A DNA stretch of 64,000 nt from Psococerastis gibbosa (lineage: Eukaryota; Arthropoda; Insecta; Psocodea; Psocidae), in NCBI GenBank assembly GCA_963971405.1, contig OZ020485.1:33313921-33377920 (forward strand), in the 5' to 3' direction. Position 1 is the stretch's first letter; the number at the start of each line of letters is the position of its first letter. Both the position numbers and the translations under genes were made by a program. The notes under the pieces were generated by a model that worked only from the letters and a program-made list of their open reading frames with translations, had not been told where the DNA came from and did no database searches. Shown in pieces: positions 1 to 64,000 of the stretch.

Positions 1-262
1 CCCCCCCAAATTAAGTTAGCCCCAAATAAAAATAAAAGATCTGGAGGTATGATTTTTATAAACCTACATGCCAAATTTCATTTAAATCGACCCAATAGTT
101 TGCCCGGAAATCGGTGAACAGACAGACAGACAGACATTTCGTAAAAATCACTTTTTTGGGTTCCTGGGACCTCAAAACGTGTAAAGCCGTTGAAATCTCG
201 GAATCGAAAATTTCGACCGTCACAAAGCTTTCCTTATACTACGTATAAATTGGAAAGACTTT
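1..262 (+). mobile_element. Repeat family Y, 3' part, cut by the window edge
   Basis: This closely matches the right-hand parts of two longer copies at 28530-29347 and 56615-57475. Shared marks are a GACAGACA-rich stretch, the phrase GGGTTCCTGGGACCT, GAAATCTCGGAATCGAAAAT, and a sharp right end at TACTACGTATAAATTGGAAAG. The family has no recognisable protein. All three copies are in the same orientation. It may be the end of a larger retroelement or a non-autonomous element; the class is undetermined. Confidence 0.75.
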
Positions 263-979
263 TAATTTTCAGTGTCAAAACCCCCTGAAAACGTTTAAGC
301 CCGTGTCCCATTATGCAGCTAGGGCATTTATATATACAAATCGGGCCTATTGCGAGCGGTAGGAATATTATAAAAGATGAGCCTCAAACAGGCTTACCAT
401 TTCGCTGTCACTTGCAGGATGGTCAACTTGGATAAAATTGGATGTCCTTTGGCCTGTTTCACCTCGCGACGGCCCTGAATCAGCATGGAAAGTCCTGATA
501 TGAGTCACAAAAAGATTGGAAAGGAATCTCTAGGGAAAGAAAGAGATTGAAAGAAGGTACAGACATTGGCTCATCAGAAGGGACAAGACGGATCACTGCC
601 GCCCAGAACTAAAAGAAGAAATATGTCATTCCGCCGTTGTTGGGAGCGGCCGCCCCCACTTATGCAAATTTTTGCTCCGGTAATGGCTTTTCCTTTTGCG
701 CGTCTCGAAGCGCCTTCATTGCTTCACTACAGATGCTGCGAGTTGTGTCACGCCACATCGGGTTGCATCCAATTATTGCGGCATCAAAATGTGTTTATGT
801 CATGGCATCACCGTTGTTACGCCGTGAAGTGAAATATAAAATGACAAATGCAGTTATAGGGACCAGTTTTAAGCCTGTATGACACAGTATTTTGTTTCAA
901 AATATACGAACATTTGTTGCGTACTTTTAAATTTAAGTGGCTTAGTTGGCCTGCAGATTAACTCAGAATTGGTACAGTA
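263..979. other. Unassigned intergenic DNA
   Basis: There is no convincing gene here. Two overlapping short open frames at 566-882 have no recognisable domain, no splice context and no homologue I know. Part of the stretch (about 620-790) is richer in G+C than its surroundings and could be an old repeat remnant. Confidence 0.4.
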
Positions 980-1115
980 CACTACACGCATCGCGATCGG
1001 AGACCTGTCGTTACTCCCCACAGGTATTACACAAAAAGGTGACTAAAGAGGTTATTCGGATTCATTCACTGACTTGATAGTTGTTGGTATGCAATTAATC
1101 TAAAAAAAAACTTAA
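980..1115 (+). mobile_element. SINE-2 fragment, 5'-truncated and diverged
   Basis: It aligns with the second half of the SINE-2 consensus seen at 9759-9929 and 53159-53334: GCGATCGGAGAC, then a GTCGT..ACTC block, ACAGGTATTA, AAAGAGGTTATTCGGAT and a final A-rich tail. The tRNA-like head is missing or unrecognisable, as expected for an old or 5'-truncated copy. Confidence 0.55.
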
Positions 1116-1974
1116 ATCATGGACTAAGATTCCAGAGTCTAGAAGGACTTCGAAAGTTATTCCAAGATTTTCAGGCATGAAATGATCCATTCTGTTAGCG
1201 AAACGGGGATATAAAATAACTTATTATACAATAATAATAATATATTAAATTCACATATATTGTAGGAATAGTATTGTACTTATAAATTTAAACAAAACTC
1301 ACTAGGTCTCCTCCATTTGATAGTTTGTTTGGGGCGTAAAAAAGCTCAATTTTCATGAAAAAATATTTTTTGAGGAACCATTCTATCGATGTTTTTTAAC
1401 TTCGGGTACGCTTTAGGTGCTACACAGAGTAACAATGCAGGACAGGGTACGTTCCAAATCAAGGTTTTGGTTTCGAACAAATTAAAAAAAATATATATTA
1501 TGGATTATCTATGGGCAGCAAATATTCAACCACGGGACAATTATTTACCATAGAACTATTACAGTACCTGTACTAATTGATAAATATGAAAGCTTTTACT
1601 CGTACACATTGTTACAGGTGGGACGTAGTATGAGCCGGAGCAGTTCTCCCTTGCAGTTAGAGATAGAAAAGTATATGAGCACTTGCTGCATTTAAATGGT
1701 CACATTACTCACCTATCGGTACCTCATTGAAAACGGTTAAGTAGGAGCAATCGCTCTTTCTCTTGACAAGGTGTCGAGGTCATATCACACAACTATAACT
1801 TGCATAAGCAGGTACTTACTGTATCTATACTTTGCTGCTCAAGGTGATTGGGAGTAAACTTTTCTGTAAGCAAACAAGTAGTTTTTCAAAAGGGAGGAGT
1901 GATCATCATAGACCCTAATCCGTTGTGCACGTCTTTCTTTATAGGAAGTGAATGCAGGTGGCACTATCTCACCC
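1116..1974. other. AT-rich intergenic DNA, nothing recognised
   Basis: No open frame with coding character, RNA gene or repeat boundary was seen. The DNA is AT-rich with short homopolymer runs. Confidence 0.4.
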
Positions 1975-2186
1975 AACATGGCGGAGCCTGAATAGACTAA
2001 GAACGGGGGTCACAAGATGCCGTGTGTAGGTGGGGACTGGCGGAGGTCACAACTTGCGAGTGCGGACAAGTACAGAACGACGGCCACCTTCTGGTCTGCC
2101 CGAGTCTGAGAGAAGCCGTGTCCCAGAGGGATCTTTTGGACGCCAAGGCCATCCAGGCTGCAACGTTTTGGATTAACGTGTCCTAG
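1975..2186 (+). pseudogene. Decayed C-terminus of a non-LTR retrotransposon polyprotein
   Basis: Read on the plus strand, this gives WRSLNRLRTGVTRC. After a +1 shift it continues CRWGLAEVTTCECG, then GHLLVCPSL and ends FWINVS-stop. This follows the end of insect LINE ORF2 proteins, where an LNRLRTG motif precedes a Cys-x-Cys-Gly...His-x3-Cys-Pro zinc-binding motif close to the terminus. The frame change and the absence of upstream reverse transcriptase show it is a dead, 5'-truncated copy. A short (TAAG)n tail follows at about 2201-2213, consistent with a LINE 3' end. The clade (RTE, Jockey or related) cannot be fixed from this piece. Confidence 0.7.
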
Positions 2187-2340
2187 GCCCGGACACTTTA
2201 AGTAAGTAAGTATCTCACCGTATTCGCATTACAGCAGCTGCGAAGTTGTATATAAGAAATTTGCCTATGCAGTCATCTAGGAATTGCCATCCTACATGAT
2301 ATATCCGTGTTGAGGCTGAAAAACTCAAAAGACGCCTTTA

Positions 2341-2735
2341 GGCGGGGTTTCAATCGACCGGTTAGGGCTAAATACAAATGTGGTGACGTGGTAGCAGACA
2401 TTCAAGACTTAGGTGGGGTTTCCACCGACCTCGCATTGCAGAATGCAAATGACATTGACGGAAATGTTTGTTTTACTCTATGCCATAGTTAAAATTGATC
2501 AATGATAATAGAGTAAAATCACAAACAAACTAACTAAAATTAAAAAATGGCGTCATGGGATATGTTAATTACAAACATTTTAATAGATTTCTATAAAAAG
2601 AAAAACAAACATTTCCGTCAATGTCATTTGCATTCTTCAATGCTAAGTCAGTGGAAACCCCGCCTAAGTCTTGAATGTCTGTTACCACGTCACCGTATTT
2701 GTATTTAGCCCTAGCCGGTCGGTGGAAACCGCGCC
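2341..2735. mobile_element. Foldback MITE (PIF/Harbinger-like), copy 1
   Basis: The ends are inverted repeats built around CGACCGGTTAGGGCTA and its complement TAGCCCTAGCCGGTCGG. Flanking trinucleotides are TTA (2338-2340 and 2736-2738). The interior holds a GTGACGTGGTAGCAGACATT block in each arm and a central AT-rich segment with GGCGTCATGGGATATG. Other copies are at 7211-7590 and 35287-35672. A 3-bp TTA/TAA duplication is the habit of PIF/Harbinger elements; the class call is inference. No transposase is present. An open frame at 2307-2492 is only a by-product of this repeat. Confidence 0.8.
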
Positions 2736-2766
2736 TTACCATGATGATTCGATGGTTCGATGCTAG

Positions 2767-3057
2767 TAGTAGTAGTAGTAGTAGTGTTCGTCGGGTTAAC
2801 AACGACTTAGGCCTCATATTTGGGCCCATAGAGTGACTCCGACTTGACTCTCCTATGCCAGCCCATAGGACAGTGGACCTCCTGATTATAGTGGATTCCG
2901 AACCACTTGGAAAACACAGTGAAGTCACACGATTAGTTCGGAGGTGACCAGGACAAGTCCTACCATGTTTCCCTACCGGGACTGTGCACACGACCAAGTT
3001 ATTTGCATCTTTGAACCTGCTCTGGTCCGTTGGATTCAACTTGGTATGGCGGCAGGC
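2767..3057 (-). mobile_element. SINE-3 (probable 5S rRNA-derived), near full length
   Basis: Read on the minus strand it starts GCCTGCCGCCATACC at 3057 and ends in an (ACT)n tail at 2767-2785. It is flanked by an imperfect 15-bp target duplication ending TCGATGCTAG (2752-2766 and 3060-3074, one mismatch). It matches the copy at 8424-8667. The head resembles the 5' end of 5S rRNA (CCATACCA followed by TGAAT at the right spacing). A 156-codon minus-strand frame (2569-3039) runs through it and into the adjacent MITE, and is not a gene. Confidence 0.75.
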
Positions 3058-3074
3058 TTATGGCTCGATGCTAG

Positions 3075-3571
3075 TCGAAGTTTTAATTTTTCTCAACACT
3101 TTGCCAATCGGGAATGAACAATGAGCCAGGAAGAGATATTTTCAAAGGCATCCTTTTTCTATGAGTAACGAAGTTTCAAGAGTACAATAGAAATGATTGA
3201 CACACAATACGTCGAGGGAGTAGGAGGGGACTGGAGCCGCCATCATGGAGTCTGCAGCCGAGGATTTATCTTGTTCGGAACGAGGGGCCGTCATACGTCA
3301 CCGTCACTTTGACAACCACCCCCGCCCCCTCCCCACTTTTTACTTGCATTTCGTTTGCGAAGGGTCCCCCCTCATTCATTTCTTGCAATACAGTATGACT
3401 GGGGTGAGGCTAATGTTCTGACAGGAAATTGAAGAATCACTTCTGTTACATGGTGTCGTGGGAGGAGGGGGCGCAGGGCGCGACGTTGAATTATTGACTA
3501 AACAGCATAGTACGAGGGCTACCGGCAAATGTGCTAGAACGTACAGTAAAAACCTGATTGTATACTTGTAA
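3075..3571. other. Intergenic stretch with GC-rich patches
   Basis: Non-repetitive as far as I can see. It includes a C-rich patch at about 3316-3340 and a G-rich patch at about 3456-3480. No gene or RNA is supported. Confidence 0.35.
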
Positions 3572-3779
3572 AAATAAATAAATAAATAAGCCAACCTAGC
3601 GGAGTTAGGGCCATAACATAAAGCCCTCTCTTCCACTCAACTAAGACCCGGGACCGCCTGCTTTACATGCCCTCCGTAGCATGGTCAAAAAATATAGGAA
3701 GTGTGGGACTCGAACCAACGTCTAACAACCTTTCGGGTGAAAGTCAGAGTCAGTACCACTGCTCTACATGTCCTGACAA
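3572..3779 (-). mobile_element. SINE-1 (tRNA-Glu-derived)
   Basis: On the minus strand this reads as a tRNA-like head with a perfect RNA polymerase III B box, GGTTCGAGTCC (3706-3716). An A-box-like GTAGAGCAGTGGTAC and an anticodon-arm-like GACTTTCACCCGAAAGG lie upstream of it. The anticodon arm resembles tRNA-Glu(UUC). A unique body follows (GGAGGGCATGTAAAGCAGG, then CTAACTCCGCTAGGTTGGCT) and a (TTTA)n tail at 3572-3590. Further copies are at 7765, 20751, 31521 and 61805, with fragments elsewhere. It has no acceptor stem closure, so it is a SINE and not a tRNA gene. Confidence 0.85.
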
Positions 3780-3786
3780 AAATCTG

Positions 3787-5190
3787 TTGTACCATTTTAG
3801 AATACTTAGCCGATTACAATACCCTGCTGCATGATAAACAGAGGGGAGTATGGAAGTTTCAAATTCATTTTTTTATCAATACTTCAAAGATCATGCTAGA
3901 AGTTTTGCCCTGCTGCCAGATGCCAATTTTTTTTTTTTCATTTTGTGAGGAAGTGACCACAAAACTCTAAAACTTTCTGTGAAAAATCTACGGCTAATAA
4001 ATAATATATACCTACTTATTTAAACGTATTTAAAATAGACAATAGTTTTTTTTTTAAATTTTAGTTTAGAAATTTTGCCGTAATAAATTAAAAATCATGA
4101 AGATCTCTGTGGTTGAAACGCTGGCAAGGGCACGTTCGCTTTCAGATCGACCGCTGACCACGGCCCCTAATTTTTCTGCTTGATTATTTAACTATTGTAG
4201 AGAAGAAAATCCCTCTTAAATGATATTGAACTTATATTTTACTTAATTCCCCATTTATAGCAAAAGCTCTGCAATACGGAATAATATAAAAATTCTTCAC
4301 AATGCTGTGGATGAAACATAATTAATTTAATGTTTTCCAATTTTTAGGAGAAAACAAACTTAAGAACTTGTAAAATTCCTCTTCTGAAAAGTTGTAGATA
4401 TCATAAAAATATTGTATAAATCATGTCCCATGTTCCAAGCATATGGGCCTAGATTAGACAGAATTTTGTTCAAGATTTTATCAAAGGTATAAAGATAAAA
4501 GTGAAAGATACCTACAAAGGTAGCTCACAAAGCATACATACAGTATAAAATCTCGATTGGCCACTCTTAAAAGGATTTCCTTCAATGAAAGTGCCCCATC
4601 ATTTGCTGATCAGCAGCAAGGTAAGTTGCGAAAGTTTTCCTTGCGGAGAATGACAAAAGCCACCCCCCTCCCTTCTTCCCCGTGATGACTGATGCTGCCG
4701 GGAAACATCCCCACTCCCGACTGTAGCCCCCTCCCCCCCTCCCAAACAAACTCCACCATAATCCATCAAGTTCTGCCAACCGTAAGACACTTCCTTTATT
4801 TTTCTTTTCTTCTTCTTTCTTTCCCCCTTACTAATCTATCTTTTTCAACTTTTTTTCTCTCTTACTTTGAGGGTGAAAAGTATTGGGAACGGTTTCCCGG
4901 AGTTTCCTTTAAACTACCATCCAACCCCCTATTTTCTCATTCTCTTTTTATATAAACTGTGATGATCAATTTTTTTTCTACTTTTCTTGAGTTAAGCTGT
5001 AATTATTAAACTCTTTGTTTGAACAATGGTGCCCAGTGATGCTGCATTTCAATGTAATTATAAAGTTTACGAGCTTGTTTTAATGTTTTAATCGTATTGC
5101 ATTGTGACGGTATCTTAATCTCTATCGTAATGTAGATTACGTATCTTCCGCACAATCAAATACGAGTGTGGACTATGGAGTAGTATAATT
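3787..5190. other. AT-rich intergenic DNA with a pyrimidine-rich block
   Basis: The main feature is a C/T-rich strand bias at about 4655-4760 and 4790-4860. The short open frames there (for example 4692-4955) are products of this composition. No gene or repeat boundary was identified. Confidence 0.35.
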
Positions 5191-5238
5191 GGTAGGCTTA
5201 GTAATAGAATAAAAAAAAGTCAATATTTATTTATTTAA
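5191..5238 (+). mobile_element. SINE-1 3' end fragment
   Basis: It retains GGCTTAGTAATAGA and the T/A-rich tail found at the 3' end of complete SINE-1 copies. The tRNA-derived head and body are absent. Confidence 0.5.
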
Positions 5239-5810
5239 TGTATATTATACAGTAAGTAAACTTGAGAAATAATGCAATCTAGTTGGAAACGGAGCGACGT
5301 TAAAAGAGAATAGTTCGTAAGCATTGAGAAAAGGTAAAAAAAAATAGGTTTTTACTCATTGTGAAATATTTCTATGTGTATATGTGTAGAATGCTACCTC
5401 ATGTACAAATTAAAAGAGCGAAATCAGGCATTTAAGACACGAAAATATTGCACAAACCATCATTGAGGGCACAGTGGAAGGAACCAATAGTAGACGGTGG
5501 CCGGAAAAGAATTCATGAATCTACTGAAGAAGGACGCAAGGAGCTCAAATGTACCAAGAACTGAAGAGGAAGGGACCGAGAGAGCTGAAGGATGATATGT
5601 AGGGAGTTGCTGCCAATCAATCATTGAGATTGTGACTTCGAAAAGAATAGACTATACTGTTCTACCTTGCTTACATGCTACAATACGTTTTCTATCGATG
5701 AACATGGTAATTCCACACAAGAATACGGAATATTGTCAACAAGATTCGCACTTCTCTGGCTCAGTTGCTATGACTTACAGTATGCTCGGTAACGGTGAAA
5801 AGATGCCACA
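5239..5810. other. Intergenic DNA, nothing recognised
   Basis: No supported gene. An open frame at 5632-5814 has no recognisable motif. Confidence 0.3.
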
Positions 5811-5818
5811 ATGACTAG

Positions 5819-5977
5819 CAGGGACGGTTTCAGAAAAAATTTGGGGGGGGGGGTGGTGGCCTGAAAAATATCGCGTTTCCCTTACTTAAGTAATAATTTT
5901 TCTTCATTTCCTTCAAAAGTCCATTCTATCTAGTATAAAGTATAAAGCCCCTCCCCCCCCCCAAGGATCCGTCCCTG
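5819..5977. mobile_element. hAT-type MITE, CAGGGACGG family
   Basis: This 159-bp element starts CAGGGACGGTTTCAG and ends GGATCCGTCCCTG. It is flanked by an 8-bp near-duplication (ATGACTAG at 5811-5818, ATGGCTAG at 5978-5985). Eight-bp duplications and CA..TG ends with short terminal inverted repeats are typical of hAT. A long G-run follows the left terminus and a C-run precedes the right one. A sister copy is at 59727-59892. Confidence 0.85.
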
Positions 5978-5985
5978 ATGGCTAG

Positions 5986-7207
5986 ACAATACAGTTCTTT
6001 CAATGAAAAACTCAAACTAAGATACCATTATCTAAAGTGCGGGATATTGATCTATCTAATGTAGCCTATAGTACTTATAGTTCTAAAGTAAATACCATGC
6101 GTAACTTCCTAACTTACACGGTAATTTATTATTTATTTCTGACAAATCATGAAAATTGTAAAATATTATAAAATTTATTTTCTCATAAATTTCTATATTT
6201 TTTGCATTGATTTGCAAAACAAAATGTGATATAGCGTTGACGGTATTTCCTGCAGGAGTAGGATTGTAGGACATTCAGCATTGGTTTTCCGAAAATAAGT
6301 TTGAAGATATAAAAGTTGGGATCATTTGTCACTCAACCCTTGTGGTAGCTCCCTTGGCAATATACTGGTCTCATCCCAATTCCAAAACTCCCCTAAGTCG
6401 ATGCCTCCCCCACTACCGCAAACAAGGACGCCATTTCGGTCTGCAATATTCAAAACATATTTTTGGTTTAAAAAAAACAAAAAAAACGGGTCCATTTGAC
6501 ATGAAAAGGGGAAATAAAAGGAAACTAACAGTGCCTTTCTGGCGCGCGGGGCTCACTGTGTAAAAATTGAGGATATGTGAGTAGAGTTTGAACTGAGAAA
6601 TCTCCAATTATAATACGCACCGCATGTAGGGAACATTTAATTTACATTCTACAAATCACAGTAAGAATATTTATATTGTACACTCGTTAAATAAAATTGC
6701 ACCACTAAAATTGATAACTAATATTTTAAAATGCGGGGAAAATAATATACTAAAGTATAATGTACAATACTTTATTAATAATATGTAGCTTGTAAATTTA
6801 ATTATTAAGAAAACAGGCAAGGTGCAAGAAGAAATTAGAAAGTGATGTACTGCACTGGCAGAATGCCTAATGTAAAACACAAAAAAAAAGATCCATTGGA
6901 AGTGGGTCGTCAATTTCTCAGAAATTAGCGGTTCTTACTGTAGTGGCGGGTACTCAGGTACTTGGTCCATTTCGAATCTTCTATCTGTGGATTAGTAACC
7001 TAGAAACAAAGGAAAATATTACTAATTTTTAAGGCTTATTGTTTCTTTAAGGAGGAAAAACCTAAAAATCAAATTAACGGGAAATATTGTAGAGCCTTTT
7101 TTGAAATGACAGAGCCTTGGCTCCAACTTATACTCATATTGTCACCAATTGGTATTCTGATGTCTGGTTACGCCACTGCCGTTGTATTCGGCTAGCTCAG
7201 TGCTGCA
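5986..7207. other. AT-rich intergenic DNA, nothing recognised
   Basis: Several short frames occur on both strands (6083-6274, 6342-6607, 6671-6913). They overlap each other, lack motifs and look like chance. No repeat boundary was seen. Confidence 0.3.
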
Positions 7208-7210
7208 TAA

Positions 7211-7590
7211 GGTGCCCATTCCATTGACCGGCTAGGGCTATTTCCAACAGCGGTGACGTGGTAGCAGACATTCAAGGCTTAGGTTGCGTTTCCACCGACC
7301 TCGCATTGCAGAATTGACGGAAATGTTAATTTTCCTCTATGCCATAGTTAAAATTGATCAATGATCATACAGTAAAAGCACAAACAAACTAAAATTAAAA
7401 AATGGCGTCATGGGATATGTTAAGTACAAACATTTTAATAGATTTCTATAAAAAGATAAATTCTAATTTCCGTCAATGTCATTTGCATTCTGCAATGCGA
7501 GATCGGTGGAAACGTAACCTAAGTCTTGCATGTCTGCTACCACGTCACTGTTTTTGGAAATAGCCCTAGCCGGTCAATGGAATGGGCGCC
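7211..7590. mobile_element. Foldback MITE (PIF/Harbinger-like), copy 2
   Basis: It starts GGTGCCCATTCCATTGACCG and ends with the complementary CGGTCAATGGAATGGGCGCC. It is flanked by TAA on both sides (7208-7210, 7591-7593). The arms carry GGTGACGTGGTAGCAGACAT and its partner, joined by an AT-rich centre. Arms are only partly complementary inside, so this is a full-length but aged copy. Confidence 0.85.
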
Positions 7591-7764
7591 TAAGCGACAC
7601 TACCCACTAGGCTTTCCTTGTAATGGGCGTCTGGCCTCGGCCTATAAGCAACCGAGGTATTAAATAGGAGTAGGTTGGAGCTAAGGCTCTGACAGAAATG
7701 TTTATTTACATTTTGATACAATACATAAAATCGCTAACACCGATTGGCCACAGGTTACGGAACT

Positions 7765-7976
7765 TGTCAGGACATGTAGAATAGTGGTATGAACTCTGAC
7801 TTTCACCCGAAAGGTTGTTGGTTCGAGTCCTACCCTTCCTACATTTCTGGCCATGCTTCGGAGGGCATGTAAAGCAGGCGGTCCCGGGCTTTCTTAGTTG
7901 AGTGTAAGAGAGGGCTTTATTAGCCTTAACTCCGCTAGGTTGTCTTAGTAATAGATAAACAAGTCCTTATTTATTT
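7765..7976 (+). mobile_element. SINE-1 (tRNA-Glu-derived), full-length copy
   Basis: It has a tRNA-like head with TGTAGAATAGTGGTATGAAC, an anticodon-arm-like GACTTTCACCCGAAAGG and a perfect B box GGTTCGAGTCC (7820-7830). The family body follows (GGAGGGCATGTAAAGCAGG; CTAACTCCGCTAGGTTG) and a T/A-rich tail. Confidence 0.85.
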
Positions 7977-8039
7977 GTGAAAATAGTGGGTATGTCCAGT
8001 GGAGGGAGTTATATGATTTCTTTTAATAAAAGGAATAAT

Positions 8040-9010
8040 TTGATTTTTTTAAACCCCTTTCCAGCTCTGGCCAATCAGGTGTAAGGAGATTCCATGCAAG
8101 CGCAGGCTCCGATTTTCCTCTATGCTACGCTAAGTATGTATGTAGATAAAAATTAAAAAAAATACTTCATTCTTTTCCCGATCACAACATCAACACACAA
8201 AAAACTCTTGTGCTCCAAATTTCGAACCGCAATGACGACTATGAACTATTACTTATCAAATTATTTTCCCTTTGACTGGACGCCATCTAGAAGTCGTGGA
8301 TTTGTCGTAAAAAGTGGTAACTACTATTATCGTAGATAATAATACGGGCTTTCAGTCTGATTTTATTTCATTCCTCTGCGACCAATATTAACTGAGATAT
8401 GAATTATATTAATATAAGGTTTTGCCTGCCGCCATACCAAGTTGAATCCAACGGACCAGAGCAGGTTCAAAGATGCAAATAACTTGGTCGTGTGCACAGT
8501 GCCGGTAGGGAAACATGGTAGGACTTGTCCTGGTCACCTCCGAAGTAATCGTGTGACTTCACTGTGTTTCCCAAGTGGTTCGGAATCCACTATAATCAAG
8601 AGGTCCACTGGAGTCCTATGGGCCCACACCGTGGCCTGGGACTGTGTCAAACCGTACTACTACTACTATATAAGGTTTTAATTAGCCGCTATCTTGGAAC
8701 TTAATAGTGGATCTAGCTGGTTATCGAACTCGATCAAGGCATTTGTAATACAAATGATCATACAAATTTTGTATGATCAATTTTGTGCCAAGTTTCATCA
8801 AAATTGAATAATATTTACGGAAGTCAGTGTTTCCTAATATCGATATAAATACATACATACATTCATAGTATACTTGTATATAAAATTTTGAACGGAGGGC
8901 GATTTTAGGCTCAGTGGACCATGAAATGAAAAGTCGTGAAGAAATTTTCCGGAAGTCGAACATTGGTCGTCGTCTCAATAAGTAGAAGAATACGGTACAG
9001 TACCTACAGT
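8040..9010 (-). mobile_element. Repeat family X, copy interrupted by SINE-3
   Basis: This is the reverse complement of 26893-27690. Matching blocks include the ATGGCGTCCAGTCAAAG-like segment (complement at about 8274-8290), the TTATATCTCAGTTA-like block, and the GACGGCGACCAATGTT-like end (complement near 8960-8980). SINE-3 at 8424-8667 has inserted into it with a target duplication. No protein is recognisable and the class is unknown. Confidence 0.75.
8424..8667 (+). mobile_element. SINE-3 (probable 5S rRNA-derived) with perfect 12-bp TSD
   Basis: This 244-bp element starts GCCTGCCGCCATACCAAG and ends in (ACT)n. It is bracketed by identical ATATAAGGTTTT (8412-8423 and 8668-8679), inside family X. 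From recall of insect 5S rRNA, its first 31 bases agree at about 23 positions: GCC, CCATACCA, G, TGAAT, CA and CGG in register. Further along, AGCAG, ACTTGG and a CCGGTAGGGAAACA-like block recall the 5S internal control region. It would thus be a 5S-headed (SINE3-type) element transcribed by Pol III. The duplication is directly visible; the 5S origin is inference. The 79-codon frame inside it is not a gene. Confidence 0.75.
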
Positions 9011-9758
9011 TAGAAATATCGTATATTGACATGCCAGCTACAATAATATGTGGTAATTAAGCCTGGATCAGGATTGGCTTAATAAGGTAATAATCACAAC
9101 GTTTTTCCCCCTATTTCTTGCATGAGAAAGAATTAGACTCCCCTTTACCCAAAGAGATCTAAAGAAACTTTAACAAATGACGGGGTTTCGATGTCGTTGG
9201 TTAGATAACAAGCCCTTGCGTTGACGCTGCGAGAAATATTCCTTGTTCGTCATTGACGGGCCATTAATAATATCGCCTCGGTCCTGAGCAAAAAGGATTT
9301 ATCCAACATGGAGGAGAAGAGGTCGTGTCCAGGCACGACCAGCCAAACCTGAGTGAATGAACTTGCATGACTTAAGGCTAAGCCGCAGTTAATTAAATTT
9401 CTGTATTCATCTAGATTCTATTTATTTTTATTTTACGAGTAATCTCCGTTGCGTGTTTAACGTGTTCATATTGTAAGCCTTGTTGTGTAGATAACTATTT
9501 TATTAAAAATTTGTTCTTAGCTCGCATATCTCTTCTTTTTTGAATATTGATCTGGAGTAAATACAATGGAATGTACCTAAAAATTATTGTCAGATGAATG
9601 CCTATCCATACCATTTCAATGTTTAAAATTAATTCAATGAGTTTTCTATAAACGTATCGCACATCAATAAGATAATGTTATTATTATTATTACGGTCTTT
9701 GGATTTGAAAAATTGAACTGTACCGCAAGTTTTTGTTAAATATATGCACCTATGTCGA
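9011..9758. other. AT-rich intergenic DNA, nothing recognised
   Basis: No gene, RNA or repeat end is supported. Confidence 0.35.
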
Positions 9759-9929
9759 CTTCGATGGCCAGGTGGTAACGTGCTTGCACTTGTACGAGTC
9801 TTTACACGCCATGCAATCGGATACGTGTCGTACTCATCACGGGTAATAACCTACAGAGGCGACTGAAAAGGTCAATCGGATACATTCATTAAATTGTTTG
9901 TAAGCGATTTATCTTTAAAAAAAAAAAAA
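9759..9929 (+). mobile_element. SINE-2 (A-box head, poly-A tail), full-length copy
   Basis: The head CTTCGATGGCCAGGTGGTAA contains a good Pol III A box (TGGCCAGGTGG). The body runs through GAGTCTTTACACGCCATGC, CGTGTCGTACTC, CGGGTAATAACCTACAGAGG and ATACATTCATTAAATTGTTT to an A-run at 9917-9929. I could not find a convincing B box, so the tRNA origin is plausible but not proven. Other copies are at 27320, 43768 and 53159, with fragments at 980, 46795 and 63405. Confidence 0.75.
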
Positions 9930-12207
9930 TGTGAGGTAGCGACGTAAAAAATATATCATTTTGGTTTTTCTTATTAGGTGAGTTTTTTGTAGCTGAGCCA
10001 CAGCCAAAAAACCTCGTTCATGTGTGATTTTTCACTTATTTGCATACGCAGTTTTGTAGTTAAATCCCAGAATTACCTTCAGCACAACCAAAAACATAAA
10101 AAAACGCCAAAAAACCGCTTACCGCTCACTGTTGGCCTGAGCATCTATTGTTGTACATCTGGCAAAGAATGCATTACAATAACCTTAACTTCATCTTACA
10201 TTTTCCCATATCAGGGGACCACTGACACCTGCAATGTCTTGGCTGTTAGCAAGGAGTACCGTATTAAATGGAGGAGGTGAAAACGAAAATGTTTTTGATA
10301 TAGAGCCACCTCGCTCTAGGAAATGATGGCAACCGACCCGGTTTTAAATACCCAAGATGGTTTCAAATACCGACGTCACCTCTCGAAAGATATAAGCAGA
10401 AGGATAAAGGGTCTACCTCAAGAGGCATTGGACCCTTATTAGACTAGACTGAACAGCCTATTGTATGCGTTAGAAAAGTCTAGTATACGTATTTGGTTGG
10501 AGAGGAAAAAAGCCTCCAGGCACCAAAAGGAGGTGAATCGGAGTGGGTAGATTGCAGATGCCGTGGTTTTTTAGTAGGTGTGTTAATATGGTTTTAGTGG
10601 ATTCCGTGTAAGAAGATCATGAACCATGAGCCAATGGTGTTGATAAAAGAAATGTTGAATTCCAACGAGTATATCTACCTAATAAAAATGTTGGTTTCCA
10701 TTATTATGTAATACGAGAGAGTTTTTTTTAACAACCCTTAAATTGAACTTTGATTGTTGATTGCTGTAAGCTTATAGCCTATTACAGTTAATTTTTTTTT
10801 TTTTAATTTTCCGACTATTTCAAAATGTTCATTTTTTTAAATAATTGCCTTTTTAAATTGAAGTACAATAATTTGTACTAATTCGCAATATGCACCAAAT
10901 TCTGTGAAATTAACTTTACCCGAAAAAAGTTTCTAGTAGTGCTGGGGTTGCCATTTTAAATGAAAAATATTATTTACTTACATACTGTACATCAGTACAA
11001 TTCTTATTCATTATTAAAATGCATGAAATATCATTCAAAGGCTAGGTAGGTATATTGTTACGTACCATATTATGCACCACTCTACCACATATACCTTAAA
11101 AATAAATCGTGTATTTTTTGGGACATACTCACATATAATATATACTCAAATATAGTCAATGTGGAACTATTCCAAGGCGGAACAACTTATAAATTGGGTA
11201 TCATGTCGTGAATCTTCCCATTTCCGATATTTCCTGGTACCTGTACCTTTACAAAAACCTTGCACCAAAGAAGGCTATTTGCATAACAGTGGAGTGGAAG
11301 ACCCTTGTTGAGGGAAGTGCCCCACAAAAAAATTGCCGTGTAGTGGCGCGGTCAAGGGCGCTCTTGGGTGGCGGTTCTTTTGTAAATTTACTAAGAATTT
11401 GCTATGACATGCCTTACCTGAGAAGCTTTTGTCTTGATTCGGAGGTGGAAGGTTCAACGTCCGCTGGATCGCAAAAAAATAATCTTCGCCGCCTGAAAAA
11501 AAGTAATTACTCGCAAAATGTAAGGACGTAACTGCATGGTACAGGTACTTTTCAAAATCAAGAGAAATAGCATTTCATTGATTCGAATTATTACAAAAGT
11601 TGTATTAAGCGCCACGTGGTTCAGGAAATCATTTCCTAAAATTTGTTAGGTAATGTACCATACACAATATTTAGGTAGTACAGCCCAGCCACACAAATTT
11701 TGGATCCACGAAAACGCTGGAAGGATGCGCTGGGTGTTATTTACGCCCCTGCTGTCTACGTGGAGGTAGTCCAACTGTCAGCATTCGCAATTTTTACCAA
11801 CTTCCAATGCACACACTGCTATATAAGCAACGCAAAACAGGAAATCTCGGGGAAGAAACGCCGGAAAATTTTTTCTTTCCGCTTTGCTCGATTGCAATTT
11901 AAGTACAGTAGTCAGCAAAGGTTGAGACTTGGGGTTGAACCGTTTTCTAAGGGCGTGGACCCGGGTGGTGTATGTTCAAGGAAGACGGGCCTATCCATCT
12001 AGCTACCCTGGTGACAGATCGTCATTTGTCATGAGCTGCGTCATTAATAACTTCGGAAGCGAGCTGTCGCGAGGCACTCTACCGGGCGAGGGTTGCTGTT
12101 TCCTCCACCCAACAGCATGATGGCGGCGGCTCCGTCCTCATACCCGCCATGTACAGACGACCGACGACCAAGCAAGATGCTGCTTACTTAAATAGCCATC
12201 TGTGCAG
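9930..12207. other. Intergenic DNA without identified features
   Basis: Open frames at 10020-10280, 11208-11531 and 11700-12002 lack recognisable domains. The DNA at about 11280-11460 and 11930-12150 is less AT-rich than its surroundings and could hold degenerate repeats I do not recognise. No RNA gene was seen. Confidence 0.3.
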
Positions 12208-12365
12208 CAAGGGTGGACCCAGAAATATTTCTCGGGGGGGGGGGGCGGTACCATGCTATGGTAACTATTTGTACTTGTTTTTACGACGTGGTAAGTGCAT
12301 TTCATCTAGTCTTCACTGGTTCTTCCCCGGGAGGGGGGGGGGGCTCCCCCCATGGGGCCCCCGTT
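12208..12365. mobile_element. G-run element, possible truncated hAT-type MITE
   Basis: It begins GCAAGGGTGGACCCAG, then a G-run at about 12235-12246 and a second G/C-rich block near 12327-12362. The left end resembles the G-run hAT MITEs elsewhere in the window, but I cannot find a matching right terminus or target duplication. Confidence 0.4.
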
Positions 12366-14257
12366 GCTATTAAGTCTCGAATTTTACTGTAGACTATCGT
12401 ATTTCCTTCTTATTAAGAAAGAAATTATTAAAAGAATTCGAAAGATATCGTTCCATAGTATTTCTGTTTTCTACTTAGGTATTTATTGGTAGTTTAATTC
12501 AACTTTGTACGTAGTCTTACTAGGAATACTGTCAGGTCTTTGCCAGTTCAAAACTTCTTTCAGTCGATCGATTTTTTTTCACTAGGCACAGCTTCATCAT
12601 TTTTTATAAGTACAATCGGGACTTTAAAGCGTTCTACAGTACAGATAAATGTTTATATTGAATAAGTTTCAAGCTGGGCACAATGCGTAGTTAAAAAAAT
12701 TTACATTGTTCTTTTTGTGTTTGAAATTGTTTCTTTAGAGTTTAGTGCTATAAATAGAATGATAAATAATTTTCATTCTTAGTACATGGGTAAAAAATTT
12801 TTATGGACCTGTAAAACTTATAAATGGTGACTACCGTTTCATTCAATCAAAACCGGTACCTACTTCAGTAACCTTCATGGCAAATTACCCATAAATTACC
12901 GTAATGAAACATTATGTTAACCCACAAAAATTTCATGCACGAACATTAGGTGATTGCATTTAAAAAATTTAAACTACTAAAAAATTATTTTAAAAACTTA
13001 GCTTGAAACTGATTGAACTGCTTAAAACGGAGTTGCAAAACAAAACCCTATTAATTCCGGGAAGGAAAGAAAAATCACAGTATAGCTGGCTATTCAGGGC
13101 AGTATAGGGGAGCATGGGGCAGCATCTGCCTTGTATTATTAAAACCGAGAACCAGATTCCGGGCGCTCTTGGAATATCGCGTCGAAATTTGTTAAATTAC
13201 AAAGTCCCGTTATTTGTCATACTTCACAACAGACCCCGTCATATTTCTCCAAACAAATGCCACCCACACTCCCCCTCTCCAAAGGGGGGAGGGGGATGAA
13301 AATATTTTCAAAGTGACATTGGCAGAGCTGTGGGCAAAATGGAATGCAGTTGTTGTTTTGGTGGAGGGGGCGCAGATTTTGAGTTTATTGATAAGTGTGG
13401 ACAAAATGAATAACTTTGTTTATGATGCCGAAACCTTTGGATAATTTCGGATGATGCAAGTTGCATTGTCGGCTTAAGCCCGGTACATACGGACTATTCT
13501 CAAATTCACATCTATTCCATTGTAGGACTAGGACTGGGGAGTGGTTGGTATAAACTCACAATGTCTACTTCAGAAGATTTCTATGATCCGGCGTGTCTAA
13601 GGGAAAACCATGTATTTTCGTGCTGTCAGTTTTACGCTAGCTTTCAAAATTGTTGAGAAATCAACAAAAAAATTTCTACTAGCCCTATGGCTACGATGGA
13701 AAAAGTTTCCCCAAATCGTCCTTGTTTAATGGGAATCAGGCCGTATATTAACATATGAAGACGTCAGGGGAAAAACTGGAAAGGTGATCAAAAGATGAGT
13801 TTTTTGTAAATGTAAAGTAAAAGTAAAAGTAAAATTGTAAAGTTTAAAATAGCCGTATCTTCCTTCCCCTGTATACTGTTTTTCCCCATTTGTGCAGAAC
13901 CTTACTTGTTTTTTCTTCGGTTTTGTTAGGTCATTTAAAGTACGTTAAAAACTGAACAGAGTGCCGCCATTATCTCAATTTCGACCAAAAGTGCACCTTT
14001 CCGGTTTTTCCCCTGATGTTTTCATTATGTTAATGTTATATGTTAACGTATAAGTTAATAATATGAGATTACCACTAAATTCAAATTAAATTATAAAATG
14101 GAAGACCTAACTAATAATAATACCTCTTTTTAGTCTGCACATTTCCTGCAGTACCTACTAAAAATATTTCTACAAATGATATTAAGTAATTCTGATATAA
14201 ACGTACAGAAGCCATAAAATAATGAAGTATATCTCTAATAAGCCGTGTAATAACACG
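12366..14257. other. AT-rich intergenic DNA; one repeat fragment
   Basis: No gene is supported. A segment at about 13563-13660 (AGAAGATTTCTATG, GGCGTGTC, GGGAAAACC, then CAAAATTGTT) is also found at 62805-62910, so it is part of a dispersed repeat. Confidence 0.35.
13563..13660 (+). repeat. Dispersed repeat Z, fragment
   Basis: It shares AGAAGATTTCTATG, GGCGTGTC and GGGAAAACC in order and spacing with 62805-62910. No coding content is recognised. Confidence 0.55.
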
Positions 14258-14265
14258 ACTGCATT

Positions 14266-14442
14266 CAAGGCCGTAGCCAGGATTTTGTTTTCGGGGGGGG
14301 GGGGGGAGGGGCGTTAGAAATTTCATTGTATATTACATAGTGGTTTTTATTTTTCCTCTCAAAATCCGATTCTATCTCGTATGAAGCCATTTTATTTTGG
14401 GGGGAGGGGGGTTTGAACCCCCCCCCCTTGGCTGTGGCCTTG
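14266..14442. mobile_element. hAT-type MITE, CAAGGCC family, perfect 8-bp TSD
   Basis: This 177-bp element starts CAAGGCCGTAGCCAGG and ends TTGGCTGTGGCCTTG. It is flanked on both sides by identical ACTGCATT (14258-14265 and 14443-14450). A G-run sits about 28 bp from the left end, and a G-run followed by a C-run sits close to the right end. A diverged, opposite-orientation relative is at 53618-53771. Confidence 0.9.
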
Positions 14443-14480
14443 ACTGCATTATGCATTCAGACGCTAGGACATAAACTGTG

Positions 14481-14549
14481 GGCCTACTATGGCGATTATT
14501 TTTAATTTTAACCCCAGGAATAAGTTAATACTAATCGCCTTAGTAGGCC
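14481..14549. repeat. Short foldback repeat (family W)
   Basis: The left arm GGCCTACTATGGCGATTA pairs with the right arm TAATCGCCTTAGTAGGCC with one mismatch in 18. The loop includes TTTTAACCCCAGGAATAAGT, which recurs almost exactly at about 51320-51340 in a related foldback inside the Antp intron. Confidence 0.75.
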
Positions 14550-17270
14550 TGCTGAAGGCAGTGGTACTGATGTAGCAGGTGGCAAATTATTTGGGTTCTC
14601 CGCAACACTATTGCCAAACGGCCAACACATTATTTAGGAAAGAGAAAAAGTAGGGTTAAAATTTTGACAGAGAAGCCGGTAGGGAGGAATATGTGAGGAT
14701 GCTGAGAAATGAAGAGCTTAAGGAAACTCCTTGAATCCTCGTTGGTAGAATGAGGCTGGCAAGTGACCCGAATACAAAATTCAACCAACAAGATTTTCAA
14801 AGAATAATAAATATACGGGAATGGATCAAAAACAGTTTTCAGATCATCCATTTCGTCGTACCCTGCTCAGAGCCGCCAACTTTGGTGATTGAGAAGGGAT
14901 TTTATGTTTCTTCTGTTGGTAATGGTGCCTCATTTCATTTGCCATCTTTTTGGATTGCTGCTTTTTGTATATTTGATTTTGTCCTAGATATCAGTTCCAA
15001 CTGATTGTAATACTGACCATCAAGTCAAAATATTCGGAACTAATCACCTATAAAAACATATATTTCAGATTCTTGTAATGCAATGTAACTTTTAGAAGGC
15101 CCTATGGTCTCATGTCCAATGCCAATGACCCCATTTTTTTCGGACATGTTTTGTATTGTTTTCGAAAGAATTTTTGGTCATTGGCTCACTGGTATACGTT
15201 CTCGATATCAACCTATACCGGCTAAAAGCGATTATGAACAAGCTTACCATTGACACAATGAAACAGGTGAAAGCTTGTTTCAGACTGAATTTAGCAAGAA
15301 ATTCAAGTCATATTTATTTGAACACCGATATTGTCACTGTGTTACTATATTTATTTTAATGTACATTAGATACCTACAAATATTCATTTATTGTTCAAAG
15401 CGCACTATTGTTTATTTGCACTAATGTAGGATTTTGTCTGGTTCCACTTTGTAATCATTGGCTGCACCTCATTTCCACATGCTAAAAAAACACACCTAGT
15501 GAGGGATCCCAATCATCTACGTTGGTGAACATACTGTCATCTCAACGTCTACTGAATGGAAAAATTTCGAAGAAGGAACTGCTGTGGCTTTAAGTGAAGA
15601 AGACACGGGAGATGATTCCCATCATTGTATGTCAATACCTGGTGCTGTCGATTAAAAACCGTGCAATTCTGTAATGCTGAACCATAGGCAGACACACCAG
15701 ATGTTAGTTTAAATGCAGTTCTTGCATAATAAAGATAAAATAATTTTTCAGACCACGTTCTTATTATTTTTTCCAGCCATTTTCAACTATCTTCATTGGT
15801 TAAAGAAGTAAGCATTGCTTATAACTGATGGTAACAGTAATGAAGTACCTCTAGGTAGTGGTGTTCATGTCCAAGTTTGGTGCCATTATCTCAAATTGTT
15901 CCGGAGAAAATAGTGAAAACCTCCGCGATCTTATTATTTTTTCCATGACTGTATATAATATAATTTTTATTCGATCGAAAAAATATTTGGAACGTTTATG
16001 TTGAAATATACGATTTGGATCTGAATTTCGGTAGTACACTTTCGAATTGTTCTTGGACCCATATTTATCGAATATTGTCAATTTTCGAGTGTGTAATATG
16101 GGGGATAATGGCAAAATGCAAAGATGAATAACCAAGGTCTGTTAATTTCCCATTTTCTTTTGTTAAAATGTGATAGCCTACAAACGGTTATTCCATTCTG
16201 CCATTTTGAGGACATTTAAACAAAACGGCGACACCCACACCTATAAGACGAGGGAACAGGGAGAACTTATAAGGCCAGCGCCACGCACAGCCAAGTGTGA
16301 GCGACTGGATCCTATACTACAAAGTTTCGTCTAACTTAGAAAACTCCCGATTGAACGGAGAACAGCTAGAAATTCCTTAGAAACCATCTCTTAGAGAAAG
16401 CTTTCTACACTGTCACTGAGGCTCTAGCACAATGACAGAACTACCTGATTTTGACGATTTTACATTATACTTTCTTGTCAATTACTTGTTGATTACTTGT
16501 ATTGTATAATTTGACAGAAACATATATTTATTTATTATTATTATTTTTTTTTTTTTTAATTTTTAGGCGCGTTATTTTGTTATAATGTTATAAAAAAAGT
16601 TCCATTTTGCCATAACAGGTGCAAGCAGGGAAGGTTTTTGAGGTCACTAGAGGTAAAAATAAACGGGAAAATTTACCATTGTTGGTGGGCGATTGTCCGG
16701 ACGCAGATATCCCTCATACTTCCGCTTCATTCGCCCTTCTGTTAGCTCCTGAAAATCAATAGATAATCAATTAATAATAGTGGAGGGCGGATTGTTCGAC
16801 TGTTATCTGACACATCTTAGACGATCAATACCTATTGTTCCGCCGACATGTTTTTGTGGGCGCTACACTAAGGAAAAGAAAATTATAGAAACATAGGCGT
16901 AGCCTGACGAACGGAAATCATTGCTCCCATAATGAAAACCGAAAGCCGTATAAATTTACGGTATGTCTCAGTTTTAATGAAATGAATTAATTAATAGGCT
17001 ATAAGCTCTATAAGTATTCTTTCAATACCTAACAGTTACAAGACATGCAATACAAGACAATAATAAAATATAATGATATAGGTAGCGTTATTTGGTTTTA
17101 CAATTTAATGCAATAGCGGCAAACAGCATTGACAGCTAAGAGCCAATTTAATTACTATACAATACAATTCATTCATCTGCATCGTTGTAGGCTAATTTCT
17201 CCATTGCAATTTTCTTTAATTACAGTAATATAAAAAAATATAAAAATGGGATATACTTCTATAACACATT
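14550..17270. other. AT-rich intergenic DNA, nothing identified
   Basis: Short frames (for example 14750-15004 and 15851-16135) have no recognisable motif. The 16240-16540 stretch has a less AT-rich body followed by a T/A-rich tail and might be a retroelement end, but no protein motif confirms that. Confidence 0.3.
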
Positions 17271-17278
17271 TCCTGCGG

Positions 17279-17458
17279 CAGGGACGGGTCCAGCCCATTT
17301 TTTTGGGGGTGGGGGTAGTTGTGGGTCAAAATAGAAAGAAATAGAATAAACATATTATTATAGATTAAAATAGAGCGTAATAAATTAACTTACAATAGGT
17401 TTACTAAATTTGGGGGGGGGGGCAGGGGAATAGCTGCCCCTCCCTGTATCCGTCCATG
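17279..17458. mobile_element. hAT-type MITE, CAGGGACGGGTCCAG family
   Basis: It starts CAGGGACGGGTCCAGCCCA and ends TGTATCCGTCCATG. It is flanked by TCCTGCGG and TTCTGTGG (6 of 8 identical), compatible with an old hAT duplication. A G-rich block follows the left end, and a G-run precedes GCTGCCCCTCCCTGTATCCG at the right. A second copy, disrupted by another MITE, is at 34443-34813. Confidence 0.75.
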
Positions 17459-17466
17459 TTCTGTGG

Positions 17467-18682
17467 TCTAACAGGTCTATGAGACCATGATGTACTGAAG
17501 ATACAATGTTATTCATACGACCGTATTTTCACAAGAAATTCTAATAATTACACTATAACTATTAAACCTATTACATTAATTAATTATATCTAGAATAATT
17601 TAACTTGCAATATTAAGTAAGAAGAAAATAATTCTTTAATAACTGTTGCCGTCCTTGCATGAATGGATGTAGAATTCCTAAAGAAACTACTGCAGGAGTG
17701 GTAAACATAAATCGATCAGCGAGCAAGCAGAGAAGAACAGAGAAAATGAAGCAATAACATTGAATAAAAACTACCCGATTACGCGCCTGCATCATAAATA
17801 ACAAGTATCGGAATCTAAGTATAATTAAGATTAGCTAGAGAACAGGTATACGAGTATACGAGGAGAAAAGGGAGCTGCGAGTCGGGCAATAAACATTGCG
17901 GGCACACTTAAGCCGTGCACTCTTGACGGTTTTATGGTGTTTCACCACCCTTTATGGCTTTTTAAGTGGTTCAGGAGAATAGTTATGACTTTTTTATATG
18001 TTTCTGACCTGCCTCAACCAGACTCTGGTTCTACTCTTCCCCATTTCCCGGTATTTCACCTCTTTCCCTTGTTGCAGATCGTCTCGACCGTCTGTCATGA
18101 TTGTTATTGCCCCCCGTCCCCCCTCGACATCATCAACAAGTGGTGATTTGTAGAGCAGATTTGTTGTCACTGCTCTTTCTATAGTTTCTTCTTTGAAGCT
18201 ATCAATTTTCGCTCATTATTCTATTGTATGTTAGTCGATTAAAGATGATTTTTTTATTTGAACATCTGACAGGAATTCTTTTCAGTTATTACACCTACTT
18301 GTGCTTAAATCAAGATCGCCTAGTTTGGTTGGTAATATTATGACTTGATCACGCGCTCTCAATTAAAAACTCCACATCTGAAAAATACAGTGATGACTGG
18401 TTTGGTTTGTTTTTGTTTTTAATAAAAGATTAATTAAATTAAATGAAAAAACGACTTTATTGCAAATAAAACAAAAGGCGTACAAAATAAAATTGGTAAA
18501 CTAAGTATGCTAAAATGATTGTAGTAGTACCTAAAGTACTCTATAATAAAACAATATAAAATTACTGTACAGTTTAGTTTTCATATAGACGACCAAACAT
18601 AGTTGCATTCCATCCAATTGTTCAACTTGGGTTTCAACAACTTCCGGGGAAGCAATGAGCGACAGGAAATGTTCTCATGGTG
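17467..18682. other. AT-rich intergenic DNA, nothing identified
   Basis: No supported gene. About 18440-18500 (AAACGACTTTAT followed by AAAAGGCG) is echoed at 40196-40230, which hints at a short shared repeat. Confidence 0.3.
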
Positions 18683-18819
18683 AATAAAAATAACTTAGTT
18701 TAGTTTTACGTCATACAACTTATGACGTAGTAAGTATATAATGATATTACAGTGATAGTAAAGGGATAAGTCATACATACACACAATATGACGTGTAACT
18801 TTAATAAGTTATTTTTATT
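18683..18819. mobile_element. Small inverted-repeat element
   Basis: The left end AATAAAAATAACTTAGTT...TACGTCATA is mirrored by TATGACGTGTAAC...AAGTTATTTTTATT at the right. That gives imperfect terminal inverted repeats of about 33 bp in a 137-bp unit. No target duplication is clear, so the class is undetermined. Confidence 0.65.
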
Positions 18820-19277
18820 AACAATGAGTAAGTTTTACTAACTCAATAAGGGGACTATTTTTTGTTCAGGAAATGATACTAACTTCCTGAAATTAATGAC
18901 GCATACATAGGCTACCAGTAAGTTGGAGTGCAAGTTGAACGTGACAGTTTAACACCTTGTAAAATCAATAAATATCATGAAGATCTGCAAATATTTTCAA
19001 ATTGGTGATTGAATGGAATGCGTATTGTATTGTGCGATATAGAACCGAATTTAACTGATTGAGCACCGAAATGCAATTGACAAATGATTTGAAAATAGAG
19101 CCGTCAAAAAATTGGAGACATAATGTTCCTAATTGCACTGTAATATTTATTGGATAGAAGAAATATTTGGAATGTTTATGTTCAAGTATACAATTTGAAT
19201 TTGAATTTAGGTAGACTATTACACTTTCCAATTTTTCTTGGACCCATATTGAAATAGGGGAAATTAGTTAATTTAAA

Positions 19278-19360
19278 GTGTAAGAGAGGGCGTTACAACC
19301 CTAGTTATGTTGGATTGGCTTAGTAATAGAGTGAAAAGTCATCACTTATTTATCTGTTTT
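19278..19360 (+). mobile_element. SINE-1 3' half, 5'-truncated
   Basis: It contains GTGTAAGAGAGGGCGTTA, then CCCTAGTTATGTTGGATTGG and CTTAGTAATAGAG with a T/A-rich tail, all in SINE-1 order. The tRNA-like head is absent. Confidence 0.65.
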
Positions 19361-20750
19361 TAAAAGTGTTTAAGTATCATGTGATTTTCGTAATAAAAAA
19401 TAGCTCGTACTAGTATTAAGCAACAGAGCTGCATGGTTGAATGTACACACTGTCAGCAGTGTTGAAGCTGTTCAGGCTCCATCACTGACAGCCTTGATCA
19501 AAAGCTTCTCGCGCCCCCTTCTAACCTATTTCCTCTTCCATTACCCCTTCCAGGCAGATGTAATTCCTCAATAGTATAAACATTCAAGGCAAAATCCTCC
19601 AGAAAGCTCATCTGAATAACTTGGCTGATAGGAATTCCTTCTGGTTCGAGCGATTAATGAGCCTTTTCGAAACAAAAATGTTGAGGAATCCGTTTTGGGT
19701 TCAGACTATAAGGAGAAGTTTGATGAAGAAGAGACACTAGGGACGGAGATTGGTGGGTGTTCAATGATGATTCACAAATTACTCCTTCCAGTTCCACCGA
19801 TCCTTTCCTAAACTTTGATATCTTTTCCGAAGTTTTCCGTCAAATTATTTTTACTGATGACATTGATGGTTTCATCACGGATTGCGGTATACATTCAAAG
19901 TTCTACGGACCTCACAATTGTGCAGATTATATGCCAAGGTAATCAAATTCATGTGTGTCGCCTTATCACAAGTTAAAGATGTGACTATAGGCACCCTCAA
20001 CAAAACTACTACTAATACGAATATAACTAAAAATTGAGTAATAATGCGTGTAATATTAGAAAAACAAACTAAATAAAAGTGCTCAGCAGCAGTAGCTCCG
20101 ACCCTAACGCGTTATGATAAATCCGTTTCCTTTAAATTCCCAAATGGAAAGAGGGAGGTTTAGAAAGGGAGAGAAAAAAGTATTTTTAAAAGAGACAAGT
20201 ACAAAGTGATGGCAGGGTGTATAGATACAGGCGATCTGTACACTGAAACAAAAACAGGGGTGAGAGGTGGGATCCCCAGCTTGGGAATTTTTGGGGGCCC
20301 CTTGAGTGTTGGGCACAGGCGCTTATTTGTATCCAACTGCTATCAATTGCTCATACTATGTAGCCTGCTACTCAATTTCATAACATTTCCCCTTCATATG
20401 TTCTCTATTTTGATAGTACCTTGCATAATTCATGATTGTACAGAATCAGAGGAAACCAGGAGCAAATTATTTATTTCACTTCACAAATTGGTCAGAAATA
20501 CATATTACTTACATACATACAAGTTCTGTCTAGGTACAATTGATTATTTACCGAATATCTAAATGTGTGCATTAGCTCCACATTTTAGGGCTAGGTAAAA
20601 AAAATTTCAAACAAACCTAAACGAACTTATCAAACTGTAGAACTCATAGACTTGTTCGAATTATTGATATGGCCCCATTGTGGATCCAACTTTTTTATTG
20701 GTATGGCCCTAGCAATGCCAAAATGATATACAACGGCGCCCATGGTAGAA
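19361..20750. other. Intergenic DNA, nothing identified
   Basis: Short frames (19757-19942 and 20206-20562) show no motif. No repeat end was recognised. Confidence 0.3.
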
Positions 20751-20941
20751 CTGGACATGTAGAGAAGTAGTACAGACTCCAAATATCCCCCGAAAGGTTG
20801 TTGGTACAAGTCCCTCATTTAGTCATTTACTACATTTTCGGGCCATGTTTCGAAGGGCATGTAAGGCAGGCGGTAATGGTTCTTAGCCCTAACTCCACTA
20901 GGTTAGCTTGGTAATAGAAAAAAAAGGTAATATTTATTTAT
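20751..20941 (+). mobile_element. SINE-1, diverged copy with damaged B box
   Basis: It begins CTGGACATGTAGAGAAGTAG. The B-box position reads GGTACAAGTCC (20803-20813) instead of GGTTCGAGTCC. The body GAAGGGCATGTAAGGCAGG and CTAACTCCACTAGGTTAGCT is intact, and a T/A-rich tail ends at 20941. About 20 bases of the head are lost between the A-box region and the CCGAAAGGTTG block. Confidence 0.75.
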
Positions 20942-21066
20942 TGACACATAAAGTTCTTAATGACGGCGTTCCTCTTAGCAAATAACATAACATACATAGT
21001 TTCATAAGATAGGCAACAAATAAATACCGTAACACACAGAATATCTCCATATAACACTATAACAGA

Positions 21067-21506
21067 ATACACTAACATGAGGAGAAAATGCATAAACCGC
21101 ACACGGATTAGTCCTGCGGTAAGTAAAAAAAAAACCATAGCCTCTAACCTCTCTGTCTAACCCTTTTTTGTATTTTTTTCATTATATATTTTTTCAGTTA
21201 AAAAAAAAAAAAAAAAAAAAAAAAATACGCTAACGAGGAGAAAATGCATAAACCGCACACGGATTAGTCCTGCGGTTAGTAAAAAAAACCATAACCTCTA
21301 ACCTCTCTGCCTAACCCTTTTTGTATTTTTTTCATTATATATTTTTTCAGTTAAAAAAAAAAAAAAAATACACTAACATGAGGAGAAAATGCGTAAACCA
21401 CACACGGATTAGTCCTGCGGTAAGTAAAAAAAACCTCTAACCTCTCTGTCTAACCCTTTTTTGTATTTTTTTTCATTATATATTTTTTCAGTTAAAAAAA
21501 AAAAAC
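21067..21506 (+). repeat. Three tandem copies of a ~150-bp unit
   Basis: The unit begins near ACTAACATGAGGAGAAAATG. It continues through CACACGGATTAGTCCTGCGG, CTCTAACCTCTCTGTCTAAC and TTCATTATATATTTTTTCAG, and ends in GTTA plus an A-run. The marker GGATTAGTCC starts at 21105, 21261 and 21406, giving spacings of 156 and 145. The A-runs differ in length (about 27, 15 and 12), which accounts for much of the size change. Confidence 0.9.
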
Positions 21507-22504
21507 TAGAAATTTTATTTCATTGGGCACTAACATCTCACAGCAGTATACCAGGAGGACTATGGTTGAATTTTAGAGACTTTTTGATTAAGTTCCTTGG
21601 GAAAAAGTTCTTTCCGTTTGCGAGGCAAACGAGTCTCATAGAATTTAAAATATACCAATATATAATGTGCTGTACCTACTGTATGTAATTAATGTTTAAG
21701 AAATTCTTTGGACAGTTTTTAACGCCTTCAATGCATGTAAAAATGAAAACTTCAAAATTCAAAGTCGAATTGCCAAACAAGTTTCTCGTATTTTGGTATT
21801 CGTCAGCCATCTCAATCATCCCCTGATTTTTCTCCCCATTTTAATCAGAATTCAGAGCATTCACGTGAGGATTAATGTAAGGAAACACGAAATTGCCATA
21901 AAAAAACTTAAGACCCATTCTGTTTTCACGAAAAAGGGAATTTTCTTAGAATAACAAATTGAAAAATACTAAGGGTTGAACAGCCACGTTGTAAGAATTC
22001 GAGAGGGTGAACGAAAGAAAAAATCCCGCCTGGTTTTAACAAGAACCACAAAGCGCAACTCTTATTTGTCACTGTCGCTCTGTACACAAAGGACATCCTA
22101 GGAATCTATTTTGAACAAAAAACTTCTATCGCGACGTGTTACGTAGCACTGCTTTTATGTTTGCATACAATATTAATGCAAATGACTTCCCCCTACCTTG
22201 CATTTCAAGACTCTGCAAAGGGGTTCAAAGCATGCTGAAATCGAATTTCTAAGATTGTTATATGTGAGTGTCATAAAATAATAATTAAATGCTTTTATTT
22301 ATTGAAAACAATAACTGTGATCCATGAATTTACTTACTAACACCTCGTTTTGCTATTGAAAACAATCAAATTTTAACGAAGTTATTTTGTTCTTTTAGTA
22401 TGACAGCAATGCTTGTAACGGGGTTTTACGTGGACCGTTGGACGTCACTGCTCATATAGCAGCTCTAAGAATTTAGTGGTCACATTCTGCGGGAAAATTT
22501 GACC
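21507..22504. other. AT-rich intergenic DNA, nothing identified
   Basis: No supported gene, RNA or repeat end. Confidence 0.3.
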
Positions 22505-22507
22505 TTA

Positions 22508-22935
22508 GGTGCCCATTCCACATACGTACAACGTCAATGAAAATTATGAAATTGAAGGGCATTTCAATTTTACTCTATGCCATTGTTAAAATTGATCAAT
22601 GATCAATTGATAATAGAGTAAAATCACAAACAATGAAACAAACAATCTAAAATTAAAAAATGGCGTCATGTGATATGACAAGTACAACTATTTTAATTGA
22701 TTTCTCTAAAAAGAAAGCATTTCTGTATAAAAATTATAATAAGGATTAAATAATAAGGCGACGAAGAAAACAAATACAATTTCAAGAAACAAATTTCAAA
22801 AATTTGGCGCATACGCTGCAATTGAAAATTGTCAATTTTTGAAAAACATATGGAATGGCCCCCATCAATGAGAAATTGAAATGTCCTTCAATTTCATAAT
22901 TTTCATTGACGTTGTACGTATGTGGAATGGGCGCC
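22508..22935. mobile_element. Foldback MITE, variant with ACATACGTACAACGTC termini
   Basis: It starts GGTGCCCATTCCACATACGT and ends ACGTATGTGGAATGGGCGCC. The arms are complementary for about 60 bp (CAACGTCAATGAAAATTATG and partner). The centre shares AAAATTGATCAATGATC and AAAAATGGCGTCATG with the CGACCGG-type MITEs at 2341 and 7211. The flanks are TTA and ATT, so the duplication is not conserved. The minus-strand frames at 22782-23225 arise from it and its flank and are not genes. Confidence 0.75.
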
Positions 22936-25900
22936 ATTCGCACATCAAACATATTTCTGATAACGTAAGATAATGATTGGTAACTGGCCGCAAAGTGCTC
23001 ACGTGAACTTGCTGTCTTACACTTTCCATCTTGCATGATACAACTGTGACCGTTAGTTTGCAAAAAGACACTTTCATCGGATATAAGAGCGAAACATTGT
23101 TGAGGCAGGAGCTGTAATAAAAAATGTAGTTCAGTACTAAGCACTTTGCTTTTGGAAGGATCAACCACACTCCCCTGACGACTAGAACGATCTGATGCTG
23201 TTTGATAAGGTGTTTGCGTAAACATTAAGAACTAATTATTATTAAATCGAGTAAGTACAAAATAATTACAGAATGAGTTGATGCAATGCATCAAATTAAC
23301 TGTAATAAATTATTTTTGGCTGCGGTAAGTTTTGATTAGATATCTGTTGCAATTACATATCTCAGTGGCGGTAGTGGTAGTCGACATTATAATTAATTAA
23401 TTTCGTTGCCACTACCCAACTCGCCACTGCTCTGTTCAAAAATACCCGATTTTTTGCACAAAATTAACGAGGAAGAATAAAAACAGAGGAGAAAGAGAGT
23501 GATTAGTGCAGAGAGCTAAAGACGAAGAATGGCTGAATGGGGAGACTAATGGCAACTCAGCGAATGCCCAGCTACCCCCACCCCCCCTCCCCACGGCATG
23601 ATCGATTCCTAACAGCCGACCGCTTATCACACCCCCTCAAATCATTCTCTCCTTTATCTCCAGAGATGAATGGCAACCATTGTATTCTATGCTGAATCGA
23701 AAATGGTTTTTACCCAATCCTGACCACAAAAAACCCACATAGCTCTTTCAAATGGGACACCTACGAAAATTTTCAGATTTTCCCTCCAGCATAGCAATAA
23801 TAATACTATAGATATACTATATATACCTATTTCCTCCATCTGCGATTGTGACGAAACTCGTAGTAGTAGTAGGTATAGTATATTTATAGACTCTATTGTT
23901 TCAATTGCCATTTGTCTGTCTAGAATTCCTATGGGCTAAAAGTATGTAAAAAAATAAGAATAAAATTATAAATACTAGTAACTTTGCATTTAATTCCACA
24001 AATAATAATTTAAATTATTTTGTTGAATTAAGTGCAAAGTGATGTACAATTTTATGCTTATTTATCATGTATATCACTTCCACGAAGTCACTGAAGAAAC
24101 TCTCCCATAACAATATGTATGTGAAAATGCTTAAAACCTAGGCACCTGCTATTTCAAAATTTCCCTTCTGGGGTGTTCCCCAGACCATCTCCCGGTAGTT
24201 GTAATAGTTTGTAATTTATAGTACCATACATGAGCAGCTTTGGACCGGGAATACGCCCGTCACTTTTAAAGAAATCCTGTATCCACCACGATTTTTTTAT
24301 TCTCGTTTGAATTATCTAGGCTATACACATTACACCCTAAAGGCAACATACTCGTAGACCAACTAACACCTACAGCTACGTGAATTGTCTGCCTAAATTA
24401 TAAACTATATCACCCTTCGTGATCGCAGGAAAAATTTGTAAAATTAGCGTCGTAAAATACCGAGTTCATATAGCGAATTAGAAAACCTTGTTAAATGAGG
24501 CACTGTCATTTCAAACTTTTTAATTTTCAGATAGTCTAAAAGACCATTCATCAAATGAAATGAAAAGATTTGGATGTCAAAGTGCTAAGAATGCCTTGCT
24601 AAGTTAGCCAGAGGATGCTAAAGTAACAAGGGACGCTACAGGGATTCAGTGACCATATCACGAATGGAAAAGAATGCCTTATCAGGCAATGAGTGTAAAT
24701 TAAAAAAAAATCTAAATATACCCCTATGAATGTACATTTACTAACGGGAATCCAAACGTACTAAAAATTTACATGAATATATAATAATATATATAATAAA
24801 CAGAGAGTAAGTAACTTATTTAAATGCATATGCTAGGCGTAAGCGGAATTGTATTTGTTAAGGACTTTACTGGCCGACATGACAATGGGGTTCATTTGTG
24901 GCGTCATTTTGTAGATGGCAGCACCAGATGCAATGATATCAAACGTTGATTTTTTCATAAGCCTCAATACAATTTTAAAATGATTTTTAATTACGTATTA
25001 TTTTAAAGTGATATTTTTCTATAAATCATGGAGAATATATATATATTAAATTATATGCAGCGAAATAAGGTCCAGGCATAGTAAAAATATTATAAAAAAT
25101 ATTAAAAGAATTAATTAGATGCTAAGAGCTTAGTTTTCGCATGCAAACGGCAGCCATTTTGAATAATATGGTTTGTCGTCAGCGAACCTAGTGACCCAAA
25201 CTGTCCCTACAGAACCTCATTAACAACACAGTTGAATATCGACTGCTTAGTCGGGTTAGTTTTATTACCGTATTTGAATGGTGGAAAGTTTTAAACTATT
25301 CTCCGGATAAGTTTGTCTTTTACATTGATGTCTGAAAGCTTTCTCAGTTGTCCGTTATGAAGAATTTAAAAAAAAATGCATTTCCTTTTTTTAAAGAAAA
25401 AAGTAACGTAAATCTTTATTTCATGTTTAGTATACAGTATTAGCATTTAGCAGTTCAGAGGGGCACCGTTAAGATTTTCCCGTTATGGGCCCCTCAAGGT
25501 CCGGACACCCTGTATACAGAGAAGCATAGAGGGGTTGTGAGTGGAGGAAAAAGGGTAAGGGTCTGACATTTGACAAATTCTACGACCAACGCATTCTATG
25601 ACCCACCTAATATATAGCAACTCATCAATTTTGTTATTTTTCCGACAGTTTTTTACAGGAGCAAAAAATATTACGTTTGTATTATTCCGTATAATATATT
25701 TTAATTTAGCGCCTGGCTTGCAAATGGAAGCAGCAATATGCTTATTACTCTTTTCACTGAAATATTAAAAAGGATAACATTTGTTTTTATTAAAAAAAAG
25801 GAGAATTAGTCGTTTTACAGGTTTTTTGAGGGGGAATATAAATTTTGTGAAAGCATTTTACTGACACCGAAAAATTTGGGGCTTGCTTGGGGACAAATTA

Positions 25901-26892
25901 CACACTCTCTTCTTTTAAATTATATATTGTATTAGACTGAGTATATATGTATAGTATGTGTGTGCATAACCACGATTAATTTCGAAATAGAACTAGGCCA
26001 ATTATGAGGATGTGGGGCGTAGATAATGGTCAACCCTGGATAATTCAGTTGTTATTTATTGTTTAATTTACTACGTCGTTAAAAATTCGTCTAAAGAAGT
26101 TGTACGTGTAAATGACTCCTTCATAATAAAATATACAATATCATAGAGCACTTTTAATTTTTGGGGGATATTTAATTTATTAATTAACGACTGAAAATCC
26201 ACGCATTGTAAGTTCATGGAAAAATGGCAGAACCAAAAAGTAAAATTTCTCTATGATATTGTGTATGAAGCAGTCCTCTAAAACCTTCAACAAATCTTCA
26301 TTTCATTTTATGCAGTGTGATTCATGTGAAAAAGGAAGTCACGTTGAGGTCTACAATATTATGAGCTACAGCATTTTACATTGAGCCCAGCAGTACTTGA
26401 TAAGCGGCAAATTGACTCTACGAGATATTACTATAGTATACTATAGTAATTATACTAACATGGTGGAATGCTTGACACTTGATGTACCTAATTTCATGCA
26501 TACTGTTAGTTTATTAAATTAAATTGATATAACTGTTCTGACATGGATGTATCGACTAAAATACTGAACTAAAGCATCACTAAATATCTCACTTATCAGT
26601 CAATCAATCCGTTAAGAAAGAGCTGACTCAGCGGTGACCCCATCTGAATTTTAAGGTCAAATCCCAGACAATAGCTTACAAATTCCTATATGACTAACAA
26701 TGTTTGTGTAATGTGCATTGAATTGTTTCAATACTACAATTACAAACTACAGCATCTCATGCCCTCAATAATCATTAATAGTCATATGGAATTTTCGTAA
26801 TAAATTAAATTTTAATCTTGTGTGGCAGTACATCGGGGGCAGTATTTCTATATTTCAAATATTGAAATGAAATGAAATCATATGAAAAACGT
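22936..26892. other. AT-rich intergenic DNA, nothing identified
   Basis: A long stretch without supported genes or clear repeat ends. Open frames at 23436-23630 and 23687-23911 show no motif. About 26120-26270 contains a loose inverted relationship (CAATATCATAGAG at the left, CTCTATGATATTGTG at the right), so it may be another degenerate foldback. Confidence 0.3.
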
Positions 26893-27690
26893 GTTAGGGA
26901 GATTCATCTACCTATTGAGACGGCGACCAATGTTCGAGTTTCGGAAAATTTCCTCACAACTTATCATTTCATGACCCCTGAGACTAAAACCACCCTCCGT
27001 TATATTATGTTATATTATATATACTAGTATATTGTATATATGTATACCGATTTTAGGAAACACTCTAACTTCCGTAAATATTATCCGATTTTGATGAATC
27101 TGAAACTGATTGATTGAAAAAATGTCTTGATTGAGTTCTTTAACCAGTTAGATCCACTATTTAGTTACAGGATGGCGGCCAATTAAAACCTTATATAATT
27201 TATATCTCAGTTAGTATTGATTGCAGAGGAATGAATTAAAATCGGACCAGCAATCACAACCATTTACGACAAATCAACCATTTCAAGATGGCGTCCAGTC
27301 AAAGTTTTTTTTTTAACAAAAAAATTAATCGCATACAAACAATTTAATGAATGTATCCCATTGAACTTTTCAGTCGCCTCTGTAGGTTATTACCCGTGAT
27401 GAGTACGACACGTCTCCGATTGCATGGCGTGTAAAGACTCGCAGAAGTGCAAGCACGTTACCACCTGGCCATCGAAAGTGAAAATAATTTGATAATTAAA
27501 AGTTCATAATATTCGTCAATTTGGAACACAAGAGTGTTTAGTGTGTTGATGTTGTGGTTGGGAAAAGAATGAAGTATTTTTGTATTTTTATCAACATACA
27601 TATAGCATATAGGAAAAGCGGGGTCTGTGCTTGCACGGAATCTCCTTACACCTGATCGGCCAGAGCCGAAAGGGATTTTTACATTTGGCG
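26893..27690 (+). mobile_element. Repeat family X, copy interrupted by SINE-2
   Basis: It matches the reverse complement of 8040-9010. Landmarks are GAGACGGCGACCAATGTTCG at the left, AAGATGGCGTCCAGTCAAAG at about 27282-27301, and CACAAGAGTGTTTAGTGTGT, then CCTGATCGGCCAGAGCCGAA at the right. SINE-2 (27320-27478) splits it between the AGTCAAAG and AAAATAATTTGATAA blocks, which are adjacent in the other copy. A shorter, internally deleted relative lies at 54395-54610. Confidence 0.75.
27320..27478 (-). mobile_element. SINE-2 inserted into family X
   Basis: Read on the minus strand it runs from CACTTTCGATGGCCAGGTGG through GCGAGTCTTTACACGCCATG and CGTGTCGTACTC to ATTCATTAAATTGTTTGTAT and a T-rich (plus-strand) tail boundary. 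The A box is intact. The absence of this block from the other X copy proves it is an insertion. Confidence 0.8.
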
Positions 27691-28529
27691 AACTTTAGCC
27701 CCCAATAGCTACTCTACCAGCTAAACTAAAATAAGCTGAAAAAATCAGACTAGTTAATCTGCGTAAGAAATATAGCATTGCAGCATTGTACATCCACGCG
27801 GCCCTCTCTCAAAAAATAGAATTGACTTGTTGAGACGGACGGTGTATTTACCTAGAGAGATTTGTTGATCTCTTGCGTCAATGTGTTGGCCCGGAAGGTG
27901 AAATGTTTACCAAACATTGTATCGTTCTGTGTTCATAATACTTGAGACATTGACGTACATGTGATTCATCACTTTATGGCCAGTCAGACCTTCCAAAAAG
28001 GCAACAGTTTAGCCAGGGCTTAACTTTCTGCTGTTTTATTCCTTCTAAATTTAAATCTTCTTTATGGAGTAATACTTATAAACATTTCCCTGAAGACAAA
28101 TCAAAAACACATCCAGGGCTTCTGGTGAATCATGGTAAAACTAGGAATTCATATGAAATTCGTTGAAGTTATGAATCGCTGTTCATATTGCCATGATTCG
28201 AATAGAACTGCCTAGCAGCTAGACTTACTATCTGTTGTGGACCTGTGGAAGCTATGCAGTTCACCTTACCGAGACTTTTTTCTTGGGAAGGGCGATTTTT
28301 TTTCAATGCTTTGTTTTTTCCTTTACCTTAAGGAAATGGTACGCTTTACATTTTTCTGTCTGGGGGGCCTGACTACGCCAGTGTGTCCATATTATTCTGG
28401 ATTCCCTTGTCTGGACACAGTTTTAATTTCACTAAATTCTGGCGGCATATTTGGCCTTTTTGGAAATGGTTAGTTCACCAAGTGGTTTTTGGACGTTACT
28501 TGGACACCCGTTGTATTAGATAATTAATC
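27691..28529. other. Intergenic DNA, nothing identified
   Basis: No gene is supported. A 78-codon frame at 28237-28473 has no motif. Confidence 0.3.
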
Positions 28530-29347
28530 CAAATAAAAGAACCTGTCCGAGTTTACTCGAACATGCTTTCCAATTTATCAATTAGTAGATGGAGAAAATG
28601 AGTAATTTCATAGTAAATAATTTTCCTATGGATAAATTTCGGATAACTCGGGGGGGGGGGGGGGGTGTTGTCCACCTTCTGACGTCACTGGAGGTGAGGT
28701 AAATTATAGACCGGTCAGACCAACACATTACCACACAGTAATTATGAGCGTGAATTTTCTATCATTTTTTCAAAAACTTTTTTGCACAAAAAAATTTTTT
28801 TTTGGCAACGCAACCTGTCCGGTTTCGTTACACAATTTAACACCTAAAACATGCCCAAATGTAGAAATAAGCAATAGAAAGGATCCGCAGAAAAATTATT
28901 TTTAGTCATTTTTCATGAAAAATTATTTTTTTTTATTTTTTCACCCCCAGAAGTAAACTATCAAGGGGCAAGCGACGCCCTGCATTTTATCAACACTAAT
29001 AACAACGACAATATGTGTGAATTTAAAAGAAATCGTTGGAGCCGTTTTTGGGAAATAATTTTTTAGACGTTTTTTGAGTATAAAACCCCCCAAATTGAGT
29101 TAGTCCAAAATTAAAAAAAAATGGTCCCGAGGTATGATTTTTGTGAACCTGCAAGCCGAATTTCATCGAAATCGACTGAGTAGTTTGCCCGGAAATCGAC
29201 GCACATACACACAGAACGACATTTCGTAAAAACCACTTTTTTGGGTTCCTGGGACCTGAAAACGAGTAAATCTGTTGTATCTCGGAATCGAAAATTTGGA
29301 CCATCACAAAGCTTTCCTTAATACTACGTATAAATTGAAAAGCAAAA
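28530..29347 (+). mobile_element. Repeat family Y, long copy
   Basis: It aligns over its length with 56615-57475. It begins with AACATGCTTTCCAATTTATC (28561), then a G-run at about 28651-28664 followed by GTCCACCTTCTGACGTCACT. Next come ATCAAGGGGCAAGCGACG and GAGGTATGATTTTTGTGAAC, ending at TACTACGTATAAATTGAAAAG. No coding content is recognised; the 113-codon minus frame within it is incidental. Confidence 0.8.
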
Positions 29348-29577
29348 ATTAAAATTGACGTCAATCAAACAGGTAGCTTTACATACTAGAACTGGCTTAC
29401 CCATCACTGTTTCGGCGCCAGTCACCAGCATTGCAATAATTTATCTTTAAGAATAGAGCAATGGTACTTACCATGAATAGGCACCGCATAGGAAAGAAAG
29501 TGTTAGTAACTTTTTAGCCACATCATCTGCATCAATCGAAAGACATTGGTCTCCACTGCACTGCACCGAACTGAGCT

Positions 29578-29905
29578 TTAGGCTAGTTTTCCCGTTCCTG
29601 AAATAGAAAAAGAAAATATTCTTTTCTCAAGTAATAAATGCCATTGAATGTTCTGATACGGAAGCGGCTTGATCTGCGAAACTAACCCCAAGTGTCTAAA
29701 CAGGCTCATATAGATGCTCAAATCAAGAGAATTAATGATGTTGAGGGGTGAACCACCATTCTTTGTTTCTCCAAGGCTACGTAACAATGTGAATCCAGGT
29801 ATTCTTAGTACCTACGGCATATGCGTCCTTTTCAGGTCTGACATCAACAAATTTGTTCCTGGCCAGTAAGTCTTTTGACTTGAAACTTATCTGATTTTCC
29901 ATTGA
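29578..29905 (-). pseudogene. Exon-like coding remnant, protein not recognised
   Basis: Read on the minus strand after an acceptor-like TTTGCATTTAG (ending 29906), one frame gives KDLLARNKFVDVRPEKDAYA then VGTKNTWIHIVT before a stop at 29778-29780. A second frame then takes over at 29787 and gives LLRSLGETKNGG, later FRHLGLVSQIKPLP. The two frames together look like one continuous protein with a single frameshift, which suggests a decayed exon or a mis-sequenced real one. I do not recognise the family. Chance open frames in AT-rich DNA remain possible. A spliced-exon candidate on the same strand lies at 32079-32218. Confidence 0.3.
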
Positions 29906-30890
29906 CTAAATGCAAATTAGTGCAAACATGTGAGTGATTACCTGTTGTATTATAGTATTAGAGATTACGAGCAGGAAATGCTTGCAGTTGAGACAAAATT
30001 ATTTGAAAAATGTCTGAATACTTTTACGTTAAATAAATATAATGCTCGGTTAATCTGATGACGTGATTATTTTAAAATACTAGTATAATATGTGTAAAAG
30101 TAAATTTTATTGTAGAATACTTAGAGTCAACCTACAATACGTGGTAACATTATACTGTATACAGTATACCATATAGTTCCTGAAGTGAAAGGAATTTTGG
30201 TTTTTAAACTACAAGCCAAAGATTATAATGTTTCGTTAAAATTGACAACAATACAAATACGAAATTAACGACACTGCTATATAATTAATATAGGCTTTGT
30301 ATCTTTGTATGTATTTTATTTTATTTTTAATTATAAATAATAATAATTGCAAATAATTATTTTGTGCTTTTGAAGCTGAATGTGCACGAATTAAGGTTAT
30401 TATTATTACTTATCTTATGTTCTTAAGACAAGTAAAAAACCGTAGGTATACAAGTAATGGCAAAATGCCCGGTTTATTTGAAATCCAGAAAGATATAGCC
30501 TATCATCTTTTTTTAAATAATAATAAATTAAGGCCCATGGCCTATGTGCATGAAACGTATCAGCTTCATCAATATTCATTTCGAATAATATTGCTGGAGC
30601 ACAAATTGATTATAGTAGTTATACCCTCGCTATCGCTGTAATGAAAAAAGAAATTTCATTGAGATCTACAGTTACTGTATTTGGCTCTATAGACTTCAAT
30701 TGCGTCTTTTAAAATTATTTCTCAGATGAAATGTGTTCTTTTAAAATAAGTTACTGTAAAATACTGATATCTATCCCAAACTGCTAAAACAACTTTCCAG
30801 GTCATAATTAAGTTTGTGCGTGTAATTTTGAACCATAGGAACTTACCTAGCATTGCGCTGTCATCTTTTGAATGATTTAATTGTTCCACA
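29906..30890. other. AT-rich DNA, nothing identified
   Basis: Between two exon-like segments. No repeat or gene is supported. Confidence 0.3.
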
Positions 30891-30893
30891 GGA

Positions 30894-31215
30894 TATGTTG
30901 AATTTTGAACAGCATATGAAGCTCACTCCATCGGCAGAACCATCCGTGCCTTCGCCGAAATCAAGCAACAACTTCAGTATTGAATTAGTTTATGAGACAC
31001 TTGTAAATATTTCAACAATTCTAGTGGTTCTTCTTCAAGTTAGAGCCAGCTGGCTGGTTGGCAGCAACACGTGGCATCGATGCCTCCACTCAGCTCAATC
31101 CTGGCACGCTACTACATCTTCCATCACTCACTGCAGACATTCTTTTCTCGGGCACCCAGGTCGGTTGATGCATACTATGATGCAGCTTACGAAATTCTTG
31201 TGTTTTAGCAAATGT
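30894..31215 (+). pseudogene. Exon-like open segment, protein not recognised
   Basis: After an acceptor-like TTTAATTGTTCCACAG (ending 30893), the plus strand reads DMLNFEQHMKLTPSAEPSVP and goes on to ELVYETLVNISTILVVLLQ. A frame change near 31040-31065 then gives QQHVASMPPLSSILARYYIF, then SVDAYYDAAYEILV and a stop. Amino-acid composition and length suggest former or present coding sequence. The frame change, and the opposite strand from the neighbouring candidates, argue for a retrocopy fragment or coincidence. An ATG at 30853 that would extend the frame upstream is not credible because it precedes the acceptor. Confidence 0.3.
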
Positions 31216-31520
31216 CCGATCCAGTTAGCTTCTTGCACATATTATAGTAAGCAATGAGAGCTAAAGGTTCATACTGCGTGTGTTGAATGTAGTTACTTCA
31301 TTCTATGGATAAAAAAGAACAGACTCTAACACAGACATTGATATTATCACTTAGATTATATACCTACTATTAAAACGCTCTGATTTTCTACCAAGCAAAA
31401 ATTTTTCAATCATTATCAGTGCTATCTTGTGTGTCTATATAAATATAAAGAGAATCTTAATTTAGCTAAGTGAAACATTCTGCTTCAAATTTAAAATAAA
31501 TAAGTTAATAAATATGGACC

Positions 31521-31722
31521 TTTTTTGTTCTATTACTAAGCCAACCTAGCGGAGTTAGGGGTGTAAAGCCCTCTCTTACACTCAACTAGGAAGGCCCGGG
31601 ACCACCTGCCTTACATGCCCTCCGAAGCATGGCCAGAAAATGTAGCAAGTGTGGGACTCGAACCAACAACCTTTCGGGTGAAAGTCCGAGTCTGTACCAC
31701 TACACTACATGTCTTGACAAAT
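31521..31722 (-). mobile_element. SINE-1 (tRNA-Glu-derived), well preserved
   Basis: On the minus strand: GACATGTAGTGTAGTGGTAC, GACTTTCACCCGAAAGG, and a perfect B box GGTTCGAGTCC (31654-31664). The family body follows (GGAGGGCATGTAAGGCAGG; CTAACTCCGCTAGGTTGGCT; CTTAGTAATAGAA), with a T/A-rich end. This is the most intact of the head regions and best shows the tRNA-Glu-like anticodon arm. Confidence 0.85.
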
Positions 31723-32078
31723 TTAATGTGTAATATTTTCTTTTGTTTACATTGTTATGGATCAACACAGAAATATTATATTCTATTCTTTTGCAAAATT
31801 ACGTTAACGCTCCTGATTAAAGCACACATTCGAATGAATGATATTATTGGTTAGGATTCTGGATTAGGCTTTTTCAAGAAAATATAAAAAAAAAGTAATA
31901 AGAATAGGATTTTGTTGATTTTACTATCTTATACATGCAGATCGGATGTGATCTATGCATTACAAACTGTAATTCACGTTTTAGGGTGGGACCCATCTTC
32001 GCATGAAAAGTCTTGGAAAAGAAAACTGTTGTCCTGAGTATTTTCATGCGATAGTGGGAGTCGGCCTTAGCAACTTAC
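31723..32078. other. AT-rich DNA, nothing identified
   Basis: No gene or repeat end is supported. Confidence 0.3.
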
Positions 32079-32218
32079 CATTTTTGTTGGATTTCGTTCT
32101 GGAACCAGTGGAACAGAATTCTAGGGTTATTTTCAGCAACCACTTGGAATCTTATCTTGAATACAAATGATAGAATTGACGATGAACAATGGCGCAGTCG
32201 GTCAACAGCACGTTTCAC
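32079..32218 (-). CDS. Candidate internal exon, protein not recognised
   Basis: This is a 140-nt open segment on the minus strand. It is bounded by an acceptor (TTTTACTATACAG) and a strong donor (TG|GTAAGTTG). It reads VKRAVDRLRHCSSSILSFVF, then AENNPRILFHWFQNEIQQK, leaving two bases for the next exon. It is not a homeodomain despite the WFQN string: the residues around it do not fit helix 3. A 46-codon open stretch is not rare by chance, so the splice sites are the main support. If real, it belongs to a gene transcribed in the same direction as Antp, or it is a stranded exon of a pseudogene. Confidence 0.25.
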
Positions 32219-34442
32219 CTGTATAGTAAAATAAGTAGGTTCGTCCTATTTTTTTGTCTTCGTGGTAATGACTAAATTGGTGTCTATAGTTGGACCATTT
32301 TTTTATCGGATCTGTCATCATTTTCTTAGGAGTGATAAGAAGACTAGACTTAGGTTGAGTGGGACTATAGCTAAGGTCGTCACGTGACTACAGACCAATA
32401 AGGACCCTACTGCCATTGAGACTGCAAGCCAAGCTTAGTCATCTTAGCGATCTTATGCGAGCGACGTAAAAACCGATTTAAACCGGTTCCACTATCAGCT
32501 ATTATAAACCGTTATTGTTTCATCAAACCTCATTGGGGCTATGGAACTTTTTCCCGTGTCAGTAGTCAAATGTCGATTTAATAAAGAAAAATCTTCGGAG
32601 ACATCTTTTCAATTTTGAATGGAATGTTTTTATACCAGCAGGCACACAAAGCATTCTTGGGGGAGCACCTCTGAGTAATGTCTTGTTCGGATTCAACTTG
32701 CAGTAGTAAAAGGGACAAGACATTTCAGATATAAATCATAGAAGCTCCTTAGTTTAAAATCCAGCGAATAAAACGCAGGTTCGTGTCGTGGCAGCCCACT
32801 CGAATTCAGGTTCAGGCCCCGAAACCTGCGATACAATCTGGCACTCTGACTAATATTCAAGCAAGCCAAGTTGCTGTGTTCTTCCTTAAATGATGAATGT
32901 CTTCTCCAGTCCTAGCCTTGGATCTTCACAAATATTTATGAATTATTTATATCTCTTGATATTGCATGAAAAATGGAGTGGCCTGACGTAGAGTGTGAGA
33001 GGTTACTCTGTCGCGTATGTGCATGATTAGCAGTGCAGTAAATCTTGTCTTCACTTGCATATTTCTATATACTGTATATGCATTTGCAGCTTAAATCTCC
33101 AGATGACGCCAACCTCCAGTGGTTTAGAAACTACTAGTGTTTTGCATAAGTACTTCATGATTTATTGCTAAAGAAGCTGATTTTATATTGTATTGCAGCT
33201 TCAACACGAGGAGTGAATAAGTCCCAAGCCGGAGTAAAGAGAAATATTCGAAATATTTTGTGAGCAAAAATGCACGTGGATTTTATTATTAATTTCTCGT
33301 TTCAAAGTTATGTAAGTGGTCAGATGAAAAATTAATAAAAAAATGCAAGCTTTCGTAGGAAATTTACATTTTCTCATGTGGAATGTTATTACAATACTAC
33401 TTAAAACCCCGATAAATGCATTAAGCCGATTTTATAGAATAGTTGTAAACAGACTGCTTTTTGTGAAAACTGGTGTTTTTACGACTTTTTCATCTGACCA
33501 CTTCCAAAACGAGAAATTAATTAATTTTAAACATATTGCGATCTGCAACATATACTACAGAGACTAAACACAGAAGCTGGAACATTTATACTGTAAATTA
33601 TAATTATTTCAAATACCAAATGCATGGCATATACTGTTCATTTTGCAGTATAGTATGAAGTACAGTCTAATAAAGTAGTCGATATGAGCAATGAATGTAA
33701 CAATTATTAATTATTATCGGTCAGCAATATATGCCAGTAGTAAAAAAACAAAAAAACAATAGTGCACACTACACCAACCCCATTAAAAACTACAGCATTG
33801 CAACACATATAACATACAACGCGTAAGCCCCAAAGGGCGTTGCGTTGATTATTAAAAAAAAAAAAATATGCCAGTAGTGGCTGACTGAAGAATTCTGCAA
33901 ATGTTAGTAACGTGATTTTTTCATCAGAATCTTTTAATTGTACCCTTGAAAAGCCCAAAGTGGAGCAGGTCTCGAAACTGCTGACTTAGTTTGCTGAAAT
34001 GTTTTATGGTCTGTAATCTTTGGAAATGTTTCAGATTTATTGTACTTGTAGTTATTGCTATTTCTAGCAACAGCATCAAGTCACGCGGGATCTAGTAGGA
34101 TAATTTTTAAAATTGGTCGAATATTTAGACTTGGTTTAAGCTTTTTTACAATATAATATGTATACATACATATACATGTATATTTTTTTAGAAATTACGA
34201 TGTGTCCTGCTGGCCCTCACCGTAGCCTGAGACTTTTGCCAAATTTACTCCTACTTGTGATGATGATCGAAAACTCGAAGAAAGCTGCAAAGGAGTCGGA
34301 GCACTGCCCGGCATAAGTGGTGGTTCACGTACACATAATTGAACGGTTGTTGATGAAATCAACCATCAATCAATCAATATACTGCGATAGTATTATACTG
34401 AGCATTTCCAATCACATGTGCGATATTGATCGATGATTTTTT
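32219..34442. other. AT-rich DNA, nothing identified
   Basis: Frames at 33343-33567 and 33707-33958 show no motif. No repeat end was recognised. Confidence 0.3.
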
Positions 34443-34813
34443 CACCCACCTATCTGGCCCATATTTTTGGGGGTGGGGTAGTGGTCGGTTAAAATTGAAT
34501 AAACTCATTTAGTATCGATTCAATAATAACCTAATTAATTCTTAACTAACACTAACAACAGCAGTGGCGGCGCTACGGGGGTGCCCGAGGGGGCCTGCCC
34601 CCCCCCCCCCAACAGTTTCTCCGGCCCCTCCTATTTGAGGTATTTTACATGTTGTTAAATTGCAGAATTATTGAACGATATACCTACTCCCAATGAAAAA
34701 TATTTTGTTTGTCATGCCCCCCGCCTTAAAATTTCTAGCGCCGCCACTGAACACCAGACATACTAAATTTTGGGGGAGGGCAGCTACCCCCTCCTCTTCT
34801 GTATCCGTCTTTG
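34443..34813. mobile_element. hAT-type MITE, CAGGGACGGGTCCAG family, split by another MITE
   Basis: The left part (GGCCCATATTTTTGGGGGTG) and right part (ACTAAATTTTGGGGG then CTGTATCCGTC) together match 17279-17458. The block between them, 34562-34749, is a different hAT MITE with its own target duplication. The outer element is therefore older. Its termini have drifted (CACCCACCT at the left, CCGTCTTTG at the right). Confidence 0.75.
34562..34749. mobile_element. hAT-type MITE, CAGTGGCGGCGCTA family
   Basis: This 188-bp element has near-perfect terminal inverted repeats CAGTGGCGGCGCTA and TAGCGCCGCCACTG. It is flanked by AACAACAG (34554-34561) and AACACCAG (34750-34757), 7 of 8 identical. 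It carries a G-rich block and a C-run near the left end and CCCCCCGCC near the right. CAGTGGCG ends are characteristic of hAT elements. Confidence 0.92.
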
Positions 34814-35283
34814 CCTACAAGCGGTCTAGTCAATTACTGTATGTACAGTAGCAGAAAGTTAGCCAAAGAATTGTGTTTGTGAACGGGTTATTAGCCCCAT
34901 TCGCACAAATGACAGTCATGGGGCCTTGGGTAGAGTTACAAAATGTGGCACCAGCCTACAGGCCCATACCGTGACCGGAGAACGGCATCGTGCCTGCTGC
35001 TTCTACCAAGTATACAGTAAACTACAGCATAGGTTTTTCAAACAATATCTTATAACTAATAATAAATATATTATCAGTAAGTACTATTAAAACGCCTTGT
35101 ATATTTCATTTGGGCCCATATTCAATTTCTCTTAACGATTAAACTCATCCAGATTGAACGGAAGAAATATTTTGTAAAAATGTGCATTACATATCATTTC
35201 GCATACCTTTACGAAAATCAACTGCAGATAAATTAATAGGTACGATTATTTAATTTATTTATAGTATAGCCTAAATAACTTCT
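34814..35283. other. AT-rich DNA, nothing identified
   Basis: No gene or repeat end is supported. Confidence 0.3.
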
Positions 35284-35286
35284 TTA

Positions 35287-35672
35287 TGCGCCCATTCCAC
35301 CGACCGGCTAGGGCTATATTTACAAAAACTGTGACGTGGTAGCAGACATTCAAGACTTAGGTGGCGTTTCCACCGACCTCGCATTTCAGAATGCAATTGA
35401 CATTGACGGAAATTATAATTTTTCTTTTTATAGAAATCTATTAAAATGTTTGTACTTAACATATCCCATGACGCCATTTTTTAATTTTAGTTTGATTGTT
35501 TGTGATTTTACTGTATGATCATTGGTCAATTTTAACTATGTCATAGAGGAAAATAAACACTTCCGTCAATTCTGCAATGCTAGGTCGATGGAAACCCCGC
35601 CTACGTCTTGAATGTATGCTACCACGACACTGTTTTTGTAAATAGCCCTAGCCGGTCGGTGGAATGGGCGCC
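35287..35672. mobile_element. Foldback MITE (PIF/Harbinger-like), copy 3
   Basis: It begins TGCGCCCATTCCACCGACCG and ends CGGTCGGTGGAATGGGCGCC. It is flanked by TTA on both sides (35284-35286, 35673-35675). Internal arms include ACTGTGACGTGGTAGCAGAC and its partner near 35611-35640. The central AT-rich part matches copies 1 and 2, but in the opposite orientation. Confidence 0.87.
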
Positions 35673-35675
35673 TTA

Positions 35676-36608
35676 TGCCCGATCTTCTGGTACTTGCAAT
35701 GTAGGCAACTAAGTTCGGAATGAGTTGATGGATTCCGTTATAACTCTGTCCTCCTTTTTGTCTTTACTATTTATCTTATACATAAACAACCTCAAGTTAG
35801 CACTCGAAACGGGGTACACGAAAGGAGCCTCCACGAAGATCGGTTTTATACACGTGGACAAAAACCGATCGGGCGTACCCCGGGCAACGTTAAGTGGAAA
35901 CATCTAGCGGCTAATTCTTTCACCACCGAGAAGAGACCTTCCTCTTCTTTTGTGTATGCACCGACGATGGCGTCGGTTTGGCCGACCCCGGACACGAAAT
36001 AGTATAGCACTCAAAACTCAAATCAATCTGTTGACATGATAACAGTAAAGAAAAAAAAGGGGAATTATATAGTACTTCATTCGGGTATTCACAATACAGA
36101 ATTACGATTCCTCGTGCTACCGCAATTCAGAAAATTGTCTCCCCCCACAAACCCCTACCATGTTTGTCGATCAGAGCTTTGGGGGAAGGGCACATATATA
36201 CACGGGGGAGGGGGACGGACGCATTGGGAAAACAAAATGATTTACGATTTTTTCCGAGGGTCCACATCGGCTCCCGGAATGAAGACTGAGACTTAGGGGA
36301 TTCTGACCCCGTCATCTTTCAATTTCAACTTCAATTAGCTCAATTACGGAGACATCTCGAGTTTCTCCCATCAAATGTTTCAAATTATCAGTTTACTTCC
36401 CTTGCTGTAAAATATACAACATACAGGTATGTTACAGCTGATGGCTTCTTATATAGTCACAAAATAAAATATATATTTTTTCATCAAATTAAATCGTTAA
36501 TGAAACTTATCCTTCGTGGGCACAGGTGCTATAAAATTTTTGCCCGGGTCTACTAGTTAAAATTGTTGTACCACTGTAATTAAAAACTGCATTAGTTTCT
36601 TTCTATCC
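35676..36608. other. Intergenic DNA, partly GC-richer
   Basis: A less AT-rich block at about 35790-36000 (with CGATCGG and CGACGATGGCGTCGG short palindromes) and a G-rich patch near 36179-36220. Frames here have no motif. No gene is supported. Confidence 0.3.
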
Positions 36609-36612
36609 TTAA

Positions 36613-37000
36613 GAGGATATGTTACATAGAAAATTGGCACCCCAAAATTAAATACATTTCATTTTTTATTTAATTAACTCAGCAAGTTATTAAAAATTTG
36701 GCTCATCTACGTTGTAGATGACTATACTTCGAGCATCATATCATCGGGTATTTTTACTTTTCGGTATTGTAGTTCTTCCAAAAATCCCAGAATACGCGTA
36801 ATCTTAGTCCGTTCTGGCATTTATGGAAGAACTAAGGTACCAAAAATTTAATATTTCCTATTACATGATGCATGAAGCAGTCTTGGTACAACTTCCATGA
36901 GCCAAATCTATAAAGACTTGCTTTGTTAATAATATAAAAAAATAAAAAGTCAATAAAAACAACAAATTTTGGGTGCTCATTTTCTACGCAGCATATCCTC
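36613..37000. mobile_element. Foldback MITE with TTAA TSD, copy 1
   Basis: It is flanked by TTAA on both sides (36609-36612, 37001-37004). It starts GAGGATATGTTACATAGAAA and ends with the complementary CTACGCAGCATATCCTC. The arms are long, with TTTTTATTTAATTAACTCAG and a partner TTGTTAATAATATAAAAAAA. Sister copies are at 38038-38403 and 62100-62470. TTAA duplication is the signature of piggyBac-type insertion; the class is inferred, and no transposase is present. Confidence 0.82.
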
Positions 37001-37148
37001 TTAAAGAAACATTCAAATAATGTATAATGTAGTTGTTAGTGTATAACAATAGTACTGTAGATATTACTCAAATAGACTACTGTACCTCTAGTCAAAAATA
37101 AAATTCAATTCAAAACTCTGGTATTATTTTCAAAAACCATGTCCCCAG

Positions 37149-37309
37149 CAATAGCGGATCCTCGGGGGGGGGGGGGGGGTGCCATGAAATTTATAAGATA
37201 CCTAGTAAAAAAATGAATAAAACTCAACTTTTCAACAGCCAAAAAATTACCTTTTTAACTTTAAAAAAACTTGTGACCCCCCCCCCCTTTTGCGCTGGAT
37301 CCGCCCTTG
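37149..37309. mobile_element. hAT-type MITE, CAATAGCGGATCC family
   Basis: This 161-bp element starts CAATAGCGGATCC and ends GGATCCGCCCTTG. It is flanked by GTCCCCAG (37141-37148) and TTCCCCAG (37310-37317), 7 of 8 identical. A 16-17-base G-run sits just inside the left end and a C-run about 20 bases from the right end, so the folded element would pair G-run with C-run. Confidence 0.9.
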
Positions 37310-37317
37310 TTCCCCAG

Positions 37318-38033
37318 TGGGTGGTATCTTATGAACGCTAATCGCATTATCAAAAGTACATGAAATTAATTTGGGTCAGAAGTCCAGTGTTTTACATTAT
37401 TTGCAAACATTTTCATAACTGGGTTTATCGACTACCTTTTGGAAATAATCGCATAATCATGACTATAATGAACATGGTTATACTTGATTTTCATAAATAT
37501 GATGAAGTATAACACACGACGCGGTTCCGGTCCTCTCTTCGCAACCTGTTGTAAATTAGACTGCCTACGATTTAATAAGCTATTATAGTTAATGGTCGAC
37601 ACTTTAAGTAATTTATACTGTGATGAAGACATTATTTCCAGCTAGAAATATCCGTCAACAATCGTCAGTTCTACTGCTCGCTGTTCGGATAAGCTTTACC
37701 AGTGAAATTACTATAATTTTGAGCAGCATGATTTTATGCCCAGTGTACCAGTATATAGATTAGTGAGCTAATAAATTATAGTGTCATTTTAGGAGGCACA
37801 GCAATTATAATTGATAGGTTAGCTCTTAATCAATGCGTTTTAGGACGATAGTAATTTACTGTTGAGTACAACATTAATTTTTTGTATAGAGGTGGGGACT
37901 AAAATGTGCAATAGACATAGCATGCAATTATTGCAATATTAGCACAATTTAAATTTGTTTTCATTCCTTCGCTCGTTTAAATCGTTTAAGATACAAAATT
38001 AAATTGTAGCTGTCAAATGAAATAATACCGATG
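37318..38033. other. AT-rich DNA, nothing identified
   Basis: No gene or repeat end is supported; 37432-37632 is an open frame without motif. Confidence 0.3.
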
Positions 38034-38037
38034 TTAA

Positions 38038-38403
38038 GAGTGTACAGCCCGTAGGAAATTGGCAGCCCGAAATTTAATACTTTTCATTTTTTATTTAATT
38101 AACTAAGCATGTTATTAAATATTTGGCTCATCAAAGTTGTAGAAGACTACTTCATGCATCATATTATAAGTTTTATTTATTTTCGAAATTGTTGTTTTTT
38201 CATAAACATGCAAATATTTTATACACAATAACTTTTCACGTATAATCGATTTTATAAAAAAAACTACAATTTCGAAAACTGAAAATACCTTATTATATTA
38301 TGCATGAAGTAGTCTTCTACAACTTTGATGAGCCAAATTTTTAACAACATGCTTTGTTAATTAAATAAAAAATAAAAAGTATTAAATTTTGGGCTTTACA
38401 CTC
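38038..38403. mobile_element. Foldback MITE with TTAA TSD, copy 2 (diverged)
   Basis: It is flanked by TTAA (38034-38037, 38404-38407). It starts GAGTGTACAGCCC and ends GGGCTTTACACTC. The arms share GGCTCATCAAAGTTGTAGAA and TACTTCATGCATCATATTAT and their complements. It keeps the same arm architecture as copies 1 and 3 but with a different central segment. Confidence 0.82.
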
Positions 38404-38510
38404 TTAACAAGTATCACTTCCCATAAGTATTGCAATTTTGTACAATATTATAGCTAAAATTATCACAAATAATAAGTTAATAATTTTGTTACCTAATATT
38501 ATTATTTTTA

Positions 38511-38661
38511 GACGGGTATTCCATATACGTCAATCGTCAACGAAAAATTGAAAAATGACGTAAATTGACGTGGTAGCAGAATTTTTAGTATGTCTTTAAT
38601 GTCTGCTAAAACGTCATTTTTCAATTTTTCGTTGACGATTGACGTATATGGAATACCCGCC
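38511..38661. mobile_element. Small foldback MITE with TTA TSD, copy A
   Basis: It starts GACGGGTATTCCATATACGT and ends ACGTATATGGAATACCCGCC. Flanks are TTA (38508-38510, 38662-38664). The arms pair for about 58 bp, including CAATCGTCAACGAAAAATTG. The loop carries GACGTGGTAGCAGA, the same internal module as the larger PIF/Harbinger-like MITEs. Confidence 0.9.
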
Positions 38662-38664
38662 TTA

Positions 38665-39530
38665 GCTCCCACTAAAGCAAACCTATTGTATGAGAACGGG
38701 TACGAGTCACTCATGCTCTCCTATTTATCAATTTGCATATGTATGATAATTAATTGTCCCGTGGTTAAATATTGGGTGCCTATACATTTTCCCAACCCTA
38801 AAGTACTGGATTGATCTTAATTTGTACAGATAAGTATTATAATTCATTCATACATAATAGTCAATATTATCTGCAGTATGACTAAAAAATTAGTATCGTA
38901 CATGCTGCCGGACGGCGTATTTACATTACCAAATACTTAAAACTTAGAAAATTGTAGTGGACCTGTCGAAGTAAACTCATTCACATATACACATACAGTG
39001 CAGTTTCCCGTTAATTTAAATGTCATAAAATTTACATTACGAATAACCTCTGTGGAGGTTAATGCATGAAAGCATTCCCATAATTCCAAAACTATGGTAT
39101 TGTACTAAGACATTAAGGGACATGGGAAATTGAAAGTTCCAAGTGTAAGATTTAATTCTGGGAAATAAGGTGACTTCCGTCTGTCGTATATTCTCGCTAT
39201 GTTTATTAGCACTCATTTGACCATGAGTTAGAAATCCTTCAAAGAATTTCTTTTCCAAATGATTACCCATTCTTGTCCCTCAAGCTAAAGTCACAATGGT
39301 ATGAAAAGGTTTCAGTTTTCACATATCTACATATTTTTCCTCTTCAATGGAACAATACAATACAATTGCATGGTGCTTGGGTGCACAATCACCCCCAACT
39401 TTCAAGAGAAGAGAACTGAGCAGTCCGTTAATAATTTATAGATAAATATTCATGCAACCTAAAACTGCAGGTCCTCCAATTTTTTCCCCAAAATCAACTA
39501 ATTCATTGAAAATAGTCTGTTTACCACACC
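38665..39530. other. AT-rich DNA, nothing identified
   Basis: No gene or repeat end is supported. Confidence 0.3.
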
Positions 39531-39533
39531 TTA

Positions 39534-39695
39534 GGCGGGTATTCCACATACGTCAATCGTCAATGAAAAATTGAAAAATGACGTAACAATGAAGTAAATT
39601 GACGTGGTAGCAGAATTTTTAGTATGTCTTTAATGTCTGCTAAAACGTCATTTTTCAATTTTTCATTGACGATTAACGTATGTGGAATACCCGCC
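39534..39695. mobile_element. Small foldback MITE with TTA TSD, copy B
   Basis: It starts GGCGGGTATTCCACATACGT and ends ACGTATGTGGAATACCCGCC. It is flanked by TTA (39531-39533, 39696-39698). It is nearly identical to copy A, with an extra AACAATGAAGTAA before the GACGTGGTAGCAGA module. High arm identity suggests relatively recent movement. Confidence 0.92.
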
Positions 39696-39698
39696 TTA

Positions 39699-41352
39699 AC
39701 ACAATACCATGTTATAAGGCAGAGTACAGACCCTTTATCTAAAATTGTTTAACATCCGAGCACCCCCAAAATATTTGCGCCAGTCCTCGTCCCTCCAGTT
39801 ATAGGACACCTATTGATGTCCCCTTTATTCTGAGGCTTTGAATCCAATAACCAATATTTTACCAAAATAGACTAAATAATATATATGTGTAATATAATTT
39901 GTCATTTTTTTATTTGTTAACTACCATGCCTATATAATATTTTATTGTATTTTATTTAATAACAGGTCTATTTAAAAATATTACATAGAATTTCAACGTA
40001 ATGTTTTATGAAGTCACTGCTGTAGGCCCTATATCGGAGTTTAAATTGACTTTTCAATTTACTCTATGGCATTTGGATCGCTAACCTATGGCTGTCATCA
40101 TTGAATCCCTGGCAATGCACGAAGCCAGTCAGATCGCTTACAAAAATTGAAAATACTGCATATACTGTAATACTGATAGTAATGAAATGAAAGGAAAACG
40201 ACTTTATATTGACATATCAAAAGGCGAACAATAAGACTATAAAGTCTTGTTTTCATGCTAACACTAAATTTGTACATGCATTAAGGAAGAAATGAGTAGT
40301 TTTTGAATATCAGCATTTATAGAAATACAAAAAAAATCTAAAAGTAATCCAGAACAGTAATTCAAATCACTGCTGTGACCAGCTGGTTACAACTAGATAG
40401 GACACATGAATTTAGAATATTACCTATTCCCAGCATACTGGGGAACATGAGAACCTGGTAGTATTGATTATGTCGTTGCTTACAGACATCCTACGGCTAT
40501 TATATAAGGAGGCTATTTTCCTTCGCAGGTTGGAGCTATTACTGCATAAAATTTGAAAAAAGTGAAATTTTCTGATCTTTAAGAGTTTCATTAACTCTAA
40601 ATTTACCGAATTTTTCGCAGCATTTGCAAAAAAAAAAATGATTATCGAGTATCGTCATTGTGCCACTGTTACATATTTTTTCATAGTTATTATTCGCTAC
40701 AATTTTGCCACTAGTATAGGTTTGAACTTCCAACTCAAGGATCGCAGTTTCTTTTCAAATTTATTTCAAATAATTTGCCTATTATTGAATTAGATTATAA
40801 TTATGATAAGGTACTTCTGAATTCAAAAAGATATTTTAAATTAATTTTGTGGTAAAAATTATCGAGATTTTTTTCGATTAGGTTAGGGTACAGTACAAGA
40901 ATGTCTATCCCCACTTCTGCTGAAATTCCCCCCAGAATTTCGGTATTCCCCGCCACTAGCCCCACCAAGAGCGCCATTGGAGCGTTATCACAGCTCCGCA
41001 CGACAAGGGGCTATCTGCCAGTCACCTCGGCGGGTGCCGTCGATGAGATGCCCCTCTCACAACATACCTTCAAACCAACTTGAAAGGGTAGAATCTACCC
41101 TGCGAATTCCAAATTTAATCGTTAATTAATTTATTGTTTTAAAATACGATCAGCAGTAGCCATCAAATGCTGCAACTGAACATTATGATCACTAAGTCGG
41201 ATGTAGTAGAATATTACTGCCGTATATTCAAAAAGAGGGATAAATCCGATTAACTTAATTATTTTTATAATAAGATATGGTTTCTGCATTACAGTTGAAC
41301 GAGAATTTAGACATAATATAATAATAGTAATAAGAAAATAATTTGATAACAT
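39699..41352. other. Intergenic DNA with one GC-richer open block
   Basis: Mostly AT-rich. About 40900-41090 is distinctly GC-richer and open on both strands (40901-41083 plus, 40801-41001 minus), so composition alone explains the frames. It could be a retrocopy or repeat fragment of unknown origin. Confidence 0.3.
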
Positions 41353-41450
41353 GGTACTATCCGACCACGATTGGCTGGCACTTGGAACGCTTATAAGAAT
41401 CGAATGAACAAAGTGTTCCAAGTGCCATCCTATCGTGGTCGGGTAGTACA
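41353..41450. ncRNA. Long near-perfect hairpin, miRNA-like or foldback element
   Basis: The arms 41353-41392 and 41411-41450 are 40 bases each and pair at 35 positions, plus two possible G-U pairs, around an 18-base loop. Core arm sequences are CCGACCACGAT and GGCACTTGGAAC. Size, loop and scattered mismatches fit a miRNA precursor on either strand. An isolated foldback transposon or a young inverted duplication would look the same. No obvious target duplication flanks it, and no second copy was seen in the window. Confidence 0.35.
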
Positions 41451-41707
41451 TAATTTATGCCCATCACTAGTATTTTAATTTGGTCCATATTAAATGAAGT
41501 TTTAATAAATGTGGTATAAATTTCTTTTAATGATTTCATGACTATTACAAATGATTGCTAATAAACACCAATATAAGTACTAATGTCATTTACTATGCAT
41601 GCACCAACGAAAATCCCATAAGAAATCTGCATATGTTTCGTTATTGATTCCGATGGTACCATAGAAAGATGGCGGCTATCAAATGGTTTGGTGTAATCCG
41701 TAATCGT

Positions 41708-42103
41708 GTAATACCATAGATTTTAATAATAATACTAGATAACGAACTCCCCTGCATATTTTGAAGCCAGCCGCCATTGCTATAAGTGGATAGAAAACGT
41801 TGTTTACATTCATTAACACCTTGCGTTCTTATGAGATTTGCTAACATTTTCTGTGAAAATTACGTTCCAAACTTCAATCTTTCAGTTTATTTTGATCAAT
41901 AGTTACATAAAAGACAATATTAACTGAAATTAAATCAAGATAAAATTTATTTCGTCGAGAAGTACTCATTTCATAACAGGTACTTTGCGTTCTTTCCGTT
42001 CTTTCTATCCACTTATAGCAATGGCGGATGGCTTCACAACACTCCCTACAGAGACCATGGGAGTTCGATATCTAATATTATTATTAAAATCTATGTGTAA
42101 TAC
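41708..42103. mobile_element. Large foldback element, about 100-bp arms
   Basis: The left arm (TAATACCATAGATTTTAATA; CCGCCATTGCTATAAGTGGA) is complementary, with small gaps, to the right arm (TCCACTTATAGCAATGGCGG; TATTAAAATCTATGTGTAAT). About 190 bp of AT-rich spacer separates them. The arms differ by several substitutions and an indel, so it is not recent. The class is undetermined. Confidence 0.75.
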
Positions 42104-42174
42104 TGATGAGATTTCCGATTATTTGGATTTGCACCATCAGTATATCTAGATAGCATTGTACAATTGAATTATTC

Positions 42175-42395
42175 AATAGCATATTAATGAAAAATATCGC
42201 CTTCTGCACGTAATAATACAAGGGAAGATAGAAGAAATGCGGGCTCCCGGCAGAAGAACATCCTAGTTGAAAAATCTGAAGCAGTGGCTTGGTAAGAGCA
42301 CAACTTTCCTTTTTAGAGCAGCAGTCGCCAAGGTCCAAATTGCCATGATGATCGCCAATTTTCGATAGAATAGGCATTTAATGAAGAAGAATACA
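42175..42395 (+). mobile_element. Non-LTR retrotransposon 3' end (RTE-like), fragment 1
   Basis: The plus strand reads EKYRLLHVIIQGKIEEMRAP, then GRRTS-stop. After small shifts it continues LKQWLGKSTTFLFRAAVAKV and MMIANF, followed by CATTTAATGAAGAAGAAT. This is the C-terminus of the endonuclease-reverse transcriptase type common in insects (MRNEKYRLL, GKIEG, GRRR, WFGKS, MIAN motifs). It is 5'-truncated with stops and so is dead. Parallel fragments are at 45541 and 61080. Confidence 0.7.
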
Positions 42396-43767
42396 ATACT
42401 CAGTAATATTGAGTACTCACTGCTTTAGGGAGACCGTAGCAGGCTGACTCTAAATATTAAACCTCATTGAAAGAAGTTAGACCAGGTTCAATTAAGATAC
42501 GTTGGAAATAGATTTCTTCATCGTAGGTATTAGAATGAGAATTGACTGGCTTTGCTCATTATTTCATGGCCTCTCCGCTATTTGCATTGAGATGTAGATA
42601 TTAAAAGATAGGATGAGTCCTCTTGCACATCAAGAATGGAATCTATACAACCCCTAGCTACCCGGTAATAATATTATCCTATCCATTCAAATTCGTGATG
42701 AAATTTGTTGAAATTCTAAATCCATAATTTTATCTTCAAAGGTGACAGCAATTGTGATGGAAGGTATACCGTATCCAATGGATTAGCCACTGAATGACGT
42801 TGCAGTAATATACAACTAAATTGCATGATGTGATTTGTTACATTTTCACAGTTTGAGAGACAACGCTCTGATGAGAGCGTCAATATAAGCTTTCACCATG
42901 ACTACTCAAGATTACAATATAGTCATGGCTATACATAATAGTTTTATTTATTTATTATTATGTCTAGGTCGAAACCGGTGGGTTTGGTAGCCCCTACTGT
43001 GTAGCCTTTGACTATTGTCACCAGTATCGTCTCCTTTTTGTAACTTGAGGTTTTACTTTGTTACACCAGTCGTTAGTTCAGGTATTTGTGTCAGCCCCTG
43101 GACCAAGTCCTGTTAAATCATCCCCCCGATTGCAATATTATAGTTAATATTTTTGTAATGAAATAACAACAGTTGTAAGAACTTGGGCTGGGCATCTAAT
43201 AAAATATTCTTTTGACTGTTTTGTCACCATTGTTTTTTTATAAATTTATTGACGTGCCCCACAGCCTATAAAATTTAAAATGAATTTCAGTCTGTTTGGT
43301 AGCTTGTGGTATCGAAATACTACATGATATCATCAAAGATTTGACATGCAGCAGTGTGCCACAAAGAGCAATCTGAACCATGCTCACCATGATGCTGGGA
43401 TCAGTGTCTCAGTCCCCGTTTACATTCCAACTGCTGGGATTGCCAAAACGAGCAAACAATTATAGGAGTAACAGGACTGATTGAGTACCGAGTACCGACG
43501 CTATGGGGACCAATGAAATTACAATTTATAGCACTGATTTATTCGTTTAGCCGCAATGATGTCAATTATAGATTGACGATGTCCATGTTTTGCTTACGCC
43601 AGTTAATTTAGCTTCTTTCGGGGCACCTATGGTGACACCCGGATGTCAAACCTCAAACTTACCAAACAAAAAAACTAAAAAAAAAATAGATTGTATAGGA
43701 CTAAACCTTTTTTAGGAGCTTAGTCAAATTTCGATATAATCAGATTTGTTTTCTATTATAAAAGATT
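42396..43767. other. Intergenic DNA, nothing identified
   Basis: No gene or repeat end is supported. Confidence 0.3.
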
Positions 43768-43914
43768 AATCGCATACAAACAATTTAATGAATGTATCCG
43801 ATTGACCTCTTCAGTTAGTTAGTACCCGTGTTGAGTTACGACAAGTCTCCGATCGCATGGCGTGTAAAGACTCGCACAAGTGCCAGCACGTTACCACCTG
43901 GCCATCGAAGTCGA
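43768..43914 (-). mobile_element. SINE-2 copy
   Basis: Minus-strand reading: CTTCGATGGCCAGGTGGTAA, GAGTCTTTACACGCCATGCG, then TGTCGTAACTCAACACGGGT, GAAGAGGTCAATCGGATACA and ATTCATTAAATTGTTTGTAT. The A box is intact. A short block around TACAGAGGCG is deleted relative to the 9759 and 53159 copies. Confidence 0.75.
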
Positions 43915-44039
43915 GGAGATTTAGGCCTGTTAAAAGAGCCACGCATCCCAAATAAAAACCAAAAAAGTGGATTAAACAATTTTTTTTTTTTAATATGTGA
44001 TAGGGTTTTAATGTTTGTGTATCGAACCGTTAAAATGGA

Positions 44040-44106
44040 GAAGAGCCACACTTGATGAGCCAATGAGCCGCATGCGGCTCCCGAGCCTCATGTTGCCGAC
44101 ACCTGG
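44040..44106 (-). mobile_element. Possible hAT terminal fragment
   Basis: The minus strand begins CAGGTGTCGGCAACATGAGG, followed by a self-complementary GAGCCGCATGCGGCTC. CAGGNGTCGGCAA ends are common among hAT elements. The other end was not found, although AAGAGCCAC recurs at 43933 and 44041. Confidence 0.45.
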
Positions 44107-44299
44107 AATAAACCATTCACAAATTGGCCAGGGTTGTACATGCACGGAAATGGAGAAATATAAGCCGACATCAGTCTCACGCGAAGTAATGAAAAATGAG
44201 AAAATCGAATTAAAAAAAGAAGCTGGGGATTTTTTCGTTTTTCTGGCGGAAAATATGTTTCTGCCAAGCAAACGTCATGCTTTGGACCAATGAGAACCA

Positions 44300-45540
44300 A
44301 GAGTACTCTGTTGCTTTTTCAAATTCCCTGAGGGCGGAAAAATTCCAATTTTTTTTAGAAGTAAACAAATGATGTTGAGGAAAAGGGTTCTGAGATGTCT
44401 TTTAACATTAGTTGACAAGCTCTCCCCACAACAAATTAGAGGCACCTGTTTCAAGTTACGATTTTCTGATTATAATTTGGTATGAAGACCGCAATAATAA
44501 TGATATTGGCAAGTTTGTTTCTTCTTCTTAGCTTGATTCATCTTATCCACAAACCTTTTCCTTAGATGATTTATATACTGGGTGATATAACATTATTACA
44601 TTATTTAATTTACATTATCATCCAGATTTATAGAATTTCAGATAAGAAAACTATTTTTACGCATTATTTATAACAATCATGCGATGATTTTTAAATTATG
44701 CCACACATTTCCACTGTTAATGTGTAACCTTGCAGAGACGGTTTCTTGAATCAATAGGTAGCTTCATTCATCTTATAATTGCATAGATGATCTAAATTTC
44801 ACTAACTTTGAATGCTCTTCATGCAATCGCAGCGTAAAGTACGTGGGCATCTTATTATTAAATGCACCGCTTACTATAAAATGATGTTTTTTTAGTTTTA
44901 AAAATGTACCATGTTTGTTTATTTTTAAAATGTGCAGAGCTACTGCTTTTGGTTCACACCTTAATCATAATGGTTCCTCAATTCACGAGAAAATTTGAAT
45001 ATGAAAGAGCAAACACAGCAAAGCAAATTAATACTTCGCAGGTACAGTAGCTTTGTTCATTCCAACCGACCATGATGGTTAGACCAACACGGATCACTAT
45101 AATTTGCTAGGTCTGCCAGTACATGCGTTCAAATGTTGCATGTTTTCCCGCCTATTGAGAAGTACTTTGACTACAGACATCTGATACCATGCATTATTTG
45201 TCCACTGAACGTTACAAAGCTGTGGGGTAGGGAAAATCATAATATAACAACAGACTCAAGGAAGGCTAAGGTGATCAGTCCCCCCCCCCCCCAGGGCTTT
45301 GCGTAAATTATGGAAAGGACTGGAGTCTGGGGGGGACATTTCTTTATATAGGTACGAACCACATAGTAGCCCATCGCTGGATCTGTCACTGGTAGATAAC
45401 GTTATTGAATTTAACGTTCTTGGTAGGTAATAACACATACGGTATATTAAGTGTCAAAGAATGAGTGCTGAGTTGCATAATCATAAAATTGCAGGAAATT
45501 GGTATGATATTGCAATTTTCATTTCCCTTTGTTGCAAATT
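44300..45540. other. AT-rich DNA with one C-run
   Basis: A C-run at about 45280-45293 followed by GGACTGGAG and a short G-run at about 45329-45335 resembles the interior of a G-run MITE, but termini were not found. Nothing else is identified. Confidence 0.3.
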
Positions 45541-45800
45541 TAAGGATATAGAGTTGCTGCTGACGGTTAAGGAACGGAAACTAGCATACTCCTGTCTTGT
45601 GATGAGGAATGAAAAGTATCGCCTTCAGCAATGATTAATCCAAGGGAAGATTGAAGGACTGAGTGCTCCCGCCAGAACAAGAACCTCCTGGTTGAAAACA
45701 CTGAGACACTGGTTTGGCAAGAGCACGACTTCCCTTTTCGGGGTAGCAGTCTTCAAGGTACAAATTTCCATTCATCCAATCATCGATAGAATGAATATGC
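45541..45800 (+). mobile_element. Non-LTR retrotransposon 3' end (RTE-like), fragment 2
   Basis: Degenerate plus-strand reading contains ELLLTVKERK-like and VMRNEKYRLQQ, then QGKIEGLSAP and WFGKSTTSLF motifs, interrupted by stops. It aligns with 61080-61465 and 42175-42395. It ends near CATTTAAGGAAGTAGAAGG, the family's 3' terminus. Confidence 0.65.
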
Positions 45801-46794
45801 ATTTAAGGAAGTAGAAGGAATCAATAAAATTGTCTCCCTTTTAACTTTGTAATACATTTTTTTTAAAGTATATATTTTTCAATATTATATAAAAAATTAG
45901 TAATTAAAAAAAAGTAGAAGGAAGTTTATTGTCCTCATTGTTTAAATGAGAATTTGATGGCAGTTCTATGTGGACAAAAAAAAAAAAAAACTTTTCTAAT
46001 GTAAAAATACGATATGTGTATGTTTTTCTACAATACGTAACCATTTTAATAGGTCGAATAGTGTAGACTTTGGCCACTCCTTGTTTTATCACTAAATCTA
46101 CACGTTCACGTTACTACTATATAAACATTTTTTGATAACTTCATAGTCAAACTTGGGGACAGCATCTGGTATTAGTAGCCCAGGACTGAAATGTGCCACC
46201 GAATATTTAAAGCAAAAAGCAGGAAAATAAACGATAAAAAAGTTAATGCTAAAATGGTCAAAAAACCCATTATGAGATAAGGAAAACTTCTTTTCCCTCA
46301 AAAATAAAAGTCTCTCCAGAAAATTGAATCAAAAATGGATAAGTTGCTAACAAAGGGCACTTAAAACATGGAGAGAGAAAGATGTAAGCTCCTATTGATT
46401 TATTGCTTGCCCCGCTCTCCGCACGTTATGTTTCATTGCGAAATTCCTATAACTTGTTCTCTCCACCTCTCTGTGATATTGCAAATAGCAATCATACTCA
46501 TACATACACATGTACTGTAAAACTAATTGATTATAGAGTTTCGAAAAATAAACACAATGAATGTCATTTATTACATTATGTTTTATATTAATTATATTTG
46601 ATTTTGTTATTTTTTTGGATGCCAAATTATGTTTGTAGTTAGACAAGGAACATTTTTCACTACTTAATTATAAACATAAAATAAATATTTAAAAAAAAAA
46701 TTGAAGTAAAATAATATAAAGTCTTATAGTAATTATTAATTTAACTTATTTACAGTATCTACTTTACTGATTTTTACGTACTTTTTTGAGGTTA
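45801..46794. other. AT-rich DNA, nothing identified
   Basis: Short frames without motif (45904-46092, 46098-46301, 46392-46646). No repeat end was recognised. Confidence 0.3.
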
Positions 46795-46890
46795 ATCGTT
46801 CACAAAGTCAGTCGCCTTAGTAAGTAATTTAATACTTGTGTTGAATTACGACACGTTTGCGATTGCATGGTGTTAAACTTGTGTTTTACG
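46795..46890 (-). mobile_element. SINE-2 fragment
   Basis: It retains (minus strand) GCAATCGCAAACGTGTCGTA, then ATTCAACACAAGTATTA and GGCGACTGACTTTGTGAACG in SINE-2 order. The head beyond CACCATGC is lost. Confidence 0.5.
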
Positions 46891-47589
46891 TTTATGCACT
46901 TTTTAGTACAATGTGTTGGGAGTTGGGTAGAATGTTACATTCACTGTTTAAGTTTTGACCAATATTTGGAATAAAGGGATTTTTTCAAAAATAAAAATAG
47001 GCTCAAGTTATTAAACCACAATGTTCATTTTATTGTTTGCAAGTTTCTCAATGAAAACACACTAATTAGGATGACTTTCACGTCACACGTCCCCAATAAC
47101 TTCAAGCTCAAAGCTCCAAAATAAAATAATTGTTAATAATTGGCAGAAATAAACAAAACAAAACCTTTTGAACAAAACAATGAAGTTATAGCTTCAAGTC
47201 ATGGGAGACGAATGAAATATTGTTTTACATATTACTGAGGTATTTCCGTGTCAAAATATTGCCGGAACTATAATGAATATGCTGCATTTCTTCACTTACA
47301 TACCCTTTTTTACAAAATCTTTTCTTGCAACTTAAAAATACTGAAAATTTATATAATAATTATTTATTCTAATATATAGTATACTTAAATTATTTACCTG
47401 TACAAGACTTTTATATCTAAATTTATAGCTTGTCAAATAATTTGGTTTCTTACGCGAGTGGTGGAGCATCCTTTCATTTTCCATGAAAAGGCTTTTTAAC
47501 TTATCAACGCTGTTTTTATAATGGGAAAATTGAAAATAGAAAATTGGACAACTTATTGACTCAGTCTTTAAGTGACTACATGTGTTAAA
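46891..47589. other. AT-rich DNA, nothing identified
   Basis: No gene or repeat end is supported; the open frame at 47332-47598 on the minus strand has no motif and its start lies in the adjacent MITE. Confidence 0.3.
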
Positions 47590-47862
47590 GGCGGCCATTC
47601 CACCGGCGAATTTACTTCATTTTTGATTTTGTCATTGACGTTTGTTTTGTTTTAAGGAGACTATTATGTAGTTACTTAATTCATCTGTTATAAATTAAGT
47701 TATAATATGGTAGCAGACATTATTATTATTATTAAGTCTTTACCTTATTATAACTTAATTTATAATAGATAAGTTAAGTATCTACATAATAGTCTCCTTA
47801 AAATAAAACAACGTCAATGACAAAATCATAAATGAAGTAAATTCGCCGGTGGAATGGCCACC
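47590..47862. mobile_element. Foldback MITE, GGCGGCCATTCCACCGGCG variant
   Basis: It starts GGCGGCCATTCCACCGGCGA and ends TCGCCGGTGGAATGGCCACC. It is flanked by AAA on both sides (47587-47589, 47863-47865). The arms extend over 100 bp (TTAAGGAGACTATTATGTAG and partner CTACATAATAGTCTCCTTAA). The centre again has ATATGGTAGCAGACATT. Its terminal ATTCCACNG block links it to the other TTA-type MITEs. Confidence 0.85.
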
Positions 47863-48573
47863 AAAGGAAACCTTCCGAGAATGAATGAATTTGAGCAACG
47901 TAAATACCTTATAAAGCATCAGATAAAAATTAACGAAAACTATACAAAACGTCAGGGATAAAAATAATTATATCACATTAGGAAGTGAAGTAAAGCTGCA
48001 GAAGAATATTTTGTGGAGTTTCAAAATAAATTATATTTTACTAGATCTACAAAATTGGGATTTGAGTTGAAGATTTCTGTACAGGAAAAGCATTTAAATG
48101 AATTAACCAAAACATTCATTACTTCAATCCGATCTAAAAGGATGAAAGCTACGTGTACATGTTCTCATAACAAATAGAAATCCTACGTGACAGAAATTTT
48201 TTAATTTTTCCATTTCATTTTCTATCATAAATATACTTAGTCCATGCTTTATTTTACACTTTGACTAAGAGACATAAAAATATTTTCACCAACTGTGACT
48301 AATTTATACAAAAAAGAAAGTTGAGATCGACATTACGTATTTTGATTTTCTGAAATTCACCAAAAAACACCAAAAAATAAAGTAATGATGTTTCATGATG
48401 AATTTAGCATTGCGTATACATTTTTGGGAACGGATGTATTTCTCGTTTTTTATTATAATTATATTACTTCACTATCGATATTTACTGTACAGCACAATTT
48501 AGGCGGAACATCACGTTCAATGATTCTCAAATTTGTTTCAACGAAATTAAAATGAAAAAGATAATATTGCGGC

Positions 48574-50348
48574 TTTATTTGAATAAGGAGGTGTTGAATT
48601 ATCCCTATTGTCTTTATTGCAACTACTCGAATATACAAAGATTCGAAAACAAAGCGCCAAAAATTATTATGAATTTTGCAAAATTCCAAAGATACACTTG
48701 TACATAATATTTTATATTTGTAATGTGAGGAATAATTGCCTAGGCATCATATACTGTAATTAAATTGAGCATTCAACCGTGTAAGATGGGTGGCTTTTGG
48801 ATAACGCAAATAAATGGCATAGCAATAAGAACTCTTAAGATTCGAGTAGAGACAATTATGTAGTAAGCATAAATATTTTCGTATTTCTTGAGAATCACCG
48901 AAAGATGTTGTTGAAGCAGTTTTGCCACAAATACCATTCAAATTCTTCACTATAATAAATTACTTTGGCATTTTAATAAAGTTTAAGCAACATAAATTTA
49001 ATAAACTGTGTGTGATAGGAATGAGGATTATAAGAAACAATGCATAATATTGACATAATATTAAGAGTTGATGCTGGCGAAGGATATGCTTATTGTACAG
49101 TAATCACAACAACAAAACTGTTTCATCACAATACAATATGAGACTCTGATGATGATGGTGTAACACCGAAACAGCTGTAACTGATTTTTTAACTTTTAAC
49201 AATATATATATGTGATTATGTTTATGTGGAAATTGTGCAAATTTGTTTGATTTTAATACTTTACACTTCATCACAATAAATTATTTAATTACACCTCTAA
49301 AAGCCTGTAAAATAGGCCCAATGTTATTAGGTTCTTTTCGAAATTGATTATACTCTAAAACTGTTCGCGCTAATAATGCCTTATTGCACTGTAAGTCATA
49401 ATCGTATGTATTGAGACTGTTAAACGGGAAAATTCCGTTGGCCGAATGGGCCAGCCTATTGTAATAGAATGTAAAATTTGTAGCAATTGCTTCATTTAGC
49501 CCAATGAAAACCAATAACATAGTAGAGTAGCTTACAAGTTACAATGGCAATAGCTAAAAAAAAATTCTATATCATTCTCTCCCACCGGTCGCAATGGGAA
49601 AAATTCCGCATTAAATTGCATAAATAGCTTGTACTTAATGAATAAAGATTTTCTCATTGATTGAACAATATTGTATTTGTTCCAACTGAATTCTGCGCAG
49701 CTTCGGACTGCCCGAAAAACATGGACCGACATGCTGCAGTTAATAATTAGGTCGTTAAAAAATACTGTTGAATAGTGAAGCCGGAAGCTATTCCACCCAG
49801 CAACTAAGTTCGTTGTGATAAACTAATGAGTGTAAAATACTGGACGAAAAGTGCAGATGTACAATAAAGGCCAAAGCGCAGCATTTGACGTCGAATATTG
49901 TGTGTATTACAAATTCCCATCCACTTAGTTTGTACCATTCTGATGGGTGGTGGGCAAACCAAGCGTTGCTGATATGATTTCGGAAAAAAATGAAAAATAC
50001 AATCTTCTTATAATCCTCTCCCAAAAAAATTGTTCTGAACGTAGAAAGAATTAAGGTTAAAGATTCATAAGGTTTGAAAAAAAATAATGGTGTCTTACCT
50101 GATGTAAGCAAAATAAATTATCCAATATAATCCATTTTAGAAGAATCAGGAGCGTAAGTAATCCAAAGGGGGGGGGGGGGGGTTAGCTACAAATATATTG
50201 CACGGTCACACCACTCAATTGCACATGACACACGGACAACGAGCAGGGGGAATCCCACGAGAAATGGCACACACAGAACGCACATAACATCATGTTTTGC
50301 TTTTTTATCAATAACTTTTGACTACTCGCAAAAAGGAACACTGATGAG
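48574..50348 (-). other. Antp 3' untranslated and downstream region (extent uncertain)
   Basis: This immediately follows the Antp stop codon on the minus strand and contains no repeat that I can recognise, unlike most of the window. The true transcript end is unknown. Candidate poly(A) signals on the minus strand are ATTAAA at 49284-49289 and AATAAA at 48613-48618 and 48574-48579. A run of 15 C on the transcript strand lies at 50168-50182. Minus-strand open frames inside (49281-49520, 49532-49732, 49788-50111) show no motif and are not called as genes. Confidence 0.4.
50168..50182 (-). repeat. C15 homopolymer downstream of the Antp stop
   Basis: Fifteen consecutive G on the plus strand, that is C on the Antp transcript, begin 167 bases past the stop codon. 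Unlike the other long G-runs in the window, it is not inside a recognisable MITE. Confidence 0.7.
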
Positions 50349-50630
<282 letters not shown>

Positions 50631-51237
50631 TTAAATATAAATATATTTTATATATAATATAATTGAATATTCGGGACTCCGTGTTTGTAGTATAAACTAT
50701 TGGATTACACAATACATACACGAGTTTCAGAAAACTAGCAGTTTGCTCAAAAACATTATTTGTTATTTTTTGCGCATTCGCAAAGTATTGGGTCTGCGAT
50801 TATTCAATATCTTATTGTTATTTTGAAATCAGCATCAGCCCAAAATCCCGACAGCGCTTAATACTAAGCTAGCCCAATAAAAAACAGAAAAATAATTTAT
50901 TGAATGTCATAAAAGCATTGGATTAGGCCAATAAGGGAGTTCAGTGTATCTCATCTTAAAACAACAAGGGATAAAATGAGAAAGTTATTACTAACGCAAG
51001 ATATAATATATAATTTAAGTTAATGTAAGCAAAAGAATATGAACAGCTTATTGATTCCAATTGTTTTTCTGAAGCCACTATATGATAATTTTATAGCAAG
51101 CGATTGCAGGAGCTGGTCTGACGTAAAATAAATAGAAGAAAAGCTTGCAGTTTGTTTATTTATGTATATCTATTTAAGATAAGGCTTATAAGAAGGATAC
51201 ACTTTGACCAATGTAAAAACAAATAAGCTTTTCAGCG

Positions 51238-51362
51238 ACCCGATCATGGCGATTTTAATACCTGGTATTAAAAATGTAAACAATTGAAAGTGCTATTCAA
51301 AATTTGTTTGTTTACAGTTTTAACCCCAGGAGTAAGTTAATGCCAATCGCCATAATCGGCCC
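51238..51362. mobile_element. Foldback repeat (family W) in the Antp intron
   Basis: The left end CCCGATCATGGCGATT and right end AATCGCCATAATCGGCCC (ending 51362) are inverted repeats. The interior has AATACCTGGTATTAAAAATG and TTTTAACCCCAGGAGTAAGT. It is a longer relative of the 69-bp foldback at 14481-14549. A piece of the same type (CTTGGGGTTAAAAATGTAAA) occurs near 61008. It sits about 630 bp upstream of the homeobox exon. Confidence 0.7.
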
Positions 51363-53158
51363 ACAGGTGTTTATTTTACGTTAAACCCGCCCCCGCAATT
51401 ACCTGCTATACAAGGACCCTGATACGTACTAAATTGGAATTTTGGTAATCTCAATATACGAAATATACACATACACAGTAGTATTAGACATGGTAGTGCC
51501 CCAAGCTTGAACACTTGCAGAGCTTTTTTTAATCAAATCATCTTCTTGTGGCAATATTATTCAGGGATGTTATAGAATAATTATTTTGGCCTATCGTCAA
51601 CGGAACAGGTACAATAATATAGCCAGACTATCTCTATCTGTAATTAAGCATACCCATAAGAACATGACAACACACCTTTCCCTTATTAGGCCTACAGGTG
51701 GAGCCTAAATCTTAGAGCCCGGCCTAATGATTGTTACCGTTGGCAACGCTGGAAATAATGGAGAAACTGATTAATGACGAGGTACTTGCTAACGAAAAAA
51801 CTTGTTTGATTCGACCTATGATTAAGTGCAACGAGTCTTTTCGTAAGATTTGTCATCCTCATTTTTGACATAATAGAAAGAGCTTCCTGTAGTTCTCCCC
51901 TATTGTTCTTCTAACATTATAGAGAATAGCGGTCGGGCAGTTCCAGGGGCGATATAAGAAATATTTCAATATAAGTCCTTCAAAAAAACCTGAAAACAAT
52001 ATTTCTTGTAGACCTTATAGGCCCATTAACCGGTTTCCTAATTAGGAACGGCTGGATTAATACTGAATAAATAAGTGTCGTTTATTGAGTCTTCGCCCTC
52101 AATCCATTTCATTTGATATGCGCTAAAAAATCTGAGAGATTTTCGAAATTTAGCAGTGTTTTAATGACAATATACCGGAAATATAAATAAAGTATGCAAT
52201 ACCATATTCAAAGAATTAAAAAGTGTTAGTAGGTAAATGTAATGGAACGGTACCTACTTAACGTTAATTATATCAACTTATGGACATCAGCAATTCAGCA
52301 ACCCTAAACCTCTAATATGTGAATTCTCTAAAAATGAAAATGAAACCTACTGCAAATTAAGAAGAACACAAAACAACTGCACTACATCAGTAAAACTCTC
52401 ACACTGAGACTTGGATGTCGCTAATAATCTGTTATTGCCTAATCGATACGCATCAGTAGCCTACAAAACTGTGCATGTGCATCTAATAATAGGGCACAAT
52501 CCGCCAATTATCATTCAATTAAGAGTTGTAAAATTGAATATACTTCCGGCGGAAGCATTCAATTATAGTACCATATTCAATTACTTGTTTGAGGGGCATA
52601 GTAGTTGGACACTACCATTTACATCGTCATATTGTCCGATTCATCAATCAAGAACGCGTACGTGTACTGTCCCCTTGGAAGTGTTGGCGCGAAGCGAAAA
52701 AGAACGTGAACGCAAAGAAAAATAGGTTTGCACTCTCACAATAATTGAAATGAATCTCATTTCTCTTGGTATGCATCAGGTAGGTAAGTCTCTATGCAGG
52801 CTCGTATCCATGAGGGTGCTACATACACCCCACCCTCCTTCGTTTTAAGAACGTTTTTATCTGCAAAAAATGCTTTCGCTTGCTAAATCTATACCTAAAA
52901 TATTAAACTCCGAACCCCGGTAATTCAACGATCGATTTGCAGGGTGTTGCCAGACTAACGAATTTGTTGGCGGCATATAAAGACGAACTGTCCCAAATCC
53001 ACAGACATTGCGGATGCCATATTTATTATATTAAACAGCACAAGAAAGCTTTATTGAAGAGCAAACTTTTTTATGGTGGGGATTTGAAATTGGGATTGGC
53101 AATCTTTGGTGTAACGCAACGAAGCGTATTGGGATAGTCAAGGGGCAACATTAGGGTC

Positions 53159-53334
53159 TTCGATGACATAGTGGTAGCTTGTTCGTACTTGTGCAAGTCT
53201 CTACACATCATGCGATCGGAAACTTGTCGTAACTCAACACAGGTATTATACCTACAGAGGCGGCCAAAGAGGTTATTTGGATACACTCATTAAATTGCTT
53301 GTTTGTGAATATTTTTTCCAAATTAAAAAAAAAA
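53159..53334 (+). mobile_element. SINE-2 copy in the Antp intron
   Basis: It begins TTCGATGACATAGTGGTAGC, where the A box has drifted. It continues CTCTACACATCATGCGATCG, then TTGTCGTAACTCAACACAGG, ACCTACAGAGGCGGCC and TACACTCATTAAATTGCTTG, and ends in an A-run at about 53324-53334. Confidence 0.75.
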
Positions 53335-53617
53335 ATGTGTTGCAATTAACCACAAGGTGTCTCTATTTTATTTTTACCGATCTTTATAATCTATTTATTT
53401 TCTTTTTTGAAATATACAGTTTTGTCAGGCACCGGAAGAACAACGTGGCGAAATTGTGTTGGTAAAGTGGCAGTTCAGAACGTGTCAGGAGTAATGAAAA
53501 ATGAAAAAAAAAATCTCTGTAATACAAAAGTTTCACTTCTATTATTATTTTTCTATTAATGCCATAGAACTGTCATAATGAGACTAATGAATCTAACTGA
53601 GACGTAGAGCACTGCAT

Positions 53618-53771
53618 TGGTGGCCAAGGGGGGTTCAAACCCCCCCCCCCCCCCCCGAAATGAAATGGCTTCAAACTAGATAGAATCGGATTTTGATAGG
53701 AAAATTAAAAACTACTATGTAATATCCAATGAAATTTCTGAAACCCCCCCCCCCCCCAACAAATCCAGGCT
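53618..53771 (-). mobile_element. hAT-type MITE, CAAGGCC family, diverged and truncated
   Basis: It carries the same interior as 14266-14442 in reverse: CATTTCGGGGG, GGCTTCAAACTAGATAGAAT, CCAATGAAATTTC and a C-run before CCAACAAATCC. The left end begins at TTGGTGGCCAAGGGGGGTTC, and the terminal inverted repeats are incomplete. Two long C-runs are at about 53640-53656 and 53744-53757. Confidence 0.75.
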
Positions 53772-54394
53772 TCGGGGAGGCGGACAAGGCGGGGACCAGA
53801 TTCCCGGATTACCATGTTGCACGCATTGAATTTCCTTAAAAAAAAATTATTATTTCGTGCCAAATTTTTCAATATTAGTTAGTCTTCCAGTCGAGAGGAC
53901 GTAGAAATTAAAGACTTTGCAAAGGAGCCAGAACATGGGCAAAATAATGTGACACTGACGAATGATGATAGCACATGAGATTATTCATAGAAACGTCTTA
54001 GGGCAAACGGGGGATAGTGCGGCACGTGCAGATCAGATGGTATAGGCTACGCCCTGAACTCGCGGTCAGTGGATATTCCATCAAAGCATTCCTTCATTAG
54101 GAAAGGCTGGCCCGCCCATCCGTTCGTTGCCCCAGTAGTCAGTACGAAGTACAGACGCTCCGATATCAAAATTACAAGACATGGAGCGCAACCCAGTGAA
54201 GCCTCGGTATAATGACAAATTGCTCATCGGCTTGGTTTTCACTGGCGTATTTTTGACAACCACCTTGAAATAACATGGCGCCAGCATTTCGATTTAGTTT
54301 ATTTTTGCAAATTATTATTATTGAAAGAAATACTCTTTTATTTTCCCATCTAAAAGTGTTCAACTTCATTTCGCTGGGACTGTGAATGCAGATT
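53772..54394. other. Intron DNA, nothing identified
   Basis: No exon, RNA or repeat end is supported; minus-strand frames at 54081-54408 have no recognisable motif and no Hox-like sequence. Confidence 0.35.
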
Positions 54395-54610
54395 TTAGAG
54401 AGATTCATCTACCTAATGAGACGGCGACCAATGTTTGACTTCCGGAAAATTTCTTCACAACTTTTCATTTCATAACCCCCCTGAGCCGAAAACCAACCCC
54501 CATTAAAAATGTTATGTATGTAGGCCTATGTATCCCAAGCGGGATCGATTTTTATGAAATGGAAATCTCTCTACACCTGATCGACCACAGCCGAAAAGGA
54601 TCTTTTTTAG
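54395..54610 (+). mobile_element. Repeat family X, internally deleted copy
   Basis: The left part (GAGATTCATCTACCTAATGA, GACGGCGACCAATGTTTGAC) matches 26893 onward. The right part (CTCTCTACACCTGATCGACC, ACAGCCGAAAAGGAT) matches about 27640-27670. The several hundred bases between them in the full copy are missing. Confidence 0.65.
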
Positions 54611-55984
54611 TATTTTTTTAGGAGATTGAAATGTAACAAATTTTGTACTTTGATATTACAATATATATTTATAATTATTATTTAAAGATTATAAATTATA
54701 TATTTCGTACAATTTTATAATAGCCAATGTTAATGTGGCCCTCTTGGTACCTCTCTCGCTGGGCTTGGGCCTATATTATAATATCATGTCAAACAAACAA
54801 CAAATAAGTTACATGAAAATTGAAAATTATAGTTAATTTAAAAATTCGTAGTATTAAATATTACAATTTAAGTTAGACTCAAAACTATTACAAGTTAGCG
54901 AACATTCAACATAGTCTCCCTGTACTCTTTTACAAGCATAAGCATGTATCGTAAAGGTGTGTGTAAGTATAAAATTAAATGAGATTCAGTTATTAGTGTA
55001 ACTGTAAGATATATGGTTCATGTATACGTGAACTTCAGGTGGCAGGGTTACTTCCGCTCAGCTCTTCTTATTATTTTGCATTAAATATTTTAATGTACCA
55101 TCAGAAATGCCTCTAATTCTCTATGCATTGAGAAAAAGCAAGGGCTTTGATTCCCAGTGAATCAACAGAATTAGAGGGAAAAATAGTTAACGCGCACACT
55201 GGAAGTCACTCCAGTTTTTGTTCTAAGAACGAGACTTGAAATCTCGGTGATAGAATAAGAAGACCAAATTTACAACATTAATATCCCATAAAATCAACCT
55301 CAACTAGGAATAACACGGTTGAAATATTTTAATTTACAAAAACTGATAGCCTCATGCTAAGTTGGAGACTGTGGCTCTTAATAAGGAAGGAACAGAGGAA
55401 TCATTTCGAAACACCAGAATCCCAATAAGGATCTTTCCACCCAAAAATGATGGATTACATGTATCCCTCTGCCCCCCAGACCCCCGCAACGCGCTCTGCC
55501 CTAAGGGTACGGCCATGAGGGCGCCATTACACAAACTGGTCATGGCTTACCATTACAATATTATAATATTGTAACATCTTAAACGAGTTAGTTTCTAATG
55601 TGCTACCCAGTGTTTATCTGAATATGCATAGTCAGTGTTCTAAATGCTACACATGCGGTAGAAGCTGCGGTTAGGGGCAATACTGTAGAATGGGACAGGA
55701 CGCAGGACAACGATTTTCACTGCGGGACAGAAGAAATTAAAAAAATAGGGGGAATGAATAACCATTCCAACGTATTGTATTGGTGAAAGGAAAAAATATC
55801 CTGGCATAACCAGATTGGCCCAAAAAAATTTCCCCAATTATCTTTGTTACGGCAGAGAGGCTGTTTTTCATGAGCTGGGATGACGAGTGACCAAGTCCAG
55901 GGCTTTCAGGTATTAGGTACGATACACAGTAGGTAGCCTACTACGAGTCCATCATAAACTGTAAATCATGAGAAAACGAGCGTG
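54611..55984. other. Intron DNA, nothing identified
   Basis: AT-rich. Opposite-strand frames at 55352-55574 overlap each other, and neither has a motif. No exon is supported. Confidence 0.3.
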
Positions 55985-56088
55985 ACGAGTCCTGGTCACC
56001 TCCGAATTAATTGTGTGACTTTACTACTTGTATATTCCCCAAGTGGTTCGGAATCCACTATAATCAGGAGGTCCGGCCTGTCAGTCAA
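55985..56088 (+). mobile_element. SINE-3 internal/3' fragment
   Basis: It contains GAGTCCTGGTCACCTCCGAA, TTGTGTGACTTTACT, CCCCAAGTGGTTCGGAATCC and ACTATAATCAGGAGGTCC, as in the complete copies. The 5S-like head is missing and a short insertion lies near 56020-56035. Confidence 0.65.
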
Positions 56089-56614
56089 CTCCCCTTCTCT
56101 CCGAAGTGAAGGAGTCTGCCCTTATAGGGTTATCGTTATTACTAAACAGACTCACTCCCCCCCCCCCAGGCTGACAGCCAGTGACAGGGTTGCATACAGC
56201 TGAAAGCAGGCGTTAGAAAACAAAAACAAAAAAACGTCATGAGAAAAAATAAATGATTAGTCGTATAAAATAAAATGTATTATCATACTACAAGACTACA
56301 ACTAAAAAGATTCGTATGTTACAGTACTAGTGATAGTGCAGGCATTAGGGGGTCCTTAGAAGGGGCAATTCACCCCTTTCCCAAGTTTAAAAAAAAAAAA
56401 ATATTTTGAAGACCCATCCCGCTTCCTATTCCGCGTTCATGCATTTTGCTTTTGCTACGGGACGGGACTAGCGAAAAAGTGCGGGACGCGGGACGAAAAC
56501 GAGGTTCATTCCCTTCCTATATTGTCTTGCGGGCATCTCTAGCTGTTGTTCAGTTTGATTTTACGCTCACAACCCATAAATCAGCAAGAACCCAAAATTT
56601 CATAATTCTAATTC
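56089..56614. other. Intron DNA, nothing identified
   Basis: A C-run at about 56157-56167 and an A-run near 56389-56400. No gene or repeat end is supported. Confidence 0.3.
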
Positions 56615-57475
56615 ATAGAAAAGAACCGGTCCGAGTTCACTTGAACATGCTTTCCAATTTATCAAAATTATTAGATAGAGAAAATTAGTAATTTTATGGC
56701 AAATATTTTTCCTATGGTTAAATTTCCGATATCCGAAATTCCGGGGGGGGGGGGCGGTTGTCCACCTGACGTCACTGGAAGTGAGGTAAATTCTCGATAG
56801 GTCAAACAAACACATTAATTACCACACAGCAGTAATGGCAGGGCATGCAATGCATTTGAGCGCGAATTTTCTATCATTTTTTTCAAAAAATAATTTTTTG
56901 GGCAAAACCAAATATTTTTTTGGGAAAGCAACCTATCCGGTTTCGTTACTCAATATAACACCTAAAACATGCTTGAAGGTAGAAATCATCGATAGAAAGG
57001 TTTCGCATTTTTTAGTCATTTTTTCATTAAAATTTAGTTATTTTTATTTTTTTACCCCCAGAAGCAAATTATCAAGGGGCAAGCGACCCCCCGCATTTTG
57101 TCAACATTAATAACGACTGCAATCTACGAGAATTTAAAATAAATCGTTGGAGCCGTTTTTGAGAAATAATTGTTTTAGACGTTTTTTTGGAGTTTTTTGA
57201 AAATAAAACCCCCCCAAATTGAGTTAGCCCAAAAAAAAAAAATGGTCCCGAGGTATGATTTTTGTGAACCTACATGCCAAATTTCACTCAAATCCACCGA
57301 GTAGTTTGCCCGGAAATCGACGAACAGACAGACCGCCCGATAGACAGACATTTTGTAAAAACCACTTTTTTGGGTTCCTGGGACCTCAAAACGTGTAAAT
57401 CCGTTGAAATCTCGGAATCGAAAATTTCAACCATCACAAAGCTTTCCTTATACTACGTATAAATTGGAAAGCAAT
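56615..57475 (+). mobile_element. Repeat family Y, long copy in the Antp intron
   Basis: It matches 28530-29347 along its length: AACATGCTTTCCAATTTATC, a G-run at about 56741-56751 then GTTGTCCACCTGACGTCACT, ATCAAGGGGCAAGCGACC, and the common right end TACTACGTATAAATTGGAAAG. It lies in the same orientation as the other two copies. Short open frames in it are incidental. Confidence 0.8.
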
Positions 57476-58354
57476 AAAAACTTCTAAGGTTAAACCTGAA
57501 AAAAAGACATAAGAAGTTAGCAAATAGCAATGTGGAATAGTAGTACTGTAATGTAATGAATAGTTAAGAGACTTTTTGATGTATTCATCTGTCAATATGG
57601 AAGAGGGGGGTCAAATTTCAGCGTTAGCTAAAGTGTAATTAAGTTGTGACTTAACGAGGGTTTTTGGTGTTTGTTTTGAAGTTACAGGCGTCTTCTCATA
57701 AATTTCTTATCGTTAATGTAATCGGTGCCAGACATGAAAACAGCGTCTTGTCGTTTATAAACGCTTCATTTTTTATTTATTAAGAATTTTAATTGATGTC
57801 TACGAATGAAGCGAACTGAACTTTCCACGAGAAACTGTGAGCAGTCAATGTACTGTATTTGTCAATGAATATGATTGTGAAGGCTTTATTGCACAACATA
57901 TACAAAAAATAATAATTGAGTGAACAATTCGAGGTGGTCAACTGTGTTGCTGAACGTTGTTTCTGCAGTACACGTACATCGCTATAAAAAACCTGCAGAA
58001 ACGGTAGGGACCTCAATTTTTCAAGTAATTGTTGGTTCAATGCAAGAGTAAAATATAAATTGTAAATTAGAAAAGGCATTTTCCATAAAAATTTACAAGA
58101 AAACACTCAGGAAGACAATTTATTGGAACATTTCTCCAGTACAGCACTCACATGACTGTCTTAATTGTAGGTAAGACTCCACGATAACTTGCCCATTACT
58201 GCACAGCTGATATACAATTGATTCCTGAATTAAAGAATGCTTTAGAACAGACACTTGCTGCCAACCAATCGCTGAGATTGTGACCTCAGAAGAAGAATGG
58301 AGGCTTCATTCTTTAAAGTATATTTTTTTGGTTTTTCAGGGCAGGAAAATACAA
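57476..58354. other. Intron DNA, nothing identified
   Basis: AT-rich. The minus-strand frame at 57789-58106 has no motif. Confidence 0.3.
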
Positions 58355-58498
58355 TACAGGTTTAGATTTCGGGGGGGGGGGGGGGCTGCAACATTTTTGG
58401 ATAAATTCTCCAAATCATAGAGGTATATATACATAAATTTATTTCGGAGGGGGGGGGGGGGTCCGGACCCCATGGACCACCCTCCTGGGCACGGCCAT
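58355..58498 (-). mobile_element. G-run element, probable truncated hAT-type MITE
   Basis: On the minus strand it starts CATGGCCGTGCCCAGGAGGG, a hAT-like end. A long C-run (58449-58462) follows, then an AT-rich middle and a second C-run (58370-58384). A complementary second terminus was not found. Confidence 0.5.
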
Positions 58499-58684
58499 GA
58501 TTGTCGAACTGTTTCATGTTTCAATTTTGGTGCATTTTACTTTACTTTTTTATACCTCTCTGCTGCATAGTATTATCCATAAAGGTCCTCTTTAGCTTGT
58601 AGGATTTGCAATTTCAAGTAGTCCATAACACTTACAGATCACTATAACCTAGGGCTGAACTGCAGGCTACTAGTGGGGTCACAG

Positions 58685-59028
58685 GTGGCGGATAGTGAAC
58701 GGCCATCAGATATGATGGTTAGCTGCGAATAAGATGAATAAGCAGTCCCCGACCAAGCAGTACCGAGTGGGGTCCGGTTAAAGATCCCCCACCTAGCTCC
58801 TTGGAGCTAGGGCATGGGCACCCTTTTGTCCATGGGAGAGAAAAAGCTCCCTAAAGGCGGAAGAATTCAACAGAGGAGTCAACGGCATAAGGATGCAGAA
58901 GGCAACGGGAAACCACTGCATTAAAGGTCCTTCGGGGCATCCCTAGTACAATCATCATGAGCGAAAAATCGCTCAAATGATCGCCAATCTTCAACGTTGA
59001 AGGGGCACGAGAAGAAGAAGAAGAATAA
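58685..59028 (+). mobile_element. Non-autonomous RTE-like derivative (5' region joined to 3' end)
   Basis: The body has features seen at the 5' ends of insect LINE/SINE repeats: GGGCATGGGCACCC, CTAAAGGCGGAAGAATTCAA, GCAACGGGAAACCACTGC, GGGGCATCCCTAGTACAATC. The last 45 bases, AATGATCGCCAATCTTC...GGGGCACGAGAAGAAGAAG, resemble the 3' terminus of the RTE-like fragments (AAGATGATCGCCAATCATCG at 61419). No protein-coding core lies between. It looks like an internally deleted element ending in (GAA)n. The 5' assignment rests on general recall; the 3' similarity is seen here. Confidence 0.6.
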
Positions 59029-59718
59029 CCTAGAGTCCTAGAACGAAGCCTGTGTATTATTTAGCAATAGAAACAGATAATGACAGAAATAGGATGTGAA
59101 ACCCATTTAAAATCATTAAAATTAAATAAATTTGAAGAGCTTCCGTAATCCACAAATTCAATAAAAATATTGTAGCATTGAATAAAAATGTCGCTATTGC
59201 AAATTGCTATTGGAAATGCCTCGAAGTAAGGCATGGCTCACACTTTTACTTTCTAGTAAAGTTTGTCAAAACGGATATTTGACTATGTAGAGAATATCGA
59301 CTAATGTATCAGCAAAGATATAACTATATAACGCTATAGGGAGCACATAAGAGTCCACTCTAAGAGAAATAATTCATGTCGTGCAATAATATTTAGTAAT
59401 AAATGGCTTGTAGAACAGAAAAACAAGACTATGAACCCACAGCTTGCTTAAGGTTCTCCAGGCGCTAACGCATTCGGTTCCAACAATGACGCAAATCTCT
59501 TGTATAGATAGATCTAGCCATCGTGATGTAAAACAAAGCGCCTGAAGTATAATGATTATTAGTTATCATCAGATGGCTGCGTATAATAGTTGCCATATAC
59601 ACAGAAACAGAATGTATAGACCAGGAGAAGATTCAATGTGTACAGTGTAATTAAATGTTAGTGTTGTTCTAAGCCAATTTGAATGAACTTTTGATCCCAA
59701 TGCAAAAATAGGTACCTA
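59029..59718. other. Intron DNA, nothing identified
   Basis: No exon or repeat end is supported. Confidence 0.3.
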
Positions 59719-59726
59719 CTGGCAAT

Positions 59727-59892
59727 AAGGGACGGTTTCAGAAAGTTTTCGGGGGTGGGGGGGGGAGGCGTTAGCCTGAAAAATATCGCGATTCTTTTGC
59801 TTGAGTAATATTTTTTTTCTAATTTCCTTCAAAAGTCCATTCTATCTAGTATAAAGCTAGGGGGGGACTGCCCCCACAAGGATCCGTCCCTG
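59727..59892. mobile_element. hAT-type MITE, CAGGGACGG family, second copy
   Basis: It starts AAGGGACGGTTTCAG and ends GGATCCGTCCCTG. It is flanked by CTGGCAAT (59719-59726) and CAGGCAAT (59893-59900), 7 of 8 identical. It shares GCCTGAAAAATATCGCG and CCTTCAAAAGTCCATTCTAT with 5819-5977. Confidence 0.87.
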
Positions 59893-59900
59893 CAGGCAAT

Positions 59901-61079
59901 AAATTACATGATTAAAACTAGATTCTCAAATCCCTGCTATTTTCTTTGGAGTAATAGCAATTTTTATTCTATACCATCTAAAAAAAAATTAAACCTTCGT
60001 TATTCTAAACTGCATTAGAAATAAAAGTTTCCACATACAGACTTATTGATATTTTTTGTTATTGCCCCTCTCCTCCCCCCAAACACAAGCCTGAATTTGG
60101 GGCCGCTGTAAATAAGTAGCGTGTACTGCATGATTCTTAAAGGTTTTCGTTTCAGGGATTGACAGGTACGGCAGTAGCTAAGCGGAATATTCAATTTGAA
60201 AAAAAAACATGAAACCATAAGTACATTGTATTTTAAGTCATAAACATCGGGGGTTTCCAGATTATATAATTTTAAAAAAGGTTGGGATGGTTTACTATGA
60301 AGGTGTCAGTTGTGTCAATCATTTCTGTTATTTAGGCAATTGATTATCTGTGTATTCGAAATTGATTTGACAAACAATCCCATTCATTCGACATTATGTT
60401 GTAAGGTTCAGATGTGATTTGTCTGGTTTTGTTCACAAGCCAAGCCAACAGGAACGCGAGTGAATACTTTTTTACCACCTAGATTGCGTGCTCCACCTTC
60501 ATTTTTCTTGATTTGATATAAAATGTTTAAATATGTGAAACGCAATCTCCAAATTACGCGGGTTGTCATGAGACTTGTACGAAAATGCGATTATAATTGG
60601 TCAGGCCTGAAGACAACTAGAGAGTAGGTTTGAGTGCTCTGGAATCTAGCTTGTATTAAAACGCCATTTTCTTCGTCAGGATATCATTCTAAGACCATTA
60701 AAATCAAATTTTAATGCTAGGCTGCAGCCACCTGCATAATTGTGTAAAACATGTCAGGCTTATGGCGGCAGGGTTTGTAATAATGGGTAAGTAATGACAG
60801 AGCTAATGTCCCCCTCAATATGTAGCCCTTAAAAAGGCTGAAACCACACACGCATTCGTATTCTACTTGACGATGAGGAGCAATATATTTTGGGGGTTTT
60901 CAAACGATCGAACCTCCTGAGCTGATAGTACGAAACAGTAAGGGGAAAAAAGCACATCTTTATCTAAGCCCCCTGCGGGCCTCCTGCTGTTTAATATTAA
61001 TTTATTCTTGGGGTTAAAAATGTAAACAAAACAATTTTTAATAGAACTATTGATTCTAAAATTATCTTATTTACATTTT
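59901..61079. other. Intron DNA, nothing identified
   Basis: AT-rich. The frame at 60015-60218 (minus) has no motif. A family-W fragment (CTTGGGGTTAAAAATGTAAA) lies near 61008. Confidence 0.3.
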
Positions 61080-61465
61080 TAATAACAGGTTACGATTTAA
61101 AGAGAAGAAAAGAAGATCAGAATCAGTGCATTTGAGATGTATGGAAACAGATGAATGCTGCGCATATCTTGGAGAGATCGTGCCCCTAATGTCCTGAGGC
61201 GAAGGGATACAGAAGCTGAGTTGCTTCTGACGGTTCAGAAACGGAAAGTAACATACTTCGGCCATGTGATGAGGAACGAAATGTATCACCTTTTGGATGT
61301 AATAATCAACGGGAAGATAGAAGGTCTGAGGGCTCCCAGCAGAAGAAGATGAGAAACCTGAGGGAGTGGTTTGGCAAGAGCAGCACGGGTTGTCTTTTCA
61401 GAGCATGTCCAAATTGCCAAGATGATCGCCAATCATCGATATAAGAGGCATTTAAAGATGAAGAG
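61080..61465 (+). mobile_element. Non-LTR retrotransposon 3' end (RTE-like), fragment 3, best preserved
   Basis: The plus strand reads MLRISWRDRAPNVLRRRDTE, then ELLLTVQKRKVTYFGHVMRN, HLLDVIINGKIEGLRAPSRR and, after stops and a shift, REWFGKSS and IAKMIANHR. This is the conserved C-terminal region of endonuclease-reverse transcriptases widespread in insect genomes (R-L-I-W..R..N, L...KRRKL.Y.GH.MRN, GKIEG.R..GRRR, WFG, MIAN.R). The catalytic reverse transcriptase and endonuclease are absent, so it is a dead 5'-truncated insertion within the Antp intron. Confidence 0.8.
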
Positions 61466-61804
61466 GATTAAAAATAACAGGACGTTGTTGAAAAATAGTA
61501 GAATCCGGGATGATAGACCGTGGTCGTTCTGCGTGAAAAAGATTCATCATCATCTGAGGTAGACGAAACGAAGTACGCTTTCCGAATGACCACGGCCGAT
61601 CATACCGGATTCTACTGCTTCGCCTCGTAACTCCACCCGTGAAAGTCTTTGAAATTATATAGCCCGTTGTTCAAAAAATATAGAAAAACTAAATCCCCTA
61701 CTTCAAGTGCCTAGTTGCTCTGATAAAATGAATACTCCTCTAGTCCATTGCTATTTATCTGGTGGACAGGAATTTTTTTAAATAAATAAGTATTGACACA
61801 CATT
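61466..61804. other. Intron DNA, nothing identified
   Basis: A small inverted similarity exists: AATCCGGGATGATAGACCGT (61502) against the right-hand GGCCGATCATACCGGATTCT (61585). No gene is supported. Confidence 0.35.
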
Positions 61805-62000
61805 TTGTACCATTACTAAGAAAATCTAGCGGAGTTAGGGCTATAAAGCCCTCTCTTACACTCAACTAGGACGTCCCGGCACCGCCTGCTTTACATGCCC
61901 TCAGAAGCATGATCAGAAAATGTGACAAGCATGTGACTCGAAACAACAACCTTTCGGGTGAAAGTCGGTGCCTGTACCACTTCTCTACATGTCCTGTCCT
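61805..62000 (-). mobile_element. SINE-1, copy with mutated B box
   Basis: Minus-strand reading: GACATGTAGAGAAGTGGTAC, GACTTTCACCCGAAAGG, then TGTTTCGAGTCAC in place of the perfect B box. The family body follows (AGGGCATGTAAAGCAGGCGG; CTAACTCCGCTAGATTTTCT). T/A-rich sequence follows at the 3' end. Confidence 0.8.
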
Positions 62001-62099
62001 GACCCTTTCAGGGGAGTAGCTAAACTTTTACGATTCGATATGATACACTCGAAGTAGCAGGGTTCAAATTTTCTCTCAGAACGGAAAAAACAGGCTTAA

Positions 62100-62470
62100 G
62101 AGGACATGCTACGTAGAAAATGAGCACCCCAAAATTTGTTGTTTTTATGGACTTTTTATTTTTTATTTAATTAACAAAGCAAGTCCATAAAGATTTGGCT
62201 CAAGGAAGTTGTTGAAGACTACTTCGTGCATCATATAATTGGGTATTTTTACTTCCAAAAATCCCAGAATACGCATAATTTATTTATGGTATTTATGAAA
62301 GAGCTAAGGCACCAAAAATCTAATATTTCCTATTACATGATGCATGAAGCAGTTTTCTACAACTTCCATGAGCCAAATTTGTAATGACTTGCTTTGTTAA
62401 TTAAATAAAAAATAAAAGTAAATAAAAACAACAAATTTTGGGGTGCTCATTTTCTACGTAGCATGTCCTC
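62100..62470. mobile_element. Foldback MITE with TTAA TSD, copy 3
   Basis: It is flanked by TTAA (62096-62099, 62471-62474). It starts GAGGACATGCTACGTAGAAA and ends TTTCTACGTAGCATGTCCTC, a perfect 20-base terminal match. Arms continue through GAGCACCCCAAAATTTGTTG and its complement. This is the least diverged of the three copies and defines the family ends best. Confidence 0.9.
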
Positions 62471-62804
62471 TTAAAGAGGGGTGTTTTGGTATGCAGTAAC
62501 TCATTTAGTGGCATGGTCTGTTTTTCACATTAGTGTTTTTGGGGATACCAGTATTTTTTAAAGTTTTTTTTTTGTTTCCTCAGCGAAATGGTTACCCAAC
62601 TTAAAATAGGAATACACATAACGAATGCGTTACCAACGTAGGGGTTGACTTTATAAACGAATCCGAATTAGTATACACATTTGTTATATGATGTATTTCT
62701 TTGGTAAGCTGAGTAAAATATAAAGTAACAATTGTTATACTATGGAGAAACGTTCGAATTATACACACATGCTGGAAAATTTGTCACTGGAGCAAATAGG
62801 CTTG

Positions 62805-62925
62805 GAGAAGATTTCTATGGTCTGGCGTGTCGAGGGGAAAACCGTGCACTTTCATTTGTTTGGCTACTATGGGCTCACACCACCCTCAAAAATTGTTTCA
62901 ACTTCCCATTTGCTCAAATGACAAA
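62805..62925 (+). repeat. Dispersed repeat Z
   Basis: AGAAGATTTCTATGGTC, GGCGTGTCGAGGGGAAAACC and CAAAAATTGTTTCAAC correspond to 13563-13660. The 106-codon plus frame (62732-63052) spanning it has no recognisable domain, and I do not call it a gene. Confidence 0.55.
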
Positions 62926-63404
62926 TTTCTCAGCGTCTGGCAACGACCTCGAACGTCGGTATTTAGCCAAAACTGGTGAGCCAACTTCAAAGGCAGCAAA
63001 AGCAGCTCCAACAGGGGGGAAGTTTTATATGCAAAAAAGGTGTTGTTGGTAATAGCAGTAGGAGGTTGGTAGCAGAATGACAATGATTTTAACAGCATAG
63101 GTACACATGTACACATGTAAAAGTATCGTTGGCTAATTCGTCGTTTGCGTGAACTAATCCGCGCCAGCCCATCTCGTCCCCGCAATGTGAGGCCTGTCAT
63201 TAATTTCCCATCAAGCAGACCTTCAACTATGTCCGGGACAGAACGCATGTAAGCATGAATCGTACGGCGTATGGAAGACTAGAAAAATATATTGTATGTT
63301 GTAAACATAATACGGAACACGTCTAGAATAGGCATGAATTTTGGTAAGAAGGTCCTAAGTGTCATTTTTTTATAGTTTAATAAGAAGATTGAATACGAAA
63401 ATGT
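62926..63404. other. Intron DNA, nothing identified
   Basis: Opposite-strand frames overlap here without motifs. No exon is supported. Confidence 0.3.
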
Positions 63405-63720
63405 AATGAAGGTATCCAAGTAACCACTTCAGCCGCCTCACTAAGTAACTTCTACAGTATAGTGTCAGTGCCGAATTAACACATGGGAACTTAGGGCTCA
63501 GGTACACGGCCCCCACAAAAATTCCGGCACCCACAAACGAAATTGTTTTTAAAATATAAATTATAAAAATTAAAAGAATTATAAAACTTGAAAAAAATTC
63601 CCAACTAAGTTATAAAATTGGCGGGAAATTAAAGCTTTTTTTTTGCTGCAATATTGGTAGATAGAGTTCGCACCTACGGCCCCACATATCTTGTGTTGAG
63701 TTAGGACACGTCTCCGAAGA
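63405..63720 (-). mobile_element. SINE-2 copy split by an insertion
   Basis: The two outer parts, 63405-63470 (minus: GGCGGCTGAAGTGGTTAC) and 63683-63720 (minus: CGGAGACGTGTCCTAACTCA), are adjacent in other SINE-2 copies. The intervening roughly 210 bp (63471-63682, starting near GTGTCAGTGCCGAATTAACA) is foreign to SINE-2 and contains CACGGCCCCCACAAAAATTC and CCTACGGCCCCACA. The insert is unclassified. Confidence 0.5.
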
Positions 63721-64000
63721 CTTTGAAGATACAATTTTTCGGGTTTTGCTTACAGTGTCTCTGAAACTAACTTATGGGCTCTAGCCGCTAGCGACATCTC
63801 CATTATACAAAATTAAACATGATTAAATTAGTACTGTATATGAAATGGTTCTCTCTACTACTTGGATAGACGAGTGAATATGTAACTTAATAGCTTACGT
63901 AGTTAATTAAATACAAAAGAAAAACTAACAGATTTTGGTGTGATATTTGTGGTCAATATCTGTGTCAGTTTTCTCTTATGTTAGGAAAATAGTGTGGTGT
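63721..64000. other. Intron DNA to the window end, nothing identified
   Basis: AT-rich sequence without a supported exon or repeat end. Confidence 0.3.

Follow-up and report, generated by a model that had tools for sequence, protein, structure and literature searches.

The element at positions 8424-8667 of the window, by which we mean the whole 64,000-nucleotide stretch of Psococerastis gibbosa DNA under analysis, is one copy of an abundant, recently active retroposon family. The head of this family originates from 5S rRNA and its tail resembles the 3' end of a LINE, its copies were inserted with target-site duplications, and its spread is recent. These features are very probably explained together by a SINE with a shrunken 5S head, a central domain shared with a second family, and a LINE-derived (ACT)n tail, which would be mobilised by LINE machinery.

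The copy at 8424-8667 (plus strand; hereafter copy 1) is a full-length, 244-bp element of a short-tail type, is 97.1% identical to the family consensus, and ends in T(ACT)n at 8655-8667. It is framed by two identical 12-bp target-site duplications, ATATAAGGTTTT, at 8412-8423 and 8668-8679 of the plus strand, and nowhere else in the window is a 12-mer repeated 256 bases further on. When the flanks of copy 1 were joined, they aligned with a paralogue of the surrounding sequence, a repeat at about 27130-27240 on the minus strand in which ATATAAGGTTTT occurs once and the SINE is missing; the alignment has a 6-base gap immediately upstream. This empty site shows that copy 1 was inserted precisely. 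The first-pass annotation had proposed a SINE at this position, framed by a perfect target duplication of 12 bp, and both its exact bounds and the empty paralogous site within the window bear this out.

Using copy 1 as a query against the genome (409,210,807 bases, 68 contigs), we obtained 1699 first-look candidates, of which 40 were scored; 39 of these were read with their flanks as a short-type sample, the window's own copy being left out. The copies in this sample, which is biased in that it holds the best-scoring copies only, were 98-100% identical to their consensus, with a mean pairwise difference of 0.45%, and 11 of the 39 equalled the consensus over 240 bases. Flanking repeats scoring at least 9 were found around 33 of the 39 short-type copies, compared to 5 of 1482 mismatched flank pairs, with a few of the duplications (L032 and L087, for example) oddly placed. 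The same score was reached by 27 of 29 copies of a long-tail type, a count that has no control of its own. Duplication length varied from 9 to 17 bp. Such close agreement with the consensus (98-100% in the best copies), together with duplications around 33 of 39, leads us to regard the family as young, and the occurrence of near-identical copies with different duplications on many contigs shows recent activity.

All three element types considered here are shorter than 500 bp (244, 291, and about 370 bp) and present in many copies (1699, 895, and 1934 first-look candidates, 40 scored for each), as is usual for SINEs. A further 12 copies or fragments lay in the 194 kb of flanks around 65 fetched loci. 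Rough extrapolation from these flanks suggests a genome total of ~25,000 copies and fragments, an estimate that rests on a small count, includes some short fragments and one possible LINE tail (L107), and draws on SINE flanks, which are a non-random part of the genome. Across the 60 copies of both tail types with such flanking repeats, insertion sites leaned towards T|TA: 36 have T at -1, 39 have T at 0, and 36 have A at +1. Overlap between tail and duplication may contribute to this preference. Some copies were truncated at the 5' end, including L137, L143, and the element at 55977-56236 of the window.

A second full-length copy, of the long-tail type and 291 bp in length, lies at 2767-3057 on the minus strand (copy 2), as delimited by alignment within the window and by the long-type consensus. 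Its duplications, ATGGYTCGATGCTA, read from the sequence on the minus strand, lie at 2752-2765 on the 3' side and at 3060-3073 on the 5' side. A copy with its own near-perfect duplication of 15 bp had been annotated here; the copy and the duplication stand, and the length is revised to 14 bp with one mismatch. Copies 1 and 2 are 96.5% identical over 200 bases. The long-type consensus, built from 29 loci (895 first-look candidates, 40 scored) and also 291 bp long, is identical to the short-type consensus over nt 1-186 save nt 60, and the two diverge thereafter. Directly 3' of the central domain, the long type carries a hairpin that has no counterpart in the short type (2847-2874 on the minus strand in copy 2), with a perfect 11-bp stem in the consensus and one mismatch in copy 2. 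The tails of the young short and long types may have been exchanged or reshaped. Copies 1 and 2, which have different tail types and lie 5.4 kb apart, share the same four head differences from both consensuses, T4, A28, A50, and A55 (8424-8480 and 3057-3001); T4 alone was seen in L030 and A50 alone in L028. The four changes may have spread between the two copies by local gene conversion, or may mark a minor subfamily.

The window contains a third relative, absent from the first-pass annotation, at 55977-56236 on the plus strand, of which only the middle is common with copy 1. It is a 5'-truncated copy of a second, more diverged family with the same central domain, another 3' body, and an A-rich tail, as judged by alignments and consensus, and it is flanked by 11-bp duplications on the plus strand, TCATGAGAAAA, read from the sequence at 55966-55976 and 56237-56247. 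A genome search with this copy gave 1934 first-look candidates, and the 39 other relatives among the 40 scored were 78-87% identical to it. The consensus of 29 loci is about 370 bp long and comprises the same type of head, a 44-bp spacer, the same central domain (8527-8609, plus strand, in copy 1, by window and consensus alignments), a different 3' body, and an A-rich tail. Between the two families the head is identical at 82 of 101 positions (81%) and the central part at 84 of 89 (94%), a difference with a Fisher p of 0.008 for a boundary set after the alignment was seen.

Several other repeats are interspersed with these elements. Long palindromic foldback (MITE-like) repeats occur at 2340-2736, 7210-7591, 35288-35671, 36606-37007, 38064-38395, 47590-47862, and 62096-62474; some are mutually related, and copy 2 lies 30 bp from one of them. 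A repeat of ~190 bp is present at 3587-3780, 7761-7975, 31507-31723, and 61803-61996, and because ARAGORN called a tRNA-Gly in one of its copies (3695-3774, minus strand), it is possibly a tRNA-derived SINE. A further repeat, up to 890 bp long and 81-88% identical between copies, occupies 28520-29348, 56602-57477, and 1-257. The window also holds a homeodomain exon (PF00046) at 50349-50630 on the minus strand, which we take to be Antennapedia-like.

We measured the head against the genome's own 5S genes, which comprise arrays on contig C15 and dispersed copies, with the array gene at C15:1585664 as the reference. These genes vary: the commonest collected form starts GTCAACGACC and the array form GCCAACGGCC. 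Of the first 31 positions of the short-type consensus, 24 agree in register with the array gene, a value reached by none of 200,000 shuffles; this stretch lies at 8424-8454 (plus strand) in copy 1. In the second family the agreement is closer, with the 29-locus consensus identical to the array gene over nt 1-23 and matching it at 26 of the first 28 positions. Single second-family copies with a complete 5' end (n = 17, the other 12 of the 29 loci being left out because their alignments fell short of the start) equalled 5S at 18-22 of 23 positions, and another five, met with by chance in fetched flanks, scored 19, 19, 21, 11, and 19 of 23, the 11 coming from a register-shifted copy. With a model made from own and further 5S genes, nhmmer aligned nt 1-28 of the second family (E 3.6e-6) and nt 8-32 of the short type (E 9.2e-4), both E-values applying to a search of these two sequences alone. 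The Rfam 5S model at E<=10 matched neither the window element nor any of 20 second-family loci, of which 11 include the whole 5' start; these loci were scanned together as 64.5 kb.

Past nt 31 of the short consensus we found no 5S likeness: shuffles of nt 32-112 that left nt 1-31 untouched did as well in 1405 of 3000 cases. From nt 29 on, the heads resemble 5S no better than shuffled sequence does, and the 5S similarity ends near nt 28. A weak resemblance of nt 32-112 to the 5S reverse complement (14 of 3000 shuffles as good; 109 and 144 of 2000 under local scoring) may come partly from the head's internal pairing. By alignment, the 5' end of the element derives from 5S rRNA, as it does in SINE3 elements. 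The motif CCATACCA, previously noted in the head, is in register with the genome's own 5S; the TGAAT said to follow it reads TGAAC in the own 5S. More broadly, the first-pass annotation had staked the 5S reading on a consensus of many copies, and that consensus still aligns to the species' own 5S and yields no match to tRNA or 7SL. The claim of a 5S-derived head stands for about nt 1-28 and perhaps a closing helix, whereas the 5S internal promoter region is unrecognisable.

Besides the arrays on C15, single 5S genes with T-runs in their downstream flanks are dispersed over many contigs (L037-L054), at about 502-619 of these loci and at 281-398 in L045. We considered whether the dispersed copies form a SINE with an intact 5S sequence; in the 18 that we read, the T-run-bearing sequence downstream mostly differs from copy to copy, as would befit 5S genes scattered through the genome. 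Exceptions are L037 and L038, which have the same downstream flank, and L042, L051, L052, and L054, which have a common upstream sequence.

A second trace of 5S may be preserved further along the head. The first seven nucleotides of the second-family head (nt 1-7) can pair without a mismatch with nt 77-83, which equal the 5S 3' end motif CGTTGGC, a 7-mer present in 88 of 20,000 shuffles. The young family keeps this stem, with A-T replaced by G-C on both sides at two pairs; the 3' arm lies at 8500-8506 (plus strand) in copy 1. In an alignment of 87 copies with 46 distinct heads, helix I is paired in 273 of 322 cells, with two compensatory pairs, compared to 222 cells and no compensatory pairs in the best of the other registers (tested to 101); one-off registers had one such pair each. 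RNAalifold on the 46 heads likewise paired the ends. Pair 7-77 fails across the young family, and nt 4 is also unpaired in copy 1. Folded alone, the young consensus head forms helix I and the second-family consensus head does not, and the folding of the short consensus as a whole is only a little more stable than that of shuffles (z -1.96, 5/200). Taken together, the pairing data suggest that the terminal 5S helix (helix I) has probably been kept. We infer that the head is a shrunken 5S RNA, which would retain the 5' end and probably the closing helix, its middle having been replaced or decayed.

How this head relates to transcription depends on the 5S control region. With box A, IE, and C coordinates that we take to be those of the Xenopus 5S gene, the three boxes and the whole 48-nt block fell within the shuffle range in both families, in what is a test of similarity and not of function. 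Because the boxes are not recognised by similarity, we do not claim strict SINE3 membership; from its sequence, the element would work like a SINE3. One reading, to which we give somewhat less than an even chance, is that the head is a normal but decayed SINE3-type 5S head whose boxes A, IE, and C have diverged or shifted and still drive type-1 pol III transcription. It is consistent with a box-C-like colinear stretch of the second family (ACTTGG..GTG.AC..CG.TTGG..GGAACA) that aligns with the 5S box C region, yet the score of this stretch, 22 against a shuffle mean of 17.9, was reached by 738 of 5000 shuffles, no box in either family rises above its shuffles, and the families agree well with the own 5S upstream of the boxes and not inside them. 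A more tentative idea, which we consider rather unlikely, is that selection has kept the 5S part as an RNA module and not as a promoter, with compensatory changes maintaining the 5' end and its closing helix and the 5S control region having been replaced.

Two readings would remove the 5S head or retroposition altogether. That the element is a tRNA-headed SINE whose 5S-like start arose by chance draws on GGTTCAAAGCT, which at nt 41-51 of the short consensus resembles a B box well, and on GGTTCGGAATCC in the central domain. A tRNA-like head with A and B boxes, which marks tRNA-derived SINE2 elements, was nonetheless found by none of three approaches: ARAGORN on the three consensuses called no tRNA at the 90% threshold, and its single call at 70% and five calls at 50% had low scores throughout; the best A and B box pairs were equalled in 364 and 337 of 500 shuffles; and the Rfam tRNA model gave no match to the element. 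The 23/23 match of the second-family consensus to the own 5S gene largely refutes this reading, which we hold to be highly improbable. A 7SL (SINE1) head, or a head from another Rfam family, likewise had no Rfam match. Spread by a DNA transposon or by segmental duplication might be suspected from the palindromic foldback elements nearby, one of them adjoining copy 2; against duplications that vary from 9 to 17 bp, a simple-repeat 3' end, 5'-truncated copies, and a LINE-matching tail, it is scarcely conceivable.

Tail-like pieces without a SINE body were present in the fetched flanks. A genome search with the tail piece of L122 brought out a second lineage, with 81 candidates at first look; 40 were scored, including L122 itself, and six others were read. 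Four of them (L145, L148, L149, and L150) have in common a coding-type upstream sequence of varying length, followed by a stop, a ~60-base 3'UTR, and (CTA)n, and L146 and L147 have another upstream sequence common to both. L148 carries an RNase H domain (RNase_H, 3.6e-7), and L145 has a zf-RVT-like stretch (4.3e-5) and a DUF2695 match (1.1e-4), both below Pfam's own cut-off. Because the stretch of L148 that matches the zf-RVT-like part of L145 sits in another frame, the L148 copy is broken. The 2.1 kb upstream of L148 held a 134-aa stretch without a Pfam match, which we assume to be LINE sequence from the way it reads; this copy looks truncated. In L145, a short-type SINE end (1-118) lies ~150 bases upstream of the stretch common with L148 (269-671).

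Compared with this LINE 3'UTR, the consensus tails of the SINE scored 30 for the short type and 39 for the long type, each unmatched in 5000 shuffles, the resembling stretch in copy 1 being 8617-8647 (plus strand). The A-rich tail of the second family gave no match to the same 3'UTR (3637 of 5000 shuffles as good). Since both the short and the long tails match it, the young family is likely to be helped by the (ACT)n LINE lineage, and by sequence comparison the RNase H-bearing (ACT)n LINE is its likely partner.

In the mechanism that we propose, the SINE RNA, presumably synthesised by RNA polymerase III, would start with the shrunken 5S sequence (about nt 1-28 and probably the closing strand of helix I), continue through the central domain common to the sister family, and end in a 3' tail from the RNase H-bearing (ACT)n LINE. 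To judge from the shared 3' ends, the LINE reverse transcriptase would recognise the LINE-like tail. The enzyme would then nick the target, often at T|TA, and prime on the (ACU)n end, and the copy would be inserted with the 9-17-bp duplication that is observed. The more diverged family differs in carrying an unrelated A-rich 3' end.

5S-headed insect SINEs already in print, as far as the portions of the reports available to us describe them, include SINE3-1_TC of Tribolium, HaSE3, PxSE4 and PxSE5, CsSE2, and LaSE2 (PMC3272025; PMC8010984). The high-copy SINE-like sequences of planthoppers (RPSlS) are described in accessible parts of another report as carrying the SINE3-1_TC motif, which also occurs in a 300-nt stretch of the iridovirus IIV-6 (PMC6401454). 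The suggestion that the family could be undescribed needs correcting as to kind, 5S-headed insect SINEs being known from these published SINE3-1_TC, HaSE3, PxSE4/5, and planthopper elements (PMC3272025; PMC8010984; PMC6401454).

Like the insect SINE3 elements in the sections consulted, the element has a 5S-derived start, a central body, and a short-repeat tail, and like HaSE3 and PxSE5 it has a LINE-related 3' end (PMC8010984; PMC3272025). PxSE4 and PxSE5, described as having ~250 bp of common 5' sequence and different 3' ends (PMC8010984), resemble our short and long types in this respect. By description, boxes A, IE, and C are reported for HaSE3, PxSE4, and PxSE5, unlike the element here (PMC8010984; PMC3272025), and lepidopteran SINE3 elements, from an excerpted account, have a conserved promoter and a divergent upstream part, the reverse of what we find (PMC10886601). 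The likeness to the RPSlS elements, again by description in the available text, is that of a high-copy insect SINE with the SINE3-1_TC motif (PMC6401454). Deu-, V-, Ceph-, Inv-, and other domain SINEs likewise have a central domain common to families with different tails, a parallel drawn without alignment of the domain sequences. Pattern scans of viral contigs with parts of the element gave no match, which says nothing on IIV-6. Contig pattern scans at first gave none either, and a 17-letter pattern then gave 12 bacterial or archaeal matches (tens being expected by chance), none aligning much beyond the pattern; a full-text literature search with sequence words of the element returned one unrelated mouse paper only. 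Set apart from published SINE3 elements by their descriptions, the family looks like an undescribed variant and not a new category.

Near-identical copies with clean duplications are possible markers of insertion within the species. If the 5S part is indeed kept as an RNA module, a new signal, inside or upstream of the element, would drive transcription, and the 5S-like end would have another use, for example in stabilising the RNA, in recruiting 5S-binding proteins, or in gaining the LINE machinery. The same genome supplies intact 5S genes, a diverged sister family, two tail types, and a likely partner LINE, and with these pieces in one genome two questions can be put to the test: how much of 5S a SINE has to retain, and which part, and how SINEs come to exchange one LINE tail for another.
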